Source: Oceanisphaera profunda (GTDB lineage Bacteria; Pseudomonadota; Gammaproteobacteria; Enterobacterales; Aeromonadaceae). From it: 64,000 nucleotides of DNA. A program made the position numbers and the translations under genes. The stretch spans positions 62,001 through 126,000 of the forward strand of contig NZ_CP021377.1 of NCBI RefSeq assembly GCF_002157895.1. The letters are read 5' to 3'. Numbering within the stretch: position 1 is the first letter of the stretch; every line of letters begins with the position of its first letter. The notes beneath the pieces are model-generated. The model saw only the letters and a program-made list of their open reading frames with translations, ran no database searches and was not told the origin of the DNA. Of the stretch, positions 1 to 64,000 are shown in pieces.

Positions 1-194
1 GTTCATATCGAACCTATCAATAAAATCAGTGTTTCATGCTGGTTGGCTCTCGTTATAACAAGTAACAAACCAATAAGTGCTAATAGTGCAAAAGCACCGA
101 CTTTTGCGGTATTAGCTACCACGGCCGACCACTGGCGAGCAAAACAGCAGCCCCCCAACTTTATTGCTTTCTGGGGTTGGCAAAGCAGGCTCAG

Positions 195-226
195 CTTGCT
201 AATGTGAGCCCAGACCAATTAGCAAG
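195..226. promoter_or_regulatory. Inverted repeat upstream of the his leader
   Basis: CTTGCTAAT (195-203) and ATTAGCAAG (218-226) form a perfect 9-bp inverted repeat with a 14-base loop, ending about 18 bases before the hisL start. It lies where the his promoter should be, so it could be an operator or a stem in the leader RNA. No convincing -35/-10 pair was found. The rest of 1-244 shows nothing else that can be supported. Confidence 0.35.
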
Positions 227-244
227 ACATAGGCCACACTCATT

Positions 245-292
245 ATGAACTTCCTGCACAATGCCAAGCATCACCATCATATTCCCGACTAG
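245..292 (+). CDS. hisL: His operon leader peptide HisL
   Basis: A 15-residue reading frame, MNFLHNAKHHHHIPD, ends at TAG and contains five histidine codons, four of them consecutive (269-280). This is the layout of his leader peptides in enterics: when charged histidyl-tRNA is scarce, ribosomes stall on the His run and change the folding of the downstream leader RNA. It is followed at once by overlapping hairpins and a T-tailed terminator, and then by hisG. No strong Shine-Dalgarno sequence is visible in front of the ATG. Confidence 0.9.
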   Translation: MNFLHNAKHHHHIPD

Positions 293-297
293 GCTTT

Positions 298-387
298 CAG
301 AATATTATTCTGGAAGGCCATACGCTTGGCGGCTTCCAGCAGGATCAATATATTAACCCTCGGAAGTTTTGCTCCGGGGGTTTTTTT
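298..387 (+). promoter_or_regulatory. Histidine attenuator region
   Basis: Competing structures are visible. CAGAATATTATTCTG (298-312) is a near-perfect hairpin. CTGGAAG (310-316) pairs with CTTCCAG (333-339). The terminator stem is CCCTCGGA (357-364) with TCCGGGGG (373-380). CTTCC (333-337) can also pair with GGAAG (362-366), which would melt the terminator. That is the mutually exclusive antiterminator/terminator arrangement expected for his attenuation. The RNA folding is inferred by eye from complementarity. Confidence 0.85.
357..387 (+). terminator. his attenuator terminator
   Basis: An 8-bp stem (357-364 with 373-380, one G-T wobble) encloses an 8-base loop and is followed directly by seven Ts (381-387). 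It is an intrinsic terminator placed between hisL and hisG, and serves as the regulated stop of the his leader transcript. Confidence 0.85.
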
Positions 388-472
388 CGTTTTTGATTGG
401 CACTATTTACCACGACATTATTTTTTAACTTTATTTTTGACACTTAACGTGACCCACAAGGAAACCCGCATC

Positions 473-1375
473 ATGACTTCGGATAACACTCGACTACGCA
501 TCGCGATTCAAAAATCAGGCCGTTTAAGCAAAGAATGTCAGCAGCTGCTTAAAGGTTGTGGCGTTAAACTTAACATTCGCGAGCAGCGTTTAATCGCTCA
601 TGCAGAAAACATGCCCGTCGACTTGTTATTAGTGCGCGATGACGATATTCCAGGTTTGGTGATGGACGGCGTCGTAGATTTGGGCGTAGTGGGCGAAAAC
701 GTATTAGAAGAAACCCTGATGGAACGCCAAGCCCAAGGCGAAGCCGCGGCATACAATGTGCTGAAGCGTTTAGACTTTGGCGGTTGCCGTTTATCTTTAG
801 CGGTGGCGCAAGATGCCCCGTACACAAACGTGCAAAGTTTAGAAGGCAAGCGCATTGCAACTTCTTACCCTTGGTTATTAAAGCGTTTTATGGACAGCCA
901 CGGCGTGAAGTTTAAAAGCGTGATGCTCAACGGCTCGGTTGAAGTAGCCCCGCGCGCCGGTGTGGCCGACGCCATCTGTGACTTAGTGTCTACGGGTGCC
1001 ACGTTAGAGGCCAATGGCTTGGTAGAAGCCGACGTGATTTTTCGCTCTAAGGCTGTGCTTATCCAAAGCGCCGTTGAATTATCTGCCGCCAAGCAAGCGG
1101 TGATCGACAAGTTACTGCCCCGTATTCAAGGTTTACAGCAAGCTCGCGAAAGCAAATACATCATGCTGCACGCGCCAAAAGACCGTTTAGAACAAGTGAT
1201 CGATCTGCTGCCCGGTGCCGAGCGCCCCACTATCATGGCGCTGGCCGGTGAAAGTAACCAAGTGGCCATTCACGTGGTGAGCAGCGAAGACATGTTCTGG
1301 GAAACCATGGAAGGGCTTAAAGAGTTGGGCGCTTCGTCCATTTTGGTATTGCCCATCGAGAAGATGATGGAGTAA
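473..1375 (+). CDS. hisG: ATP phosphoribosyltransferase HisG (long form)
   Basis: First enzyme of histidine biosynthesis: it condenses ATP with PRPP to give phosphoribosyl-ATP and is feedback-inhibited by histidine. The 300-residue length is that of the long-form HisG, which has a C-terminal ACT-like regulatory domain and needs no HisZ. The N-terminus ([21 protein letters not shown]) and the segment around [21 protein letters not shown] match the family. The start at 473 is chosen because AAGGAAA lies 8 bases upstream. A longer in-frame start at 326 would begin inside the attenuator. hisD follows after two bases. Confidence 0.97.
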
Positions 1376-1377
1376 GC

Positions 1378-2685
1378 ATGAAGATTCTGGATTGGAATAC
1401 CTTAACTGACCTTGAGCAAGCCCAAGCACTGCGTCGCCCCGCGCTCGCTCAAGGTGGTCGTGAAGCACAAGTGGCGGACATTATTGCCAAGGTGCGCCAA
1501 GGCGGTGACGCAGCCCTGATTGAGCTGACGCGCACCCTTGATAAAGCCGAGCGTGACACGCTGCAATTAACCCAAGCTGAAATAGATGCGGCCTCCGAGC
1601 GGGTCAGTGACGAGCTCAAAGCCGCCATCGACTTGGCCATGGCCAATATTGAGACTTTTCACCGGGCGCAATTGCCGACCCCTATCGTGCAAGAAACCAG
1701 CCCAGGTGTGCATTGTGAGCTGCACTTTCAGCCGATAGAAAAAGTGGGCCTGTATGTGCCCGGCGGCACCGCACCCTTGGTATCTACGGTCATGATGTTG
1801 GCCATTCCCGCGCGTTTGGCCGGTTGTGAGCGCGTAGTCTTATGCTCACCGCCCCCGATTAATGATGCCATTATCTACACCGCTGGCCGCTGTGGCGTAG
1901 ACGCCATCTACACCTTGGGCGGGGCGCAGGCAGTAGCGGCCATGGCCTATGGCAGTGAAACCATCACTAAAGTGGATAAGATTTTTGGCCCCGGCAATAC
2001 CTGGGTCACCGAAGCCAAGCGCCAAGTATCTGGAGATGTGGACGGTGCGGCCATCGATATGCCCGCCGGCCCATCAGAAGTACTGGTGATTGCCGATGCC
2101 GATGCAGACGCAGACTTTGTGGCGGCAGATTTATTGTCACAGGCGGAGCACGGCACCGACTCCCAGGTGATCTTAGTCACGCCCTGCACCGCACTCGCCG
2201 ATAAGGTGAATGTGGCGCTGGACCAGCAATTGGCTCAGCTGTCTCGCGCCGAGATTGCCCGCCAAGCGCTGCTGGAAAGCCGTACCTTTATTTGCAGTGA
2301 TTTGGCGCAAGCGGTGCAGATTTCTAACACCTATGCCCCTGAGCACTTGATTGTACAAACCGCCGATTCGCGTGCGCTATTACCGCGCTTAAAAAATGCC
2401 GGCTCTATATTTTTAGGCGCCTGGACGCCAGAGTCGGTGGGCGATTACGCCAGTGGCACCAACCACACCTTGCCGACCTACGGTTATTCGCGCACCTATT
2501 CGAGTTTAGGTCTGGCGGATTATCAGCGTCGCTTTACCGTACAAGAATTGACCCCTGCCGGCCTGCGCGCCATAGGTCCAGCGGTAGAATTACTGGCGGC
2601 CACAGAAACCTTGGATGCCCATAAAAATGCGGTAAGCCTGCGGCTTGCCAAGCTAGAGAAACAAACGGTGGAGAAGCAAGCATGA
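1378..2685 (+). CDS. hisD: Histidinol dehydrogenase HisD
   Basis: Catalyses the last two steps of the pathway, the NAD-dependent oxidation of L-histidinol to L-histidine. It is 435 residues long, normal for the family. Visible motifs are FGPGNTWVTEAKRQV, the AEHG and PEHL histidine motifs associated with the zinc site and catalysis, and the C-terminal GDYASGTNHTLPT. The start is two bases after the hisG stop and the 3' end overlaps hisC by four bases (ATGA), so translation is probably coupled. A short DADADAD repeat interrupts the conserved core near residue 240. Confidence 0.97.
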   Translation: MKILDWNTLTDLEQAQALRRPALAQGGREAQVADIIAKVRQGGDAALIELTRTLDKAERDTLQLTQAEIDAASERVSDELKAAIDLAMANIETFHRAQLPTPIVQETSPGVHCELHFQPIEKVGLYVPGGTAPLVSTVMMLAIPARLAGCERVVLCSPPPINDAIIYTAGRCGVDAIYTLGGAQAVAAMAYGSETITKVDKIFGPGNTWVTEAKRQVSGDVDGAAIDMPAGPSEVLVIADADADADFVAADLLSQAEHGTDSQVILVTPCTALADKVNVALDQQLAQLSRAEIARQALLESRTFICSDLAQAVQISNTYAPEHLIVQTADSRALLPRLKNAGSIFLGAWTPESVGDYASGTNHTLPTYGYSRTYSSLGLADYQRRFTVQELTPAGLRAIGPAVELLAATETLDAHKNAVSLRLAKLEKQTVEKQA

Positions 2686-3761
2686 GCCAGACGGATGTAG
2701 ACTCAGGTATTAGCCAGTTGGCCCGCCGCCAAGTGCGCGCACTCACGCCTTATCAGTCGGCGCGGCGCATTGGCGGCCAAGGCCACATTTGGCTCAACGC
2801 CAATGAAGCGGCAGACAGCGGCGAGTATGCCCTTGATTGCTCACGCCTTAATCGCTACCCCGAATGCCAGCCACCGCAAGTAGTGAATGCTTATGCGGCC
2901 TATGCCAGTGTGGCTCCAGAGCAGTTGCTAGTGACTCGTGGCGGCGATGAAGGCATCGAATTATTGATCCGCACCTTTTGTGAGCCGGGCCAAGACAGCA
3001 TCTTATTGTGCTCGCCCACTTACGGCATGTATGCCATCAGTGCGCAAACCAATGACGTGGCCATTATTGACGTGCCTTTGAGCGCCGAGCGCCAGCCCGA
3101 CTTTGATGCCATTATTGCCAAGCTTAATCAGGTCAAAATCGTGTTCTTGTGCTCGCCCAATAACCCCACCGGGGACTTGGTCGACCAAGCGGGTTTGTGT
3201 CGCTTGCTGACTGCCGCTAAAAATCGCGCACTGGTCGTCGTGGATGAGGCTTATATCGAGTTTTGCCCCGAGTTTAGCCAAGCCAGTTTACTGGCCGACT
3301 ATCCCGAGTTGGTGATCATCCGCACGCTGTCTAAGGCTTTTGGTCTGGCAGGCCTGCGCTGTGGCTTTACCTTGGCACACCCGCACGTGATTGAGCTGCT
3401 ATTAAAAGTGATCCCGCCCTACCCCATTCCAGAGCCAGTGGCGCAAATTGCCGCTCAGGCATTAACGGAGTCAGGCTTGGCCACCATGCGCAATCGGGTA
3501 GCAGAAGTGAACAGCTTAAAGCTTGAGCTGGCTGGACAGCTCAGCAAACACTCAGACGTAAAAGAAGTGTTTGCCCCTAACGGTAACTATTTATTAGTGC
3601 GTTTTAGCAATGGCGCGGCGTTATTTTCACGCATGGCCAAGGCCGGTATTATATTACGCGACTTCGCCAGCAGACCCGGACTTGCGGACTGCATTCGGAT
3701 CACCATCGGTACACAAACCGAGATGGACGCGGTACTCAACGTACTGCAACAGGAGCAATAA
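2682..3761 (+). CDS. hisC: Histidinol-phosphate aminotransferase HisC
   Basis: PLP-dependent enzyme that transaminates imidazole-acetol phosphate with glutamate to give histidinol phosphate. It is a 359-residue class I/II aminotransferase. The PLP lysine is in RTLSKAFGLAGLRCGF, and SPNNPTGDLV and VVDEAYIEF are further cofactor-site motifs. The ATG overlaps the hisD stop by four bases, and hisB starts directly at its stop codon, as in the enteric hisGDCB order. Confidence 0.96.
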   Translation: MSQTDVDSGISQLARRQVRALTPYQSARRIGGQGHIWLNANEAADSGEYALDCSRLNRYPECQPPQVVNAYAAYASVAPEQLLVTRGGDEGIELLIRTFCEPGQDSILLCSPTYGMYAISAQTNDVAIIDVPLSAERQPDFDAIIAKLNQVKIVFLCSPNNPTGDLVDQAGLCRLLTAAKNRALVVVDEAYIEFCPEFSQASLLADYPELVIIRTLSKAFGLAGLRCGFTLAHPHVIELLLKVIPPYPIPEPVAQIAAQALTESGLATMRNRVAEVNSLKLELAGQLSKHSDVKEVFAPNGNYLLVRFSNGAALFSRMAKAGIILRDFASRPGLADCIRITIGTQTEMDAVLNVLQQEQ

Positions 3762-4847
3762 GTGACTAAGGAACGTATTTTATTCATCGACCGCGATGGC
3801 ACCATGGTAGAAGAGCCCGCCGTCGACAAACAATTAGACCGTCTCGATAAGCTGGCGTTTTTACCCGGCGTGATCCCAGCCTTGCTCAAACTGCAAGACG
3901 CAGGCTACAAGCTGGTGATGGTTACTAACCAAGATGGCTTAGGCACTGACAGCTTCCCACAAGCGGACTTTGATGCACCTCATAACTTGATGATGCAAAT
4001 CTTGAACTCCCAAGGCGTGCAGTTTCAAGACACCTTAGTCTGCCCGCATTTTCAAGAAGACGATTGCGCATGCCGCAAGCCACGCTTAGGCTTAGTCAAA
4101 GATTACCTGCAAGCCGGTCGCATCGACTTTACCGACTCTTGGGTAATTGGCGATCGCCACACCGACATTCAGCTGGCCGAAAACATGGGCCTGCCGAGCT
4201 TTCATTACGGTCATGCGGACGCCAATGGCGTGATCATCGGCTGGAATGAAATCGTGAGCAGCCTGTTAAGCCGTGGCCGCAAAGCCGCCGTGACTCGTAC
4301 CACCAAAGAAACCGACATTCGCTTGTCACTGGACTTAGACACCCAAGGCGGCAGCCAGATCAATACCGGCTTAAATTTCTTCGACCATATGCTGGATCAA
4401 ATTGCCACTCACGGCGGTTTTCAGCTTAACGTACAAGTAGATGGCGACTTACACATTGACGATCACCACACGGTGGAAGACACGGCACTGGCCATGGGCG
4501 AAGCCCTGCGCAAGGCGCTCGGCAACAAACGCGGCATCGGCCGCTTTGGTTTTGTGCTGCCCATGGACGAGTGTGAAGCGGCAGTGACGCTCGACTTATC
4601 CGGTCGCCCTTATATGTCGTTTGACGGTAAGTTTAACCAAGACCGCGTCGGCGATATGTCGGTAGAAATGGTGCCGCACTTCTTCCGCTCATTAAGCGAC
4701 AGCTTAGCCTGCAACATTCACCTTAAAGTGACCGGTGAAAACACCCATCACATGGTGGAAAGTACCTTTAAGAGCTTTGGCCGCGCTCTGCGCCAAGCAC
4801 TCAAGGTGGAGGGTAACGAATTGCCTTCCAGCAAGGGGGTTCTTTGA
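3762..4847 (+). CDS. hisB: Bifunctional histidinol-phosphatase / imidazoleglycerol-phosphate dehydratase HisB
   Basis: The 361-residue fusion carries an N-terminal HAD phosphatase (nucleophile motif DRDGT at residues 10-14, zinc-binding cysteine cluster around [15 protein letters not shown]) and a C-terminal IGP dehydratase with the metal-binding motifs [10 protein letters not shown] and later HHMVEST. Both activities belong to the histidine pathway, steps 7 and 9. The fused form is typical of Enterobacterales and related gammaproteobacteria. The start is GTG, abutting the hisC TAA. The end overlaps hisH. Confidence 0.96.
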
Positions 4848-5476
4848 GCGAAACCACTATCAGCCAATCAGGCAATAAAGAAAGCATCAAGGTCGCGATT
4901 ATTGACACCGGTTGTGCCAATTTATCATCGGTGCGTTACGCCATTGAGCGTTTAGGTTATAGCGTGACCGTGAGCCGTGATCATGCCGTATTATTGGCAG
5001 CCGACAAGCTGCTGCTACCTGGCGTGGGCACCGCAAGTGAGGCCATGAAAAACCTAAAAGAGCGCAATTTGGTGGAGTTAATCAGCCAGTTGCACCAGCC
5101 GGTATTAGGCATTTGCTTAGGCATGCAAATGCTGGTTAATCATTCCGCTGAAGGTGGTGTGGACTGTTTAGGGTTGGTGGATGCCGAGTGTCAGCATATG
5201 GAAGCCTCCGACGGCGTGCGCTTGCCCCACATGGGTTGGAATCAAATTACTCCCATGGCGGATCATCCGCTGTTTAAAGATATTCCCGATGGCAGCTATT
5301 TTTATTTTGTGCACTCCTATGCGGTGCCGGTGGGCGAGCACACCCTTGCTACCAGCCAACATGGCGTGAACTTTAGCGCCGCCATTAGCAATGCTAATTT
5401 CTTTGGCGTGCAATTTCACCCAGAGCGCTCGGGTGCGGCCGGTGCACAATTACTGAAAAATTTCTTGGAGCTGTAA
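4844..5476 (+). CDS. hisH: Imidazole glycerol phosphate synthase glutaminase subunit HisH
   Basis: The glutamine amidotransferase subunit releases ammonia from glutamine and channels it to HisF. The class I amidotransferase triad is visible: the nucleophilic cysteine in GICLGMQML and the His/Glu pair in QFHPERS near the C-terminus. The chosen start is TTG at 4844, overlapping the hisB TGA by four bases, with AAGGGGG a few bases upstream. No ATG or GTG precedes the conserved [11 protein letters not shown] segment closely. The first 15 or so residues are an unusual N-terminal extension. Confidence 0.94.
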
Positions 5477-6217
<741 letters not shown>

Positions 6218-6229
6218 TTAATGCTGGCA
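6218..6229 (+). repeat. 12-bp duplicate of the hisF start region
   Basis: TTAATGCTGGCA occurs directly after the hisA stop codon and again at 7842-7853, where it holds the real hisF start (ATG at 7845). Here the frame reads only MLAD and stop. The two copies bracket the segment carrying the DUF2092 gene pair. They could be a target-site duplication, or the relic of hisF's original position one base after hisA. Confidence 0.7.
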
Positions 6230-6282
6230 GACTGACGAGCATATGCGTCACGCTTAAGCAGCATCAATAACCGTCACACAAT

Positions 6283-6330
6283 AAAAGCAGAGAAATCAGC
6301 ACATTAAAGCGCTGACCATCTGCTTTTTTT
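6283..6330 (+). terminator. Terminator after hisA
   Basis: AAAGCAGA (6283-6290) pairs with TCTGCTTT at the other end, with an inner TCAGC/GCTGA stem, followed by a run of Ts (to about 6330) on the plus strand. It would stop the hisGDCBHA transcript before the inserted minus-strand genes, implying that hisF-hisIE need their own promoter or depend on read-through. Confidence 0.7.
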
Positions 6331-6385
6331 ATTCATTACAGCTTTGCTATTTATTACTGCTTTATTATTTATTACAAAGGTTAGG

Positions 6386-6598
6386 CTAGCAATTATATAC
6401 GCCCACGGCACAGCGTCTGACCGTTCTGCGCGCCACGCCGGCCACGCTAACCGGCGTTAGCGGCCTGCCCACCCGAGCTTCAGCCGAGGAAATAACACTC
6501 GACATACCCGGTATCGACAACTGAGCACCCATTTCAATGCCTAACACGGCAACCAGTGCTATCGCGGCCATCAGGCCAATACGTTTTAGCTTTTTCAT
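6386..6598 (-). CDS. Small secreted cationic peptide, partner of the DUF2092 gene
   Basis: A 70-residue product. Residues 1-41 look like a Sec signal peptide (KKLKR, hydrophobic core, SSAEA cleavage site). Cleavage would leave about 29 residues containing GRPLTPVSVAGVARRTVRRC and ending in a second cysteine. This mature part is strongly basic with two cysteines. The start overlaps the stop of the upstream DUF2092 gene by four bases (ATGA), so the two are a translational unit. I do not know a function. The pairing suggests that the periplasmic DUF2092 protein and the peptide act together. Confidence 0.75.
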   Translation of the reverse strand: MKKLKRIGLMAAIALVAVLGIEMGAQLSIPGMSSVISSAEARVGRPLTPVSVAGVARRTVRRCAVGVYNC

Positions 6599-7407
6599 TC
6601 GGCTGCTCCTTTACGGTGAGTGAAATTTTCTGGCAAATCATTGGCGTCAGACAGCTTATCTAACTCCACCAAGGTGGCGTCAGTGCTGTTTTTAAATGAG
6701 TAATCACGCGCAACTACCGCGTCACCGGTTTTCCAATTGCGGGTTTGCACGCTGTATTGCGGGCCATTCTCTACCTGCTTTGAGGTAATGATATAACGGC
6801 AAGGATAAGGTGTGTCACCTTGAGCAATCCAAATTTGCCAGTCGACCTCATCGGTGCGAAACGCCAGTGAATTACATTCCACCCCACCAATAACACCGCT
6901 ACCCAGATCTTTTATATCCGTCACGTTTTCTAACAGCACTTCTGATGCGTTAGTCAGCAGCAAGTCTGCGGCGGGCATAGGCACTTGATACACATTTTTG
7001 AGTTGGTCGATAAGCGTGTCTGTATCACCGTCTATTTCAACTTGTGCGTATTTATTAGCATTTTTACCCAGTACGCTCAGTGTTTTACCATCAAAATTCA
7101 TTTCTACGTTCGCAAAGCCGCCCATTCGTGTGGCGTAAAGGTTATTAGGGCGTGTGAGTGTCACCTCGCCAGAACTCGCAATGCCAAGGATCTGATTATC
7201 ATGGGTGACCACGTCCAACGTAGAGTCATAGTCAAAGGAGTAAGCTTGTTGAGCATCGAGATAGTCGGCCATGGCCTTAAGTAACTGTTTGGCATCGTTT
7301 TCATCGGCAACCGTTAGCGATGAACCCACGACAAAAAACAGCGCTAAGCTGCCAGTCACGATTCTGCTACCGGTTGAGTGAGGAGGTTTGGTCGATAGTT
7401 TCAGCAT
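6595..7407 (-). CDS. DUF2092-family periplasmic protein
   Basis: A product of about 270 residues with an N-terminal signal sequence (hydrophobic stretch SLALFFVVGSSLTVA), followed by a domain I recognise as the DUF2092 predicted periplasmic family: KAMADYLDAQQAYSFDYDS near the mature N-terminus, LTRPNNLYATRMGG, and FRTDEVDWQIWIAQG. Such proteins resemble LolA-like beta-sheet folds, but no reaction is established. I chose the ATG at 7407 because it gives a normal signal peptide. An in-frame ATG at 7455 would add 16 basic residues. It lies opposite to, and inside, the split his operon and is coupled to the 70-residue peptide gene. Confidence 0.8.
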   Translation of the reverse strand: MLKLSTKPPHSTGSRIVTGSLALFFVVGSSLTVADENDAKQLLKAMADYLDAQQAYSFDYDSTLDVVTHDNQILGIASSGEVTLTRPNNLYATRMGGFANVEMNFDGKTLSVLGKNANKYAQVEIDGDTDTLIDQLKNVYQVPMPAADLLLTNASEVLLENVTDIKDLGSGVIGGVECNSLAFRTDEVDWQIWIAQGDTPYPCRYIITSKQVENGPQYSVQTRNWKTGDAVVARDYSFKNSTDATLVELDKLSDANDLPENFTHRKGAAE

Positions 7408-7676
7408 AGAGTGTCGCCTTTGTCGGAGCCGTAAGCAGGGATGCTTGCGATTCAAGTGTAGTCATGACTGTAATTATGGGTGACAGATAACTTAGGTTAC
7501 GGTTAAAAATTAGTCATTATTAATCTTGCAAGGCTCAGTGTTATGACTCGTCAAACAAGATCTCACACCACCCTCAACTAGGGCTTATTTGCGGGCCCTA
7601 TTAGCGTTATACTAGTGCCCAACAATGCATAGCCACTGCATAACCATTAATTGCCTACCAGCCGTTATCTATATGC
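7408..7676. other. Intergenic region between the DUF2092 gene and hisF, left part
   Basis: No gene is seen. The stretch should hold the minus-strand promoter of the DUF2092 pair and the plus-strand promoter of hisF-hisIE, but no -35/-10 pair is clear enough to call. A minus-strand frame of 61 codons (7669-7854) only translates the repeats described next. Confidence 0.5.
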
Positions 7677-7724
7677 AGTTACCTGCATAGTTACCCGCGT
7701 AGTTACCTATAAAGTAACCACCTT
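7677..7724 (+). repeat. Iteron-like direct repeats, 12-bp period, upstream of hisF
   Basis: AGTTACC is found at 7677, 7689 and 7701, with a fourth copy carrying one mismatch (AGTAACC) at 7713: four units at an exact 12-bp spacing, about 120 bases before the hisF start. Regular spacing at slightly more than one helical turn suggests a binding array for a regulator, or a recent slippage expansion. Confidence 0.6.
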
Positions 7725-7844
7725 CAGGTAGCGCATATAAGCTAGATAACCGTATGCCAAGCACTGGTATTGATACTGCATCTTCATCATGAAATGGAGT
7801 GGTAGAGCTATGACTTATAAAGAAAAAATATGGAGCACCATTTA

Positions 7845-8618
7845 ATGCTGGCAAGACGCATAATCCCCTGTTTAGACGTAAAAGATGGCTTAGTGGTCAA
7901 AGGCGTCAAGTTTCGTAACCATGAAATTATCGGTGATATAGTGCCACTGGCCCAGCGCTATGCGGCCGAGGGTGCCGATGAGTTGGTGTTTTATGACATT
8001 ACCGCCAGCAGCCAAGACCGCGTGGTCGATAAAAGCTGGGTTAGCCGTGTAGCAGAAGTGATCGATATTCCGTTTTGCGTGGCCGGTGGCATTAAGTCGG
8101 TGGCGGATGCGGCGCAAATTTTAGAATTTGGTGCCGATAAAATTTCTATCAACTCCCCTGCGCTAACTAATCCGGCGCTGATCACCGAACTGGCCGAGAC
8201 TTTTGGTGTGCAGTGCATAGTGGTGGGTATCGACTCTTACTATGACGAAGCCACGGGTGAGTATCAGGTGCATCAGTTTACCGGTGACGAAAGCCGTACT
8301 CAGGTCACCAAATGGAGCACGCTCGACTGGGTTGAAGAAGTACAGCGCCGCGGCGCCGGTGAAATTGTGCTGAACGTAATGAACCAAGATGGCGTGCGCC
8401 AAGGTTATGATTTAGAGCAACTGCAAAAAGTGCGCGCTATCTGTAAGGTGCCACTGATTGCCTCTGGCGGTGCCGGTGAAATGCTGCACTTTAAAGACGC
8501 CTTCTTACAAGCAGACGTAGACGGTGCACTGGCCGCTTCCGTGTTTCACAAAGGCATCATCAACATCGCTGAGCTGAAGCAATATTTAAGACAACAAGGA
8601 ATTCAAACTCGTGACTGA
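7845..8618 (+). CDS. hisF: Imidazole glycerol phosphate synthase cyclase subunit HisF
   Basis: Cyclase subunit that uses ammonia from HisH to convert PRFAR into imidazole-glycerol phosphate and AICAR. It has 257 residues, beginning [15 protein letters not shown] with the catalytic aspartate in PCLDV and the second one in [10 protein letters not shown]. The ATG at 7845 matches the family N-terminus and has GGAG (7832-7835) nine bases upstream. An ATG at 7830 lies in front of that site. The gene is separated from hisA by 1.6 kb. Confidence 0.97.
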
Positions 8619-9240
8619 TGCTAAGCAAGTTTCAACATTCGATGAAACCCAACTCGATTGGGCCAAAGTTGACGGCTTAATGCCGGTAATAGTGCAAGAC
8701 CGCCACAGCGCCCGCGTGCTGATGCTGGGCTACATGAACACCGAGGCGCTGGCGCTGACGCTGGCAAGCAAGCAAGTAACCTTTTTTAGTCGCACTAAAA
8801 ATCGTTTGTGGACCAAAGGCGAAAGCTCTGGCCATTATCTGCAGTTAGTGGATATCAGCACCGACTGCGATAACGATACCTTGCTGGCAATCGTGGAGCC
8901 GATTGGCCCGACTTGTCATTTAGGGCATGTATCTTGCTTTAACGAACAAACCGCACCCGGCCTCACCTTCTTGGCCGAGTTAGAGCAAGTGATTGCTAGC
9001 CGTAAGGGTGCCGATCCTAAGTCCAGCTACACCGCCAGCCTCTATGCCAGCGGCACCAAGCGTATCGCGCAAAAAGTCGGTGAAGAAGGCGTAGAAACGG
9101 CACTGGCCGCCACCGTGCACGATAAAGAAGAGTTAGTCAGCGAGTCGGCAGATCTGCTCTACCACCTCACCGTTCTGCTGCAACAAGAAGAGCTGCAACT
9201 GGCGGATGTAATTGCCAAGCTGCAAGAGCGCCACCGCTAA
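8611..9240 (+). CDS. hisI: Bifunctional phosphoribosyl-AMP cyclohydrolase / phosphoribosyl-ATP pyrophosphatase HisIE
   Basis: This 209-residue fusion performs steps 2 and 3 of the pathway. The N-terminal PRA-CH part has the zinc-site cysteines in [19 protein letters not shown] and GHVSCF. The C-terminal PRA-PH part has the acidic [13 protein letters not shown] and ESADLLYHL motifs. The start is GTG and overlaps the end of hisF by eight bases. A strong terminator follows, ending the his cluster. Confidence 0.96.
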
Positions 9241-9273
9241 GCGTTGGCCTTAAAACATAAGCTCATGCTCTTT

Positions 9274-9305
9274 AAAGCCGACCGCGTCCTGCGGTCGGCT
9301 TTTTT
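9274..9305 (+). terminator. Terminator of the his cluster
   Basis: AAAGCCGACCGC and GCGGTCGGCTTT form a 12-bp perfect stem with a 5-base loop and are followed by Ts. It is placed about 35 bases after the hisIE stop. Confidence 0.93.
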
Positions 9306-9340
9306 ATTAACGGCAAGTATGTTTAAGGTATTTGTAGTAT

Positions 9341-9440
9341 TTGTAGCCGGCCGTCTCTTTGGTAAAGAGGACTTCGGCGGTCCTGCTTTATTAAATCATC
9401 CTGCTTCGCAGGACCGGCTAATAAATTGCCGGCTACAAGT
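9341..9440. repeat. REP-type modular palindrome
   Basis: Begins TTGTAGCCGGCCGTCTC, contains GGTAAAGAGGACTTCGGCGG and the TCCTGCTTCGCAGGA hairpin, and ends with the inverse complement of the head (GCCGGCTACAAG). It is the first of many copies in the window and lies just after the his terminator. Confidence 0.85.
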
Positions 9441-9627
9441 TCGCGGTTTTACTGCCTAAACCATATATTTCACTAGGACACAAAACTACGCACCACTCAA
9501 CATTATGTTGAATAGAAATAGGTTACCCTTGATATTGCTGACTATTAACCTGCCCGTTACGCATTAAACTAAACAAATTTAGATGACTAGCCACTCTGCA
9601 TCTCAGGATATCTACGGAGCTAACTGC

Positions 9628-9685
9628 TTGACATGACTTCGTCATATGATACATTTTCTCGGTATTGATAAGCATTGTCATTATC
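9628..9685 (+). promoter_or_regulatory. Fur-box promoter of the iron transport genes
   Basis: GATAAGCATTGTCATTATC (9667-9685) matches the 19-base Fur consensus GATAATGATAATCATTATC at 15 positions. A possible promoter lies just upstream (TTGACA 9628-9633, TACATT about 16 bases later). The box sits 41 bases before the ATG of the binding-protein gene. Iron-dependent repression by Fur is therefore likely. The remainder of 9441-9627 shows nothing else I can support. Confidence 0.8.
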
Positions 9686-9725
9686 AACTGTATTGCCGAC
9701 CTCTCATTACCCTAAGGATCTTACT

Positions 9726-10739
9726 ATGTCGAATGCTCGCCGCCGCTCCCTTAAACTCAGCACCTTGGCGCTCTCGACTATGCTGCTTTTTAGCCCCCTG
9801 AGCGCCAATGCGGCGTTAACCATTTATAACGGCCAGCATAAAACCGCCACTCTCGCCTTAATTGATGCTTTCACCGAACACACCCACATTAAGGTGGAAA
9901 CCCGCCAAGGTTCAAGCAATGAGTTGGCGCACCAAATCGTGGAAGAAGGCAAACGCTCACCGGCTGATATTATTTACACCGAAGAATCCACGCCCTTGAT
10001 CATGCTGGCCAACCAAGGCTTGCTGGCCACACTCGATGACCAAGCCTTGAACAACATTCCCGCCGAATACCGTGATCAAAAGGGTCAATGGGTGGGCTTG
10101 TTGGCCCGTTCACGCGTGATTGCCTACAACAAAGACCGCACTGCAACTGATAAACTGCCGACTTCGGTGTACGACCTCACGGATGCGAAATGGAAAGATC
10201 AGTTTGCCTTCGTTAAGACCAGTGGCGCCTTTCAAAAGCAACTGTCGGCCATGATCAAACTGGACGGTCGTGAACAAGCCAAGGCTTGGTTAGAAGGCTT
10301 ACAGAAAAACGGCAAAGAATATCGTAATAATAAAGCGGCGTTAGATGCCGTTGAACGCGGTGATATTCCGTTTGCACTAATTAACAATTACTACTGGGAC
10401 AGCATGGCCCGCGAGCAAGGTGCAGACAAGCTCAAGTCTGGTCTCTACTTCATGGGTACCCATGACTTAGGCGACTTAATTACCGTCTCTGGCGCGGCTA
10501 TTTTAAAATCAAGCAACAACCTAGACGAAGCACAACAGTTTATGGCCTTTGCCACCAGTGAAGCCGGCCAGCAGATCCTGACCGACAAAAGCGCTCAATA
10601 TCCGCTAAATTCAAAAGTAGATACCCATGGCTTGAAGCCATTTTCTGAGCTAACTCCGCCGAACGACACGTTAGATCTAGGTGAATACAGCGACGGCAAA
10701 GCCGCCATTGAGCTGCTACAAGAAGTGGGCCTGCTATAA
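9726..10739 (+). CDS. fbpA: Ferric iron ABC transporter, periplasmic binding protein (FbpA/FutA type)
   Basis: Periplasmic receptor of an FbpABC-type Fe3+ importer, 337 residues. Residues 1-30 are a Sec signal peptide (ARRRSLK, hydrophobic core, SANAA). The mature protein starts LTIYNGQHKTATLALIDAF, typical of the family, and contains the iron-coordinating tyrosine pair in ALINNYYWDS. ATG 9726 is chosen because AAGGA precedes it and the signal peptide starts there. An upstream in-frame start at 9675 lies inside the Fur box. The permease and ATPase genes follow, each after a repeat-rich gap. Confidence 0.92.
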   Translation: MSNARRRSLKLSTLALSTMLLFSPLSANAALTIYNGQHKTATLALIDAFTEHTHIKVETRQGSSNELAHQIVEEGKRSPADIIYTEESTPLIMLANQGLLATLDDQALNNIPAEYRDQKGQWVGLLARSRVIAYNKDRTATDKLPTSVYDLTDAKWKDQFAFVKTSGAFQKQLSAMIKLDGREQAKAWLEGLQKNGKEYRNNKAALDAVERGDIPFALINNYYWDSMAREQGADKLKSGLYFMGTHDLGDLITVSGAAILKSSNNLDEAQQFMAFATSEAGQQILTDKSAQYPLNSKVDTHGLKPFSELTPPNDTLDLGEYSDGKAAIELLQEVGLL

Positions 10740-10743
10740 AACG

Positions 10744-10816
10744 ATCAATGAGTTAACTCATTGATTCTCATGGATGAAGCACGCGGCCGGAGACGTCATC
10801 AGACGCCTCCGGCCGC
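10744..10816. repeat. Two hairpins after fbpA
   Basis: 10744-10765 is a perfect 22-base palindrome (ATCAATGAGTT plus its complement). A second stem is GCGGCCGGAG (10783-10792) with CTCCGGCCGC (10807-10816). Neither is followed by a T run, so they look more like mRNA 3'-end stabilisers or partial terminators between the binding-protein and permease genes than clean terminators. Confidence 0.6.
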
Positions 10817-10847
10817 TATCGTTAACTTTAAAGACTAAAGACTCTTT

Positions 10848-10976
10848 CGCCACGGAATACACGGAAGAACGCGGAAAAATTAAGATGAGAACAAGTGAAA
10901 ACTTTTGGGGTTAAGAACTTACAAGCAATAAGCATTTGTTGCTTTCGTCCGTGAGTTTCCGTGTATTCCGTGGCAA
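10848..10976. repeat. Inverted pair of the TTCCGTGTATTCCGTGG repeat
   Basis: GCCACGGAATACACGGAA (from 10850) and its inverse complement TTCCGTGTATTCCGTGGC (to 10976) bracket about 95 bases. Related copies occur at 34915-34945, 35058-35085 and, decayed, at 51054-51085 and around 54470. The pair lies in the gap between fbpA and fbpB and ends about 30 bases before the fbpB start. Confidence 0.7.
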
Positions 10977-11005
10977 AAAATGTTTTAAGATCAAGAGCGA
11001 ATATC

Positions 11006-12562
11006 ATGTGTAGTCAAGTTACTTATAAAAATCGCACCCGACCGATACCTCTTGGCCTAATGGTGCCGGTTATCTTGTTGGTGCTGCTTACTAGCTTGCC
11101 GCTGTTGTACATTATTATACGGGCTCAAGAAGCGGGCTGGAGCCACGCCATGAGCCTGATTTTTCGGGCGCGGGTTTATCAGCTGTTACTCAATACGCTA
11201 CAGCTACTGGCCGTGGTCACTGTGCTCAGCACCTTGATTGGTGTGACTACCGCTTGGCTACTTGAGCGCACCGATGTACCTAAACGCAAACTCTGGAATG
11301 CCTTGGTCACCCTGCCCTTTGCGGTGCCGGCCTTTATTAGCAGCTACAGCTGGATTTCGCTCTTGCCCCAGCTGGAAGGTTTTGGCGGTGCGGTATTGGT
11401 ACTGACCTTGTGTAATTACCCCTTAGTGCACTTGCCCGTAGCCGCGGCGCTGCGCGGCATGGATCCGGCATTAGAGGAAACCTCGCGGTCGTTGGGCTTT
11501 AACCGCAGCCAAACTTTTTTTAAGGTGATCTTGCCGCAGCTGCGCCCAGCATTGTACGGCGGTGCCATCTTAATTGCCTTGCACATGCTGGCAGAATTTG
11601 GCGCATTGGCGTTTTTAAATTATGAAACCTTTACCACTGCTATTTTCGACCAATATTATGTGGCCTTCGACGGCGCCTCGGCGGCCATGTTAACGCTGGT
11701 GTTATTGTTGCTGTGCTTAATGGTGATCGGGCTGGAATTACTACTCAGAGGCAAAGCCAATTACGCCATTGAGCGCAAAGGTTCGCCCGGCATGCAGCAA
11801 TTAATCAAACTTGGCTGGGTGAAGCCGTTGGCGGTATTCGCTTTACTGGCATTAGTGACGCTTGCCGCCGGTGTGCCACTGGGCATTATTGGCTTTTGGC
11901 TGCTGAACGGCACCTCCAGCGTTTTTCATGGCCAAGAAGTGTGGAGCGCCTTAATCACCACTTTAAGCTTTGGTTTTGGCGGCGCACTGTTAGCGATTGT
12001 GTTCGCCCTGCCCTTGGTATTTTTGGCAGTGCGCTATCAAGGCCGCTTGTCGATAATGGCCGAACGCCTACCTTATTTCATTCACAGCTTGCCGGGCTTA
12101 GTGATCGGCTTAACCTTGGTATTTTTCGCCATTCGTTATGCTTTTCCTTTTTATCAAACCTCGCCTTTGCTACTGATTGGCTACGCCATGCTGTATTTGC
12201 CCTTGGCCCAGTCGTCCATTCGCGCCGCCTTAATACAAGTATCTACACAACTAGAAGAGATGGCTCGATCTTTAGGCAAAAACGCCTTCAGTGTGTTTAT
12301 GCGCATCACCTTGCCGTTAATCGCCCCCGGCGTAGGCGCGGGTTTAGCCTTAGTATTTTTACAAATAATGAAAGAGCTGACCGCCACGTTATTGCTGCGC
12401 CCTACCGGCGTGGACACCTTAGCCACTAAGGTGTGGGAGCACACGGCCAATGCAGAATACGGCGCTTCGGCCCCCTATGCGGCGTTACTAATTTTGGTAT
12501 CGGGCTTACCCGTTTACCTATTAACCATGCGCTCTTTTACCCGCAATACGGCCCACGCTTAA
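11006..12562 (+). CDS. fbpB: Ferric iron ABC transporter, fused permease (FbpB type)
   Basis: A 518-residue inner-membrane protein with two homologous permease halves, each with about six membrane segments. The EAA-type loops are visible as LEETSRSLGFNRSQTFFKVILPQLRPAL in the first half and LEEMARSLGKNAFSVFMRITLPLIAPG in the second. The length matches FbpB/SfuB. ATG 11006 is chosen over an upstream frame start at 10961, because that extension reads through the TTCCGTG repeat. The Shine-Dalgarno is weak. Together with FbpA and FbpC it forms a ferric iron importer. Confidence 0.92.
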   Translation: MCSQVTYKNRTRPIPLGLMVPVILLVLLTSLPLLYIIIRAQEAGWSHAMSLIFRARVYQLLLNTLQLLAVVTVLSTLIGVTTAWLLERTDVPKRKLWNALVTLPFAVPAFISSYSWISLLPQLEGFGGAVLVLTLCNYPLVHLPVAAALRGMDPALEETSRSLGFNRSQTFFKVILPQLRPALYGGAILIALHMLAEFGALAFLNYETFTTAIFDQYYVAFDGASAAMLTLVLLLLCLMVIGLELLLRGKANYAIERKGSPGMQQLIKLGWVKPLAVFALLALVTLAAGVPLGIIGFWLLNGTSSVFHGQEVWSALITTLSFGFGGALLAIVFALPLVFLAVRYQGRLSIMAERLPYFIHSLPGLVIGLTLVFFAIRYAFPFYQTSPLLLIGYAMLYLPLAQSSIRAALIQVSTQLEEMARSLGKNAFSVFMRITLPLIAPGVGAGLALVFLQIMKELTATLLLRPTGVDTLATKVWEHTANAEYGASAPYAALLILVSGLPVYLLTMRSFTRNTAHA

Positions 12563-12618
12563 GTTATCCTGATTACGTATGAACCTCAGCCATAATGCAC
12601 CCTGTTTCGGTTTGTTCT

Positions 12619-12739
12619 TTGTAGCTGCCAAATTTATTCGGCAGACCAGCTCTGCTGGCTGTTACTGAGGTTTAGATTTAAACCAAAACACCAAACCGGG
12701 CCGAAGTCCTCTTCGCCGAAGAGACGGGCCCCTACAAGG
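12619..12739. repeat. REP-type modular palindromes between fbpB and fbpC
   Basis: TTGTAGCTGCCAAATTTATT with GGCAG closes one hairpin, the AGCTCTGCTGGCT hairpin follows, then GCCGAAGTCCTCTTCGCCGAAGAGACGGG and CCTACAAGG close the element. 12740-12910 shows only the fbpC Shine-Dalgarno AAGGAAATAT. No Fur box was found in front of fbpC. Confidence 0.8.
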
Positions 12740-12910
12740 TCAAAATACCAAAATGAGCCTCATATTCTTTACTGAATAGGCAGGCACCTCACTGTAACCT
12801 ATAGAATTAATTGATACAGAACTCACTGAAACATGGCTGATCTTTGTGGGTAATCAGGTAAGTTATTGACTTAAATACCCGCTAATCTTGCCAGCGCATC
12901 AAGGAAATAT

Positions 12911-13984
12911 ATGAAAAAATTAATCATCGACCGGGTATCCAAACAGTTTTCTGCGGTGCAAGCGCTCAGTGACGTTCACTTGACGCTTGAAGAAGGCAAG
13001 ATGCTGGCGGTATTAGGCCCATCAGGTTGTGGTAAAACCACCCTACTGCGCGCCATCGCAGGTTTTGAAACCCCAGATACGGGGCGAATTCTCATTAATG
13101 GCCAAACGGTGTTTGACGCCCAAACCAGCACTAAGTTAATCAATACGAAACCTGAACATAGAAAAATTGGCTATGTGCCGCAACATGGGGTGTTATTCCC
13201 ACATTTAACCGTAGAGAAAAACATTGCCTTTGGCTTAAGTAGCGCCGATTCGAAACGGCAAACCAAGCAGCAAAAAGCCCAGCGCGTTATTGAAATGCTC
13301 GAGCTAGTAGGCATGGCAGGACTTGGTCAGCGTATGCCTCATGAACTTTCTGGCGGCCAGCAACAACGTATTGCCTTGGCGCGTGCACTGGCCCCCTCAC
13401 CGTCTTTAGTGCTGTTAGATGAGCCCTTCTCGGCACTGGATGCGGGCCTGCGTATTGCACTGCGTGAAGAAGTGAAAGCCACGCTTAACGCCATTGCCGC
13501 TACTGCCATTATCGTCACCCACGACCAAGAAGAAGCGCTATCGATGGCAGATTTAGTCGCCGTGATGCGCCAAGGAAAATGCGTACAAGTGAGTGACCCG
13601 GTGTCGTTATATCAATATCCCACCGATATAAACGTGGCCAAATTTGTCGGTGACGCCATCGTACTGCCGGCGGTCGTGGCCAACGGCAGTATTCACAGTC
13701 GCTTTGGCACCTTAGCCCTAGCAGGCGGCTGTGCCACGGATTCTAAGTCTGCCACCATTATGATCCGCCCCGAGCAGTTTGTGGTCAGCCCACCCCATGA
13801 ACAGCAATTTGGCGGCCATGTGCTTAAAACCATTTATTATGGCCATAACGCTTTAGTACATTTAAAAACCGAAGATCAATGGGGCGCTCAAGAAATTCAA
13901 ATGCGCGTCAACGGCGCTCGCACCTTTAGCCCAGGTGAATACCTTGGCTTAAAAATAGAAGGTGCCGTGATGGCGTATGAGTAA
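12911..13984 (+). CDS. fbpC: Ferric iron ABC transporter, ATPase (FbpC type)
   Basis: A 357-residue ABC ATPase that powers FbpAB. Walker A is GPSGCGKTT (residues 36-44), the signature is LSGGQQQRIALARAL, Walker B LVLLDEPFSALD and the H-loop VTHDQEEAL. The C-terminal 110 residues form a TOBE-like regulatory domain. The start has AAGGAAAT upstream. In other bacteria the gene is tightly linked to fbpB. Here 348 bases of repeats intervene, and no terminator is seen after the gene. Confidence 0.93.
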   Translation: MKKLIIDRVSKQFSAVQALSDVHLTLEEGKMLAVLGPSGCGKTTLLRAIAGFETPDTGRILINGQTVFDAQTSTKLINTKPEHRKIGYVPQHGVLFPHLTVEKNIAFGLSSADSKRQTKQQKAQRVIEMLELVGMAGLGQRMPHELSGGQQQRIALARALAPSPSLVLLDEPFSALDAGLRIALREEVKATLNAIAATAIIVTHDQEEALSMADLVAVMRQGKCVQVSDPVSLYQYPTDINVAKFVGDAIVLPAVVANGSIHSRFGTLALAGGCATDSKSATIMIRPEQFVVSPPHEQQFGGHVLKTIYYGHNALVHLKTEDQWGAQEIQMRVNGARTFSPGEYLGLKIEGAVMAYE

Positions 13985-14002
13985 ATCAGCGAGAGCAAAA
14001 CG

Positions 14003-14160
14003 TAAAACCGTGACGAATAAATTCGTCACCTACGAAACACGAAACCAAATTGCCCTTGTAGCCCGCAACTTGTTCGCGGGTCCTGCGAAGCAGGAGAGTT
14101 AATGCTGGGTTTAAAGATTTACGCTTGCAGCGTAATGCGAGAACAAGTGTTCGCCTACAA
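14003..14160. repeat. REP-type modular palindromes between fbpC and tus
   Basis: GTGACGAATAAATTCGTCACCTAC (14010-14033) is one hairpin. TTGTAGCCCGCAACTTGTTC with GCGGG and TCCTGCGAAGCAGGA (from 14056) is a second. TTTACGCTTGCAGCGTAATGC and GAACAAGTGTTCGCCTACAA close it. Same family as at 9341 and 53370. Confidence 0.85.
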
Positions 14161-14257
14161 AGATGACACAGTCACCGGCAAATACCTTTGCCTGTTGCGG
14201 TACTAGATGCTGAATACTTGCGCCGCTCTTGGCAGGCTGCTAAATTAACATCACCAC

Positions 14258-14278
14258 TTAGTATGTTGGCATAATTAA
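14258..14278 (+). promoter_or_regulatory. Half-conserved Ter-like sequence at the tus start
   Basis: TTAGTATGTTG (14258-14268) equals the left part of E. coli TerB as I remember it, and lies, as TerB does, directly in front of tus. The right part (GCATAATTAA) departs from the expected TAACTAAAG. It may be a decayed or diverged Ter site, or an operator for Tus autoregulation. Confidence 0.3.
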
Positions 14279-15198
14279 TGTCTACTCCAACCATGTTTAC
14301 TCCAGCGGCACAGCTTACGCATACCTTTAGCGAGCTTGAACAAGCGCTAAATGACCTCACTCATTGGCTGAGTCAGCAAGCAGAGAACGGCTTTGTTCAG
14401 GCTAGTTGTTTTACCCTGCCAGCCGTGGCCATGGGTGATGAGCATGAACCGGTCACACAGATCCCGGTGAGCCGGATCACCGGTGATGACGCACTCGCGG
14501 CGGCGCTAAGCAGCTACCAACAATGGTTTATTCAGCCTCACCATTCGGCCAAAGCCAGCTTTCGCCTGCCCGGCTATTTGCTGTTACCCACTGAGCTTAA
14601 ACCGCAACTGCAACTATATATTTCTCAGATCAATGATTTAAAAAGCCAGTTTAAGGCTCAGGTACAAGCCGCCGGTAGCCGCGACCAAAAATTTGCTTTG
14701 GTGCACAATACGCTGCCGGGCTTGATCACCCTGCAAGTTTATCGCCATCTGGTATTGCTGCCTCATGAGGCATCGCGCTTAGGATTTACCTGGGCCAATA
14801 AACAAATCATTCAAAAGATCGATAAAGACGTACTGCTAGCCCAACTAATGACCGCCCGCGCCACACCGCCGCCTCTCACGGACGCCCTCACTTGGCAACA
14901 ATGTGTGGATCGTGAAATTTATGATGTGAAGCGCCTGCCCAATAGCACAGAGCTAAGGTTGCGCCGCCCCGTCAAGACCCACCCTATGGTTAATGTGCGC
15001 TGGCAGGAAGAAATCAGCCCGCGCCAGCAACAAGTGAAAGCGCATTTGCCGTTATTATTGTGCCAAGATGAAGCGCCTGCTATTACGGAACTGGCTGACT
15101 ATCCACCCAGCCAACAACGGGCGCGGCGCGCGGCGAGCATTACCGATGACCCATTGATCCCTCGGCTGCACATTTATCCGTATCAACCGAAAACATAG
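14278..15198 (+). CDS. tus: DNA replication terminus site-binding protein Tus
   Basis: A 306-residue protein matching E. coli Tus (309 aa) in length and in several landmarks: EHEPVTQI near the N-terminus, RLPGYLL, LPGLITLQVYR, FTWANKQIIQK, LPNSTELRLRRPVKTHP and the C-terminal IPRLHIYPY. Tus binds Ter sites as a monomer and blocks replication forks arriving from one side. A Ter-like sequence lies 90 bases downstream and a half-site immediately upstream. Its presence suggests, but does not prove, that the window is near the replication terminus. No clear Shine-Dalgarno is visible before the ATG. Confidence 0.93.
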   Translation: MSTPTMFTPAAQLTHTFSELEQALNDLTHWLSQQAENGFVQASCFTLPAVAMGDEHEPVTQIPVSRITGDDALAAALSSYQQWFIQPHHSAKASFRLPGYLLLPTELKPQLQLYISQINDLKSQFKAQVQAAGSRDQKFALVHNTLPGLITLQVYRHLVLLPHEASRLGFTWANKQIIQKIDKDVLLAQLMTARATPPPLTDALTWQQCVDREIYDVKRLPNSTELRLRRPVKTHPMVNVRWQEEISPRQQQVKAHLPLLLCQDEAPAITELADYPPSQQRARRAASITDDPLIPRLHIYPYQPKT

Positions 15199-15229
15199 CG
15201 CCAAACACACACCAGATTGAGCAAACACC

Positions 15230-15261
15230 ACACCGAGCCGAATAAATTGGCTCCTACGACA
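15230..15261. repeat. Short REP hairpin after tus
   Basis: GAGCCGAATAAATTGGCTCCTAC forms a short hairpin of the AATAAATT module type also seen at 23833, 23981 and 24753. It lies 45 bases after the tus stop. Confidence 0.7.
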
Positions 15262-15287
15262 CAAAAGCCATTTTGTAATGGGCGCGC

Positions 15288-15304
15288 AAATGTTATAACT
15301 AATG
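15288..15304 (+). promoter_or_regulatory. Ter-like site overlapping a possible aspC promoter
   Basis: AAATGTTATAACTAATG matches the TerB core (GTATGTTGTAACTAAAG) at 13 of 17 positions, including ATGTT and TAACTAA. The only core difference is A for G. The same bases also read as a -10 box (TATAAC at 15294) with a weak -35 (TTTTGT at 15271), 17 bases away, for aspC. Both readings may be true, since Ter sites can overlap promoters. Confidence 0.45.
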
Positions 15305-15385
15305 GGTTCCCGTTCGGGTTTATCACTTATGGATGTTAATGCCAAGTTGGCAATAGCCTCTTTATCACAAGGATTGAATAACGCT

Positions 15386-16576
15386 ATGTTTGAGAAGGTC
15401 ACTGCTGCACCGGCCGACCCTATTTTGGGCCTCACCGACACTTTCCGTAACGATCCTCGTGCCCATAAAATCAACTTGGGCGTGGGCATTTATAAAGACG
15501 AAGCTGGTCAAACGCCGGTATTGCGTTGCGTCAAAAAAGCCGAAGCCCGTTTAGTTGCAGAACAAACGACTAAAAACTACCTCAGCATTGAAGGCGTACA
15601 CGCCTATGCCGACGTAGTACAAAAGCTGTTATTTGGTGACAATGCCGCCATTATTAACGAGCAGCGCGCGCGTACCGCACAATCACCCGGTGGCACTGGC
15701 GCCTTGCGCATTGCCGGTGAGTTTATCGCCCGCCAGCTCGACACCAATACCATCTGGATTTCTAACCCTACGTGGGCCAACCACAGAGCGGTATTTACGG
15801 CTTCTGGTCTTGAGGTAAAAGAGTACGGTTACTACGATGCCGACGCCAAAGATCTCGACTTTGACGCCATGCTGGCCGATTTGGCCCAGGCCAAAGCCGG
15901 TGATGTGGTGTTGTTGCACGGTTGCTGCCATAACCCAACCGGTATTGACCCAACTCCTGCCCAGTGGGATCAATTAGCAAAATTGTCTGCCGAAAAAGGC
16001 TGGTTGCCGCTGTTTGACTTCGCCTACCAAGGTTTTGGTAAAGGCATAGACGAAGATGCCTACGGTTTGCGCGTATTTGCCGAGCACAATAAAGAGTTGC
16101 TGATTGCCAGCTCCTTCTCTAAGAACTTTGGCATGTACAACGAGCGCGTGGGTGCGTTCACCTTGGTCGCTAAAGATGCAGACACCGCTAATACCTCATT
16201 TAGCCAAGTGAAAAGCATTATTCGTGCTATCTACTCTAATCCACCGGCCCACGGCGCCAACGTAATTGCGATGATCGCCGAAGACAAAGAGCTGTATGCC
16301 GACTGGTTAGTAGAGCTGGCCGAGATGCGCGAGCGCATTCAAGAAATGCGTACCTTGTTTGTTGAGAAGCTGGCCAGCCGTGGCGTAAGCCGCGACTTTA
16401 GCTTTATTGCTCGCCAAAACGGCATGTTCTCTTTCTCTGGCTTAACCAAAGAGCAAGTAGCGCGCCTGAATGACGAATTTGCCATTTATATCGTGGGTTC
16501 AGGCCGCATCAGTGTGGCCGGCATTACCAAAAATAACATAGACGCCCTGTGCGACGGTATTGCCGCCGTTATCTAA
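15386..16576 (+). CDS. aspC: Aspartate aminotransferase AspC
   Basis: PLP enzyme that interconverts aspartate and 2-oxoglutarate with oxaloacetate and glutamate, also active on aromatic amino acids in relatives. It has 396 residues, the length of E. coli AspC. The start [16 protein letters not shown] matches the AspC N-terminus, so ATG 15386 is preferred to the upstream frame start at 15302. AAGGA lies 12 bases before it. The PLP lysine is in [15 protein letters not shown]. Other motifs are SNPTWANH and HGCCHNPTG. It is monocistronic, ending in a strong terminator. Confidence 0.95.
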
Positions 16577-16600
16577 TGGCTTAAGCGCATCAGCACAGAC

Positions 16601-16627
16601 AAAAAACCCCGCAGAGCGGGGTTTTTT
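16601..16627 (+). terminator. Terminator of aspC
   Basis: AAAAAACCCCGC and GCGGGGTTTTTT form a 12-bp stem with a 3-base loop. Because A and T runs flank both sides it can act on both strands, so it may also stop minus-strand transcription leaving the GGDEF operon. Confidence 0.95.
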
Positions 16628-16648
16628 ATTGGGTTTTGGTTTTGGTTT

Positions 16649-16826
16649 TGTAGGAGCCCTTCTCTTAGGTCAAGAGGACTTCGGCTCGGTTTGGTTCTGG
16701 TTTTCGATTTTAAAACCATCCTGCTTCGCAGGACCCGCGAAGCCCTCTTCACCGAAGAGACGGCGGGCTACAAGTGCACAAGACCCGCGAAATCCTCTTC
16801 GGCGAAGAGACGGCGGGCTACAAGTG
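16649..16826. repeat. REP-type modular palindromes after aspC
   Basis: TTGTAGGAGCCCTTCTCTTAGG and TCAAGAGGACTTCGGCTC form one element. The ATCCTGCTTCGCAGGAC hairpin and two successive tails of CCGCGAA, CCTCTTC, GAAGAGACGG and CGGGCTACAAGTG follow. The doubled tail shows local duplication of one module. Confidence 0.85.
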
Positions 16827-16861
16827 ATTAAATTGGCGGTTTCAAGGTCTCGGCTTTTGGT

Positions 16862-18703
16862 TCAGCTCTGATAATCACTGGGATTTAAGCGCATCACGCA
16901 GCCTTGGTCATTAATTTTACTGTCGGCTTTGGCGTGATACATGGCGTTGTCGGCGCGCGTTAATAAACCGGCGGCGGTGTCGGCGTCTTCGGGGTACATG
17001 GCAATGCCGACTGAGGCCGTTACTTGTAATTGATGCTTGCCCCACGCTAAAGGTTGCGCAATTAGGCTCAATAATGACTCAGCAATAGCAAAGGCGATGC
17101 TGTCGTCTTGAACATCATCCAGCAAAATCACAAACTCATCGCCGCCCATGCGTGCACAACAATCACTGGCGCGAAAACGGCTAATTAATCGCTCGGCTAA
17201 TGCCACTAATAAGGCATCGCCCGCATCATGGCCGTGATTATCATTGACCGCCTTAAAACCATTCAGATCGATAAACAATAAGGCAAACGCTTGAGGGACA
17301 CGCATACTTCGCAAAATGGCTCTTTGCAGATGCTCATTTAGTAAACTGCGATTCGCCAAGCCCGTTAGTGAGTCATAAAGCGCTAACTTCTCAATTTGCT
17401 CTTGTTGCTGCTGACGTTCTAAAATCAGCGCCGTTAAATGACCAATACGTTGCACCATCATTTGTTCATGGGGGCAAGGGCTACTCTTGTAACGCGGAAA
17501 TACCGCCAACAAATTTTGTGATACTTCAGGGTTCACCTGAATCGGCATTAACCAGCAGCCGGCAATTTTATATTGTTTGGCTAACGCTAACCAAGGCTGC
17601 CAGTGATCCCCCTTAGGTTGCACGGTAAAGACCTGCAATTGGCCGTGTTCCAAACCCGCTTCCAATACCCGTAGCAAGCGCTCACTTTGTAAGTCATGCA
17701 ATTGCTCACAAAAACTCTCGGGTAGCCCAGGTCCATTACGTACTTGCAGCTTATTATCGATATTTATTTGCACCACTGCGACTCGGCAAGACTCTAACTG
17801 GCGCTCTAGGGCTAAACAGGCGTGATTAAGAATATTATCTGCAGGCTCATTACCCGCTGCCATTTCTAACATTTCTCGCTCTAAGCGCAATAACGCATCG
17901 GCGCGCTCACGCTCAGTAATATCTTGACCGGTATAAATTAAATAACGTAACGGGTCATCATTTTCATTCACTGCCTTAACGGTCCAGCGCACCTGGATCT
18001 CTTCATCCAACGCGTTAGTCATGCGGCAGTTAAATGAGCGCAGCTCACCCGCATAACTTTGCTGGTTAGATAAATGCTTAAAGCTGTCGAGTCCGAGCAG
18101 CATTTTTAACGGCTGACCTATTAATTCTGCTTCACTAAAGCCGGTATGCAATTCAGCACTGTGGTTCATATTTACGATAAAACCCGCCGCGTCTGTCACC
18201 ACCACTAACGCGCTAATGGTTTCTAGTACCGTATCAATAAACTGCTTTTCTTCTGATTGCGCTTTATGTGCTTGGCGCAAATGGCGCTCGCGACGCACCG
18301 CATTGGTAATATCATGCAACTGCACCAATACTACGCCAGTACTCCCCGGCAGAGGTTGCAGCATAATAGAATGAAAAATACGGCTTAAGCTTTCGGGGTT
18401 TTGCAACGGTAATAAATGCGCATGTAACTTGTGAGACAGTATGCGGGAGAGCCCATGCTGGCAAGCGCCTGTCACTGCCTCCAAAAATACTGATGGTAGC
18501 GGATACGAAAATATATCATCAATGCACTTACCCACGGCCTGCTCTGCGGTTATTCCGCTATAGCGCACCAACCACTGGTTCCAAAACAGGATCTTTTGCC
18601 CACTATCGAGCAACATAACGCCATTTTCAATGTGCTGTAAGGCGTTTGAGCACACATCTGCCAACAAGGTGTCGGCTGAACGGATAGCAGGCGTATTCTT
18701 CAT
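16862..18703 (-). CDS. PAS-PAS-GAF-like diguanylate cyclase
   Basis: A product of about 613 residues. Two PAS-like domains (about 20-135 and 150-270), a GAF-like region (about 280-435) and a GGDEF domain (about 440-605). The active-site motif MGGDEF is intact and is preceded by RASD five residues upstream, the inhibitory I-site, so it should make c-di-GMP with product inhibition. No membrane segment is seen: a cytoplasmic sensor. The ATG at 18703 shares a base with the stop of the CheC-like gene (TAATG). An ATG three codons earlier is possible. It forms an operon with the two genes upstream. Confidence 0.88.
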   Translation of the reverse strand: MKNTPAIRSADTLLADVCSNALQHIENGVMLLDSGQKILFWNQWLVRYSGITAEQAVGKCIDDIFSYPLPSVFLEAVTGACQHGLSRILSHKLHAHLLPLQNPESLSRIFHSIMLQPLPGSTGVVLVQLHDITNAVRRERHLRQAHKAQSEEKQFIDTVLETISALVVVTDAAGFIVNMNHSAELHTGFSEAELIGQPLKMLLGLDSFKHLSNQQSYAGELRSFNCRMTNALDEEIQVRWTVKAVNENDDPLRYLIYTGQDITERERADALLRLEREMLEMAAGNEPADNILNHACLALERQLESCRVAVVQINIDNKLQVRNGPGLPESFCEQLHDLQSERLLRVLEAGLEHGQLQVFTVQPKGDHWQPWLALAKQYKIAGCWLMPIQVNPEVSQNLLAVFPRYKSSPCPHEQMMVQRIGHLTALILERQQQQEQIEKLALYDSLTGLANRSLLNEHLQRAILRSMRVPQAFALLFIDLNGFKAVNDNHGHDAGDALLVALAERLISRFRASDCCARMGGDEFVILLDDVQDDSIAFAIAESLLSLIAQPLAWGKHQLQVTASVGIAMYPEDADTAAGLLTRADNAMYHAKADSKINDQGCVMRLNPSDYQS

Positions 18704-19329
18704 TAGGCACACTCAGCTAAATAATTCTGTATCGCTTTTACAAATACACCAGCTGATTGCACATCAATCAAAAAGGCTAAATAACCTTGTAGATCACGCT
18801 CACGCAAGCTGAATTCGATTTGCACCAGCATAATAAAAGAGGTGTTATCTGCTTCGTCTGCTGGTATTAAACGGCTCAGTAAATGCGGTGTATCCACATT
18901 AAATACTTGAGGCAGTTCGGTATGAATTTGCTGATTAAGCAAATTGGCCAAAGTCGCTAAGCAATTATTCAGCAGTATATTACCAAGCTCGGCCAAGGTC
19001 TCTTGCTCAAGCTCAGAAATTTCCTCCGCTGACATATCCTCGCCTAAAATGGCACGCACTAATTCTAAGCTACGATCTTCAGGAAACAACAAGGCGGCGC
19101 GCCCAGCCATAAAGCCATTAAAATCTTGCATTACCCCAGCTAACACGCCCGGCATAAAGCTACAAAAACGGTCACTGGCATCTTCAGGAAGCAAAAATTG
19201 CAGCTCGGGCACCGACAACAATACTTCGTCTTGTACCATCTGCGATAAAGCACTGGCCGCGCGACCAATGCCAATATTCATTAGCTCCACCACCACATCG
19301 TGCTCGTCTGCGCTCAGCAGCCTGCTCAT
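18703..19329 (-). CDS. CheC-like phosphatase domain protein
   Basis: A 208-residue protein with two repeats of the CheC/CheX/FliY signature: VELMNIGIGRAASALSQMV near the N-terminus and ELGNILLNNCLATLANLL in the middle, each with the Glu and Asn that CheC-type enzymes use to dephosphorylate response-regulator aspartates. It overlaps the preceding REC gene by four bases and the following cyclase gene by one base, so the three are co-translated. The likely partner is the adjacent REC domain rather than CheY. That is inference. Confidence 0.85.
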   Translation of the reverse strand: MSRLLSADEHDVVVELMNIGIGRAASALSQMVQDEVLLSVPELQFLLPEDASDRFCSFMPGVLAGVMQDFNGFMAGRAALLFPEDRSLELVRAILGEDMSAEEISELEQETLAELGNILLNNCLATLANLLNQQIHTELPQVFNVDTPHLLSRLIPADEADNTSFIMLVQIEFSLRERDLQGYLAFLIDVQSAGVFVKAIQNYLAECA

Positions 19330-19697
19330 AGGGTGACGCCTAAAAAAACTGCCAAATCTTTTAAATTAGCTGGCTTAGCTAAAAATGCCATGCCCAGTGC
19401 CTCGGCACGCTCTATTAACGGCTGCTGTATATTGGCCGTGACCAGCGCCATTTTCATGCCCGGATGACTTTGACTAAATTCCGCCGCCAACACCAGGCCA
19501 TCGCGGCCGGGCATATTAAAGTCAATTAATGCCGCATCTACTTGGCAGTCTTGCATAAGCGCTTGCGCTTCATCGGCAGAAGCGGCTTGGATAATCTCAA
19601 ACTCCATCGGTAAACTATTTATTTGGCGCAGCAAACTTAAGCGGGCCACACGGCTGTCATCAACCAGTAACAGAGACATAGAGTTGGCAGAGGTCAT
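19326..19697 (-). CDS. Single-domain response regulator
   Basis: A 123-residue stand-alone REC domain: acidic pair in LLLVDDSRVAR, phospho-acceptor aspartate in ALIDFNMPGRDG, the conserved Thr in LVTAN and Lys in FLAKPA. There is no output domain, so it must act by protein contact, as CheY does. It is the first gene of the operon and overlaps the CheC-like gene (ATGA). GGAA lies ten bases before ATG 19697. An internal ATG at 19679 is an alternative start. Confidence 0.88.
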   Translation of the reverse strand: MTSANSMSLLLVDDSRVARLSLLRQINSLPMEFEIIQAASADEAQALMQDCQVDAALIDFNMPGRDGLVLAAEFSQSHPGMKMALVTANIQQPLIERAEALGMAFLAKPANLKDLAVFLGVTL

Positions 19698-19913
19698 TGA
19701 TGAGTTCCAAATGAGAGTGAGCTATAAAGGTATTATAAAGAAAAACCCAGCTTTTAAAATGGACATAGCTGAATATCCAGTCAAAACCCTAATTTTGGAG
19801 CAAATACTCAGTATTGAGCCTCATATATACCCGCAATACTGTTTATGTGCGGCTCGTCTTTACTGGTGACTGGATTAAATCTGTCGTAGTATCAAGCACT
19901 CATCGCTCAAAAT

Positions 19914-21308
19914 ATGATAACGGACGTTTCATTGGTAGACATTGCATCGCCTGAACAAATTCAGCCCTCTGCCCATAGCGCACCAGTTAAGGTGTCTCGG
20001 CGGCGACTGCGCGTATGCCACGAATGCGACTTATTATTGGCGCTACCGCGGTTAAAAAGTGGTGAAAAAGCCGAATGTCCACGCTGCCAGCATACCTTAG
20101 TGCGCCGGCAAACCAATCCGGCGGAGCGCAGCCTTGCCTTAGCGTTCGCCACCTTAATCGCTTTAGTATTATCGGTGGCGTTTCCGTTTTTAAGTTTTAA
20201 TATCAGCGGCATCGGCAATGGCATTGCCCTCACCGACACCGCGTCGGCACTGATGAGCCTGCACTATCCGCTGGTGGCCCTGAGTGTGCTATTAACCGTA
20301 ATAGTATTACCCTGCTTATACCTGTGCAGCTTAATTTGGCTGTGCGTGGGCATGACCCGCAACAAGCTATTGCCCAGAAGCCATCGTATCGCACGTACTT
20401 TGGGGTATATGACGCCATGGATGATGGCAGACGTATTTGTGATTGGCACTTTGGTGAGCTTAATTAAAATCATCGGCATGGCTGACATTGAGTTAGGGCT
20501 GTCGTTTTGGACCTTTTGTGCCTACGCCATCTTGCTGTTACTTACCACGCAGTCCGTAGACCGCGATTGGCTGTGGCAACACCTAGACCCTGAGCCTAAG
20601 GCACCAAACCACGCACAACTGGGCTTTTCGGCATCCTTACAAGGCTTAGCGGGCTGTAATACTTGTGGGCTGGTCAACCGCGTATCCAGTTTGGGCAAAG
20701 CACGGTGCAAGCGCTGTGGCGAGCTCTTACACCCTTATCACGGCGTCAATAATCAGGCGACCTTGGCCTTATTATTCGCCTCGGTGTTGATGTATCTGCC
20801 CGCTAATCTGTACCCCATTATGGTAACCACCTCTTTGGGAGACACCCAAGCCTCGACTATTTTGGGCGGCGTGCTGATGTTTTTTCAACATGGTGACTGG
20901 CCCATCGCCATCATTATTTTAACCGCCAGTGTGCTAGTACCCGTTTGTAAAATGCTGGCCTTGTTGTGGCTCTGCTATATAGTGCGCCAACCTAAATCTG
21001 TACTCAGCCCACTAAGTCGCAATCGCTTGTATCGTATTACCGAATTTATTGGCCGTTGGTCGATGGTGGATGTGTTTGTGGTGGCCATTTTAGTGGCCTT
21101 GATCCGCAACGGTTCATTAATGTCTGTGGAGCCCGGCGCGGCTGCAATCTCGTTTACTGCTGTAGTGATACTCACCATGTTAGCGGCCATTTTATTTGAT
21201 CCGCGCAGCATCTGGTTACACACAGCGCCTCCGCTTACCCATATTTCGCAACACGCTAGCTCAACGAAATCTCTTTCATCTACCAGCAAGGAAGAACCTC
21301 ATGTCTGA
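19914..21308 (+). CDS. pqiA: PqiA, inner-membrane component of the PqiABC lipid-transport system
   Basis: A 464-residue membrane protein with two halves, each starting with a zinc-ribbon-like CxxC pair (CHECDLLLALPRL with CPRC, and CNTCGLVNRVS with CKRC) followed by about four membrane segments, the PqiA/LetA architecture. Conserved FVGRWSM-like segment: FIGRWSMVDVFVVAILVALI. It is thought to work with the MCE protein PqiB in moving lipids between inner and outer membrane. It overlaps pqiB by eight bases. No Shine-Dalgarno or regulator site is clear. Confidence 0.93.
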   Translation: MITDVSLVDIASPEQIQPSAHSAPVKVSRRRLRVCHECDLLLALPRLKSGEKAECPRCQHTLVRRQTNPAERSLALAFATLIALVLSVAFPFLSFNISGIGNGIALTDTASALMSLHYPLVALSVLLTVIVLPCLYLCSLIWLCVGMTRNKLLPRSHRIARTLGYMTPWMMADVFVIGTLVSLIKIIGMADIELGLSFWTFCAYAILLLLTTQSVDRDWLWQHLDPEPKAPNHAQLGFSASLQGLAGCNTCGLVNRVSSLGKARCKRCGELLHPYHGVNNQATLALLFASVLMYLPANLYPIMVTTSLGDTQASTILGGVLMFFQHGDWPIAIIILTASVLVPVCKMLALLWLCYIVRQPKSVLSPLSRNRLYRITEFIGRWSMVDVFVVAILVALIRNGSLMSVEPGAAAISFTAVVILTMLAAILFDPRSIWLHTAPPLTHISQHASSTKSLSSTSKEEPHV

Positions 21309-22938
21309 ACCCCAGCGCGCTAGGCGCCGGCTGCAGCGCTCATTATCTCCGGTCTGGATAGTCCCTATCGTGGCCCTGCTTATTGGCGCTTGGATGATCT
21401 ACGATAATCTCAGTCGGCTCGGCCCTTCTATTACGCTGATCATGGACAATGCCGAGGGCATAGAAGCCGGAAAGACGCTGATCAAAACCCGTAACGTAGA
21501 GATGGGTAAGGTCGAAAAAGTCAGTTTATCTGATGACTTAAGCCATGCAGAGATTGTGGCCCGCATGAGCCCGCAAGCCACCAAAATGCTAAACCAAGAA
21601 ACCCAGTTTTGGGTGGTCAAGCCCCGCATCGGCCGCGAAGGCGTGAGCGGGTTAGGCACCGTATTATCCGGCGCCTTTATTCAGCTATTACCGGGCAACA
21701 GCGAGGTAGAAATTGACACTTTTCAGGTGCTAGACCAGCCCCCTGTTGCCCCACCGGATGCACCGGGTTTACGGATTAACCTCACCAGTCAAATTGGTAA
21801 TTCGGTATCCACCGGTGATCCGGTGAGCTATCAAGGCTTTACCGTAGGCCGCGTTGAAAGCAGCTATTTTGATCCCGTTACCCGCGAAATGAGCCATCGG
21901 CTATATATCCAATCCCCTTATGAAGGGCTGGTCACCAGTAACAGCCGCTTTTGGACCGCCTCAGGCTTAGATATTCGCTTGGATTCCCAAGGTTTTAAAG
22001 TCAATGTGGGTTCACTAGAGACCTTAGTGGGTGGCGGCATCACCTTTGGTGTGCCCAGCAATATGACCCGGGGCCGTCAAACCAAAGAAGACGCCAGCTT
22101 CGTGCTGTTTAATGATGAAGACAGCGCTAAAGAAGGCCACTACAGCGACTACCTAGAATATGTGTTGCTAGTGGACGATACAGTGCGCGGCTTAAGTGAC
22201 AATGCGCCCGTCGAATATCGTGGCGTGCGTATTGGTACCGTAGTGAGCGTGCCTTGGAACTTTAGTGCGCCGCAGCCGGACTCATTAAGCCGCTTTGCCA
22301 TTCCGATTTTGATCCGTATTGAACCTCAGCGCTTTGACGACTCAGATACCGAGTTAGACATGGCTGATTGGAAAAAACGTTTGGAAGGCATGTTTGGCCA
22401 CGGCCTGCGCGCTTCACTCAAAGCGGGTAACTTGCTCACCGGCGCCTTGTTTGTGGATCTTAATTTCTATAAAGATGCGCCGCCGTTTCAACACATGACC
22501 TTCGTTGAAAAGCCGGTGTTCCCTACCACTTCAGGTGGTTTTGCGCAAATTGAGCAAAAAGTGTCTAACTTGCTGGATAAACTTAATAACTTAGAAATTG
22601 AGCCCATTTTAAGCACCTTAAACACCACGCTGGCCAGCACCGAGCAAACCATGCGTAAGGTAAACGACATTGCTGCCTCGGTAGACAAGCTGCTCACGGA
22701 TCCGGCCACATCACAGCTTCCTGCCAACGTGAACACCACCATGCGCCAGTTACGCGACACCTTGCAAGGCTTTGCCCCTGACTCTCAAGGGTATAACGAG
22801 CTCACGCAAACCCTGTCTCGCCTGGAAAAACTAATGCGTGATATACAGCCCGTGGTGCGCACCTTAAGTGATCAGCCCAATGCGCTTATCTTTAAGAAAA
22901 AATTATCACAAGACCCACAACCGAGGGCCAAACAATGA
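21301..22938 (+). CDS. pqiB: PqiB, MCE-domain lipid transport protein
   Basis: A 545-residue protein, essentially the E. coli PqiB length (546). One N-terminal membrane anchor (PVWIVPIVALLIGAWMIYD), then three MlaD/MCE domains (about 45-140, 155-270, 285-420), then a long helical C-terminus that in PqiB forms a periplasm-spanning needle. ATG 21301 overlaps the pqiA stop (ATGTCTGA) and gives the right N-terminus. The frame start at 21196 lies inside pqiA. The end overlaps pqiC by four bases. Confidence 0.94.
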   Translation: MSEPQRARRRLQRSLSPVWIVPIVALLIGAWMIYDNLSRLGPSITLIMDNAEGIEAGKTLIKTRNVEMGKVEKVSLSDDLSHAEIVARMSPQATKMLNQETQFWVVKPRIGREGVSGLGTVLSGAFIQLLPGNSEVEIDTFQVLDQPPVAPPDAPGLRINLTSQIGNSVSTGDPVSYQGFTVGRVESSYFDPVTREMSHRLYIQSPYEGLVTSNSRFWTASGLDIRLDSQGFKVNVGSLETLVGGGITFGVPSNMTRGRQTKEDASFVLFNDEDSAKEGHYSDYLEYVLLVDDTVRGLSDNAPVEYRGVRIGTVVSVPWNFSAPQPDSLSRFAIPILIRIEPQRFDDSDTELDMADWKKRLEGMFGHGLRASLKAGNLLTGALFVDLNFYKDAPPFQHMTFVEKPVFPTTSGGFAQIEQKVSNLLDKLNNLEIEPILSTLNTTLASTEQTMRKVNDIAASVDKLLTDPATSQLPANVNTTMRQLRDTLQGFAPDSQGYNELTQTLSRLEKLMRDIQPVVRTLSDQPNALIFKKKLSQDPQPRAKQ

Positions 22939-23594
22939 TTCACAGGAATAAAATAGCAGCGCAGAGCAAACCGCGCCGCCTAACCAGTCTGATTGGCGCA
23001 AGCCTACTCGGCGTTACCTTAATGGGGCTGGCGGGCTGCGCTGGCCCTGTGAGTGGCCCCACTACCTATTTGTTGCCCTCAAGCAACCTAGCGATCACTG
23101 CCAATCAGCAACTTGGCTATCAGCAATTCGATAATCGATTGGCCGTGATAGTGGCGCCGCTGCGCATTGCTGAGCACTTAGACAATGAAGGCATCGTAAT
23201 GCAGCTGAACGACATTGAGGTATATCAAGCACGGGAACATTTGTGGGCTGAGGGCATAGGCCAACAGCTGCAGCAACAACTGCAACAGCGCCTTGCCCTC
23301 GCCCTGCCTAACGCGCAAATCATCAGTAAAGGCCAACCCGTGCAAGCGGGCCTGCCGGTGCGTGAGTTACGCCTGCAAGTGAACCGTTTTCAAGGCCAAC
23401 AAAGCGGAGACGCACTAGCCGAGGGCCAATGGCAGTTATTGGATGGCAGCGGCCAACTGCTTACACAGCGCAGCTTTAGCGTCACCGCCCCCTTAGCGGA
23501 TAACGGCTACCCCGCCCTAGTGCGCGCTCTTGGGCAAGCCTGGCAACAACAAGCGGATGTATTGGCCAAAGAGCTCGCTTCAAGCCAGCGCTAA
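22935..23594 (+). CDS. pqiC: PqiC, outer-membrane lipoprotein of the PqiABC system
   Basis: A 219-residue lipoprotein of the PqiC/YmbA family (ABC-type transport auxiliary lipoprotein). The lipobox LAGC is at about residues 32-35, after a basic N-terminus and hydrophobic core. The typical TYLLPSSNLAI segment follows. It anchors the far end of the PqiB needle at the outer membrane. Its stop codon falls inside the heptamer repeat array that begins at 23589. Confidence 0.92.
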   Translation: MIHRNKIAAQSKPRRLTSLIGASLLGVTLMGLAGCAGPVSGPTTYLLPSSNLAITANQQLGYQQFDNRLAVIVAPLRIAEHLDNEGIVMQLNDIEVYQAREHLWAEGIGQQLQQQLQQRLALALPNAQIISKGQPVQAGLPVRELRLQVNRFQGQQSGDALAEGQWQLLDGSGQLLTQRSFSVTAPLADNGYPALVRALGQAWQQQADVLAKELASSQR

Positions 23595-23623
23595 GCGCCA
23601 AGCGCCGAGCGCCAAGCGCCAAG
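23589..23623 (+). repeat. Heptamer array GCGCCAA at the pqiC end
   Basis: Five units (GCGCTAA, GCGCCAA, GCGCCGA, GCGCCAA, GCGCCAA) begin within the last codons of pqiC. The unit is nearly the reverse complement of the TTGGTGC heptamer repeated ten times at 62553-62622. Confidence 0.8.
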
Positions 23624-23627
23624 CAAA

Positions 23628-23665
23628 AGGCCCACCGCAACATAGTTGCGGTGGGCCTTTTTTTG
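23628..23665 (+). terminator. Terminator of pqiABC
   Basis: AAGGCCCACCGCAA and TTGCGGTGGGCCTT form a 14-bp stem with a 5-base loop, followed by six further Ts. Strong intrinsic terminator. Confidence 0.95.
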
Positions 23666-24062
23666 TAGCCTGCTGTTTTCCCTTGTAGCCCGCCATGTTT
23701 GCCCTTGTAGCCGGCCGTTTTCAAAAACAAAACCGTGCCGAATAAATTGGGCCCTACAAAAGACATAGTCCTTGTAGCCCGCAACTTGTTCGCGGGTCCT
23801 GCGAAGCAGGATGGTTTTAAAAAAACCTAAAACCGTGGCGAATAAATTGCCACCTACAAAACCCCAAACCAAATGGCACTTGTAGCCGGCTGTTTCCCTT
23901 GTAGCCGCCCGTCTCTTTGATAAAGAGGACTTCGGCGGGACAGCGTAGCTGGATAGTTTTAGATCCAACCCTAAAACAAAACCGCAGCGAATAAATTGCT
24001 GCCTACAAAACCCCAAAACCAAATGGCACTTGTTCGCGGGGCCAGCGCAGCTGGATTGTTTT
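23664..24062. repeat. REP cluster upstream of the RAYT gene
   Basis: At least six modules: GTAGCCCGCAACTTGTTC/GCGGG with TCCTGCGAAGCAGGA (23772-23818), GTGGCGAATAAATTGCCAC (23834-23852), GTAGCCGCCCGTCTC with GAGGACTTCGGCGGG and CAGCGTAGCTG (23899-23953), GCAGCGAATAAATTGCTGC (23982-24000), and TTGTTCGCGGGGCCAGCGCAGCTGG (24030-24054). Most start with GTAG at the foot of the hairpin, the hallmark of REPs that RAYT proteins recognise. Confidence 0.88.
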
Positions 24063-24128
24063 AAGAACAGCACCACACCGCGCTTGCAACTACACTCTCG
24101 TTTCCAACCCATTATTCAAGGACGAATA

Positions 24129-24578
24129 ATGACTTATCAAGATGCATTAGCAGGCAGAGTCTCTTTGCCGCAGCAAATTTATCATATTACGCTGTGCACT
24201 TATCAACGCCAGCCCGTGTTTACCTGTTTTGCTACCGGCCGCCTTATCGCCCTGCAGCTTAAAGACACACAAGCGCAACGCCATGCTTTATCTCTAGCGT
24301 GGGTTATCATGCCCGATCATCTGCACTGGTTAATGCAATTAGAAGAGACGTGCTCATTGAATCAAGTATTAAAAGGCGTTAAAGCACGCTCGGCGCAGGC
24401 GGTGAACCGGCATTTAAACCGTACCGGCCCGCTGTGGCAAACAGGGTTTCATGAACATGCACTACGCAAAGAAGAAGACATTAAGCAGATAGCGCGTTAC
24501 ATCATCGCAAACCCGCTACGCGCCAAGCTAGTTACAAAAATAGGTGATTATCCCTTATGGGACGCAGTTTGGTTATAA
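24129..24578 (+). CDS. REP-associated tyrosine transposase (RAYT)
   Basis: A 149-residue Y1 transposase of the IS200/IS605-like RAYT branch. The HUH metal motif is MPDHLHWLM (His64 and His66), the catalytic tyrosine is Tyr124 in IARYIIANPLRAKLV, and WQTGFHEHALR is the conserved RAYT segment between them. In E. coli the related TnpA(REP) cuts single-stranded REP hairpins at a GTAG foot. This gene is flanked on both sides by GTAG-footed hairpins and has no IS ends of its own, so it is a domesticated REPtron. ATG 24129 follows AAGGACGAATA. The longer frame from 24030 reads through repeat sequence. Confidence 0.93.
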   Translation: MTYQDALAGRVSLPQQIYHITLCTYQRQPVFTCFATGRLIALQLKDTQAQRHALSLAWVIMPDHLHWLMQLEETCSLNQVLKGVKARSAQAVNRHLNRTGPLWQTGFHEHALRKEEDIKQIARYIIANPLRAKLVTKIGDYPLWDAVWL

Positions 24579-24595
24579 CCGATTGTTCACATGCA

Positions 24596-24841
24596 TTTGT
24601 AGCTAGCTATGGTCGCCCATGTAGCCGCCCGTCTCTTTGGTAAAGAGGACTTCGGTGGGCCTGATAACCCTACAGAATAATCGATGTTTTGTAGCCGCCA
24701 ATTTATTCGGCGGGCCAGCGTAGCTGGCTGTTTGAAGAACAAAACCCAAAACCGTGGCGAATAAATTGCCACCTACAAAAGATATCGCACTTGTAGCCCG
24801 CAACTTGTTCGCGGGGCCAGCGTAGCTGGATATTTTCACTT
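24596..24841. repeat. REP cluster downstream of the RAYT gene
   Basis: Modules GTAGCCGCCCGTCTC with GAGGACTTCGGTGGG (24620-24660), GTAGCCGCCAATTTATTC/GGCGG with CCAGCGTAGCTGG (24691-24730), GTGGCGAATAAATTGCCAC (24754-24772) and GTAGCCCGCAACTTGTTC/GCGGGG with CCAGCGTAGCTGG (24793-24831). The GTGGCGAATAAATTGCCAC module is identical to one upstream of the transposase. Confidence 0.88.
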
Positions 24842-24877
24842 CAAAACAACGGGCACCAATTATGACAAACCAAACAC

Positions 24878-26653
24878 TTAACCTAGGTCTAATATTTTCG
24901 CGACATCAATTACGGGCATAGGGCGGTGGTAGAAATAACCTTGCACCATTAATGGGCCAAAGTTGGCTAATAGGTCGAGCTGGGCTTGTTCCTCTACGCC
25001 TTCTACTACCAAGTTTAATGATAACTCTTGTGCTAGCTTTACTATGGTTTTAAGCAGTAAGAAAGCACGGGCGTTTTGGCTGGCTTCCACCATAAAGCTG
25101 CGATCGATTTTTAGCTCATCAAGCGGAAACTGGTGCAAACAGGCTAAGGCCGAATACCCGGTACCAAAATCGTCTAACGAAATTTTAAAACCTAGCTCTC
25201 GCAGCTGGCCCAGCATGGCGACACTGCGTTCGCGGTGGGCCATCATGGATGTTTCCGTAACTTCTAACTTAATACTCTGGGGCGTAATGCCTGCTCGTTT
25301 AACACAGGCTAATAACCAGTCTGCAAAATCTTTTTCACTAAACTGCTGGCCACTTAAATTAACTGACACCACAGGCACTTGGCTATAACGCTGTTGCCAC
25401 AACGCCACCTGCATGCACACTTGCTCTATTACCCAGCGGTCTAGGCGGACTGATTGCGCGCTTTGCTCTGCCACCGGAATAAACTCAGCGGGCGATAAAG
25501 GCCCTAATTTAGGGTGCTGCCAGCGCAACAGCGCTTCTAAGGCCATTACTTTGCCATCGGTCGGTCTAACTTGTGGCTGATAGAACAAACTCAGCCCCTC
25601 GCCCAACATGGTATTAAGTACATGATGCAAACTGTGTTCAATTAATAACTCGCGATGGTGCAAGTCATGCTGGCGCTGATCGACAAACTGAAAACGATTG
25701 CGCCCGGCCCGCTTGGCCATGCTGTGCGCATGCTCGGCGGCCTGTAATAGGCCTGCATTATCGGTGGCATCACGCGGGTAAATCGCAATGCCAATACTGG
25801 GCTGCAAGCTGACCACATTGTTATCCGCCAGTATGATGGGTTGCGACATTAGGCCTAATAATTTATCCGCCAACTGCGCCATGGCACTATCTTGGGCACG
25901 ACTGTGGCGCAAAATAGCAAACATATCGCCTTGTAGGCGCACTAAGGTGTCCGCTTCATCCACGGCGGCTTGTAAGGTGCGCGCTTGCTGGCGCAAAATA
26001 TCATCGCCCCAAGCTAAGCCTAATTGTTCGTTAATTTGTCTAAAGCGGCCAATGTCTACCACCATCAAGCCAATGCCAATATTATTACGCTCGGCTTCGG
26101 CCAAGGCTTGATCTAAGCGACTGGTTAATAGTTGGCGGTTGCCTAATTGAGTAAGTGGGTCATTAAAGGTAAACAGACTACGGCCATTACGGGTAGATTT
26201 TAACGCCGTTAGATCATGGCCTATGGCGACTCGGTGCGTCACCTGATCTGCTTCATCGGTGAGCGTATTAATACTTAACCACTGTAAATAGACTTCACCG
26301 GTTTTTCGGCGATTCCATACCTGACCATTCCAAGTGCCAGTTTTAGCCAGCTCCTGCCACATTTGTTGATAAAACTCAGGCGCGTGCCGTGAAGATTGCA
26401 CCACATTGGGTGTTTTTCCGACGACCTCTTCAGCTGTGTAACCAGTAATTTCGGTAAATGCACTATTCACACGTTCAATAATGCCGTTCACATCAGTGAT
26501 CATCACAGACTCAACAGAGTGATCCAATAAATGCTGCAGCAGTTGACGCTTAAAATGCAGACCATGGCTAGCGAAATCAGTGAGATTAGTGGCACAAGCA
26601 GCAACGGCAGCCAAAGGTTGGTACCCTTCTCTTATTGTTGTAGCATTTTTCAT
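24878..26653 (-). CDS. PAS-GGDEF-EAL c-di-GMP phosphodiesterase (degenerate GGDEF)
   Basis: A 591-residue protein: one PAS domain (about 40-150), a GGDEF domain (about 165-325) and an EAL domain (about 340-585). The GGDEF active site reads LQGDMF, so cyclase activity is probably lost. The EAL site is intact (ALEALLRW, NLSGQQF, LEVTETS, LDDFGTGYS, LKIDRSF, VVEGVEE), so it should hydrolyse c-di-GMP. No membrane segment is visible. It lies next to the MSHA locus, whose ATPase MshE binds c-di-GMP. AAGGATG precedes the start. Confidence 0.9.
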   Translation of the reverse strand: MKNATTIREGYQPLAAVAACATNLTDFASHGLHFKRQLLQHLLDHSVESVMITDVNGIIERVNSAFTEITGYTAEEVVGKTPNVVQSSRHAPEFYQQMWQELAKTGTWNGQVWNRRKTGEVYLQWLSINTLTDEADQVTHRVAIGHDLTALKSTRNGRSLFTFNDPLTQLGNRQLLTSRLDQALAEAERNNIGIGLMVVDIGRFRQINEQLGLAWGDDILRQQARTLQAAVDEADTLVRLQGDMFAILRHSRAQDSAMAQLADKLLGLMSQPIILADNNVVSLQPSIGIAIYPRDATDNAGLLQAAEHAHSMAKRAGRNRFQFVDQRQHDLHHRELLIEHSLHHVLNTMLGEGLSLFYQPQVRPTDGKVMALEALLRWQHPKLGPLSPAEFIPVAEQSAQSVRLDRWVIEQVCMQVALWQQRYSQVPVVSVNLSGQQFSEKDFADWLLACVKRAGITPQSIKLEVTETSMMAHRERSVAMLGQLRELGFKISLDDFGTGYSALACLHQFPLDELKIDRSFMVEASQNARAFLLLKTIVKLAQELSLNLVVEGVEEQAQLDLLANFGPLMVQGYFYHRPMPVIDVAKILDLG

Positions 26654-26823
26654 GATTCAAGCATCCTTACTTGGCTGAGCTGCATTTGTTGCCAATACAA
26701 TAACCGCTATGTACCCAATAAGTAAACACAATGTAAACAACACTGTATAATTATATAACCAAAGTCACATTTGGAACTTGATCTGTATCAAAAATAGCCT
26801 ATGGCTGTATGAAAAACAGACAG

Positions 26824-26848
26824 TAAAAAGGGCGCCGTAGCGCCCTTT
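26824..26848 (-). terminator. Terminator of the msh locus
   Basis: Read on the minus strand: AAAGGGCGC, a 4-base loop and GCGCCCTTT, followed by Ts. It lies 23 bases after the mshQ stop. Confidence 0.88.
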
Positions 26849-26870
26849 AAACTTTAAAATATAGCTTTTC

Positions 26871-29800
26871 TTAGTTGCCAGAGAACTGCTCACGGCGGTA
26901 AATAACGCTGCTATTGCCTGGGCTTTTACCAAATATAATCATACCTTGGTTAGACTCTTTATATTCTAACCAAGGTTTACCCTCTAACTTAACTTCATAT
27001 TTTATTGTCGCAGGAACCCTAGGGGCGCCTACATTCAAATTGGTTTCACCTTCAACCATAGTGGAGCCGGAACCCATTGTTGCTCCTTGCCCCACGCCAT
27101 AACCTACCTGTATTTTATCATCAATCGCCAACTTAGACTTTTCATAATCATTATAGGGGAAATGAATTTTATCTATCCCAATTGACGTCCAGCTATCTGT
27201 CTTAAAGCGTTGCCAGATTGCGGATTCATTATCCCAATATTCCACCCGCAGTGGTACCGACTGAGCATCTCGACTACTTCCTTGAGTGGTAGTCGCCAAC
27301 AAACGACCGTAAAACATCTTATGCCTGCCAATCCTGAGATGGTTGCACCCCTCTGTTCGACAGCCCGGATGCGTCTCCCCTGCTTTATCAAAGAAAGCAC
27401 TTAACGAGGAAGTTTCGCCGTCATTAACAGCAAGATCGAATTGCAACTCGAAAGGACCATCTGGTTGGCTACCGCGAGAGAGCACAACATTGTATTGGTT
27501 AAACTCAAGCCGTCCTTCTTGCCAACTCGCCATCTTTTCAAGATTGAGCCTAGGCAACATATTTCTATCAGATATGGCAACCCTAAACTGTCCAGTAGCC
27601 TTGGCAAATTCACCCTGATAGTTCTGGGTAACTTTCCCGTCAGCATTCAGGGCGCTCAGGGCAAAACTCAGATTCACAGGCTGGCCCATGTAACTCTTGG
27701 TTTTGTCACCATCATGAGTTGCCACCACATCAGCCTGATCCAGCACAAAGCGGGCTGGATAAAAGCGCCCCGCAGTTACCGGTATCGATTCAATAGGCAT
27801 CTCTGACTGACTGATACCGTGAAACGCACCTATAGGACTGGCGGACAACTCAAAGACCCCAACTTCATCAATGCTTTGTGTAAGCGTGTTTTTACCTGCA
27901 TCGACAGAATTTCGGCCCACGATATTTTCATTATCATCGGCTATATCACCACTTACACCATGTGTATAATTGGAGACTGTCAACTCCCCATTTGAGCCAC
28001 TCCCCAGTGGTTCCTTATTGCTGAACAATGCCACCGGATGTATATAGTTTTGAAGTACCGGCCTCTTACAGACGTCTGGGTTATTATTGCTGCCATGGGC
28101 GGTGACGACCATACCAAAGGCTTCCCCCGCCGCCTTATAGGGGGCATAGGTGCTGTCATTTTCCCTTATACTGACAGGGTTCGTGTTTACACACAACGCC
28201 TTGGGCACGGTTACAAATTGGCCACCGCCGTTAATATTACCCTCGACAACGTTAAGCTGAGTTTTACCTGCTTCCGGATAGGTAAGAATAAACGCCGCTT
28301 CACCACTTTCATCAAATGTAACGCTCAGAGTTTCTAGTCCATCTGGAACTAGTCGTGTAATTTGACCGTTATAGCCCAGCTCCACACTTGGCTTAGCCAC
28401 TGGATTTTCAGGCTGAACATAAACCGCAGACAAACTGATACTTCGTGTCTCTCCGGCAAACAAAGACTCGCAGTTTTGTTGGGGCTTAAGAATAGCCTTA
28501 AGCGGTTCACCAGCATAGGTAAAGTTACCGTCAGGGAAGTCAAGCTCAAAAGCTTTAAGCTCGTTAGAAAAATCAAGTGTACAGCTAGTTTCTGAGTATC
28601 CGCTGCTACCCACCTGACAAAGCGTCTTGCCAAACTGCACAGCCGTCGGTTGAGAGCCAACAACATCTAGTTTTATCTTTTTTGTTGTGCTTGTCAGATA
28701 TAAATCTTTGCTGTTTTCAAAGCTAACTGTAGAGCCGTCTCTCCATTTGAGGCCGTTGGGCACGGCTAGGGAAGCTGTTACCAACTGATTATAAGTCTCG
28801 CTGCAGTTACTATTAGCACAGGCTTTCAATGTCACTTTTTGTGGCTGACAGGCCTGAACATTGCTGGCAGTTACGTCAAAGCGGAAGTGATCTATTTTTG
28901 GATCAAGACGCTTAACTTTATTAGCACAAAACCCAAGATTATCGATCTCGTGAATATTATTTGAACCGCCGGTGGAGCCGGTAATAGAAAAAATAAGTTC
29001 CTCAGGAGTATTTCCCTGCTCGACTTTAAATCTGTCGATTAGCGTTTCAAATCCCTTAGTGGAATTGGCGTGACGTTCCACCGTAACCCTAGCTTTGCCA
29101 TCCGGTTTGGTAAAATCTATAGTAATACGGTAACGGTGAGGTCGTTTACTATTATGATGACTGTCTACAGGAGGATCCATCTTCAGCTTGTATGCTAGCA
29201 GATTATAACCTTCCTCTCCCGAACCGGCACCTCGAATTGCCACTGCATGTTCCGTTTCACTAAGACCAGGGTTATTACTTTTACCTTCTACTTCTTTAAT
29301 ATTTCTACTTCCCCCTTCGCGTACATAGTTACCGTATTCATCAATACCAATCCCTAGCCAGCCGCCAGCAAAGCCGTCGTCAACACCCGACCTTTTACCA
29401 TAGCCCAGCGGGCCACCGTAGGCACCAGGCCGCGCGGTAATAGTCGCATCGGACAAAACCAAGGCAATACCGTCAGCACCGTTACTACTGGTACGATCAT
29501 AGGCGTACTGATCAAACTCAATAACAAACTTATTGTTTACTGAAGAAAATGTTTGATTATAGCTTACCGCAGTAGCCTGATTTCCTTTGCTTTGCGTCAA
29601 ACGAAAACGGCCATCGACTATTTCAGGTTTAAAGCTGTCAGTATTACTTCTAGTTGCCCAATCTTCTGCGGGGGTGTAATCATCATCAAAAGTATAGAAA
29701 AAGCATTGATTTGGGTTTATGGCAGCATCATCTTCCATTTCTAACCGCCCCGCCGTTACCTTCCCATAAATGGTGGCATAACCTTCCATTTCAAGGGTGC

Positions 29801-30689
29801 CGCCAGCGTAGATATATCCATCTATTTCTGTTTTAGACTTATTATCATCATCGCCGTCTATTTCTACATCACCAAGGCCATAAAAACGGAAAATGCCATT
29901 ATTAACTGTTTTTACCTTCACTTCATCAAAATCTGAATCATTATCATTGTTTTTGTCTTTGTCTTTGTTTTTGTCTTTGTCTTTGTCTTTGTCTTTGTCT
30001 TTGTCATCGTCTTTGTCATCGTCTAAATTCGCTACGTATATACGCAGATCACCTTCAACCAATATCGAAGACTCTTCAATATCAAAATCTTTTTTGACAT
30101 AAAACCGAACATTATTCTTTACCGTGATTTTTGAATCTTGAACGTCAAAATCCTTTTTAATATAAAAATCTATATTCCCGATAAGAGTAAGGTCGACCTC
30201 TTGCAGTTTGAAACCTTCCTCAACAAATATACGAACCTGACCCGTCGCTTTAAGCGAAATATTACGTTTTTGTTGATCTACTTTACTTAATTTATAATCA
30301 CCAGGGTCAAGGGTATATACACCTTCGTTCGCACCCGGTAAATCTCTCGCATTGGAAGCTGTCATATCAAAATTAATATCACTAACTTTCAACGAGTTAA
30401 CACTATTAGCCTGACCGGTAATGGTGCATGTTTTTCCGTCACAAGACTGGTTATCATCGTCTAATTCTATAGTGCAAAAATCGAGTGCGCCATTTGCGCC
30501 ATTGATCTGTGCATTATCTTCAAGTTCAAGCTGTGCATCATCGTCATCACTCGGCTCTGGACTACAGTCACTTTTCACTCCATGCCCCTGCGCCACGTTA
30601 GGGAATAGTACATTATCAGCGGGCACGGCGCTTAATGCTGGCAGGGTCAGCAGCATACTAAGTGATAACCATATTAATATTTTTAACAT
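26871..30689 (-). CDS. mshQ: MSHA biogenesis protein MshQ, large secreted putative adhesin
   Basis: A 1272-residue exported protein with a signal peptide (residues 1-20). Residues about 100-220 hold repeated strands of the pattern charged-FYVKKDFD-hydrophobic, likely beta-solenoid. A Lys/Asp-rich linker (about 222-260) is coded by hexamer repeats. Residues about 345-610 resemble an L-type lectin (GGPLGYGKRSGVDDGFAGGWLGIGIDEYGNYV). The C-terminal half belongs to the DUF6701 type found in MshQ proteins. In other bacteria MshQ is the last, poorly studied msh gene. A role as pilus-linked adhesin is inference. Base composition is more AT-rich than its neighbours. Confidence 0.85.
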   Translation of the reverse strand: MLKILIWLSLSMLLTLPALSAVPADNVLFPNVAQGHGVKSDCSPEPSDDDDAQLELEDNAQINGANGALDFCTIELDDDNQSCDGKTCTITGQANSVNSLKVSDINFDMTASNARDLPGANEGVYTLDPGDYKLSKVDQQKRNISLKATGQVRIFVEEGFKLQEVDLTLIGNIDFYIKKDFDVQDSKITVKNNVRFYVKKDFDIEESSILVEGDLRIYVANLDDDKDDDKDKDKDKDKDKNKDKDKNNDNDSDFDEVKVKTVNNGIFRFYGLGDVEIDGDDDNKSKTEIDGYIYAGGTLEMEGYATIYGKVTAGRLEMEDDAAINPNQCFFYTFDDDYTPAEDWATRSNTDSFKPEIVDGRFRLTQSKGNQATAVSYNQTFSSVNNKFVIEFDQYAYDRTSSNGADGIALVLSDATITARPGAYGGPLGYGKRSGVDDGFAGGWLGIGIDEYGNYVREGGSRNIKEVEGKSNNPGLSETEHAVAIRGAGSGEEGYNLLAYKLKMDPPVDSHHNSKRPHRYRITIDFTKPDGKARVTVERHANSTKGFETLIDRFKVEQGNTPEELIFSITGSTGGSNNIHEIDNLGFCANKVKRLDPKIDHFRFDVTASNVQACQPQKVTLKACANSNCSETYNQLVTASLAVPNGLKWRDGSTVSFENSKDLYLTSTTKKIKLDVVGSQPTAVQFGKTLCQVGSSGYSETSCTLDFSNELKAFELDFPDGNFTYAGEPLKAILKPQQNCESLFAGETRSISLSAVYVQPENPVAKPSVELGYNGQITRLVPDGLETLSVTFDESGEAAFILTYPEAGKTQLNVVEGNINGGGQFVTVPKALCVNTNPVSIRENDSTYAPYKAAGEAFGMVVTAHGSNNNPDVCKRPVLQNYIHPVALFSNKEPLGSGSNGELTVSNYTHGVSGDIADDNENIVGRNSVDAGKNTLTQSIDEVGVFELSASPIGAFHGISQSEMPIESIPVTAGRFYPARFVLDQADVVATHDGDKTKSYMGQPVNLSFALSALNADGKVTQNYQGEFAKATGQFRVAISDRNMLPRLNLEKMASWQEGRLEFNQYNVVLSRGSQPDGPFELQFDLAVNDGETSSLSAFFDKAGETHPGCRTEGCNHLRIGRHKMFYGRLLATTTQGSSRDAQSVPLRVEYWDNESAIWQRFKTDSWTSIGIDKIHFPYNDYEKSKLAIDDKIQVGYGVGQGATMGSGSTMVEGETNLNVGAPRVPATIKYEVKLEGKPWLEYKESNQGMIIFGKSPGNSSVIYRREQFSGN
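29953..30024 (-). repeat. Hexamer repeat coding the Lys-Asp linker of MshQ
   Basis: On the plus strand TTGTCT recurs about nine times with a few variants, so the minus strand codes alternating Lys-Asp. A six-base unit preserves frame when it expands or contracts, allowing linker length to vary between strains. Confidence 0.8.
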
Positions 30690-30698
30690 AAAAACTCC

Positions 30699-31178
30699 TT
30701 ATTGAGCCTCGGCCGTTAATGTGCGGCTAACGGCGAAATCTGTGCTGGTGTCGTCCTTGGAATGGCTGGCGGTTAATGCATCACCGCAACTGCCTTCGCT
30801 GATTATGCTGTAAGTTTCAGTATCATCTACCGCTTCGCAGGTGACGGTGGCGGTACATTGAGCAAGTCCTGTAATATCGTCAAGTAGTAGAGAATACTTA
30901 TCGATGTTGTTACACATCTCCGCAACGGCAGTCGGATTATCCTTGTCTGCATTACCCACTTTATAAAAACCGTATTCTAAGCCGCTTTGTGCAGCCATCA
31001 ATGCACGGGTGGCGCGCACTTCGACGCTGGTTTTTTGACTGCTGTCAGAAATTAAACTGCCCAGTGTGGTGACCAATAATGCGAGTACGACCATCATAAA
31101 CACCACAATTAGCAGCATACTGCCAGCCTGTGCCTTAGGCACAGTTTTATGCGAGCCAGATATTTGTTTAGGGCGCAT
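30699..31178 (-). CDS. mshP: MSHA biogenesis protein MshP
   Basis: A 159-residue minor-pilin-like protein of the PilX/MshP type: basic N-terminus, then a hydrophobic helix (GSMLLIVVFMMVVLALLVTTLG) as in pilin assembly helices, then a small domain with paired cysteines. It overlaps mshO by about 11 bases and is nine bases before mshQ, so the three are one transcript. Confidence 0.85.
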   Translation of the reverse strand: MRPKQISGSHKTVPKAQAGSMLLIVVFMMVVLALLVTTLGSLISDSSQKTSVEVRATRALMAAQSGLEYGFYKVGNADKDNPTAVAEMCNNIDKYSLLLDDITGLAQCTATVTCEAVDDTETYSIISEGSCGDALTASHSKDDTSTDFAVSRTLTAEAQ

Positions 31179-31980
31179 TATAAAGCCTTATTTTATGGCT
31201 AAAACTGATGGCTTCATTATTTTTACTGGCGGTTAAATCAAAGGTTAACTGTGAATATAAATCTGCATCTTCACCTTCATTGCTGCCTTTTGAAAAATTT
31301 CCTGCAGAAATATGCTCGGCCATTAATACCGCTGAGCTAAAATTGCTGCCAATGTCCGTTTGCGATCGGGTTAGCCATGCTTGCGGCGTAATGCAGTAAC
31401 GCACTTGGTTTTTAGCAAAAAATACCCGTTTAGTACTGACTAGTGAAAACTGTGGCTTCTCGGGAAATGAAAATTTTCGCTGGCTAGGATCAGTGTCGTC
31501 AACTGAGCCGGAGGCAATTGCCACTGCACAATCATTGTCTGGACATAGTTGTGTACTGGAGTCTAAGCCCAAAGGAGAGATAATGATCCAAGCGTCATCT
31601 ATTTTAATAGTGAGCTCGTGATCCGGAATGATTACCGTAGTTTCACTACTTCCCAACACAATGTTTTTATAACGGCGGGCGGTATCTATGGGCCAAAAAC
31701 GTACACAAGCGCCAGACGTAGTTTGTTCATTAGCATCAGTATCCTCAATACGCAATGAGCCGGGTACGGCGTTGCGCACTTCACGGTTAAGCCGCTCGAT
31801 GCCAAAGCGAATATCACTCATTAATTGTTCGCGATCTTTGCCCTGCTGATAAATGCCGACGCTATTGGTGATAAATTTAATCGAAAACACTGACACCACG
31901 CCCATAATGGCCATGGCGATCACCAACTCTATGAGGGTAAAGCCGCGCTGTCTGGTGGCTGATTTTATGGGAGGGCTCAT
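31168..31980 (-). CDS. mshO: MSHA minor pilin MshO
   Basis: A 270-residue protein with a type IV prepilin leader cut before FTLIELVIAMAIMGV (leader ending RQRG) and glutamate at +5. The PilW/MshO-type body follows, with cysteines in GACVRFWPID and LCPDNDCAV. It starts with an ATGA overlap at the mshD end. Probably part of the pilus tip or initiation complex together with MshC, MshD and MshP. Confidence 0.87.
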   Translation of the reverse strand: MSPPIKSATRQRGFTLIELVIAMAIMGVVSVFSIKFITNSVGIYQQGKDREQLMSDIRFGIERLNREVRNAVPGSLRIEDTDANEQTTSGACVRFWPIDTARRYKNIVLGSSETTVIIPDHELTIKIDDAWIIISPLGLDSSTQLCPDNDCAVAIASGSVDDTDPSQRKFSFPEKPQFSLVSTKRVFFAKNQVRYCITPQAWLTRSQTDIGSNFSSAVLMAEHISAGNFSKGSNEGEDADLYSQLTFDLTASKNNEAISFSHKIRLYNAP

Positions 31981-32567
31981 GGATAGTTACCCCTTAACAC
32001 CGCATATTCCCATACGCTGCCATTGGGTTGGTGAACGGCAATTTCAATTTGCTTGGCCGAGTATATAGCGCCAGTTTCAAACTCATGAGGCTTAACGTTA
32101 ATTTTCACCATAAACTGAAGATAGGCATTGTCGTCATTACACTGCTCAGTAAACCAACAGGAGGCAATCCAGTTATCATTACAGCTAGCAGGCTTAAAAC
32201 TGGCTGCACAAATGGCCGTGGTATCGTAATCGTCTACATCATTAAAGTCGGCTAAACTGCTTTCACCCGTATCTGGACCAAACTTGTCTACAGAGGTGCA
32301 AGTTTCACCATCTGCCGAGCCACAGGCGAAATTGTTATTAGCATGATCATACTTTTGCAGAGAGATATCGTTTAAAAGTCGTTGCGCTAATTGTGCGGCG
32401 CGCACTTCCATGGCGGGATCTACGGTTTTGGGAGCCAGGTTAATCAACATGGCCACGGCACCGGTCATTAAAATACTGAGCAACATAATGCCCAATACCA
32501 GTTCGAATAACGAAAAACCGGCTTGTTTGTTCGATAAAGTCACTAGATGCGAACGATTATAAGTCAT
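31977..32567 (-). CDS. mshD: MSHA minor pilin MshD
   Basis: A product of about 196 residues with the prepilin signature QAGFSLFELVLGIMLLSILMTG. The body has cysteines grouped in its second half (CAASFKPASCNDNWIASCWF). ATG 32567 is favoured by GAGGG nine bases upstream and overlaps the end of mshC by 11 bases. The longer frame from 32612 would add 15 residues inside mshC. Confidence 0.85.
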   Translation of the reverse strand: MTYNRSHLVTLSNKQAGFSLFELVLGIMLLSILMTGAVAMLINLAPKTVDPAMEVRAAQLAQRLLNDISLQKYDHANNNFACGSADGETCTSVDKFGPDTGESSLADFNDVDDYDTTAICAASFKPASCNDNWIASCWFTEQCNDDNAYLQFMVKINVKPHEFETGAIYSAKQIEIAVHQPNGSVWEYAVLRGNYP

Positions 32568-33069
32568 GAATATAGCCCTCTTTCTCGATACGCAGTTTGT
32601 ATTTATTGCCAATTAATAAATTACAGCCGTCTTTACAGCTATCTGATGGCCCGTCGCTAGTATATAAACGTGGGCGACCTAAACGGTCAAAGAATATTGA
32701 GAATGTAGAATGTGTATTTAATTTAATGGCGGCGTCGGCATTATACATGCGTCTCCAGCCTAAGTTGGAGTCACTAAGGTCAGCGCTACCGACAGCATCT
32801 GTATCGGCACTGATAACATCAGTAATATGGGCAAAGCCCGTGGAATCGACCGCTAACCGCGTACGCTGAGTTTGTGGTTCATTCATATTCATGGTTTGCA
32901 CTAAGCGCAAGCGAGACACTAAGGCATCGCGGGTGGTGATATTGCCCGTATCCGCATTGCTAAATAGGCGTGGCACTGCCACTGCGCCCATTATGCCAAT
33001 CAGCAACAGCACCAACACTAATTCAATCAGCGTAAAACCACGATAGGATTGCATAGGCTCATGTTTCAT
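32557..33069 (-). CDS. mshC: MSHA minor pilin MshC
   Basis: A 170-residue prepilin-like protein: YRGFTLIELVLVLLLIGIMGAVAVPRLF at the N-terminus with the +5 glutamate, then a body with a C-terminal cysteine pair (CKDGC). The start at 33069 lies immediately after the mshA terminator and has no good Shine-Dalgarno. An ATG five codons in (33054) has GAG upstream and gives a standard short leader, so it is a real alternative. Confidence 0.87.
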   Translation of the reverse strand: MKHEPMQSYRGFTLIELVLVLLLIGIMGAVAVPRLFSNADTGNITTRDALVSRLRLVQTMNMNEPQTQRTRLAVDSTGFAHITDVISADTDAVGSADLSDSNLGWRRMYNADAAIKLNTHSTFSIFFDRLGRPRLYTSDGPSDSCKDGCNLLIGNKYKLRIEKEGYIHDL

Positions 33070-33074
33070 AGAGT

Positions 33075-33098
33075 AAAAAAAGGCGGCCTAAGCCGCCT
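33075..33098 (-). terminator. Terminator between mshA and mshC
   Basis: Minus strand: AGGCGGC, a 4-base loop, GCCGCCT and a run of Ts, ending a few bases before the mshC start. It should let most transcripts stop after the major pilin gene, with minor pilins made from read-through, a normal way to set pilin stoichiometry. Confidence 0.9.
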
Positions 33099-33115
33099 GT
33101 ATAAGATATTAATTA

Positions 33116-33645
33116 TTAACAGCCGGTAGTTACAGCCTCAACGATAGCTACTGCGGTAGAAGTAGCCTCTGTATAAGTAAGCTCACAGTTCGCATTAGTT
33201 ATTGACTTAGGCTTAATGACTAATTTATTAGTACCTGTTGTTGATGGAGTAATATTATATCGCGCTTCATCAAAATTTTCTAACGTGCCGAAAATACCTA
33301 CAGGAGTGGCCGTATTAGGAGTTTTACCTATTATGGCCGCAGGGAAACCATTAACAAACTTGATACCTTCATAGCCTTTAATAGAGCCTGAAGCTTTCTC
33401 TACTTCACTCGTTCCAGCACCTATATCCGTAGGCCCCCGCCTGCATTTAGTACTCCGACTATCTGTGATTTCGCGTTAGCTATAGTCATGCTGGTAGAGA
33501 TAGAACTTCTCATAGCATTTAAGTTGGCACCATAAGCGTCACCTTGCAGATTAAATAACTTAGGCGCAGCTACCGCACCTAAAATACCTAAGATTACGAT
33601 TACAATGACTAATTCAATCAGGGTAAAACCCGCACTTCTTCTCAT
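33116..33645 (-). pseudogene. mshA: MSHA major pilin gene mshA, frame interrupted by a one-base shift
   Basis: The frame opens with a classic prepilin start (RRSAGFTLIELVIVIVILGIL) but stops after 74 codons at 33421. Adding one G in the five-G run (33434-33438, Cs on the plus strand) restores a full pilin of 176 residues: after the glycines it continues PTDIGAGTSEVEKASGS and ends with the disulfide pair NANCELTYTEAT...TTGC, stopping at TAA 33116. AAGGAAT precedes the ATG. It may be a real null mutation, phase variation, programmed frameshifting or a sequencing error. The rest of the frame has no other damage, so the change is recent or not real. Confidence 0.9.
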
Positions 33646-34173
33646 ATTTTTATTCCTTGTTACTTGGTTACGTATTTACTGGGTTAATTAATACTTTATC
33701 TTCTGCTATCAGTTTTTTAACGCTATAGCAGAGAGTTAAATTCATGTTACAACTATGGCTAGTTATGAGTCCGATGATACTGCCTGTAGTTAATCTATAC
33801 AATACTTTTTGAGCCAAAACCGTACAATATTTATACTCGTTTTAAACTCATTGTTTTTCTGATATACCTGTGCTGTTACTGCCCTACTCTACGACACATC
33901 CCTAAGATAAAGCATAATTTGTGCCAACTTAAAAACATCCGCTAAAGCAGCAAGCTACCGTCTTTATCCCCTTCTTGCTCTGCAAGACCCACAGCTAAAG
34001 CGTGGGACTACAAGGGCAGCAGCATTTCGGGCACAAAGTGGCGGAAACTTGCCGCTGGTGTGCTAGTTTTTTGACGCATTTAGTAGTGTGTAGGGACTGG
34101 GGATAAGGGATTGGCGAGTGACAAACATAGCGCCCGGTGCCCTGCTCCCAGCACCAAGAAAAACTAAGACTGG
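33646..34173. other. Upstream region of mshA
   Basis: No gene. It should hold the mshA promoter (AT-rich, 33650-33880), but no box is certain. A variant REP hairpin with TGCTCTGCAAG and CCCACAGCTAAAGCGTGGGACTACAAG lies at 33975-34016. The genes mshF and mshB, usually found between mshG and mshA, are absent. Confidence 0.6.
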
Positions 34174-34640
34174 ATTGCCGCGTCGCTGCACTCCTCGCAA
34201 AGACCATTAACTTTTAGGGAATGGTGAGCAGGGACTGGGGATCAGAAAACCGAGTTTACCTGTCGGTTACTATTCCCTACTCACAGCCCTGCTATTCCCT
34301 ATTCACCAATCCCTAGTCACTGCTGATAGATTGCCGCGTCGCTACGCTCCTCGCAAAGACCATTAACTTTTAGGGAATGGTGAGCTGGGACTGGGGATTA
34401 GAAAACTGCGTTTGCCTGTCGGTTACTATTCTCTACTCACAGCCCTGCTATTCCCTATTCACCAATCCCTAGTCCCTGCTGATAGATTGCCGCGTCGCTA
34501 CGCTCCTCGCAAAGACCATTAACTTTTAGGGATTGGTGATCGGGGACTGGGGATTAGAAAACTGCGTTTGCCTGTCCGGTGGTTACAATTCCCTAGACAC
34601 CAATCCCTAGTCCCTGCATTTCCATTCACCAATCTAAAAC
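34174..34640 (+). repeat. Three tandem repeats of about 160 bp
   Basis: Units start at 34174, 34330 and 34496, each beginning ATTGCCGCGTCGCT and CTCCTCGCAAAGACC, continuing CATTAACTTTTAGGGA, GGGACTGGGGAT and ACTATTCCCTACTCAC. The units differ by a few bases and by an insertion of about 10 bases. The opening part matches the 90-95-bp elements at 43252 and 55896. No reading frame of note. Confidence 0.85.
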
Positions 34641-34652
34641 CTTTCGCGCTGG

Positions 34653-34827
34653 TGCTCGGTGCCGAAGTCATCTTCACTGAAGATACGGGCACACTACAAG
34701 GTCAAACCAATGCTCGGTGCCGAAGTCATCTTCACTGAAGATACGGGCACACTACAAGGTCAAACCAATGCTCGGTGCCTAAGTCATCTTCGCTGAAGAT
34801 ACGGGCACGCGACAAAGGGCAAACCAA
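34653..34827 (+). repeat. Three tandem 58-bp repeats
   Basis: Units start at 34653, 34711 and 34769: TGCTCGGTGCCGAAGTCATC, then TTCACTGAAGATACGGGCAC and ACTACAAGGTCAAACCAA. The third has diverged slightly, and a truncated fourth copy lies at about 34976. The word GAAGTCATCTTC/GAAGAT and the ACTACAAG tail relate it to the REP family. Confidence 0.85.
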
Positions 34828-34899
34828 GCCCCATCAACGTATTCAAATCTCTTGTCGTCTGTCACTTTTGCTGGTGTCGAGTCTCAGCTCTTACCACCC

Positions 34900-35090
34900 C
34901 ATTAAAAATCTCTTTTCCGTGACTTCCGTGTATTCCGTGGCAGATAGGTTTTAGGTTTTAACCCATTCTCGCTAATGCTCGGTGCCGAACAAGTGGGCAC
35001 ACTACAAAACCACTGCCCGTAGGCTTGTTCTTACCAATAAGAGCACTTGGTATTTTTCCGTGCCTTTCCGTGTATTCCGTGGCTAATCAG
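34900..35090 (+). repeat. Two copies of the TTCCGTGTATTCCGTGG repeat
   Basis: TTCCGTGTATTCCGTGGC occurs at about 34926-34943 and 35067-35084, the same word as the inverted pair around 10850-10976. Between them lies the partial fourth 58-bp unit. Confidence 0.8.
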
Positions 35091-35147
35091 TGTTGGGTGT
35101 TTTTCTATTCCCAAGTCTCTAATCCCGAGTCCCTGCCTTTCAGCTTT

Positions 35148-36368
35148 CTATTGATTAACCAAACCGACCATGTCCCACATGGGGGTAAAAATGCCCAGTG
35201 CTAGCACCAACACCATGGCGGAGATCACCACAATCAAAATCGGCTCGATTTTAGAGGTGAGGTTGGTAATGTCGTAATCCACTTCTTCTTCGTAAAACTT
35301 GCCCGCCTCCATCACCATTTGGTCTACCCGGCCGGTTTCTTCACCCACTTTAAACATCTGCAAAATGAGCGGCGTAAACACACCGCTGTCTGTGGCCACG
35401 CGGGACAAACTGTTGCCCGATGCCAACTCATCACCCATGCCTAAAATAGCCCGAGTTAAATAAGCATTACCGGTGGCGGTGCCCGCTAAAGTAAGCACCC
35501 GTACTATGGGCACGCCGGCGCCTAACATCATGGAAAAGCTGCGGCAAAAACGGGCCAGTAAAATGCGGTTTACCAGCGGGCCAATAATGGGGATGCGCAG
35601 CAATATGGTATGCCAGCGCAGTTGGCCGTTTTTAGTTTTCACATAGCGCCAAATAGCAAAGCCAAGTGCGGCCAAGCCCAGCACAAGGTGCACGATATAA
35701 GTGGTAAAAAACTCTGACGAGCCGATGAGGATCCGCGTCATCAGCGGTAAGTCTGAGCCCATACTGGCAAAAATGCCGGTAAACGCCGGGATTACGTAGA
35801 TATTCACCACTACCATGGCGGCGAGCATGGCGAGCGACACAAACATGGGGTAGCGGGTAGCGGCTTTTACACGGCGACGGGTATCTAATTCCAGCTGAAA
35901 ATAGTGAGATAACTGCAGAAATGCCTGCTCTAGCTGGCCGGTGCTCTCGCCTACGTCTACCAATGAGATAAATAAGCTGTTGAAAATATGCGGATGGGCC
36001 GCCAACGCATTGGCCAGGGTTTGGCCTTGGTTAAGTGCCTCAGATACATCATTTAACGCATTAATTAGCAGTTTATTATCGGTGGTATCGCGCAGGCCTT
36101 CTACGATGCGCAAAATCGGAATACCGGCACGAGTAAGCGAAGAAAACTGGCGGCATAAAATTAATAGCGCTTCTAGCTTCACCTTACCGCGTAAAAACTG
36201 CTGCCAATTAATACTGGCTGTGGCGCTGGCTTTGGCCTCTTTAATTTCGACCGGTATTAAGCCGGCACTCATTAAGCTGTCGGCAGCGGCTTGGGCAGAG
36301 GCGGCTTCTAGTCGGCCTTGGTTAAGTTGGCCGCGGGCATTACGGGCCCGATATTGAAAAAAGGCCAT
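35148..36368 (-). CDS. mshG: MSHA inner-membrane platform protein MshG
   Basis: A 406-residue member of the GspF/PilC family. Two homologous T2SSF halves (about 70-190 and 275-395) and three membrane segments. Family motifs include FCRQFSSLTRAGIPIL and FCRSFSMMLGAGVPIVRVL, and ARYPMFVSLAM-like ATRYPMFVSLAM. It forms the platform on which the pilus assembles, driven by MshE. ATG 36368 shares one base with the mshE stop (TAATG). A frame start at 36380 is less likely. Usually mshF and mshB follow; here repeats follow. Confidence 0.93.
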   Translation of the reverse strand: MAFFQYRARNARGQLNQGRLEAASAQAAADSLMSAGLIPVEIKEAKASATASINWQQFLRGKVKLEALLILCRQFSSLTRAGIPILRIVEGLRDTTDNKLLINALNDVSEALNQGQTLANALAAHPHIFNSLFISLVDVGESTGQLEQAFLQLSHYFQLELDTRRRVKAATRYPMFVSLAMLAAMVVVNIYVIPAFTGIFASMGSDLPLMTRILIGSSEFFTTYIVHLVLGLAALGFAIWRYVKTKNGQLRWHTILLRIPIIGPLVNRILLARFCRSFSMMLGAGVPIVRVLTLAGTATGNAYLTRAILGMGDELASGNSLSRVATDSGVFTPLILQMFKVGEETGRVDQMVMEAGKFYEEEVDYDITNLTSKIEPILIVVISAMVLVLALGIFTPMWDMVGLVNQ

Positions 36369-38068
36369 TATTCTACCCACTCACTGAGTCGCAGCACTTC
36401 GCTTAAGGCGATGTCGCCGCTAATGGCGAGCTTAAGCGCTGAATGAGACAGTTTGACGTAACGGCTATCGGCGGCCACCAGTTGGTTAAAGCCATCGATG
36501 TCTTCTTCACGCAGGCAATCGGCCATGTCGTGGCTAATTTCTAGCCACTCATACACACCCAATCGACCTTTAGCGCCGGTGTGGTTGCAACTGGCGCAGC
36601 CCGCACCTTGGCAAAATTGCGTATCTGGGCTCAGATCGGGTGCTAAATACTGTAAAAACTGTGCTTCGCTTAAGTCTGGCTGGTGTGCCACTTTGCAGTA
36701 TTCGCATAAGCGGCGCACTAAGCGCTGCGCCAACACGCCTTTTAAGCTACTGGCCACCAAATAACCGGGCACGCCCATGTTCATCAGTCGCACGGCTGAG
36801 CTGGGCGCATCGTTGGTGTGCAAAGTTGATAATACTAAGTGACCGGTGAGCGCGCCGCGCATGGCGATTTCGGCAGTTTCTTGGTCGCGCATTTCACCAA
36901 TGAGTAATACGTCAGGGTCTTGACGCAGACTGGTACGCAAAATGGCGGCAAAGGTTAAACCGGCCTTGGTATTCACCTGCACTTGGTTGACGCGCGACAG
37001 TTGATATTCAACCGGATCTTCGGCGGTAATGATTTTTCGCTCAGGGGTATTAAGCTCGGTTAAGGCGCCATAAAGCGTGGTGGTTTTACCACTACCGGTG
37101 GGGCCGGTCACCAAAATAATACCGTTAGGGCTGGCTAATTTACGACGAAACGCGACCAGTAACTCACGCGGCATGCCTGCTTTATCTAGGCTGCGAATAC
37201 CTTGAGATTGGTCGAGCAGACGCAATACTACCGCTTCGCCAAACTGCACCGGCATGGTTGCCATACGCACATCTACCGGGCTGCCTTTGATGGTGAGTGC
37301 AAAACGACCGTCTTGGGGCAAACGGCGCTCTGCGATATCTAACCCAGCCATGATTTTTAGGCGCGAGACCAGTGCAGGCGCAATATTTACTTCTTTAAGC
37401 TCGGTTTCTTGCAACAGACCATCTACGCGCATGCGAAAGCGGATCAGGCTTTTATCGGGTTCAATATGAATATCGGACGCACCCACTTGCAGCGCATCTT
37501 CAAACATTGAGTACAACAGTTTAGCCACGGTGGCATCGCTGTCATCCAGGCCTGCTGCTTCTAGCGCTGGCCGACTGGGGGCGTTTTCGCCTTGCAGCTG
37601 CTCTGCCAAATGGGCGATATCGTCGGTACGGCGATAGAGCTGGTCGTACAAACCAAATAGCTGGCTTTGCGGTGCTACCGCAAGCTTTACTTCGCGAGGC
37701 GAGAGTAAGTTGGCAATGGCGTCTTGAGTATCGAGATCGGCGGGATCTGACAATACTACCGTGGCTTGCAACTCATCTACCGCGATCACTAACGCACGGT
37801 GGCGGCGTGCATACACCTCAGATAATAATTTAACCGCTTGTGGATCGATGTCGATTTTATTGAGATCTAACAAAGGTAAATCAAGCTGCTCGGCGACAAA
37901 ACCTAACAGTTGTAACTCACTTAAAATACCCATCTGCACCATAAGCGCGCCAATACGGCCGCCTTCGCGCTGTTGCTGCTGCAACACCGACTCTAGCTGT
38001 TGTGGTGTAATGACCTCATGTTCTATGAGTAATTCGCCAAGGCGTTTAGTAAGTTTGTGTTTGGCCAT
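36368..38068 (-). CDS. mshE: MSHA pilus assembly ATPase MshE with c-di-GMP-binding domain
   Basis: A 566-residue GspE/PilB-type ATPase that extends the MSHA pilus. The N-terminal MshEN domain shows its two tandem motifs (KRLGELLIEHEVITPQQLESV and GRIGALMVQMGILSELQLLGF), known in Vibrio MshE to bind c-di-GMP. The ATPase core has Walker A GPTGSGKTTT, the Asp box and Walker B (DPDVLLIGEMRDQETA) and the GALTGHLVLSTLHTND segment. Two CxxC pairs (CEYC, CASC) form the zinc site. GGGGGG precedes the ATG. It overlaps mshN by 23 bases. Confidence 0.95.
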   Translation of the reverse strand: MAKHKLTKRLGELLIEHEVITPQQLESVLQQQQREGGRIGALMVQMGILSELQLLGFVAEQLDLPLLDLNKIDIDPQAVKLLSEVYARRHRALVIAVDELQATVVLSDPADLDTQDAIANLLSPREVKLAVAPQSQLFGLYDQLYRRTDDIAHLAEQLQGENAPSRPALEAAGLDDSDATVAKLLYSMFEDALQVGASDIHIEPDKSLIRFRMRVDGLLQETELKEVNIAPALVSRLKIMAGLDIAERRLPQDGRFALTIKGSPVDVRMATMPVQFGEAVVLRLLDQSQGIRSLDKAGMPRELLVAFRRKLASPNGIILVTGPTGSGKTTTLYGALTELNTPERKIITAEDPVEYQLSRVNQVQVNTKAGLTFAAILRTSLRQDPDVLLIGEMRDQETAEIAMRGALTGHLVLSTLHTNDAPSSAVRLMNMGVPGYLVASSLKGVLAQRLVRRLCEYCKVAHQPDLSEAQFLQYLAPDLSPDTQFCQGAGCASCNHTGAKGRLGVYEWLEISHDMADCLREEDIDGFNQLVAADSRYVKLSHSALKLAISGDIALSEVLRLSEWVE

Positions 38069-38942
38069 CTTGCCCCCCGGTGGCGAGTTGCTGCAGTTGT
38101 TGTTCTACAAAGCGCTGCGAGGCTGCGCCTAAGTCGGCACTGGCACGGGCTTGTAAAAATGCGGGGCTAAAGTCTTCCCCTAGCTCACGCTGACACAAAC
38201 CTAACCCTAACCACCAGGCGCCCACGCGAGAGTGAGTGAGCAATTGCTGATAGGTATTGATGGCCTGTGCACATTGGCCGCTGCGCCGAGCAACTTCGGC
38301 TTTTAAGCTGTAATAGTCCAAATGCTCGCTGAGTATGGGGTGAACTTGATTCAACTGCTGTAATGCGGCGTCAAAGCGCTGCTGTTCGGCCAAAATGCGG
38401 GCTAAGGTGAGGCGAAAATCTGCATGTTGCGGCGCCAATTCTATGCCTTGCTGTAATACGGCACGGGTTTGGCCAAGCGCACCACGGCCATAAAGCATGG
38501 CCGCTAAACGCAAGCGTGTTTCGTGGGCATCTTGGTATTCGCCTAAGGCTTGCGCCAGCCTTAGCTCGGCTAATGGCCAATTATTGGTGGCCAAGGCCGC
38601 ATCGGCTTGCTGATTTAGCTCGCTCAACCAATCCGCTCGGCTTAACACCACTTCATTAAAGTCCAGCTTACTGGGCCCTGAGTGACGCGCTTTGGTCACT
38701 GGTGGTGCCACAGGGTTGGCTTGTGGCAGAGCTTGGGCTTGTACTGGCGGATTCAGCCGAGTGTGCTGCAAGTATTCTGTAGCCAAAGCGTCCATGTCGG
38801 CTTCTGGCAGATTCACCATCAAATCCGCCCACGACACATTATCAGCGTCGTCTTGGGCTTGGGCTATTGGCACCTGCAATAAGCCCACACTGGCGACGAA
38901 CAGAGCCGCAAAATTTCTGCGCAATTTAAAACGCAACACCAT
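38046..38942 (-). CDS. mshN: MSHA biogenesis TPR protein MshN
   Basis: A 298-residue protein with an N-terminal hydrophobic anchor or signal (ALFVASVGLLQVPIAQA), a Pro/Ala-rich segment (about 62-85), and tetratricopeptide repeats from about 100 to the end (WPLAELRLAQALGEY, GALGQTRAVLQQGIELAPQHADFR, RFDAALQQLNQVHPI, GQCAQAINTYQQLL). Placement after mshL identifies it as MshN. Its partner gene mshM, usually between mshL and mshN, is missing. Confidence 0.85.
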   Translation of the reverse strand: MVLRFKLRRNFAALFVASVGLLQVPIAQAQDDADNVSWADLMVNLPEADMDALATEYLQHTRLNPPVQAQALPQANPVAPPVTKARHSGPSKLDFNEVVLSRADWLSELNQQADAALATNNWPLAELRLAQALGEYQDAHETRLRLAAMLYGRGALGQTRAVLQQGIELAPQHADFRLTLARILAEQQRFDAALQQLNQVHPILSEHLDYYSLKAEVARRSGQCAQAINTYQQLLTHSRVGAWWLGLGLCQRELGEDFSPAFLQARASADLGAASQRFVEQQLQQLATGGQDGQTQTY

Positions 38943-40702
38943 TAAAAGGTTCCCCTGTCTATGGCGCGCATGGGTTCTTGGTTGCTAGAGATAATGCCGG
39001 TGCCACTGCGTACTGGCTCTTGAGACATTGGCTGGTTGTTATCTATGCCGCGCACTGGGTCTGAGAAGCTCATTTGGCCATTATCTATGCTACGAATCGG
39101 CTGTTGCTCCGGATACCATTTTTCTAATAAATCACGAGAACGCTTAAGCTCGTCTTGCCAGGTATTTTCGGCCACTACCACCGGGCGTAACAAAATCACC
39201 AGCTCACTTTTTTGGCTGGTCACACTGCGGTTTTTAAACAAGTTACCTAACACTGGGATTTGGCTCAGCACAGGCACACCACTGTTCACTTCTTTTTGCT
39301 TTTCTTGCATTAAGCCGCCGATCACTATCATCTCACCGGAGCGGGCTTCTACTATGGTGTCGGACTCGCGCACCGTGCTGCGTGCCAATGGCAATACGAC
39401 TTCACCGGTACCAAAATCAATTCTTTTTTCACCATCGGTGACTTCACTGACTGTGGGGTGAATATGCAATAAGACTCTATTGTCATCAGATATTTGCGGT
39501 GTTACATCCAGCGAAATACCAGAGAAGAACGGCTTTAGCTCAATATCTGGCGACTGCTGAGTATTACCGTTACTGCTGGTGGTAGTCTCAAGCGTAAAGT
39601 TGGTGACAAAGTATTCATCGGTACCCACTTTGATTACAGCTTTTTGGTTGTTGCTGGTGGCAATTCTTGGGTTAGATAAGGTATTCACCTCACCTTGCGT
39701 TTGCAACAAGTTGATCATGGCCGAAAAGTTACCATCGGTAAAATTAAACACGGCACCGCCGCCTAGTAAGCCTCCGAGGGGATTTAAGAAACCTGGGTAG
39801 GGGTTGGCTGTGCCACCGGTGACTCTTGGGCTAGCGCTAAAATTAGCACTGCTGCCGGCTTGTAAATCAGCCCAATCAATACCTTGTTCGTAGCCGTCGT
39901 TCAGCTCAACCTCAATAATGCGCGCTTCTAGCACCACCTGGCGCTTTAGCTGGCGTTCCGCCTGATTTAAAAAATCTTCTACCAGTGCCAGTTCGTCCGG
40001 TGCTGCACGTACACTCACTAAGCCCGCTTGCGGATTAGTAACGACCACGCGTTCATCTTTGCTACCAATGAGACGGCTAAGTGCAGATTCCAGATCAGCC
40101 CAAAAATCGTTATTCGATTCGGTACTGATGCGAGTGGCATCATTCGTGCTCGATTCACTGCTACTGCTAGCGTCACTGCCGCCACTATTACTTAAACTAC
40201 TACCGCTAATAGCGGTAGTAGATTTGCCTAAGCGCGACAACATTAAATAGTTAACGTTAAAGGTTTTGGTACGCACGCCATTAGGAAACACCTGATAGAC
40301 GCCGTTTTTATGTTCAATGCCATAACCGTATAACTGCGATAACGCCGCTAAGCTGTCGGTCAATGTGGCTTGGCGTAAATTAAGGCTGATAGTGCCATCA
40401 ACCTCTGGGTGCACAGCCACGCTAATGCCGTGCTGATTGGCCAGTGCATTAAAGAAATTTTTCGCATCCACGTTATTGGCGGCAATATTAAAACGGCGCT
40501 CGCGAGGCTCTGCTAACTGCGAGGCCGTTCTCGGCTGTGAGCTCATTAACTCTTGCTGCACATCTAATGGCACTGCATCCGAATTAATATTGAGCGCATC
40601 ATCCAACGCGGCTTTCGGCAAGGAGCCATCCGGTGATGTAACACAGGCGGCCAAAGTGGCGCCTAGCAAGGCAATCGCTAACGGTCGTAAGGTAAAGGTC
40701 AT
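38942..40702 (-). CDS. mshL: MSHA outer-membrane secretin MshL
   Basis: A 586-residue lipoprotein secretin: lipobox LAAC near residue 20, an STN-like/N0 domain (about 70-150), a linker rich in Ser (SSSLSNSGGSDASSSSESS), an N1 domain (about 200-250) and the secretin channel (about 255-525) with VPVLSQIPVLGNLFKNRSV. The C-terminal 60 residues carry a repeated motif (RSIDNGQ, RGIDNNQ, RAIDRGTF with QEPVR/QEPMR), which is not usual. It forms the pore through which the pilus leaves. TAATG overlap with mshN. Confidence 0.94.
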   Translation of the reverse strand: MTFTLRPLAIALLGATLAACVTSPDGSLPKAALDDALNINSDAVPLDVQQELMSSQPRTASQLAEPRERRFNIAANNVDAKNFFNALANQHGISVAVHPEVDGTISLNLRQATLTDSLAALSQLYGYGIEHKNGVYQVFPNGVRTKTFNVNYLMLSRLGKSTTAISGSSLSNSGGSDASSSSESSTNDATRISTESNNDFWADLESALSRLIGSKDERVVVTNPQAGLVSVRAAPDELALVEDFLNQAERQLKRQVVLEARIIEVELNDGYEQGIDWADLQAGSSANFSASPRVTGGTANPYPGFLNPLGGLLGGGAVFNFTDGNFSAMINLLQTQGEVNTLSNPRIATSNNQKAVIKVGTDEYFVTNFTLETTTSSNGNTQQSPDIELKPFFSGISLDVTPQISDDNRVLLHIHPTVSEVTDGEKRIDFGTGEVVLPLARSTVRESDTIVEARSGEMIVIGGLMQEKQKEVNSGVPVLSQIPVLGNLFKNRSVTSQKSELVILLRPVVVAENTWQDELKRSRDLLEKWYPEQQPIRSIDNGQMSFSDPVRGIDNNQPMSQEPVRSGTGIISSNQEPMRAIDRGTF

Positions 40703-41019
40703 TAGTTACTCAGCGTCGAAAAAGAGGGGAATAGAGTCAACGTTAAGGGCGCACCCGGCCCATTCAACACCACTTGGCTCGGTTGAATACGCACTAAGCG
40801 ATAGTCTTGTACGGTATCGCCCACGCGGTAAGACTGGCCGTCGATAATAGCGCTGTTTTGGCCGCCACTAAAAATGGCTTGCAAGTGTAATGGGCTTACC
40901 GGGGCCGTGTCGATAACGCTCGGCGCTGCTTGCACCACAGTGCCTGGCGTTAATGGCTTAGTGGGGTCTTGAATGCCAGCTGTGGTGCTGAGCAATAACA
41001 GCAATAGCGGATTAACCAC
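40702..41019 (-). CDS. mshK: MSHA biogenesis protein MshK
   Basis: A protein of about 105 residues, PilP/GspC-like: short hydrophobic signal (VNPLLLLLLSTTAG), then the typical DPTKPL motif, LQAIFSGGQNSAIIDGQSYRVGDTVQ and RLVRIQPSQVVL. I chose the GTG at 41019 because AAGGAG lies seven bases upstream and it yields a clean signal peptide. An ATG at 41058 would overlap mshJ by 47 bases. It likely links the inner-membrane complex to the secretin. Confidence 0.82.
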   Translation of the reverse strand: MVNPLLLLLLSTTAGIQDPTKPLTPGTVVQAAPSVIDTAPVSPLHLQAIFSGGQNSAIIDGQSYRVGDTVQDYRLVRIQPSQVVLNGPGAPLTLTLFPSFSTLSN

Positions 41020-41662
41020 GTAACAGCTCCTTATGTTGACTAATAGTAAAGAATTCAAGCCGAATGGTGGCGTCAGGGTATTCTGCTAATTCAAACTCTA
41101 AGCCCCGCCAAAAAATACGGCCCGATAACTGCTCAAGCTGTTTCACATAATCCAGCAAAGACAAATAACTGCCATTCAAGACCAGTCGTAAGTTGTGCTG
41201 ATACAAGGCTTCATGGTCTTGTTCGCTATTAAGACGAGTGGGCAGTTCATTACCCAATTCAATAAGCTCTAAGCCGTTGCTTTGTTCGAGTATTGATAAC
41301 AACAACGCCGACATTTCTTCGGGCTCGACCAAGGTCTGCATTTTGGCATCGACGTTACTATTGAGTTGCGATAAACGACGATTGAGCCGCGCTATTTGGG
41401 GCGCATTATCCTTACTCTTAAGTTCAGCTACACCTTGGCTGAGCTCCGCCATCATTTGCTGCTGCTGGGTGAGTTGATTGTTAAGCTGGGCTTGCTCTTG
41501 CTCAAGCTCAATCACCCGCGCTTGGGCGCTGGCTTCATAAAACAATAAGCCAAGCCATGCCAACAATGCCCAGGTTGCGCCTAAGACCAACCACCGCTCC
41601 CGTTGCGTTAACGTCACGAAACGGGTTTGCAGGTCTGCTAATAACGGCTTTATTTTACTCAT
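41012..41662 (-). CDS. mshJ: MSHA biogenesis protein MshJ (PilO-like)
   Basis: A 216-residue bitopic inner-membrane protein: membrane segment at about 28-45, coiled coil (about 48-105, ELEQEQAQLNNQLTQQQQMMAEL) and a periplasmic ferredoxin-like domain as in PilO/GspM. ATGA overlap with the PilN-like gene upstream. Member of the alignment complex MshI-PilN-MshJ-MshK. Confidence 0.88.
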   Translation of the reverse strand: MSKIKPLLADLQTRFVTLTQRERWLVLGATWALLAWLGLLFYEASAQARVIELEQEQAQLNNQLTQQQQMMAELSQGVAELKSKDNAPQIARLNRRLSQLNSNVDAKMQTLVEPEEMSALLLSILEQSNGLELIELGNELPTRLNSEQDHEALYQHNLRLVLNGSYLSLLDYVKQLEQLSGRIFWRGLEFELAEYPDATIRLEFFTISQHKELLRG

Positions 41663-42237
41663 GGCGTCATCTCTGAACTGGTGAGGCTAAAATTCAAGCC
41701 CCCTTCTGGGCCTTGGCTAATGGCTAACTGACCAAAGCTGTGGCCACGCAAACTGCTACTTTGCTCAAAACCTAAAATCCAAGCAGGTACAGCACTGGCT
41801 TGGGCGGCGGCCCCGCGTAATACCATTCGCTTACCCTGCAATGTGAGCCCTTGCAGCGCCACACCTTGCCAAGGTATATGCGCCAAGTCATTTAAGGTGT
41901 TGGCGTAAGACACCAAGTTCTTTTGATTCAGTAGCTGCAATAGCTGCTGGCGAGTTTGAATGTCTAACTCAACTCGCTCTTTTTCACCACTGTCTTGGCG
42001 CGCCTTTAAATCACTGAGCGCGGCACTCATCAGCTGCGCATCGCGCTCACCGGTTTGCACCGCGGCTTTTAGTGCCATGTTTTGCTGGGTGAGCTGATAT
42101 TGGCTCACTTTGGCATAGGCAAATATCAGCGCCCACACCACCACAATGCCAAGGCTCACCCGCCATAACAGGCCCATATTGGCCTTGTCTTGGGCAGGTT
42201 TTAATACCGCTTGATAAAACTCAATGCGCTGCTTCAT
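41659..42237 (-). CDS. MSHA biogenesis PilN-like protein (MshI2)
   Basis: A 192-residue bitopic protein: membrane helix at about 25-45 (LLWRVSLGIVVVWALIFAYA), coiled coil (LTQQNMALKAAVQTGERDAQLM) and a PilN-like periplasmic domain. It lies between mshI and mshJ with four-base overlaps on both sides. The order PilM-PilN-PilO-PilP is matched by MshI, this gene, MshJ and MshK. Confidence 0.86.
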   Translation of the reverse strand: MKQRIEFYQAVLKPAQDKANMGLLWRVSLGIVVVWALIFAYAKVSQYQLTQQNMALKAAVQTGERDAQLMSAALSDLKARQDSGEKERVELDIQTRQQLLQLLNQKNLVSYANTLNDLAHIPWQGVALQGLTLQGKRMVLRGAAAQASAVPAWILGFEQSSSLRGHSFGQLAISQGPEGGLNFSLTSSEMTP

Positions 42238-43100
42238 GCTTGGCCCTCTTTTAAGATGCCAAGTGCGGGCAAGCTTATTGGCGCCAAGGTATCAGAGGTT
42301 AAAGATGTGGGCTTAATATCAAACACCTGACTAATGGCGTCGGTAATGGCGGGCGTTACTCGCTGAGGCAAGGCCAAATACCAGTTCTCGGGGGCGTTAA
42401 GCTTAAGCTGACCAACGGCGTAATCAATACTGCGCTGCAGCTCTAGCAAGAGATTATCAAACACAAATTGATCCACCGACATCTGTTCATCATCTAACGC
42501 CTGAAAGCCGCGAATAGTCCGCGAAAAATGCCATTGGCGCTGATGAATAAAGATCAAGGTCAGCTCTTGCCCGGGTACCTTATACAACAATAAACCGCGC
42601 TCTTCTGGCGCTAATAAGTTAGCTAAAGCCAGTTCATCCACACCGATAGTGGCTATTTCACAAACCGGCGTTACCGCTTGTACGATTCGCGCTACGGCTT
42701 CTTGCTCGCTGCTATATACCGCAATACGTTGTTGACCCGCAGGGCCTGTAGGCAAGTCTATGTAATCAAACAATAAGCTTTCTATGGGCTCCTCGACTAA
42801 CTCACGCATGCACCAAGGTAATGCTTGTGCCAGTTCTTCATCGGGGATGGCGGGTTTTTCCATCTGAGTTTGTTTGTACCAATGGCGGCTCAGTGCCAGA
42901 GAAAGCAGCCGACCTTGCCAAGCTTGCTCTTCTATCATGGCTCTTAGGGCGACAGACACGGCTTCGCCCTGCCCTACGCTGCGTTCAACCACCACAGTAG
43001 GATCATGCTCATCTATGGCTAGCAAATTAGAAGGAGTAAGATAAATGCCCACTGCAGAGGTAGCGCGGGCGGGTTTTAACCATCTGGGTAGAAGTTCCAT
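42234..43100 (-). CDS. mshI: MSHA biogenesis protein MshI (PilM/GspL-like)
   Basis: A 288-residue cytoplasmic actin-like protein of the PilM/GspL-N type: GIYLTPSNLLAIDEHDPTVVV at the start, LALSRHWYKQTQMEKPAIPDEELAQALPW and LLLYKVPGQELTLIFIHQRQWHFSRTIRG later. First gene of the msh operon present here, so the promoter should lie in 43101-43200 on the minus strand. mshH is not found upstream. Confidence 0.87.
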   Translation of the reverse strand: MELLPRWLKPARATSAVGIYLTPSNLLAIDEHDPTVVVERSVGQGEAVSVALRAMIEEQAWQGRLLSLALSRHWYKQTQMEKPAIPDEELAQALPWCMRELVEEPIESLLFDYIDLPTGPAGQQRIAVYSSEQEAVARIVQAVTPVCEIATIGVDELALANLLAPEERGLLLYKVPGQELTLIFIHQRQWHFSRTIRGFQALDDEQMSVDQFVFDNLLLELQRSIDYAVGQLKLNAPENWYLALPQRVTPAITDAISQVFDIKPTSLTSDTLAPISLPALGILKEGQA

Positions 43101-43506
43101 TTGTACCGCACGAAATTAAGAAGAGAACTAGTATAGTCAGATAAAAGCGTTTTACAAACAAGCAATTACACAAAGAAATGAAAACTTAGAAGCAAGTCAT
43201 ATATAAAGATTCCTCTTGATCAAAATGTTGTTATACGCCCTTATTCCGTCTTCCGAGCGTAGCGCGGCAATCAATACTACAACGGCGCGGTACATAATCA
43301 GGGATTGCCGCGTCGTTACACTCCTCGCAATGACCAAGGTTGGGGCTTAGCCTTGGCCTGTTGTTGGGCTGCCTTACTTAGGTGGGAAGTATTCGATCGC
43401 TTAAGGCTTAATTACTAGATCCACATAAGTTCTAAAACATTACTTATCAAATATTTGGCTAAGTTAAAATTTTATCTGCAGCTTAATAAGTAATTAGGAT
43501 AATAAT
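43101..43506. other. Gap between the AEC transporter gene and mshI
   Basis: 43101-43250 is AT-rich and must contain the promoter of the msh operon, but no box is certain. The remainder carries the 90-bp element described separately (43252-43341). Nothing else is seen up to the AEC transporter gene. Confidence 0.6.
43252..43341 (+). repeat. 90-bp GATTGCCGCG element
   Basis: Starts CCGAGCGTAGCGCGGCAATC, has CTACAACGGCGCGGTA in the middle and ends GGATTGCCGCGTCG, CACTCCTCGCAATGACCAAGG. Its two ends are imperfect inverse complements of each other. A second copy in reverse orientation is at 55896-55989 and the 3' half opens each unit at 34174-34640. Confidence 0.85.
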
Positions 43507-44418
43507 TTAGATGAAGATAAGCGTTAAATAAATGACGGCAGGTATCGTCACCACCGACATAACATTACCTAATAACACTATGCTGGCCATTTTATTGGGC
43601 TGACATTGATATTGCTCACACAATAAATAATTTAACACCGCAGGGGGCAGCATCACAGACAAGGCCAATAACTGCAACCAATCGGTGCTGAGCGGCAACC
43701 ACCACGCCACCAGTAAAAAACTCACCGCGCCCACGGCTAAATAAATCAGGTTCACACGCAATGCCATGCCCAAATGGCCAATTTCACCCTGCGCTAGCCG
43801 CACCCCTAGTGCGAATAACATCAAAGGCACGGCAATTTGGCCGAGCAGCTGGCTGCTGGTGAGCACAAAATCTGGCAGCATTGCTTGATGCTCCGCCAAC
43901 CCTAGACCTAACAGCGCCGCCCACACCAGTGGATTTTTCAACCACTGCCAGCGCCCCGCCGTATGGGACAACATAAATAACCCCAATGAAAAATGCACTA
44001 AGTTAGACAGCACAAATAAAATGATAATGGCGCCCATTTTATCGTCGCCATAGGCCAACATCATCAGCGGAATACCAATATTACCGGTATTACGAAACAT
44101 GCCACCCATGGCCAAAGTACGCCGCTCTAACCCTTTTACCCGCAAGCCAAACAAAATAGCGCCCGGCACTATGATCACCAACACCCCCGCCACGATTAAC
44201 GGCCAGCTGCTACTCAGTTGCACGGGGTGCTCAATCAGCGCCGAAAACACCAGGGCTGGGCAAAACACCAGCACATTGGCGAGATTCACAAAGCTCATGT
44301 CGCTGTTGGTTTGAGGACGGCTAGATTGGGGACGGCTAGTTTGGCGCCGGCCAATCACAAAACCGACCGCCACCACCGCAAACACGGGTATCACTATGTT
44401 TAACAAGGTGGCGAACAT
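43507..44418 (-). CDS. AEC-family transporter
   Basis: A 303-residue inner-membrane protein of the auxin efflux carrier (AEC/MdcF-like) family with about ten hydrophobic segments. Recognisable are NIVIPVFAVVAVGFVIG at the N-terminus, MFRNTGNIGIPLMMLAYGD and the C-terminal VMLPPAVLNYLLCEQY. Members export or import organic acids or amino acids. The substrate cannot be told. A repeat QSSRPQTN-like (TSRPQSSRPQTN) sits in the first loop. Single gene on the minus strand. Confidence 0.85.
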   Translation of the reverse strand: MFATLLNIVIPVFAVVAVGFVIGRRQTSRPQSSRPQTNSDMSFVNLANVLVFCPALVFSALIEHPVQLSSSWPLIVAGVLVIIVPGAILFGLRVKGLERRTLAMGGMFRNTGNIGIPLMMLAYGDDKMGAIIILFVLSNLVHFSLGLFMLSHTAGRWQWLKNPLVWAALLGLGLAEHQAMLPDFVLTSSQLLGQIAVPLMLFALGVRLAQGEIGHLGMALRVNLIYLAVGAVSFLLVAWWLPLSTDWLQLLALSVMLPPAVLNYLLCEQYQCQPNKMASIVLLGNVMSVVTIPAVIYLTLIFI

Positions 44419-44640
44419 AACATCCTTCGGTTAAGTGCAAAGTTGGGTGAGGTAACAAAAAACGGGGTTATAAAGTTCGGTGTTTTGTAGGCGTAAATTT
44501 ATTCGCGCATTACACCGCAGGTGTAAATCTTAAAACCATCCTGCTTCGCAGGACCCGCGAATAAATTGCGGGCTACAAGTGCAGTATCTTTTGTAGGCGA
44601 ACACTTGCTCTCGCATTACAACCTAGGCGTAAATCACTGA
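44419..44640. repeat. REP-type modular palindromes upstream of the AEC gene
   Basis: TTGTAGGCGTAAATTTATTC/GCGCATTACACCGCAGG, the CATCCTGCTTCGCAGGAC hairpin, CCGCGAATAAATTGCGGGCTACAAG, then TTTTGTAGGCGAACACTTGC and CTCGCATTACAACCTAGG. The same two-part arrangement recurs at 53370-53540. Confidence 0.85.
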
Positions 44641-44690
44641 AGTCATCTAATTATGAAGTCATGCCGTGTCGCCCATCATCTTAGACACAA

Positions 44691-44715
44691 AAAAGACGCC
44701 ATTATGGCGTCTTGA
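44691..44715 (-). terminator. Terminator of dadA
   Basis: On the minus strand AAGACGCC, a short loop and GGCGTCTT followed by six Ts. Located about 45 bases after the dadA stop. Confidence 0.9.
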
Positions 44716-44760
44716 AAAGCAGCTGTCTAGATGAAGGGCGGGGGCGCCCTTAGCAAAGAA

Positions 44761-46014
44761 TTAGGCGTAGCGGCTAACGTCTAACCCGCTGTCATCAATA
44801 TCTGGCTGATTACCGCTGATTAAATCGGCAATTAACTTGGCCGAGCCCGCACCCATGGTCCAACCCAAGGTGCCGTGGCCGGTGTTTAACCATAAGTTTT
44901 TATAGCTGGTGCCGCCGATAATGGGGGTGCCATCGGGTGTCATAGGTCGAAAGCCCGTCCAAAACTCAGCCTTGTCTAAGTTGCCAGCCTCAGGGAATAA
45001 ACTGCCTACCGACTCGGCGATGGTCGCGCGACGCGCCTTAGGCAAGTCCGCATTAAAATCTGCCAGCTCAGCGGTGCCCGCCGCGCGAATGCGGTTGTCA
45101 AAGCGGGTAATGGCCACTTTGTAGGTTTCATCCATCACCGTAGACTGAGGCGCATCCGCATCATTTTTAACGTCTAACGTTAGCGAGTAGCCTTTAATCG
45201 GATACACGGGCAAGCGAATGCCAACCGGATTAAGCAAGAACGGCGAATAGCTGCCCATGCACACCAATACGTGATCCGCCACTTCTAAACCGTTCGAGGT
45301 TTGCACGCCACGAATTTTATCGCCGTCGCTTACCAGCGCGTTAATGTCGGTATTAAATTTAAATTGCACGCCCTGCTGCTCACAGCGCTCAACTAAGGCT
45401 TTGGTGAATAAATTACAGTCGCCAGTTTGGTCGTCAGGAAAGTGCAAGCCCCCCACTACTTTGTGCTTCACGCGGGCCAGCGCGGGCTCTCGGGCAATAC
45501 ACTCTTCTACATTCAGCATTTTGTGAGCCACGTTAAACTCTTGCAAAACTTTGATGTCTTTCGCCGCATCGTCAATTTGCTTTTGGGTGCGAAACACCTG
45601 CAGCAAGCCTTGTTTGCGCGCTTCAAACGGCAACTGCAGTTCAGCTTGTAAATTATTAATGCATTGGCGGCTGTATTCCGACACCCGCACCATGCGCGAC
45701 TTATTAATGCTGTAGGCTTTTTCGGTGCAGTTGGCCAGCATGGACAGCATAAACTGCCACTGGGCCGGATTTAAACTAGGGCGGAGTTTTAACGGTGCAT
45801 GAGTCTGAAACATCCACTTCACGGCTTTTTGCGGAATACCCGGTGCCGCCCACGGCGAGCTCATGCCAAACGACAATTGGCCGGCGTTAGCAAAACTAGT
45901 TTCTTCCGCTGCACTCGCTTGACGGTCGATCACCACCACTTCATGGCCCTGCTGCGCCAAATACCACGCGCTGGTCACACCGACAACTCCACTACCCAAT
46001 ACTAATACTTTCAT
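44761..46014 (-). CDS. dadA: D-amino acid dehydrogenase DadA
   Basis: A 417-residue FAD-dependent dehydrogenase that oxidises D-amino acids (chiefly D-alanine) to 2-oxo acids, passing electrons to the respiratory chain at the inner membrane. The N-terminal dinucleotide motif is VLVLGSGVVGVTSAWYLAQQGHEVVVID. FANAGQLSFGMSSPWAAPGIP, IKGYSLTLD and the C-terminal WTGFRPMTPDGTPIIGG, NTGHGTLGWTMGAGS are family signatures. Length matches E. coli DadA. The alanine racemase gene dadX is not adjacent. Confidence 0.94.
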   Translation of the reverse strand: MKVLVLGSGVVGVTSAWYLAQQGHEVVVIDRQASAAEETSFANAGQLSFGMSSPWAAPGIPQKAVKWMFQTHAPLKLRPSLNPAQWQFMLSMLANCTEKAYSINKSRMVRVSEYSRQCINNLQAELQLPFEARKQGLLQVFRTQKQIDDAAKDIKVLQEFNVAHKMLNVEECIAREPALARVKHKVVGGLHFPDDQTGDCNLFTKALVERCEQQGVQFKFNTDINALVSDGDKIRGVQTSNGLEVADHVLVCMGSYSPFLLNPVGIRLPVYPIKGYSLTLDVKNDADAPQSTVMDETYKVAITRFDNRIRAAGTAELADFNADLPKARRATIAESVGSLFPEAGNLDKAEFWTGFRPMTPDGTPIIGGTSYKNLWLNTGHGTLGWTMGAGSAKLIADLISGNQPDIDDSGLDVSRYA

Positions 46015-46280
46015 GACTCCACCCTAGCTACACGCTGCAATGGCGGTAATATCATCTAAAAAAAAGATAAAATCCAGTGGAAAACACAAGCTTATTGAAA
46101 ATAGCGCTTAACTCAGTCAGGACAAGGCCTAGCTAGGTAATTACATCTACCATTACGCGTTAACATGACAGCATTTAAAACCACAAAAAACACCAAAACC
46201 AGAACCATAAACTACCAATAGGCCAATTGTGATAAAGATCCCAGATCATTAAATTTCGTAGCGCCAGCGACTGAGACATT
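46015..46280. other. Gap upstream of dadA
   Basis: No gene or clear site is seen. The dadA promoter must lie here on the minus strand. A small frame at 46175-46372 on the minus strand only covers repeat sequence. Confidence 0.5.
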
Positions 46281-46284
46281 TTGT

Positions 46285-46535
46285 TTTTGTAGGGCCCGTG
46301 CGTAGGTAAAAAGTATTCCGGCCGGTTTGGTGTTTGGTTAACAACATTCTGCTGCGCAGAACCGGCGAACAAGTTGCCGGCTACAAGGGAAAACAGCCGG
46401 TTACAAGGGACTTTTGTTTTTTGTAGGCGTAAATTTATTCGCGCATTACACCGAAGGTGTAAATCTTAAAACCATCCTGCTGCGCAGGACCCGCGAAGTC
46501 CTCTTCGCCGAAGAGACGGCGGGCTACAAGTCCCA
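46285..46535. repeat. REP-type modular palindromes between the sensor kinase gene and dadA
   Basis: Two elements: TTGTAGGGCCCGTGCG with ACATTCTGCTGCGCAGAAC and CGGCGAACAAGTTGCCGGCTACAAG (46287-46386), then TTGTAGGCGTAAATTTATTC/GCGCATTACACCGAAGG with CATCCTGCTGCGCAGGAC, GAAGTCCTCTTCGCCGAAGA and CGGCGGGCTACAAG (46421-46531). Confidence 0.85.
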
Positions 46536-46563
46536 CATCCTTTATGTTGCTCGACGCTGGCCT

Positions 46564-49281
46564 CTACCGCTCACTTAAACACTGTTTTAACAAGCTAAGT
46601 TGTGCGGCGCTGGGTCTTTGCTGCTGTTGTAATTCCTGCAATATCACTTGTGCTTGGGCGGCAAGCTCAGTGAGTGCGTGCCGTTCTGCTTGCTCGGCAA
46701 GACCGGCCATTAGCTGTTGAGCAGCTGGCCAGTTTTTTGCGGCCATTAATGCGGTAAGCTGCCAGACCGCTTCTTGTTGTTGAGCTAAAAATTCTGCGCG
46801 CGCAGCAGAACTCACAATCGTAGATTCGGCTTGCTCTTGTTCGGTTAGCTCTTGTTCGGTTCGCACTGGGTTCTGCACTGTAGGTAGCACTTGCTGTTGC
46901 ACTATGTTTGCTCCTGTTCGCTGTGTTTGCTGCTGCGCTATTTGCTCAACTAACGCCTGATAAAGCGCAAAGCGATCCACAGGCTTGGTGACATAGCAGT
47001 TCATGCCAGCACTTAGGCTAACTTCACGGTCTCCGCGCATGGCACTGGCGGTTAAGGCAATAATGGGAATATCGTGCTGGGTGTTGAGTTTGCGAATTTG
47101 GCGGGTGGCTTCAATGCCATCGAGGATTGGCATTTGTAAATCCATTAAAATGGCATCAAATGCTTGCCTGCTCATTAGCTCTACCGCTTGGCGACCATTG
47201 TCGGCAATGGTGGCGGACACGCCCACTTGATTTAAAAACTCCACGATTAATTGCTGATTCATCCGGTTGTCTTCGGCCAACAAGATTTGTTTACCTAATA
47301 ATTGCCGACGATAGTCCGACAATTGATAGTGATTAATGGCTAATGGCTCCAAGTGCCCACTGCTCTCTGGCGCCAGCACGCGGCTCACACTTAAGCGTAA
47401 ACTTTGCTCGGTAATGGGTTTGGCCAAATAGTGCGTCAAGCCCAAAGCCCGCATTCTGTCTGCCACTTTATCTTGGCCAAAGGCGCTCATCACTACCACA
47501 GCAATGTGCGTAAGGTGCTCATGGCTGCGCATAAAGCGCGCTAAATCTAGGCCATCGTCTTGCACAAGACAGCAGTCAATCAGCGCCAAGCTCAATTGCT
47601 CACCCTGCTTTTGTAACAACGCTTTAGCCGCACTCACACTATTAGTACGATAAACAATCAAGCCTAACTGGCGCAGTAACTGGCTGGTGACCTCAAGCAC
47701 CAGGGCGTTATCGTCCACCAACAGCACTTTTTTACCTTGATAGGCGATGTTAGGAGTTAAAGCTTTATGCTCGGCAATCTGCAGCGGCAGACTAACGGTA
47801 AAAGTGGAGCCACGGCCGGGGCGGCTATCAACGGTAATAGTGCCCTGCATCAGCTGCACTAAGTGGTAGCTAATACTTAAGCCCAAACCGGTACCGCCGT
47901 ATTTGCGCGTAGTACTGGCATCCACTTGGGTAAAGGCCTCAAATAATCGCGACAATTGCTCTGGAATAATGCCGATACCGGTATCTTTAACGGCAAAACA
48001 TATTTGAGGCTCGGGCCCATCATCCAAAGTAATGCTGATCACCACCTCACCGCGCTCGGTAAACTTAATCGCGTTATTAACCAGGTTGATCAGTACTTGG
48101 CCAAGGCGCAGCGGATCCCCGCGCAGCCAGTTGGGGACGTTGGCAGCTTTATCAATGATCACTTCTAACTGCTTATGCTCAGACAAGTCAGCAAATAAAC
48201 TGGAGAGCTTTTCAAGCTGTTCATTTAAATCAAACGCTATGTCTTCCAGCTCTAATTTGCCTGCTTCTACCTTGGTTAAATCTAAAATATCGTTGATTAA
48301 CAACAATAAGTTATCGGAAGATTGACTGATTTTTTTTAAGTATTGCTGCTGAGATAAGGCCAAAGGTGTTTGTTGCAACAAAGATGCAAAGCCAATAATG
48401 GCATTCATAGGGGTGCGTATCTCATGACTCATATTGGCTAAAAAATCCGTTTTAGCTCGTGCCAGCTCCAGAGAGGCTTGGCTCACTTTGCGCAGCTCTT
48501 TATTATGTAACGCCAACACCACCAAACTAATGCTAAAGCTCACCAGTAGCCACAGCAATAAGGCTAATTGCATATCTTGTAAATGCTGTTCAGACGCTTG
48601 CTGCCACTGGACTTTATAGTGCAATAACACGTCTTTATTGTCGGTGAGTAAGGCGTGGCGTTGCTGCACCAAGGGGGTGAGGCTTTGACGATATTGCTGA
48701 TAGTAATCAAACAGCTCTTGATTAAAGGTGTGTACTTCGGCTTGCCAGCGGCTGGCATCATCATCCAGCGCGTATAAATACTGCAAATTGGGCGCGTTGA
48801 GGTACAAACGGCTGCGTCTAAGCAAGATAGAATAATAACTGTCTTCTTTATCCACCACCGCCCGTACGCGTTCAGAGAAGGCGTTAAGCGCATAGCGGCT
48901 GTGCATATCCGCGTCTTGCAGTGTCTGTAGCTGCTGTTGATAGTCAGCGAGCGTGGTTAACACTTCATCTAGCCCAGCAAAAGGGGCGCGTCTGTTGTCA
49001 ATAAACGTAATAAACTGGTGAATGGTGCCGGATAACTCGTTTATTTTTTTATTGAGTAACAAGTCTTGATCTGCGTTGATTACCACTTTACGTTGCAGAT
49101 CATCTAAGGCGGACACCACAGGAGCTATGCGCTGCTCTAGCTGCAAGTAATGCCGATGCTGCCAGTATTGATTAGCCGCATAGCCGAGCAACAATAACGA
49201 CATTATCAGCGCATAGCCCAGCACGGCGATGCGCGAAAAGGGAGAGAATCTTCGTTTTGCTACCGCCATCATCTTTTGCAC
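46564..49281 (-). CDS. Hybrid sensor histidine kinase with two receiver domains
   Basis: A 905-residue inner-membrane kinase. Membrane segments at about 20-40 and 245-265 bracket a helical periplasmic sensor domain. HisKA carries the phospho-histidine in FLANMSHEIRTPMNAIIGF. The HATPase domain has NLVNNAIKF, KDTGIGI and GGTGLGLSIS. REC1 (about 520-635) has LIDCCLVQDDG, REC2 (about 665-780) LMDLQMPILDG. The C-terminal 100 residues resemble an Hpt domain in layout but lack the HTLKG-like histidine motif, so a separate Hpt protein may be needed. No partner regulator is adjacent. The stimulus is unknown. Confidence 0.9.
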   Translation of the reverse strand: MQKMMAVAKRRFSPFSRIAVLGYALIMSLLLLGYAANQYWQHRHYLQLEQRIAPVVSALDDLQRKVVINADQDLLLNKKINELSGTIHQFITFIDNRRAPFAGLDEVLTTLADYQQQLQTLQDADMHSRYALNAFSERVRAVVDKEDSYYSILLRRSRLYLNAPNLQYLYALDDDASRWQAEVHTFNQELFDYYQQYRQSLTPLVQQRHALLTDNKDVLLHYKVQWQQASEQHLQDMQLALLLWLLVSFSISLVVLALHNKELRKVSQASLELARAKTDFLANMSHEIRTPMNAIIGFASLLQQTPLALSQQQYLKKISQSSDNLLLLINDILDLTKVEAGKLELEDIAFDLNEQLEKLSSLFADLSEHKQLEVIIDKAANVPNWLRGDPLRLGQVLINLVNNAIKFTERGEVVISITLDDGPEPQICFAVKDTGIGIIPEQLSRLFEAFTQVDASTTRKYGGTGLGLSISYHLVQLMQGTITVDSRPGRGSTFTVSLPLQIAEHKALTPNIAYQGKKVLLVDDNALVLEVTSQLLRQLGLIVYRTNSVSAAKALLQKQGEQLSLALIDCCLVQDDGLDLARFMRSHEHLTHIAVVVMSAFGQDKVADRMRALGLTHYLAKPITEQSLRLSVSRVLAPESSGHLEPLAINHYQLSDYRRQLLGKQILLAEDNRMNQQLIVEFLNQVGVSATIADNGRQAVELMSRQAFDAILMDLQMPILDGIEATRQIRKLNTQHDIPIIALTASAMRGDREVSLSAGMNCYVTKPVDRFALYQALVEQIAQQQTQRTGANIVQQQVLPTVQNPVRTEQELTEQEQAESTIVSSAARAEFLAQQQEAVWQLTALMAAKNWPAAQQLMAGLAEQAERHALTELAAQAQVILQELQQQQRPSAAQLSLLKQCLSER

Positions 49282-49323
49282 CCTAGGTCTAGTGATATAC
49301 TTATATTCTTCGATAAAACAATT

Positions 49324-49588
49324 GGGTCTGTTGACCTTTCGATATGATTTTTGCAGCAGGTTGTGGAGTCTTTATACAAGGCATCGCTTGTGCCATGGAG
49401 TCATTCTCCATCAATAAGCGATAACGTCGTAGAAAGGCGCCACAAATGCTGCCCTTCGGGTTCGGCTAAACGCGTTTTTCTCTTTGTTGAGTGGGAGTTT
49501 GCTTAGAACGACTAGGCTACACCCCACTCGCCGCGATAAAAACGCGTTTAACTCGAACAAAATTTAACCGCGAAAGGTCAACAGACCC
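49324..49588. mobile_element. 265-bp MITE-like element with 18-bp terminal inverted repeats
   Basis: GGGTCTGTTGACCTTTCG (49324-49341) and its exact inverse complement (49571-49588) bound a 265-bp segment with no coding frame. Inside is a hairpin: AAACGCGTTTTT (49468-49479) with AAAAACGCGTTT (49538-49549) and GAGTGGG (49489-49495) with CCCACTC (49523-49529). This is the structure of a non-autonomous miniature element mobilised by a related transposase. No target-site duplication is clear. It ends 19 bases before the DASS transporter start, so it may have brought or cut off a promoter. Confidence 0.75.
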
Positions 49589-49607
49589 TAATATAACGAG
49601 ATTAAAT

Positions 49608-50975
49608 ATGCCCGTAGACATTCCACAGCAAACCCTGACGGTAAAGGCCAAATGGGCCATTTTAATTGCCGACATTCTGCTATTTATCATTCTGCTTAAT
49701 ACCCTGCCGTTTGATGAAGGCGTGACTAAGGGCTTAAGCCTGCTGATTTTTATTGCCGTGCTGTGGTTGACCGAAGCGCTGCATATTACCATTACTGCGC
49801 TCTTGGTGCCGCTGTTAGCCGCGGGCTTGGGGATTTTAACGACCAATGCCGCCTTAAGTAATTTTTCTAACTCCATTATTTTTCTGTTTTTGGGGGGCTT
49901 TGCGCTGGCCGCCGCCTTGCACAGCCAGCAATTAGACCGTTTGATTGCCAGCCGGATTTTGTATCTGGCTAAAGGCCGATTGAGTGTGGCGGTATTGCTG
50001 TTGTTTTTTACCTCGGCTTTTTTATCCATGTGGATCAGTAACACCGCCACCACCGCCATGATGTTACCGTTGGCTCTGGGCTTATTAGCCTGCTTGGACG
50101 CAGAGCGCCATTATCGCACTTATGTCTTTGTGCTGCTGGGCGTAGCATACAGCGCCAGCATCGGCGGCATCGCCACTTTAGTGGGTAGCCCGCCCAATGC
50201 CATTGCTGCCGCTGAAGTGGGTTTGAGCTTTAACGAATGGATGGCACTGGGCTTGCCGGTCACCTTGATACTGCTGCCCATCGCCATCGCTATTTTATAT
50301 GCCTTATTCCGCCCGCAATTAAATGAGCGTATTGAGCTGGCCGCCGAGCAGATTGTTTGGACCGGACAACGCAAAGTCACCTTGGGTATTTTTGCCATTA
50401 CGGTATTTTTATGGGTGTTTTCCAGCCCCATTTCTGCGGCATTGGGCAACCTCAGCTCGTTTGACACCATAGTGGCGCTGCTAGCCATCGCCTTAATTGG
50501 CATTACCCGCGTGGCCGATTGGAAACACATTGAAAAACATACCGACTGGGGCGTGCTGCTGTTGTTTGGTGGCGGCTTAACCTTGAGTCATGTACTCAAA
50601 GAAACCGGCACCAGTTTATTTTTGGCGAGCTTTTTAGCGGATATGCTGGGCACGGCCAATCCGTTTGTGATCTTATTGGTGATCACCGCTTTTGTGGTGT
50701 TTTTAACTGAGCTGGCATCTAATACCGCCAGTGCCGCCCTACTGATTCCGGTGTTTGTGGCGGTGTCTGAGGGCTTAGGCTTGTCGCCGGTGATGGTGGC
50801 TTCTGTGATTGCGGTATCCGCATCCTGTGCCTTTATGCTGCCGGTGGCCACCCCGCCTAATGCCATCGTATTTGGCTCTGGCTTTATTCAACAGAAACAA
50901 ATGATGCGGGCCGGTATCGTACTTAACCTAGCCTGTATTGGCGTGCTCTCGGCTTATTTTTATGCCTTCGGCTAA
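49608..50975 (+). CDS. DASS-family (SLC13) anion/Na+ symporter
   Basis: A 455-residue inner-membrane transporter of the divalent anion:sodium symporter family with about 11-12 membrane segments. Both substrate-site motifs are present: [15 protein letters not shown] in the first half and [19 protein letters not shown] in the second, followed by [14 protein letters not shown]. Substrates of relatives are C4-dicarboxylates, citrate or sulfate. Here they cannot be told. ATG 49608 is taken because the longer frame runs into the MITE. The Shine-Dalgarno is weak. Confidence 0.88.
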
Positions 50976-51570
50976 CGCAGGTCGGCACACTGACTGATGA
51001 GCAGTAGTCCGCTGTAACAGCGATGGAAACAGGGCTTAACCCAATAATTTTTTGCAACGGAATCCACAGAAGAACACGAAGAAATAGTAATAAGTTCTGA
51101 AAGTAACGCTTATGGGTAAGGGCCAAACACAAGTGCATCAAAGAGCAGCCCTTACCCATCAAAGGCTTTTGGGGTTCCACGTCTGTTATACCCTTTTACT
51201 TAAAAAATCCGATAGCCGCTTATCCTGCGGCTATTTTTATGGTCTTCTTTAAGCGCGTTACACCCAATCTATGGCCAGTGGCGCGTACTGCCTTCCCAGT
51301 AAAGCATGCTGACAAAAGGTGTTTAATGCGACGTTTATGCTAAAAACTAAAAAGCCACACATCAACTAACAATTACCGCCTTACCAGCACAAAACTCTAA
51401 ACAGAACACAAAAAGCAGCCCTAGGCACCAGCCCAGCTTACTTACACCCTTCACTATCTGGTCTTAACGCAGTGGCCGCACCAGTGGATAGATTGATTTT
51501 GCTGCTGAGGCTCCTTATTCTGCGCGCCACTTATCTATCCTTAGCGGTAAAGACCAATCAAGGAGTTATT
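50976..51570. other. Gap between two transporter genes
   Basis: No gene seen in about 600 bases. It contains a decayed TTCCGTG-type repeat (51054-51085, read in reverse), the terminator at 51212, and a short inverted repeat GGATAGAT (51486-51493) with ATCTATCC (51533-51540) just before the NSS Shine-Dalgarno. The remainder holds nothing I recognise. Confidence 0.55.
51212..51239 (+). terminator. Terminator downstream of the DASS gene
   Basis: ATAGCCGC and GCGGCTAT form an 8-bp stem with a 7-base loop followed by TTTTAT. It lies about 240 bases after the DASS transporter stop. Confidence 0.75.
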
Positions 51571-53049
51571 ATGAAACGAGAACAATGGGGCTCGCGCACC
51601 GGGTTTATCCTCGCTGCCGTGGGTTCGGCCGTGGGCTTGGGTAATATTTGGCGCTTCCCTTATATGGCGTACGAAAATGGCGGCGGTGCCTTTTTTATCC
51701 CTTATCTGTTTGCCATGCTCACGGCGGGCATTCCGTTTATGATTTTGGAGTTTACCCTCGGTCATAAATATCGCTCCGGTGCTCCCAAAACCCTGCGCGC
51801 CCTCAACAATAAGTTTGAATGGTTGGGTTGGTTTCAGGTGATGATCTCGGCCATGATCGCCTTCTACTACGTAGTGGTGATTGCTTGGGCTATTTCTTAT
51901 GCGTATTTTGCCTTTACTCAAGCCTGGGGCGAAGACAGCAATGCCTTCTTCTTTGGTGAGTTTTTAGGTGTGGCAGACGATAGCGCGCCCTCAAAGTTAG
52001 GTAGCTTGCAATGGCATTTGTTACTGCCCTTGTGCTTGGCGTGGGCCGCAACCTACTTTGCCACTTACCGTGGCGTTAAAGGCGGTATCGAAAGAATTAA
52101 TAAGATATTAATGCCGTTATTGTTTGTGATGGTGTTATTGCTGATCGGGCGCATTATCTTCTTACCGGGCGCACTAAATGGCATTAACTGGCTGTTAGAG
52201 CCGGACTTTAGCAAGATTTGGGATCTAAAAGTGTGGTCCGCCGCTTACGGGCAAATCTTTTTTACGCTCAGTGTGGGTTTTGCCATCATGCTGTCTTATG
52301 CCAGCTATTTACCTGAAAAGTCTGATATCAACAATAACGCCTTTATGACGGTATTGATGAACTGCGGCTTTTCTATGCTGGCCGGCATCATGATTTTTGG
52401 CGCTTTGGGCTATATGGCTCAAGCCCAAGGTAAAGACCTCACCGACGTGGTCAGCTCTGGTGTAGGCTTGGCGTTTGTCACCCTGCCCACCGCCATTAAC
52501 TTGCTGCCCGCACCCGGTATCATGGGCCCCTTGTTCTTCTGCGCCTTAATGTTTGCGGGTATTAGCTCGCATATCTCCATTGCCGAAGCCGTGACCACGG
52601 GATTAATGGATAAGTTAGGTTGGAGCCGCCCTAAAACTGCCACTGTATTTTGTTCGGTGGGCTTAGTGGTCAGCTCGCTCTACATCACCCAAGGCGGCAT
52701 CTTGCTGCTCGACTTGGTGGATTACTTCATCAATAACATCGCCTTGCTTGGTTCTTGTTTGGTGGAGTTACTGCTGGTGGGCTGGCTGTGCCGCTTATCT
52801 GACTTTAAAGCTCATGCTAATCGCTTGTCAGAATTCAGCATCGGCCTGTGGTGGACGGTGTGCATCAAGTTTGTCTCGGTTGGCATCTTGCTAATCATCT
52901 TGTCGAACAACATCAAAACCGCCTTTAGCGAAAACTACGGCGGCTATTCAAACTTTGAAGTGAACACGTTGGGTTGGGGCGTGTTGGCCTTGATGCTGGT
53001 ATTGGCAGTGGTCATTAACCTTAACAGTAAGCAGGAGGTGCGCTCATGA
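51571..53049 (+). CDS. Sodium:neurotransmitter symporter (NSS) family transporter
   Basis: A 492-residue Na+-coupled amino-acid importer of the NSS (SNF, LeuT-like) family. The signature WGSRTGFILAAVGSAVGLGNIWRFPYMAYENGGGAFFIPYL covers helix 1 and the sodium site. GISSHISIAEAVTTGLMD lies in the helix 8 region. About 11-12 membrane segments. ATG 51571 has AAGGAG upstream. It overlaps by four bases with a 33-residue MetS-like gene, as in two-component MetPS-type methionine/alanine importers, so methionine or alanine is a reasonable guess. Confidence 0.93.
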   Translation: MKREQWGSRTGFILAAVGSAVGLGNIWRFPYMAYENGGGAFFIPYLFAMLTAGIPFMILEFTLGHKYRSGAPKTLRALNNKFEWLGWFQVMISAMIAFYYVVVIAWAISYAYFAFTQAWGEDSNAFFFGEFLGVADDSAPSKLGSLQWHLLLPLCLAWAATYFATYRGVKGGIERINKILMPLLFVMVLLLIGRIIFLPGALNGINWLLEPDFSKIWDLKVWSAAYGQIFFTLSVGFAIMLSYASYLPEKSDINNNAFMTVLMNCGFSMLAGIMIFGALGYMAQAQGKDLTDVVSSGVGLAFVTLPTAINLLPAPGIMGPLFFCALMFAGISSHISIAEAVTTGLMDKLGWSRPKTATVFCSVGLVVSSLYITQGGILLLDLVDYFINNIALLGSCLVELLLVGWLCRLSDFKAHANRLSEFSIGLWWTVCIKFVSVGILLIILSNNIKTAFSENYGGYSNFEVNTLGWGVLALMLVLAVVINLNSKQEVRS

Positions 53050-53147
53050 GCACAGGCGCCATTATCATGTTAATCATAGGTTTAGGGATTACTTGGGGCG
53101 GTGCCGCCTTATGTATTCGCTTGGCCATGAAAGCTAACAAGCACTAA
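53046..53147 (+). CDS. MetS-like small subunit of the NSS transporter
   Basis: A 33-residue membrane peptide starting MSTGAIIMLIIGLGITWGGA and ending in a basic tail (RLAMKANKH). One transmembrane helix with the GLGITWGG motif seen in the small subunits of MetPS-type NSS importers. The ATG overlaps the transporter stop (ATGA) and GCAGGAGGTGCGCTC supplies a strong Shine-Dalgarno. A strong terminator follows 36 bases later. Confidence 0.88.
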   Translation: MSTGAIIMLIIGLGITWGGAALCIRLAMKANKH

Positions 53148-53182
53148 GCAAAGCTTATCAAGTGCCGTACGCGGCAGTAACG

Positions 53183-53214
53183 ACGGTCAACTTCTTTGAG
53201 TTGACCGTTTTTTT
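53183..53214 (+). terminator. Terminator of the NSS operon
   Basis: ACGGTCAAC and GTTGACCGT form a 9-bp stem with an 8-base loop and are followed by a T run. Confidence 0.93.
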
Positions 53215-53319
53215 ATGTCAAATAGCACAGTGCAACTGTTTTTTGTGCCACGTGTTTTCGGTGAAAGGTATTGAGCTACGGTGTGGTGTTTTTGGTTTAA
53301 ATATTAAATCTCAAAAATA

Positions 53320-53540
53320 GCCAGCTATGCTGGCCCCGCGAACAAGTTGCGGGCTACAAGAGAGAGGGCTTTTGTAGGCGTAAATTTATTCGCGCATTAC
53401 TCCGCAGGTGTAAATCTTAAAACCCGCCAGCTACGCTGACCCCGCGAAGTCCTCTTCGCCGAAGAGACGGCGGGCTACAAGTGCAGTATCTTTTGTAGGC
53501 GAACACTTGTTCTCGCATTGCAACCTAGGCGTAAATCTTT
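53320..53540. repeat. REP-type modular palindromes
   Basis: CAGCTATGCTGGCCCCGCGAACAAGTTGCGGGCTACAAG (53321-53360), TTGTAGGCGTAAATTTATTC/GCGCATTACTCCGCAGG with CCAGCTACGCTGACC, GAAGTCCTCTTCGCCGAAGA and CGGCGGGCTACAAG (53373-53480), then TTTTGTAGGCGAACACTTGT and CTCGCATTGCAACCTAGG (53487-53530). Arrangement as at 44470-44640. Confidence 0.85.
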
Positions 53541-53615
53541 CAACCATCCCGCGGCGCTGATGGGCGGGTTAGCCTTATGTTATGATGTGCCAATTTTAAG
53601 AAGTGAGTAGTAATC

Positions 53616-54413
53616 ATGGATTGGGATCCCGATGTGTTCCAGCGTAATGCCCTGCTCGCACAACTGGCAGGCTTAATTGATATTGACCATCAGCAATGGC
53701 CAACGGTGGCCGAGCTCAATGTGCACTTAAACCCGTCATTATCCGGTGAGCCCTTGCCGGTGCGCTTTATTAATGACGCAGAATTTAATGCGCTTAATTG
53801 CTACTACGAACAAGCGGTGGCCCAAGGCTTAGTACCCACCCGCGCACAAAACTGGCATGATTTTTTTGGCGCGGTGATCTGGGCTTTATTCCCGCAAACT
53901 AAAGCTTTGCTCAGCCGTTTGCACATGGACGACATCAGCGCGTTGGGTTTAAAGCGCACCCCAAGGCGAGACCGCATTACCCATTTTGATGAATGTGGTT
54001 TGGTATTGGCAGTCACCAATAAAGCCGAGGTACAAACGCTTTTAAAACAACATGCTTGGCAAACGCTGTTTATCGAGCAACGCGACTGCTTTGGTAGCCA
54101 GTGGCAGCCGTTTATATTTGGTCACGCCATATATGAGCAAGCCTTAGCGCCTTTTATTGGCTTAACGGCCAAATGCGTGCTGATTGAGGTGGAGCCTGAC
54201 TTTTTTACGCTGACACGGGCCGAGCAATATGCCCGCCTCGACCCACAGCTGGCCATTGAGCTGGAGCGCTCGGCCTTGTTTGACCGGCCTAGACCCTTGC
54301 TGCCGTTACCATTACTGGGCATTCCCGATTGGTGGCCCGCAAACGAAGACCCGGCATTTTATGAAAATCAGGATTACTTTCGCCCGGCGCGCCAGCTAAA
54401 GGGTGAAGGGTAA
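53616..54413 (+). CDS. DUF3025 family protein
   Basis: A 265-residue soluble protein of the DUF3025 family, found in many gamma- and betaproteobacteria, without known function. Typical features are NWHDFFGAVIWALFPQTKALLSRLHMDDI and RRDRITHFDECGLVLA, and FGHAIYEQALAPFIGLTAKC. No signal peptide or membrane segment. Single gene between a REP cluster and lpxM. GTGAGTAGTAATC precedes the ATG, a modest ribosome site. Confidence 0.85.
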   Translation: MDWDPDVFQRNALLAQLAGLIDIDHQQWPTVAELNVHLNPSLSGEPLPVRFINDAEFNALNCYYEQAVAQGLVPTRAQNWHDFFGAVIWALFPQTKALLSRLHMDDISALGLKRTPRRDRITHFDECGLVLAVTNKAEVQTLLKQHAWQTLFIEQRDCFGSQWQPFIFGHAIYEQALAPFIGLTAKCVLIEVEPDFFTLTRAEQYARLDPQLAIELERSALFDRPRPLLPLPLLGIPDWWPANEDPAFYENQDYFRPARQLKGEG

Positions 54414-54724
54414 CAAGATCAAATGACTCAAGACTATTTGCCACGCTTCTTTGTTACGAGAGTCACAGCAGAACACGGAATAATAGAGATCAGATCTGAC
54501 AGTGAAAGGCAGCGCCGAGCACCGAGCTGAACAAAGGGCGCTGTTTATATGTTAGCTGGGCGCTTAGCGCTGTTACTGCTTGTCGCTCGTGAACGGCGCC
54601 GGTGCGTTTGTGGCAAAGTATTATAGGGATCTGGTCTGTTATCGCGTAGGGCTAAAAACGTAATAGATGATTTGTAAGTCGTTTTTTTTTACACTGCTCG
54701 TCTCAATACTAAAAGGAATCTGCT
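54414..54724. other. Gap upstream of lpxM
   Basis: No gene. It contains a decayed TTCCGTG-type repeat (about 54440-54485) and two units of the heptamer type (GCGCCGA, GCACCGA at about 54511-54525). The lpxM promoter is presumably in 54640-54715, but no box is convincing. Confidence 0.5.
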
Positions 54725-55693
54725 GTGTCTGTGGCTGACCCCGTTTATGACCTCACGTTTAAACGTCATTATTTGCATCCAAAATACTGGCCTACTTGGC
54801 TGGCCATCGCCGCATTATGGCTGTTGGCGTGGCTACCAGTGCGCGCACGCGATGCCTTTGCCGGTGCTTTTACGCCGTTACTGATGCGCTTGGCCAAAAA
54901 GCCCTGCTATATTGCCCGTACCAACATTAAGCTGTGTTTTCCTGAGCTGAGCGCGCAGCAAGTGGATGACATCTTGGCCCATTCTATTCGCGCCGGCTTG
55001 ATGACGTTTATCAGTTACGGAGAGTGGACGGCCCGCAGTAAAGACTATTTGCAAAGCCGGTTTGTGGTGCAAGGCCAAGAGCACCTAGATGCCTGCTTGG
55101 CGGCAGACGAAAAAATCATTTTTATGATCCCTCACACCTGGGCCATAGATGCCGGCGGTTTGTATTTAACTTCGTTAGGCTTACCCATGTGCACCATGAT
55201 GCACAGCGCTAAAAATCAGGTGTTTGACTGGTTTATTAACCGCCAGCGCGCCCGTTTTAATGGCATTGTTTACGAGCGCGATGCGGGCATTAAAGCGGTG
55301 ATAAAAACCATTCGCTCTGGCAAACATTTCTTTTATTTGCCCGACCAAGACCATGGCCGAGAAGCCAGCTTGTTTGTGCCCTTTTTTGCCGAGCTTAAAG
55401 CCACCCTGCCCGCACTGCCCAAGCTGGTGAAGCTCACCGGTGCCAAGGTAATACCGGTGCTCAGCGTGTATAACACCAAACTGCATCGTTATGAGCTGAT
55501 CATGCGCCCGGCCATGGCGCCTTATCCTACCGCAGATTTAGCCGCCGACACCCGCGCCATGAACGCGGAAATAGAAGCGCTGTTAATTGAATGGCCCGAG
55601 CAATACATGTGGTTTTTAAAGTACTTTCAAACCCAAGTCGATAGCGATGAAGGCCGTTATGAAGCCGGTATTCGCGCCATTAGAAAGCGCTAA
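54725..55693 (+). CDS. lpxM: Lipid A secondary acyltransferase (LpxM/LpxL family)
   Basis: A 322-residue inner-membrane acyltransferase that adds a secondary acyl chain to Kdo2-lipid A. One N-terminal membrane anchor (YWPTWLAIAALWLLAWLPV). The HX4D catalytic motif is HTWAID, with later motifs FYLPDQDHGREASLFVPFF and the C-terminal EQYMWFLKYFQTQ (usual E-x-Y-x-W-x-x-x-R/F region). LpxM is favoured by the DQDHG motif, but LpxL cannot be excluded. Start GTG with AAGGAATC upstream. A 34-residue gene begins at its stop codon. Confidence 0.9.
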   Translation: MSVADPVYDLTFKRHYLHPKYWPTWLAIAALWLLAWLPVRARDAFAGAFTPLLMRLAKKPCYIARTNIKLCFPELSAQQVDDILAHSIRAGLMTFISYGEWTARSKDYLQSRFVVQGQEHLDACLAADEKIIFMIPHTWAIDAGGLYLTSLGLPMCTMMHSAKNQVFDWFINRQRARFNGIVYERDAGIKAVIKTIRSGKHFFYLPDQDHGREASLFVPFFAELKATLPALPKLVKLTGAKVIPVLSVYNTKLHRYELIMRPAMAPYPTADLAADTRAMNAEIEALLIEWPEQYMWFLKYFQTQVDSDEGRYEAGIRAIRKR

Positions 55694-55797
55694 TGGCAGC
55701 AGCACTGGAATATTTACTCTGGGTCAGCGTGGGCCTGCTTACACTCTGGTTGGTGGGTCGTATTGATGACTGGCTAATTAAGAAAGAGCAGCGCTAA
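55693..55797 (+). CDS. 34-residue membrane peptide coupled to lpxM
   Basis: The ATG shares a base with the lpxM stop (TAATG), giving a 34-residue product: one hydrophobic helix (LEYLLWVSVGLLTLWLVG) followed by a charged tail (RIDDWLIKKEQR). Single-pass inner-membrane peptide, not recognised. The coupling suggests it modulates or stabilises the acyltransferase. That is inference, and the short length leaves some chance that it is not a gene. Confidence 0.6.
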   Translation: MAAALEYLLWVSVGLLTLWLVGRIDDWLIKKEQR

Positions 55798-55895
55798 GCA
55801 CGTATGTAATGTATTACAACTTAGTGTAGATCTTGTGATCAAGCCTCAAACGGTCGAATGAATTCGACCGTACAACAAGCCAGAGCTAAACCGTA

Positions 55896-55989
55896 ACCTT
55901 GGTCGTTGCGAGGAGTGCAACGACGCGGCAATCCAGAGTTATATACCGCGCCGTTGTAGCATGGATTGCCGCGCTACGCTCGATGACCG
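55896..55989 (-). repeat. 94-bp GATTGCCGCG element, reverse copy
   Basis: In reverse complement it reads CGAGCGTAGCGCGGCAATCC, then CTACAACGGCGCGGTATA and GGATTGCCGCGTCGTTGCAC, CTCGCAACGACCAAGG, matching the element at 43252-43341 along its length with scattered differences. Confidence 0.85.
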
Positions 55990-56068
55990 AATAAAGCGCA
56001 TCACAACCGAGCTGCGTAAAGCTAGCGCGAAAAGCTGGCCGGCTTTGCGCAGCAACGCTAAAAACAAC

Positions 56069-56097
56069 AACGCCGAGTCTAAGACTCGGCGTTTTTT
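56069..56097 (+). terminator. Terminator downstream of the lpxM pair
   Basis: AACGCCGAGTC and GACTCGGCGTT form an 11-bp stem with a 3-base loop, followed by Ts on the plus strand. It separates lpxM from the convergent TauE/SafE gene. Confidence 0.92.
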
Positions 56098-56142
56098 TAC
56101 TTACGACATATAACCTATGTTGTCGCAAACCTAAGTCGCGGC

Positions 56143-56934
56143 TTAGCCTGGAAAAAACAAGAACTTGGCGCCCACAAGAATTAAGAAAACAGCAAAGCTG
56201 CGTTTAAGCGCCACGGCAGAGAGTTTATGTGCCCAGGTCGCCCCTAAGCGGGCAAAAGGCATACTGGCTAAACTTACGCCGATTAAGGCCGGTAAATACA
56301 CATAACCCCACGCCTCGGCCGGCAAGCCTTCATGAGCCAACCCGTGCACCACATAACTGAGCGCGCCCACTAAAGCGATGGGGAAACCACACACCGCAGA
56401 CACCGCCACCGCGCGTTGCATGGGCACCGAGCACCAGCTTAAAAACGGCACCGTGAGCGAGCCGCCACCAATGCCAAAGATACCGGACGCCCAGCCAATA
56501 ACCCCGCCCACCGCTACTTGCACCGGTTTACCCGGCAGTTGTGCGCCACTCTTAGGCGCTAAGCCAAACAGCATTTGTGCCGCCATTAACCACGCAAATA
56601 ACCCAATCAAACGCTGCAGTAAGGGCCCAGATAGTTTGTCCGCCGTATAGCCGCCGAGCCAAGCGCCAACCACAATGCCCACGGAGAGCATGGCCGCTAA
56701 ACGCCAGTCTATGGCTTTGCGGCCATGATGGGTATGAATAGCACTGAGCGAGGTAAACATAATGGTGGCCAGTGAGGTACCTACCGCCATGTGCGTTACC
56801 AGGTCACCGCCGATGCCTTGCAATTTAAAACTGATAATTAGCACCGGCACAATAATTAAGCCGCCCCCCACCCCAAATAAGCCCGCCAAGGTGCCAGCAA
56901 AAGCGCCCAAGGCCAGATACATTAACCAAGTCAT
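56143..56934 (-). CDS. TauE/SafE family anion exporter
   Basis: A 263-residue inner-membrane protein with about eight membrane segments and two TauE-type motifs: AGTLAGLFGVGGGLIIVPVLI at the N-terminus and ASGIFGIGGGSLTVPFLSW in the second half. Family members export sulfite, sulfoacetate or similar organosulfur anions. The substrate is not fixed. Monocistronic. Confidence 0.9.
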   Translation of the reverse strand: MTWLMYLALGAFAGTLAGLFGVGGGLIIVPVLIISFKLQGIGGDLVTHMAVGTSLATIMFTSLSAIHTHHGRKAIDWRLAAMLSVGIVVGAWLGGYTADKLSGPLLQRLIGLFAWLMAAQMLFGLAPKSGAQLPGKPVQVAVGGVIGWASGIFGIGGGSLTVPFLSWCSVPMQRAVAVSAVCGFPIALVGALSYVVHGLAHEGLPAEAWGYVYLPALIGVSLASMPFARLGATWAHKLSAVALKRSFAVFLILVGAKFLFFPG

Positions 56935-57077
56935 GATTGATTCCTAACGGATTGTTTTTAATAAGTGTGATATCAAATAAGTCCGACATTATGCCTGTAA
57001 AGCACAGTGATAAAAATAGGGTCTTGCAGCGCCACGTAAAACCAGCACCTCGTATCCATGCTCCAGCGTGAAAACGA

Positions 57078-57104
57078 AAACACCGAGCTGATGGCTCGGT
57101 GTTT
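57078..57104 (-). terminator. Terminator of motY
   Basis: AAACACCGAGC and GCTCGGTGTTT form an 11-bp stem with a 5-base loop. On the minus strand it is followed by TTCGTTTT. Located about 35 bases after the motY stop. Confidence 0.8.
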
Positions 57105-57136
57105 GGTATAACTTGATACTCAGCGCTGTACTCACG

Positions 57137-58009
57137 CTAAATTTGAGTTTTTGCGCCTAGACTGATGACCACGCGCCGGTTGGTATCACGGCCTTCTGCA
57201 CCTCGGTTGTCGGCAATCGGGCGGCGCTCGCCGTGCCCTTCTAGACTGATGCTGCCTTCTGGTAAGCCCAGCTCTAAAAAATAGGCTTTAATGGCTTTGG
57301 CTCTTTTTTGGGACAAGTCTTTATTATGATAAGCGGTGCCAAAACTGTCGGTGTAGGTATTAATTTCTACCTTATCGATATTAGGGTCGGCCTTCACGTA
57401 TTCAGCAATCATGGCTAAGCGCTGGCTGGAGTGCTCGGTCAGCATATCGGCGTTATTCACGTAGTTGAGCACACTAAAGGCGATGTCTTCAAAACTGTAA
57501 GGCAAAAGACTGGCCTGACAATCCAAGAAAGCCGCATAGCGGGCCCGAAAGTTGACCGATGATAACCCCACGCTGGTGAGCTGGCCTTTGCGATACCAAT
57601 CATCAAAATAAAAAGTCGGCCAACGCCCTTGGCTCAGTTCATCTAGCATCACCCACGCCGCCTGCTGCTCAACCATGGCATCAAACTGCTGGTAAAAGGT
57701 CACTCGTGATAAATGCTGAGCGCCACGGCCAGGTTGCCACTGTGGCGACTGACTGACGAGCGAGGCGGTTTGAGTGCGCGGCTGAGCACGCAGCGGGCTA
57801 AGGGCGAACACTAAGTTAATGTTTTTGCTCGCCTCACTAATAAAGGCGCCGGTGCCAAAGCTGGGAATGGGGTGCTCTAATCGGCACTCAATGGCCGAGT
57901 CTGCGGTAAGCCGCCATAAAGATTGATCTAAATTAGCAATATAGGCGCGGGGCTGTGCCCAAGCGGTAGTGCACAGAGTTAGCCCTGCCAGTAAGAATAT
58001 GATGCGCAC
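57137..58009 (-). CDS. motY: Na+-driven flagellar motor protein MotY
   Basis: A 290-residue periplasmic protein: signal peptide (MRIIFLLAGLTLCTTAWA), the MotY N-terminal domain (SLWRLTADSAIECRLEHPIPSFGTGAF, later FDDWYRKGQLTSVGLSSVNFRARYAAFLDC) and a C-terminal OmpA-like peptidoglycan-binding domain (about 180-285, EINTYTDSFGTAYHNKDLSQKRAKAI, GERRPIADNRGAEGRDTNRRV). MotY belongs to the T-ring of polar Na+-driven flagella and anchors the PomAB stator, implying polar flagella. Other flagellar genes are outside the window. Confidence 0.9.
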   Translation of the reverse strand: MRIIFLLAGLTLCTTAWAQPRAYIANLDQSLWRLTADSAIECRLEHPIPSFGTGAFISEASKNINLVFALSPLRAQPRTQTASLVSQSPQWQPGRGAQHLSRVTFYQQFDAMVEQQAAWVMLDELSQGRWPTFYFDDWYRKGQLTSVGLSSVNFRARYAAFLDCQASLLPYSFEDIAFSVLNYVNNADMLTEHSSQRLAMIAEYVKADPNIDKVEINTYTDSFGTAYHNKDLSQKRAKAIKAYFLELGLPEGSISLEGHGERRPIADNRGAEGRDTNRRVVISLGAKTQI

Positions 58010-58168
58010 GCCAGCTCTCCTATAAATCGATAATATTAGTATCGGCTAAGGGCATTTATTCTTTAGGAATTTAATGGTCGCTTTTGGGGCGGATACCCGT
58101 GCGCAAGATTAGACATTGTCGCACGGGTTGCTGCAGTGGTCGTTCTTATACGGGGTGCTCAATGCCGT

Positions 58169-59191
58169 TTAGCTGGGTAACACAACGCCATAAGCGTGGC
58201 CGTGGTCACGAATGTCAGCGGCCAAATGTGCTTTTTCTTCTGGCGATAACCAACAGGCTTCTACGCTATTTAGCGCCAACTCTAATATATTTTCATCGCT
58301 TAAATTTAAACCTTCTTGCAGCGCCTGATAGTTCGCATTCATATAACCGCCAAAGTAGGCCGGATCGTCTGAGTTAATGGTCACGCACACGCCGGCGGCC
58401 AAAAATTGCGGGATCGGCAGCTCACTCATGTGATTAATCACTTTTAACTTCAAATTAGACAGCGGGCATACGGTGAGCGGAATACGTTCTTGAGCCAAGC
58501 GCGCCATTAAAGGCGGGTCGGTAATGGCGGCCACGCCGTGATCGATGCGCTCCACGCCTAAGATATCCAGTGCATCACGAATATAGCTGGCCGGCCCTTC
58601 TTCTCCCGCATGGGCCACCAAGCGATAGCCTTGTTCAAGGGCGGCCGCGTAAACCCGGGCAAACTTAGTCGGAGGATTGCCTTTTTCAGCCGAATCTAGC
58701 CCCACGCCAGATAAATGATGACGGAAGGGTTCCGCCAAGCCTAGCGTCTCAAACGCTGAATCTTCGGATAAATGGCGTAAGAACGACATAATTAAGCGGC
58801 TGGTTAAGCCCCATTGTTGTCGCGCTTGTTCCAGCGCGCGCACTATGCCCTCGACCACCGCCGCCATGGGCACCCCTCGTTCCAAATGCGCTTGGGGATC
58901 AAAGAAAATCTCTACATGACGCACTTTATCGGCGTGCGAGCGCACTAAATAAGCCCAGGTTAAGTCAAAAAAGTCCTGCTCGGTGAGCAACACTTGCATC
59001 CCCGAATAATAGACATTAAGAAAAGACTGCAAGTCGTCAAACTGATAAGCGGCCTGTAAGGCGCTTTCATCTAAGTAATTGAGAGTGATACCATTACGCT
59101 TTGCTAACGCAAATACCAGCTCGGGCTCCAAGGTGCCCTCTATGTGCAGGTGTAACTCTACTTTGGGTAAGTCACTGATAAAATTTGACAT
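58169..59191 (-). CDS. Adenine deaminase (adenosine deaminase family)
   Basis: A 340-residue metal-dependent deaminase of the ADA superfamily. Metal ligands are in LHLHIEGTLEPE, AHAGEE (catalytic Glu) and INSDDPAYFGG. HIEGTLEPELVFALA and the SDDPAYFGGY segment are closer to adenine deaminases (Aah1 type, adenine to hypoxanthine) than to adenosine deaminases, which usually have HLDGSLRPET. ATG 59191 has GGAG nine bases upstream. The frame from 59266 adds 25 unlikely residues. Purine salvage. Confidence 0.9.
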   Translation of the reverse strand: MSNFISDLPKVELHLHIEGTLEPELVFALAKRNGITLNYLDESALQAAYQFDDLQSFLNVYYSGMQVLLTEQDFFDLTWAYLVRSHADKVRHVEIFFDPQAHLERGVPMAAVVEGIVRALEQARQQWGLTSRLIMSFLRHLSEDSAFETLGLAEPFRHHLSGVGLDSAEKGNPPTKFARVYAAALEQGYRLVAHAGEEGPASYIRDALDILGVERIDHGVAAITDPPLMARLAQERIPLTVCPLSNLKLKVINHMSELPIPQFLAAGVCVTINSDDPAYFGGYMNANYQALQEGLNLSDENILELALNSVEACWLSPEEKAHLAADIRDHGHAYGVVLPS

Positions 59192-59380
59192 GGCGTTTCT
59201 CCAGAGCCATCGACCAGCTAATAGTCGCCAGCTCAATTCGACGTTAAGTTCACGTAAATAGCGCACTTAAGTAAAGTATCAACATAACAAAAATTTAACC
59301 ATAAACGCCAGCACGGCGCTGGGCTAACGGTTGGAAGTGTGACCTAATAGCAAACGCCCCTTATAAAGGACCCTTTATTG

Positions 59381-60055
59381 ATGTTTTCTTTTCTCAAGCG
59401 CCTGGTGCGCTGGCTGTTAGCCTTGGTGATTGTACTGCCGTTATTGTTGACCTTGGTGTATCGTTTTTTACCGGTACCCGTCACGCCATTAATGCTGATC
59501 CGCCTGATTGAGGGCGAAAGCTTAAGCAAACACTGGCAACCGGCACACCGCATCGCTAACTCATTGAAAGCTTCTGTGATTGCCAGTGAGGATAATAAAT
59601 TTTGCCAACACAGCGGCTTTGACTGGGACGCCTTTGCCGATGTGGCAAGCGAATTTAAAAATGAAGGTAAACTGCGCGGCGGCAGCACCATTAGTATGCA
59701 AACCGCGAAAAATTTGTACTTATGGCCAGGCCGCAGTTGGGTACGCAAAGGGCTAGAGGCCGTTTATACGCCCATGCTGGAGCTGATGCTGCCCAAAGAG
59801 CGCATCATGACCTTGTATTTAAACATTGCCGAATTTGGCCCAGGTATTTATGGGGCAGAAGCGGCGGCACAAGCTTACTTTAATACTTCGGCGGCCAAAC
59901 TTTCGCCTTATCAATCTGCGCTCTTAGCGGCGGTGCTACCTAGCCCTCGCCAATATAATGCCGGACGACCTTCGGCTTATGTACAAGGCCGAGCCGCCAC
60001 CATTCGGTTGCGGGTAACACAGCTGGGTCCATTGCTTAGCTGCGTCAGTAAATAA
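59381..60055 (+). CDS. mtgA: Monofunctional biosynthetic peptidoglycan transglycosylase MtgA
   Basis: A 224-residue inner-membrane glycosyltransferase (GT51) that polymerises lipid II. One N-terminal membrane helix (WLLALVIVLPLLLTLVY). Family motifs: ASEDNKFCQHSGFDWDA (catalytic Glu), RGGSTISMQTAKNLYLW, KERIMTLYLNIAEFGPGIYG and LLAAVLPSPRQYN. ATG 59381 follows a TTG codon and AAAGGA lies ten bases upstream. Confidence 0.94.
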   Translation: MFSFLKRLVRWLLALVIVLPLLLTLVYRFLPVPVTPLMLIRLIEGESLSKHWQPAHRIANSLKASVIASEDNKFCQHSGFDWDAFADVASEFKNEGKLRGGSTISMQTAKNLYLWPGRSWVRKGLEAVYTPMLELMLPKERIMTLYLNIAEFGPGIYGAEAAAQAYFNTSAAKLSPYQSALLAAVLPSPRQYNAGRPSAYVQGRAATIRLRVTQLGPLLSCVSK

Positions 60056-60157
60056 ACTACGCGAGCCACCTGATGGGTGGCATTGTGACTGCCCTATGAA
60101 CCGGCAGCGCTCCGTAATCCATAAGATAAATAAAATAATGCAGCAAGGAGAGGTGCC

Positions 60158-60910
60158 GTGACTAAGAAAAATGTGATTTGTGATATTGATGGCGTCATCT
60201 TGCACAACAATGACTTGATACCCGGTGCCGATCTGTTTGTAAAGCGCCTACTCGAGCAAGGGATAAATCTGTTATTTTTAACCAATTACCCGGCGCAAAC
60301 GCCCAAGGATCTGCAAAACCGTTTTTACGCCGCCGGTATTGAAGTGCCTGAGTCGATGTTTTATACCTCAGCCATGGCCACGGCGGATTTTTTAAAACGC
60401 CAAAGTGGCGAAAAAGCCTATGTAATTGGCGAAGGCGCCTTGATCCATGAGCTTTATAATGCCGGCTTCACCATTACCGACATAGACCCAGACTTTGTAG
60501 TGGTGGGCGAAACGCGCAATTACAATTGGTCGATGATACAAATGGCCGCACGTTTTGTGTCACAAGGGGCGCGCTTTATCGCCACCAATCCCGACACCCA
60601 TGGCCCGAATATGCACCCCGCTTGCGGTGCCTTGTGTGCGCCTATTGAACGCATGACCGGCAAAAAGCCGTTTTATGTGGGTAAACCCAGCGCTTGGATC
60701 ATTCGCGCGGCACTCAATCACATGGACGCCCATTCGGAAAACACGCTGATCATCGGTGACAATCTAAATACCGATATTTTAGCGGGCTTTCAAGCGGGTT
60801 TAGATACGGTGCTGGTGCTGACCGGCGTCAGTCAAGTCAGCGATATTGATAAAATGCCCTTTTGCCCACAGCACGTGTACGCCTCTGTGGCCGACATTGA
60901 TTTGTTTTAA
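60158..60910 (+). CDS. nagD: HAD-family nucleotidase NagD
   Basis: A 250-residue HAD subfamily IIA phosphatase close to E. coli NagD: KNVICDIDGV with the nucleophile aspartate, LLFLTNYPAQT, VFYTSAMATADFLKRQ-like MFYTSAMATADFLKRQ, VIGEGALIHELY, FIATNPDTHG and KPFYVGKPSAWIIRAALN. NagD dephosphorylates UMP, GMP and other nucleotides in vitro. GTG start with AAGGAGAGGTGCC upstream. Confidence 0.93.
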   Translation: MTKKNVICDIDGVILHNNDLIPGADLFVKRLLEQGINLLFLTNYPAQTPKDLQNRFYAAGIEVPESMFYTSAMATADFLKRQSGEKAYVIGEGALIHELYNAGFTITDIDPDFVVVGETRNYNWSMIQMAARFVSQGARFIATNPDTHGPNMHPACGALCAPIERMTGKKPFYVGKPSAWIIRAALNHMDAHSENTLIIGDNLNTDILAGFQAGLDTVLVLTGVSQVSDIDKMPFCPQHVYASVADIDLF

Positions 60911-60964
60911 GCTGTTTATTTTAATCTAAGTTGTTTTAATTGGTTTTCAACGTAAGAAGAGCTC

Positions 60965-62539
60965 ATGGATCTGATCTTTATTGTTATTGCTTTTGGCTGT
61001 GGCTTGGCCGTTTATCTCATTAACTTGCCGCCGCTAATCGGCTTTTTAGCGGCGGGGTTTGTGCTCAACGCCATGGGCTATAGCAGTAACGACACCCTAG
61101 AAACGCTGGCCAATTTAGGCGTCACGCTACTGCTGTTTAGCATAGGGCTGAAGCTGGACTTAAAGGTGTTACTGAGAAAAGAGGTCTGGGGCACCTCTTT
61201 GGGCCATATAGTGCTGTCGACCTTGTTTTTTACGCTGGTATTACTGGCCGTAAAAACCATCGGCTTTAGTTTGGCCGCCGAGCTGGAATGGCGCCAAGCC
61301 ATGCTGATGGGCTTTGCTTTAAGTTTTTCGAGTACCGTGTTTGCGGTTAAAGTACTTGAAGAGCGCAGTGACATGAACACCTTTTACGGCCGTATCGCCA
61401 TTGGTGTATTGGTGATGCAAGATCTGTTTGCGGTGGCATTCTTAACCATTTCTAAGGGTAAAGTGCCAAGCTTGTGGGCTTTCGGCTTGTTGGCATTATT
61501 ACCACTGGTACGCTGGCTGGCTTTTAAAATTCTCGCGCGCATTGGCCACGGCGAGCTGCAAACCTTGTTTGCAGTATTTTTAGCTTTAGTGGTGGGCGCG
61601 GGCAGTTTTGAGCTGGTGGGCTTGAAAGGCGATTTAGGTGCCTTGATTATTGGTATGATGTTAGCCGGCCATTACAGCGCCTCGTCCTTAGCTAAGTCTT
61701 TGTTTAACATGAAAGAGTTGTTCTTAGTGGCATTTTTCTTGAGCATTGGCCTCAAAGGTATGCCAACGCTGGACGCACTCTGGATTGCCGCTATTTTGTT
61801 ACTGGTATTACCGGTGAAAAGCCTGATTTATTATTGGTTCTATAATCGCTCACAGCTGCGTATTCGTACCTCTTTGCTGGCCACCTTTAGCCTATCTAAC
61901 TATTCAGAATTTGGCTTAATTGTGGCGGCCTTGGCGGCTCAGCAAGGCTTGCTCAGTAACGACTGGGCAATAGTAGTGTCTATCGCGCTGGCCATTTCTT
62001 TTGTGGTGTCCGCACCACTGAATAGCCATAACGAAAGCTTATATCGCCGTTTAATGCAGCGTTTTAATCCCCGCGAGCACACCCAACTGCATCCCGATGA
62101 CAGACCCATCGAATTAGGTGATGCCCATGTACTTATAGTGGGTATGGGCCGTATCGGCCAAGGGGCTTATATGGAGCTAGAAGCCCGCTATCCGGGTCAA
62201 TTGTTAGGAATAGACAGCGACAGTAAAAAAGTAGCTTTGCTCAACGAGCTCAATATTAATGCCATTGAAGGCGACGCTTCTGACTCGGATTTTTGGGATA
62301 AAACCAGTATTAGTACCCAGGTGGAATATATTTTTCTCGCCATGCCCAATCATGCGGGTAACTTATATGCGCTGGAGCAAATTCGCCACAACCACTTTAA
62401 AGGTCGCGTCGCGGCCATTATTTGCTACCCGGATGAAGGCGCGCAACTGCGTGATTTAGGGGCTGATGATATCTTTAATATCTATGAAGAAGCCGGCAGT
62501 GGCTTTGCGCGCCACGTCATTGAGTCACATCCGTTGTAA
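60965..62539 (+). CDS. CPA2-family cation/proton antiporter with TrkA-N domain (Kef/YbaL type)
   Basis: A 524-residue inner-membrane protein: about 11-12 membrane segments (residues 1-360) of the Na+/H+ exchanger type (LLFSIGLKLDLKVLLRKEVWGTSL, FALSFSSTVFAVKVLEE, LKGDLGALIIGMMLAGH) and a C-terminal TrkA-N/RCK nucleotide-binding domain (HVLIVGMGRIGQGAY, LGIDSDSKKV). Probably a ligand-gated K+ efflux system. Ten heptamer repeats follow its stop. Confidence 0.9.
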   Translation: MDLIFIVIAFGCGLAVYLINLPPLIGFLAAGFVLNAMGYSSNDTLETLANLGVTLLLFSIGLKLDLKVLLRKEVWGTSLGHIVLSTLFFTLVLLAVKTIGFSLAAELEWRQAMLMGFALSFSSTVFAVKVLEERSDMNTFYGRIAIGVLVMQDLFAVAFLTISKGKVPSLWAFGLLALLPLVRWLAFKILARIGHGELQTLFAVFLALVVGAGSFELVGLKGDLGALIIGMMLAGHYSASSLAKSLFNMKELFLVAFFLSIGLKGMPTLDALWIAAILLLVLPVKSLIYYWFYNRSQLRIRTSLLATFSLSNYSEFGLIVAALAAQQGLLSNDWAIVVSIALAISFVVSAPLNSHNESLYRRLMQRFNPREHTQLHPDDRPIELGDAHVLIVGMGRIGQGAYMELEARYPGQLLGIDSDSKKVALLNELNINAIEGDASDSDFWDKTSISTQVEYIFLAMPNHAGNLYALEQIRHNHFKGRVAAIICYPDEGAQLRDLGADDIFNIYEEAGSGFARHVIESHPL

Positions 62540-62552
62540 GGATATTTATCGT

Positions 62553-62622
62553 TTGGTGCTTGGTGCTTGGTGCTTGGTGCTTGGTGCTTGGTGCTTGGTG
62601 CTTGGTGCTTGGTGCTTGGTGC
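62553..62622 (+). repeat. Ten perfect copies of the heptamer TTGGTGC
   Basis: TTGGTGC is repeated ten times without error, in the gap of about 145 bases between the antiporter stop and the SulP start. Perfect identity points to recent slippage expansion. The reverse complement GCACCAA is one base from the GCGCCAA heptamer at 23589-23623. Confidence 0.95.
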
Positions 62623-62685
62623 TGAATTATTTCACCTACATCTCTATCCCGTTTATATCATTTGTTATTTTTTGGAATTTTTATC

Positions 62686-64000
62686 ATGTTATCTCAGTTA
62701 AAACAGACTTGGTTTTTTAATATTCGCGGCGATGTATTGGCCGGCCTAGTGGTGGCCTTGGCGCTGATCCCCGAAGCCCTCGCTTTTGCCGTCATCGCCG
62801 GCGTAGACCCTAAGGTCAGTTTATACGCTTCTTTTAGCATGGCGGTGGTGATCGCTTTTGCCGGCGGACGGCCAGGCATGATCTCGGCGGCTACCGGTGC
62901 TATGGCGCTGTTGATAGTCACACTGGTGAAAGATCACGGCTTGCAGTATTTACTGGCCGCCACCTTGCTCTGTGGCGTGTTACAGCTACTGGTGGGCTAT
63001 TTTCGTTTAGCCCAGCTAATGCGCTTTGTGTCCACTTCGGTGGTCACGGGGTTCGTTAATGCCTTGGCGATTTTAATTTTTATGGTGCAAGTTGAAGAGC
63101 TGATGGGCGGCAATTGGCATGTGTACGCCATGGCAGCCGCAGGCTTGGCGATTGTTTACCTGCTGCCGCTGGTCCCCTATTTAGGTAAAGTGCTGCCCTC
63201 CCCTTTAGTGTGTATCGTTATTTTGACGCTGGTCGCCGTTTACTTTGGCATAGAAGTGCCGAATGTGGGCAGCAAAGGCGAGCTGCCCAGCAGTCTGCCC
63301 ATATTTTTGTGGCCCGATGTACCACTCAATTTTGAAACATTGGCCATTATTTTCCCCTACTCTTTATCATTAGCTATTGTGGGTTTGTTAGAGTCCATGA
63401 TGACTGCCACCATAGTGGATGACTTCACCGACACCCAAAGTGATAAAAACCGCGAATGTAAGGGCCAAGGTATCGCCAACTTAGCCACCGGTTTACTGGG
63501 CGGCATGGCCGGCTGTGCCGTGATTGGCCAGTCAGTTATTAACGTCAAATCCGGCGGTCGAGGCCGATTATCGACCTTGGTGGCCGGTGTGGTGTTATTG
63601 CTAATGGTGGTGTTTTTGGGCCCTTGGGTATCACTTATCCCGATGGCGGCCTTGGTGGCGGTAATGATAATGGTGTCTATTGGTACCTTTAGCTGGAGCT
63701 CTATCGTAAACATTAAGTCCAACCCGCCCAGCTCCAGCATAGTGATGATAGCCACCGTGGCCGTGGTGGTGTATAGCCATAACTTGGCGTACGGCGTCTT
63801 GGTGGGCGTATTATTAAGTGCCTTATTCTTTGCCCATAAGATCAGTCGCCTACTCACGGTAACCAGTAGCCAACCGATAAAAAACGCGCGCAACTACCAA
63901 GTGGTCGGCCAAGTATTTTTTACTTCTAAGGATCAGTTTGTGGCCGCCTTTGATTTTAAAGAAGTGCTACAAAAAGTAAGCATTGATGTGAGCCGCGCGC
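62686..64000 (+). CDS. SulP-family anion transporter (partial, runs off the right edge)
   Basis: The frame is open from ATG 62686 to the end of the window (about 438 codons). [21 protein letters not shown] and [22 protein letters not shown] are the SulP/SLC26 N-terminal motifs; [24 protein letters not shown] and [22 protein letters not shown] follow. About ten membrane segments are visible, and the C-terminal STAS domain is expected to start near the edge ([19 protein letters not shown]). Likely sulfate, bicarbonate or dicarboxylate transport. The Shine-Dalgarno is weak, and the heptamer array lies 64 bases upstream of the start. Confidence 0.92.

Follow-up and report, generated by a model that had tools for sequence, protein, structure and literature searches.

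Alien genes have been described inside operons in general (PMC10138114, as far as its available text goes). The locus reported here resembles those cases in that outside genes with no known role in the pathway lie within a conserved biosynthetic cluster. Unlike them, its newcomers lie on the opposite strand beside a terminator-like hairpin, breaking the unit rather than joining it, and one edge retains a 12-bp duplicate of the start of the next gene. The larger newcomer encodes a DUF2092 protein, a family that the accessible part of PMC4520260 assigns to the LolA group. Operons broken by foreign genes are a known kind of event, and this one is well preserved; a literature search of open-licence PMC papers, including the available portions of PMC4520260 and PMC10138114, returned no report of this split arrangement.

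We analysed a window of 64,000 nt from Oceanisphaera profunda (NZ_CP021377.1, GCF_002157895.1, positions 62,001-126,000 of the forward strand; genome size 3.51 Mb). Its his cluster is of the enterobacterial type, with a His leader, hisA and then hisF-hisIE, and the order is broken after hisA (Table 1; his genes upstream of hisA were named by eye). An insertion has taken place between hisA and hisF: congeners lack the segment, and the hisF start is present twice. We consider it probable, at roughly 0.6, that this was a foreign two-gene segment that entered through the stepwise history proposed below. At the far end of the cluster, an inverted-repeat, REP-like intergenic sequence was seen by eye 3' of hisIE (9346-9440).

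Table 1. Features of the broken his cluster, in window coordinates (position 1 is the first base of the 64,000-nt stretch)
Feature	Position	Strand	Basis and remarks
His_leader (attenuator), upstream of the his genes	268-385	+	Rfam RF00514, 53.5 bits (gathering cut-off 49)
hisA, last gene of the attenuated unit	5480-6217	+	ORF, Pfam PF00977; 91.3% DNA identity to G014
hisA tail, place of the ancestral hisF ribosome site and ATG	6185-6217	+	third-position changes relative to G014 in 7 of 11 codons
GAGG located 8 nt 5' of the copy 1 ATG, perhaps once a ribosome-binding site	6209-6212	+	putative, read from sequence
Copy 1 of TTAATGCTGGCA, presumed earlier start of hisF, now dead (ATG at 6221, followed by CTG GCA GAC TGA)	6218-6229	+	exact match; limits tested by alignment
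Inserted segment, 1612 bp between the copies	6230-7841		unmatched among 29 hisF loci from other genomes; found once in own genome
Terminator-like hairpin between hisA and the convergent insert genes	6283-6327	both	folding
70-aa peptide gene	6386-6598	-	ORF; N-terminus judged signal-like by eye; last 29 residues almost invariant
DUF2092 gene, LolA-like	6595-7407 (ATG start) or 6595-7455 (TTG start)	-	PF09865, E 1.7e-63; 4-nt overlap with the peptide gene
GTTACC-type direct repeats, 12-bp period	7677-7719		DUF2092-hisF intergenic region
11-codon ORF, stop overlapping the hisF start (TAATG)	7810-7845	+	read from sequence
Copy 2 of TTAATGCTGGCA, across the hisF start in use (ATG at 7845)	7842-7853	+	exact match
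hisF	7845-8618	+	PF00977; 93.4% DNA identity to G014
hisIE, 3' of hisF in the detached unit	8611-9240	+	PF01502, E 6.9e-32; PF01503, E 4e-23

The preliminary description had noted an exact 12-mer, TTAATGCTGGCA, directly after the hisA stop and again across the hisF start, with a terminator and two minus-strand genes between the copies. Sequence matching confirmed both copies, and folding and the open reading frames bore out a strong hairpin and the two genes. A search of the whole window gave a third exact copy at 30632. The copy after hisA might be a chance match, the segment having arrived without leaving a footprint; the eight exact copies in the genome (none for a reversed-pattern control) and a mild enrichment of forms with at most two mismatches in the window (20 against 11 expected) lean that way. 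Against this, the 12-mer abuts the hisA stop, the very position expected of a displaced hisF start, and it carries the opening nine bases of hisF, identical in all 21 congeners. Of 12,773 control pieces of 40 bases taken from elsewhere in the window on both strands (step of 10 bases, a single site possibly counting more than once), only 3 shared 12 bp with the hisF start region, so a chance copy abutting the hisA stop is unlikely, and we regard an insertion without a footprint as very improbable.

The repeat has sharp limits. No added hisF homology follows copy 1 (421 of 500 shuffles scored as well in an alignment against hisF of G014, the closest relative by HisF), and no hisA tail precedes the real hisF (385 of 500 shuffles equalled the alignment against the G014 hisA tail). 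A larger duplication at the edges was rejected, both scores being reached by most shuffles. Thus, of what marks a target-site duplication, an exact 12-bp direct repeat with sharp limits was found, and the single pre-insertion copy was not.

We compared the junction with that of relatives. HisF matches were present in 41 of 41 genomes (the organism's own and 40 relatives), and hisA and hisF shared one locus in 21 of the 22 other congeners, the genes of the remaining one (G011) being on different contigs. In all 21 assessable congeners hisA and hisF overlap by 19 nt, with the hisF ATG inside hisA. The earlier statement that hisF normally follows hisA at once therefore held as to adjacency (21/21), but there the genes overlap rather than abut. 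None of these 21 hisA-hisF loci contained the segment, in agreement with the proposal that it was inserted at the hisF start and that copy 1 is its footprint, and it had no match in 29 hisF loci from other genomes. In G014 the sequence is continuous across the site, with 91% DNA identity in hisA and 93% in hisF, and both genes look vertically inherited.

A relative carrying TTAATGCTGGCA once, as the empty site, had also been predicted, but none of the 21 congeners does so. Because their hisF start sits within hisA, the 12-mer is not the empty site there: hisA bases precede ATGCTGGCA. This implies either an earlier re-spacing of hisA and hisF or that the TTA is coincidental. The wider junction table, of 38 rows, showed a 19-nt overlap in 29, an 11-nt overlap in two, a 1-nt overlap in one, a 1-nt gap in one, a 12,448-bp gap in G035 and the 1627-bp gap of the window. 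These rows include the organism's own genome and two G035 loci; in two no upstream hisA was found and one had no hisF, and L002, L086, L089 and L092 were left out as their genomes were already represented. The overlap has thus been reduced or opened in other families (-11, -1 and +1 nt), which gives the un-overlapped intermediate proposed below a precedent. A search for a donor of the hisA tail with an un-overlapped junction gave matches in 30 of 197 genomes of the order (own included), with the same junction in none of the nine other loci read, and none of the genomes examined showed the intermediate, or an empty site bearing the 12-mer once.

Another split of the two genes was seen in G035 (L144), a genome of another family in the same order, where hisA and hisF are likewise separated by minus-strand genes. 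Unlike the window, its segment is much larger and carries different genes, and no copy of the hisF start was seen in the bases read directly after hisA. The separating open reading frames (L144:1457-13904) include photolyase, cyclopropane-synthase-like and sigma-factor-like genes.

The end of hisA suggests what preceded the insertion. Relative to G014, seven third positions have changed in the last 11 hisA codons, against 48 of 235 elsewhere in the gene (Fisher p = 0.003). The same test against G022 gave 7/11 versus 82/235 (p = 0.10, not significant), and an equally dense nine-codon cluster near the hisA start, with six changes, weakens the excess in the tail. The changes preserve the protein save for one Asp to Glu, and they have removed the old hisF GGAGG, which in G014 lies 7 nt 5' of the hisF ATG, together with the old ATG itself. 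The Asp-to-Glu change creates the GAGG that precedes the copy 1 ATG, although a GAGG at such spacing could be chance. The tail still resembles the hisF start at 15 of 18 bases. We count the third-position changes as support for a putative release from dual coding, and we infer that hisF once began immediately beyond hisA, with copy 1 as its translation start.

The larger gene of the insert was assigned to DUF2092 with 214.3 bits (PF09865, cut-off 21.2). Its predicted structure, of low confidence (mean pLDDT 57.8), gave Foldseek matches to LolA, LolB and RseB structures, the best being to LolA (E 2.1e-9; TM-score 0.42 by query and 0.57 by target), and these matches of a low-confidence model agree with the published LolA assignment (PMC4520260, in its available portion). 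A PDB sequence search with the DUF2092 protein returned no LolA relative and two chance-level matches. Unlike LolA, the protein has a 70-aa partner, which had no Pfam match at E 0.001 and one chance-level NCBIfam match far below the cut-off. The segment holds four open reading frames of at least 60 aa, namely DUF2092, the peptide and two without a Pfam match; a PHROGs search with these two gave one weak match to a protein whose function is not known (E 0.045).

The two genes form a recurrent unit. The full two-gene form with the conserved peptide C-terminus was present at 7 of 35 DUF2092 loci (L053, L054, L055, L064, L078, L106 and L107), and in all seven, as here, the peptide gene overlaps the DUF2092 stop by 4 nt. 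L063 has a shortened peptide, L057, L058, L066 and L069 have a related but different motif or peptide, and the rest have mostly no clear peptide or are cut off. Among the eight full-length sequences (L063, L057, L058, L066 and L069 left out), the last 29 residues show 86% mean identity with 22 of 29 invariant, and the first 41 residues 38% identity. The near-invariant end holds two cysteines. One longer relative passes the DUF6515 cut-off, and a second longer partner matches weakly only. The 70-aa peptide is probably exported.

DUF2092 is rare around Oceanisphaera. It was found in 1 of 75 genomes of the family, 1 of 394 drawn from the order and, at any similarity, 16 of 369 from the class, the organism's own genome being included in each count. 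It also occurs in 141 plasmid records, mainly from rhizobia and at less than 60% identity, and had no match in phage records. The nearest relatives, about 50-60% identical, belong to other groups, and DUF2092 and the peptide are found as a two-gene unit on rhizobial plasmids and in other bacteria as well. Since the gene is nearly absent from the family and order and has its relatives in other groups and on plasmids, it is most likely a foreign arrival. The candidates for a DNA-level donor of the segment were only partial plasmid matches, all rhizobial by genus, and were rejected.

The same pair had been expected elsewhere with 12-bp repeats. We did not find this; instead, a decayed pair lies at another locus of the congener G022 (L108:538-692), as two pieces, one of 87 bp with 76% and one of 68 bp with 78% identity, separated by two bases. 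Gene order and direction are as in the window, but the 500 bp that lie between the two pieces there are missing, and the remnant matches gene parts of the insert only, not its edges. It is flanked on one side by the end of an epimerase-like gene (PF16363) and on the other by a metallothionein-like open reading frame (PF02069, below cut-off); the matching metallothionein loci of the organism's own genome and of G014 showed no empty or decayed pair. Protein searches did not list the remnant as DUF2092. When the genus was searched with the peptide at an E limit of 10, 17 of 23 genomes had matches, and G022 was the one taken further. Thus, the pair has been in the genus at two places.

In the history that we favour, the ancestral 19-nt overlap would have opened before the segment came, with hisF starting three bases past the hisA stop. 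The GAGG in the hisA end would have served as its ribosome site while the old start within hisA decayed, and the intermediate junction would have read hisA-TAA-TTAATGCTGGCAAGACGC, without the segment. The segment would then have entered this new hisF start, duplicating 12 bp. The route we prefer is illegitimate joining at a staggered break, another process able to produce a short duplication; otherwise, a transposition-like event whose enzyme is gone may have been responsible. Copy 1 would now be dead, and copy 2 would start hisF. The hairpin after hisA would end the attenuated transcript, and hisF-hisIE would be driven from 7408-7844, perhaps translationally coupled to the 11-codon open reading frame.

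Two other histories would account for the repeat itself. A transposable or integrating element could have brought the pair as passengers with a 12-bp target duplication and since lost its transposase and ends. Some insertion sequence (IS) families do make duplications of about 12 bp, the segment, like an IS insertion, has an exact direct repeat at both edges, and the decayed pair at a different place in G022 and the relatives of the pair on plasmids are also consistent with mobility. Unlike an IS insertion, however, the segment had no transposase match among its four open reading frames of at least 60 aa, no terminal inverted repeats (the best end-to-end score was reached by 74% of 2000 shuffles) and no second copy in its own genome (a single match at E 0.001), and the wreck in G022 matches parts of the genes but not the edges. 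An ordinary transposon is therefore unsupported, the mobile segment of the preliminary description is not supported in that sense, and we hold an element that has lost its machinery to be distinctly unlikely.

Alternatively, the overlapping genes might have been split and their junction duplicated in a single recombination event that passed through no intermediate, the shared TTA being a coincidence or microhomology. The overlap needed copying anyway if both genes were to stay whole, and the 15 matching bases of the hisA tail fit such an event. However, it implies that the start region is present three times (in the hisA tail, in copy 1 and in hisF) rather than twice; copy 1 is a sharp 12-mer without more hisF sequence, and it leaves the GAGG before copy 1 without explanation. 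We consider this route unlikely, and retain opening of the overlap followed by insertion as the preferred account.

We then considered how the two halves of the cluster would be expressed. The hairpin folds at -18.2 kcal/mol on the plus strand (z -5.6), where a T-run is present, and at -26.3 kcal/mol on the minus strand (z -6.3); a stricter terminator pattern scan recognised the minus-strand form only, with no plus-strand site. Three tandem 18-nt copies of a T-rich unit lie directly 3' of it (6325-6378). The genes through hisA probably remain behind the leader and end at the hairpin. From the placement of the His leader and the hairpin, hisF-hisIE are predicted to have lost attenuator control. 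hisF starts 437 bp from the DUF2092 ATG at 7407, and its own promoter is expected in this intergenic region, although a consensus promoter scan gave no plus-strand site before hisF. The region also holds three GTTACC repeats at 12-bp spacing, which may be operator-like, and the 11-codon open reading frame may be a coupling leader or the start of a truncated donor gene.

HisH and HisF are the two subunits of a single enzyme (PMC10138114, in the text available), so the split would put them under different control. A more speculative extension, which we think doubtful, is that DUF2092 and the peptide together form a minimal mobile unit of two genes, inserting at gene starts with duplication of 12 bp and carrying its own bidirectional control region. 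Histidine synthesis would then have been rewired in this host, with HisH left under the attenuator and its obligate partner HisF under the newcomer's intergenic region.

The window thus shows a textbook operon broken in a single species of its genus; 21 congeners keep the old state, and the footprint can still be read. Within the inserted pair, the peptide deserves notice as small, probably exported, nearly invariant over its last 29 residues and without a Pfam match. The case lets one ask how overlapping genes separate without loss of either, and what follows when HisH and HisF come under different control.
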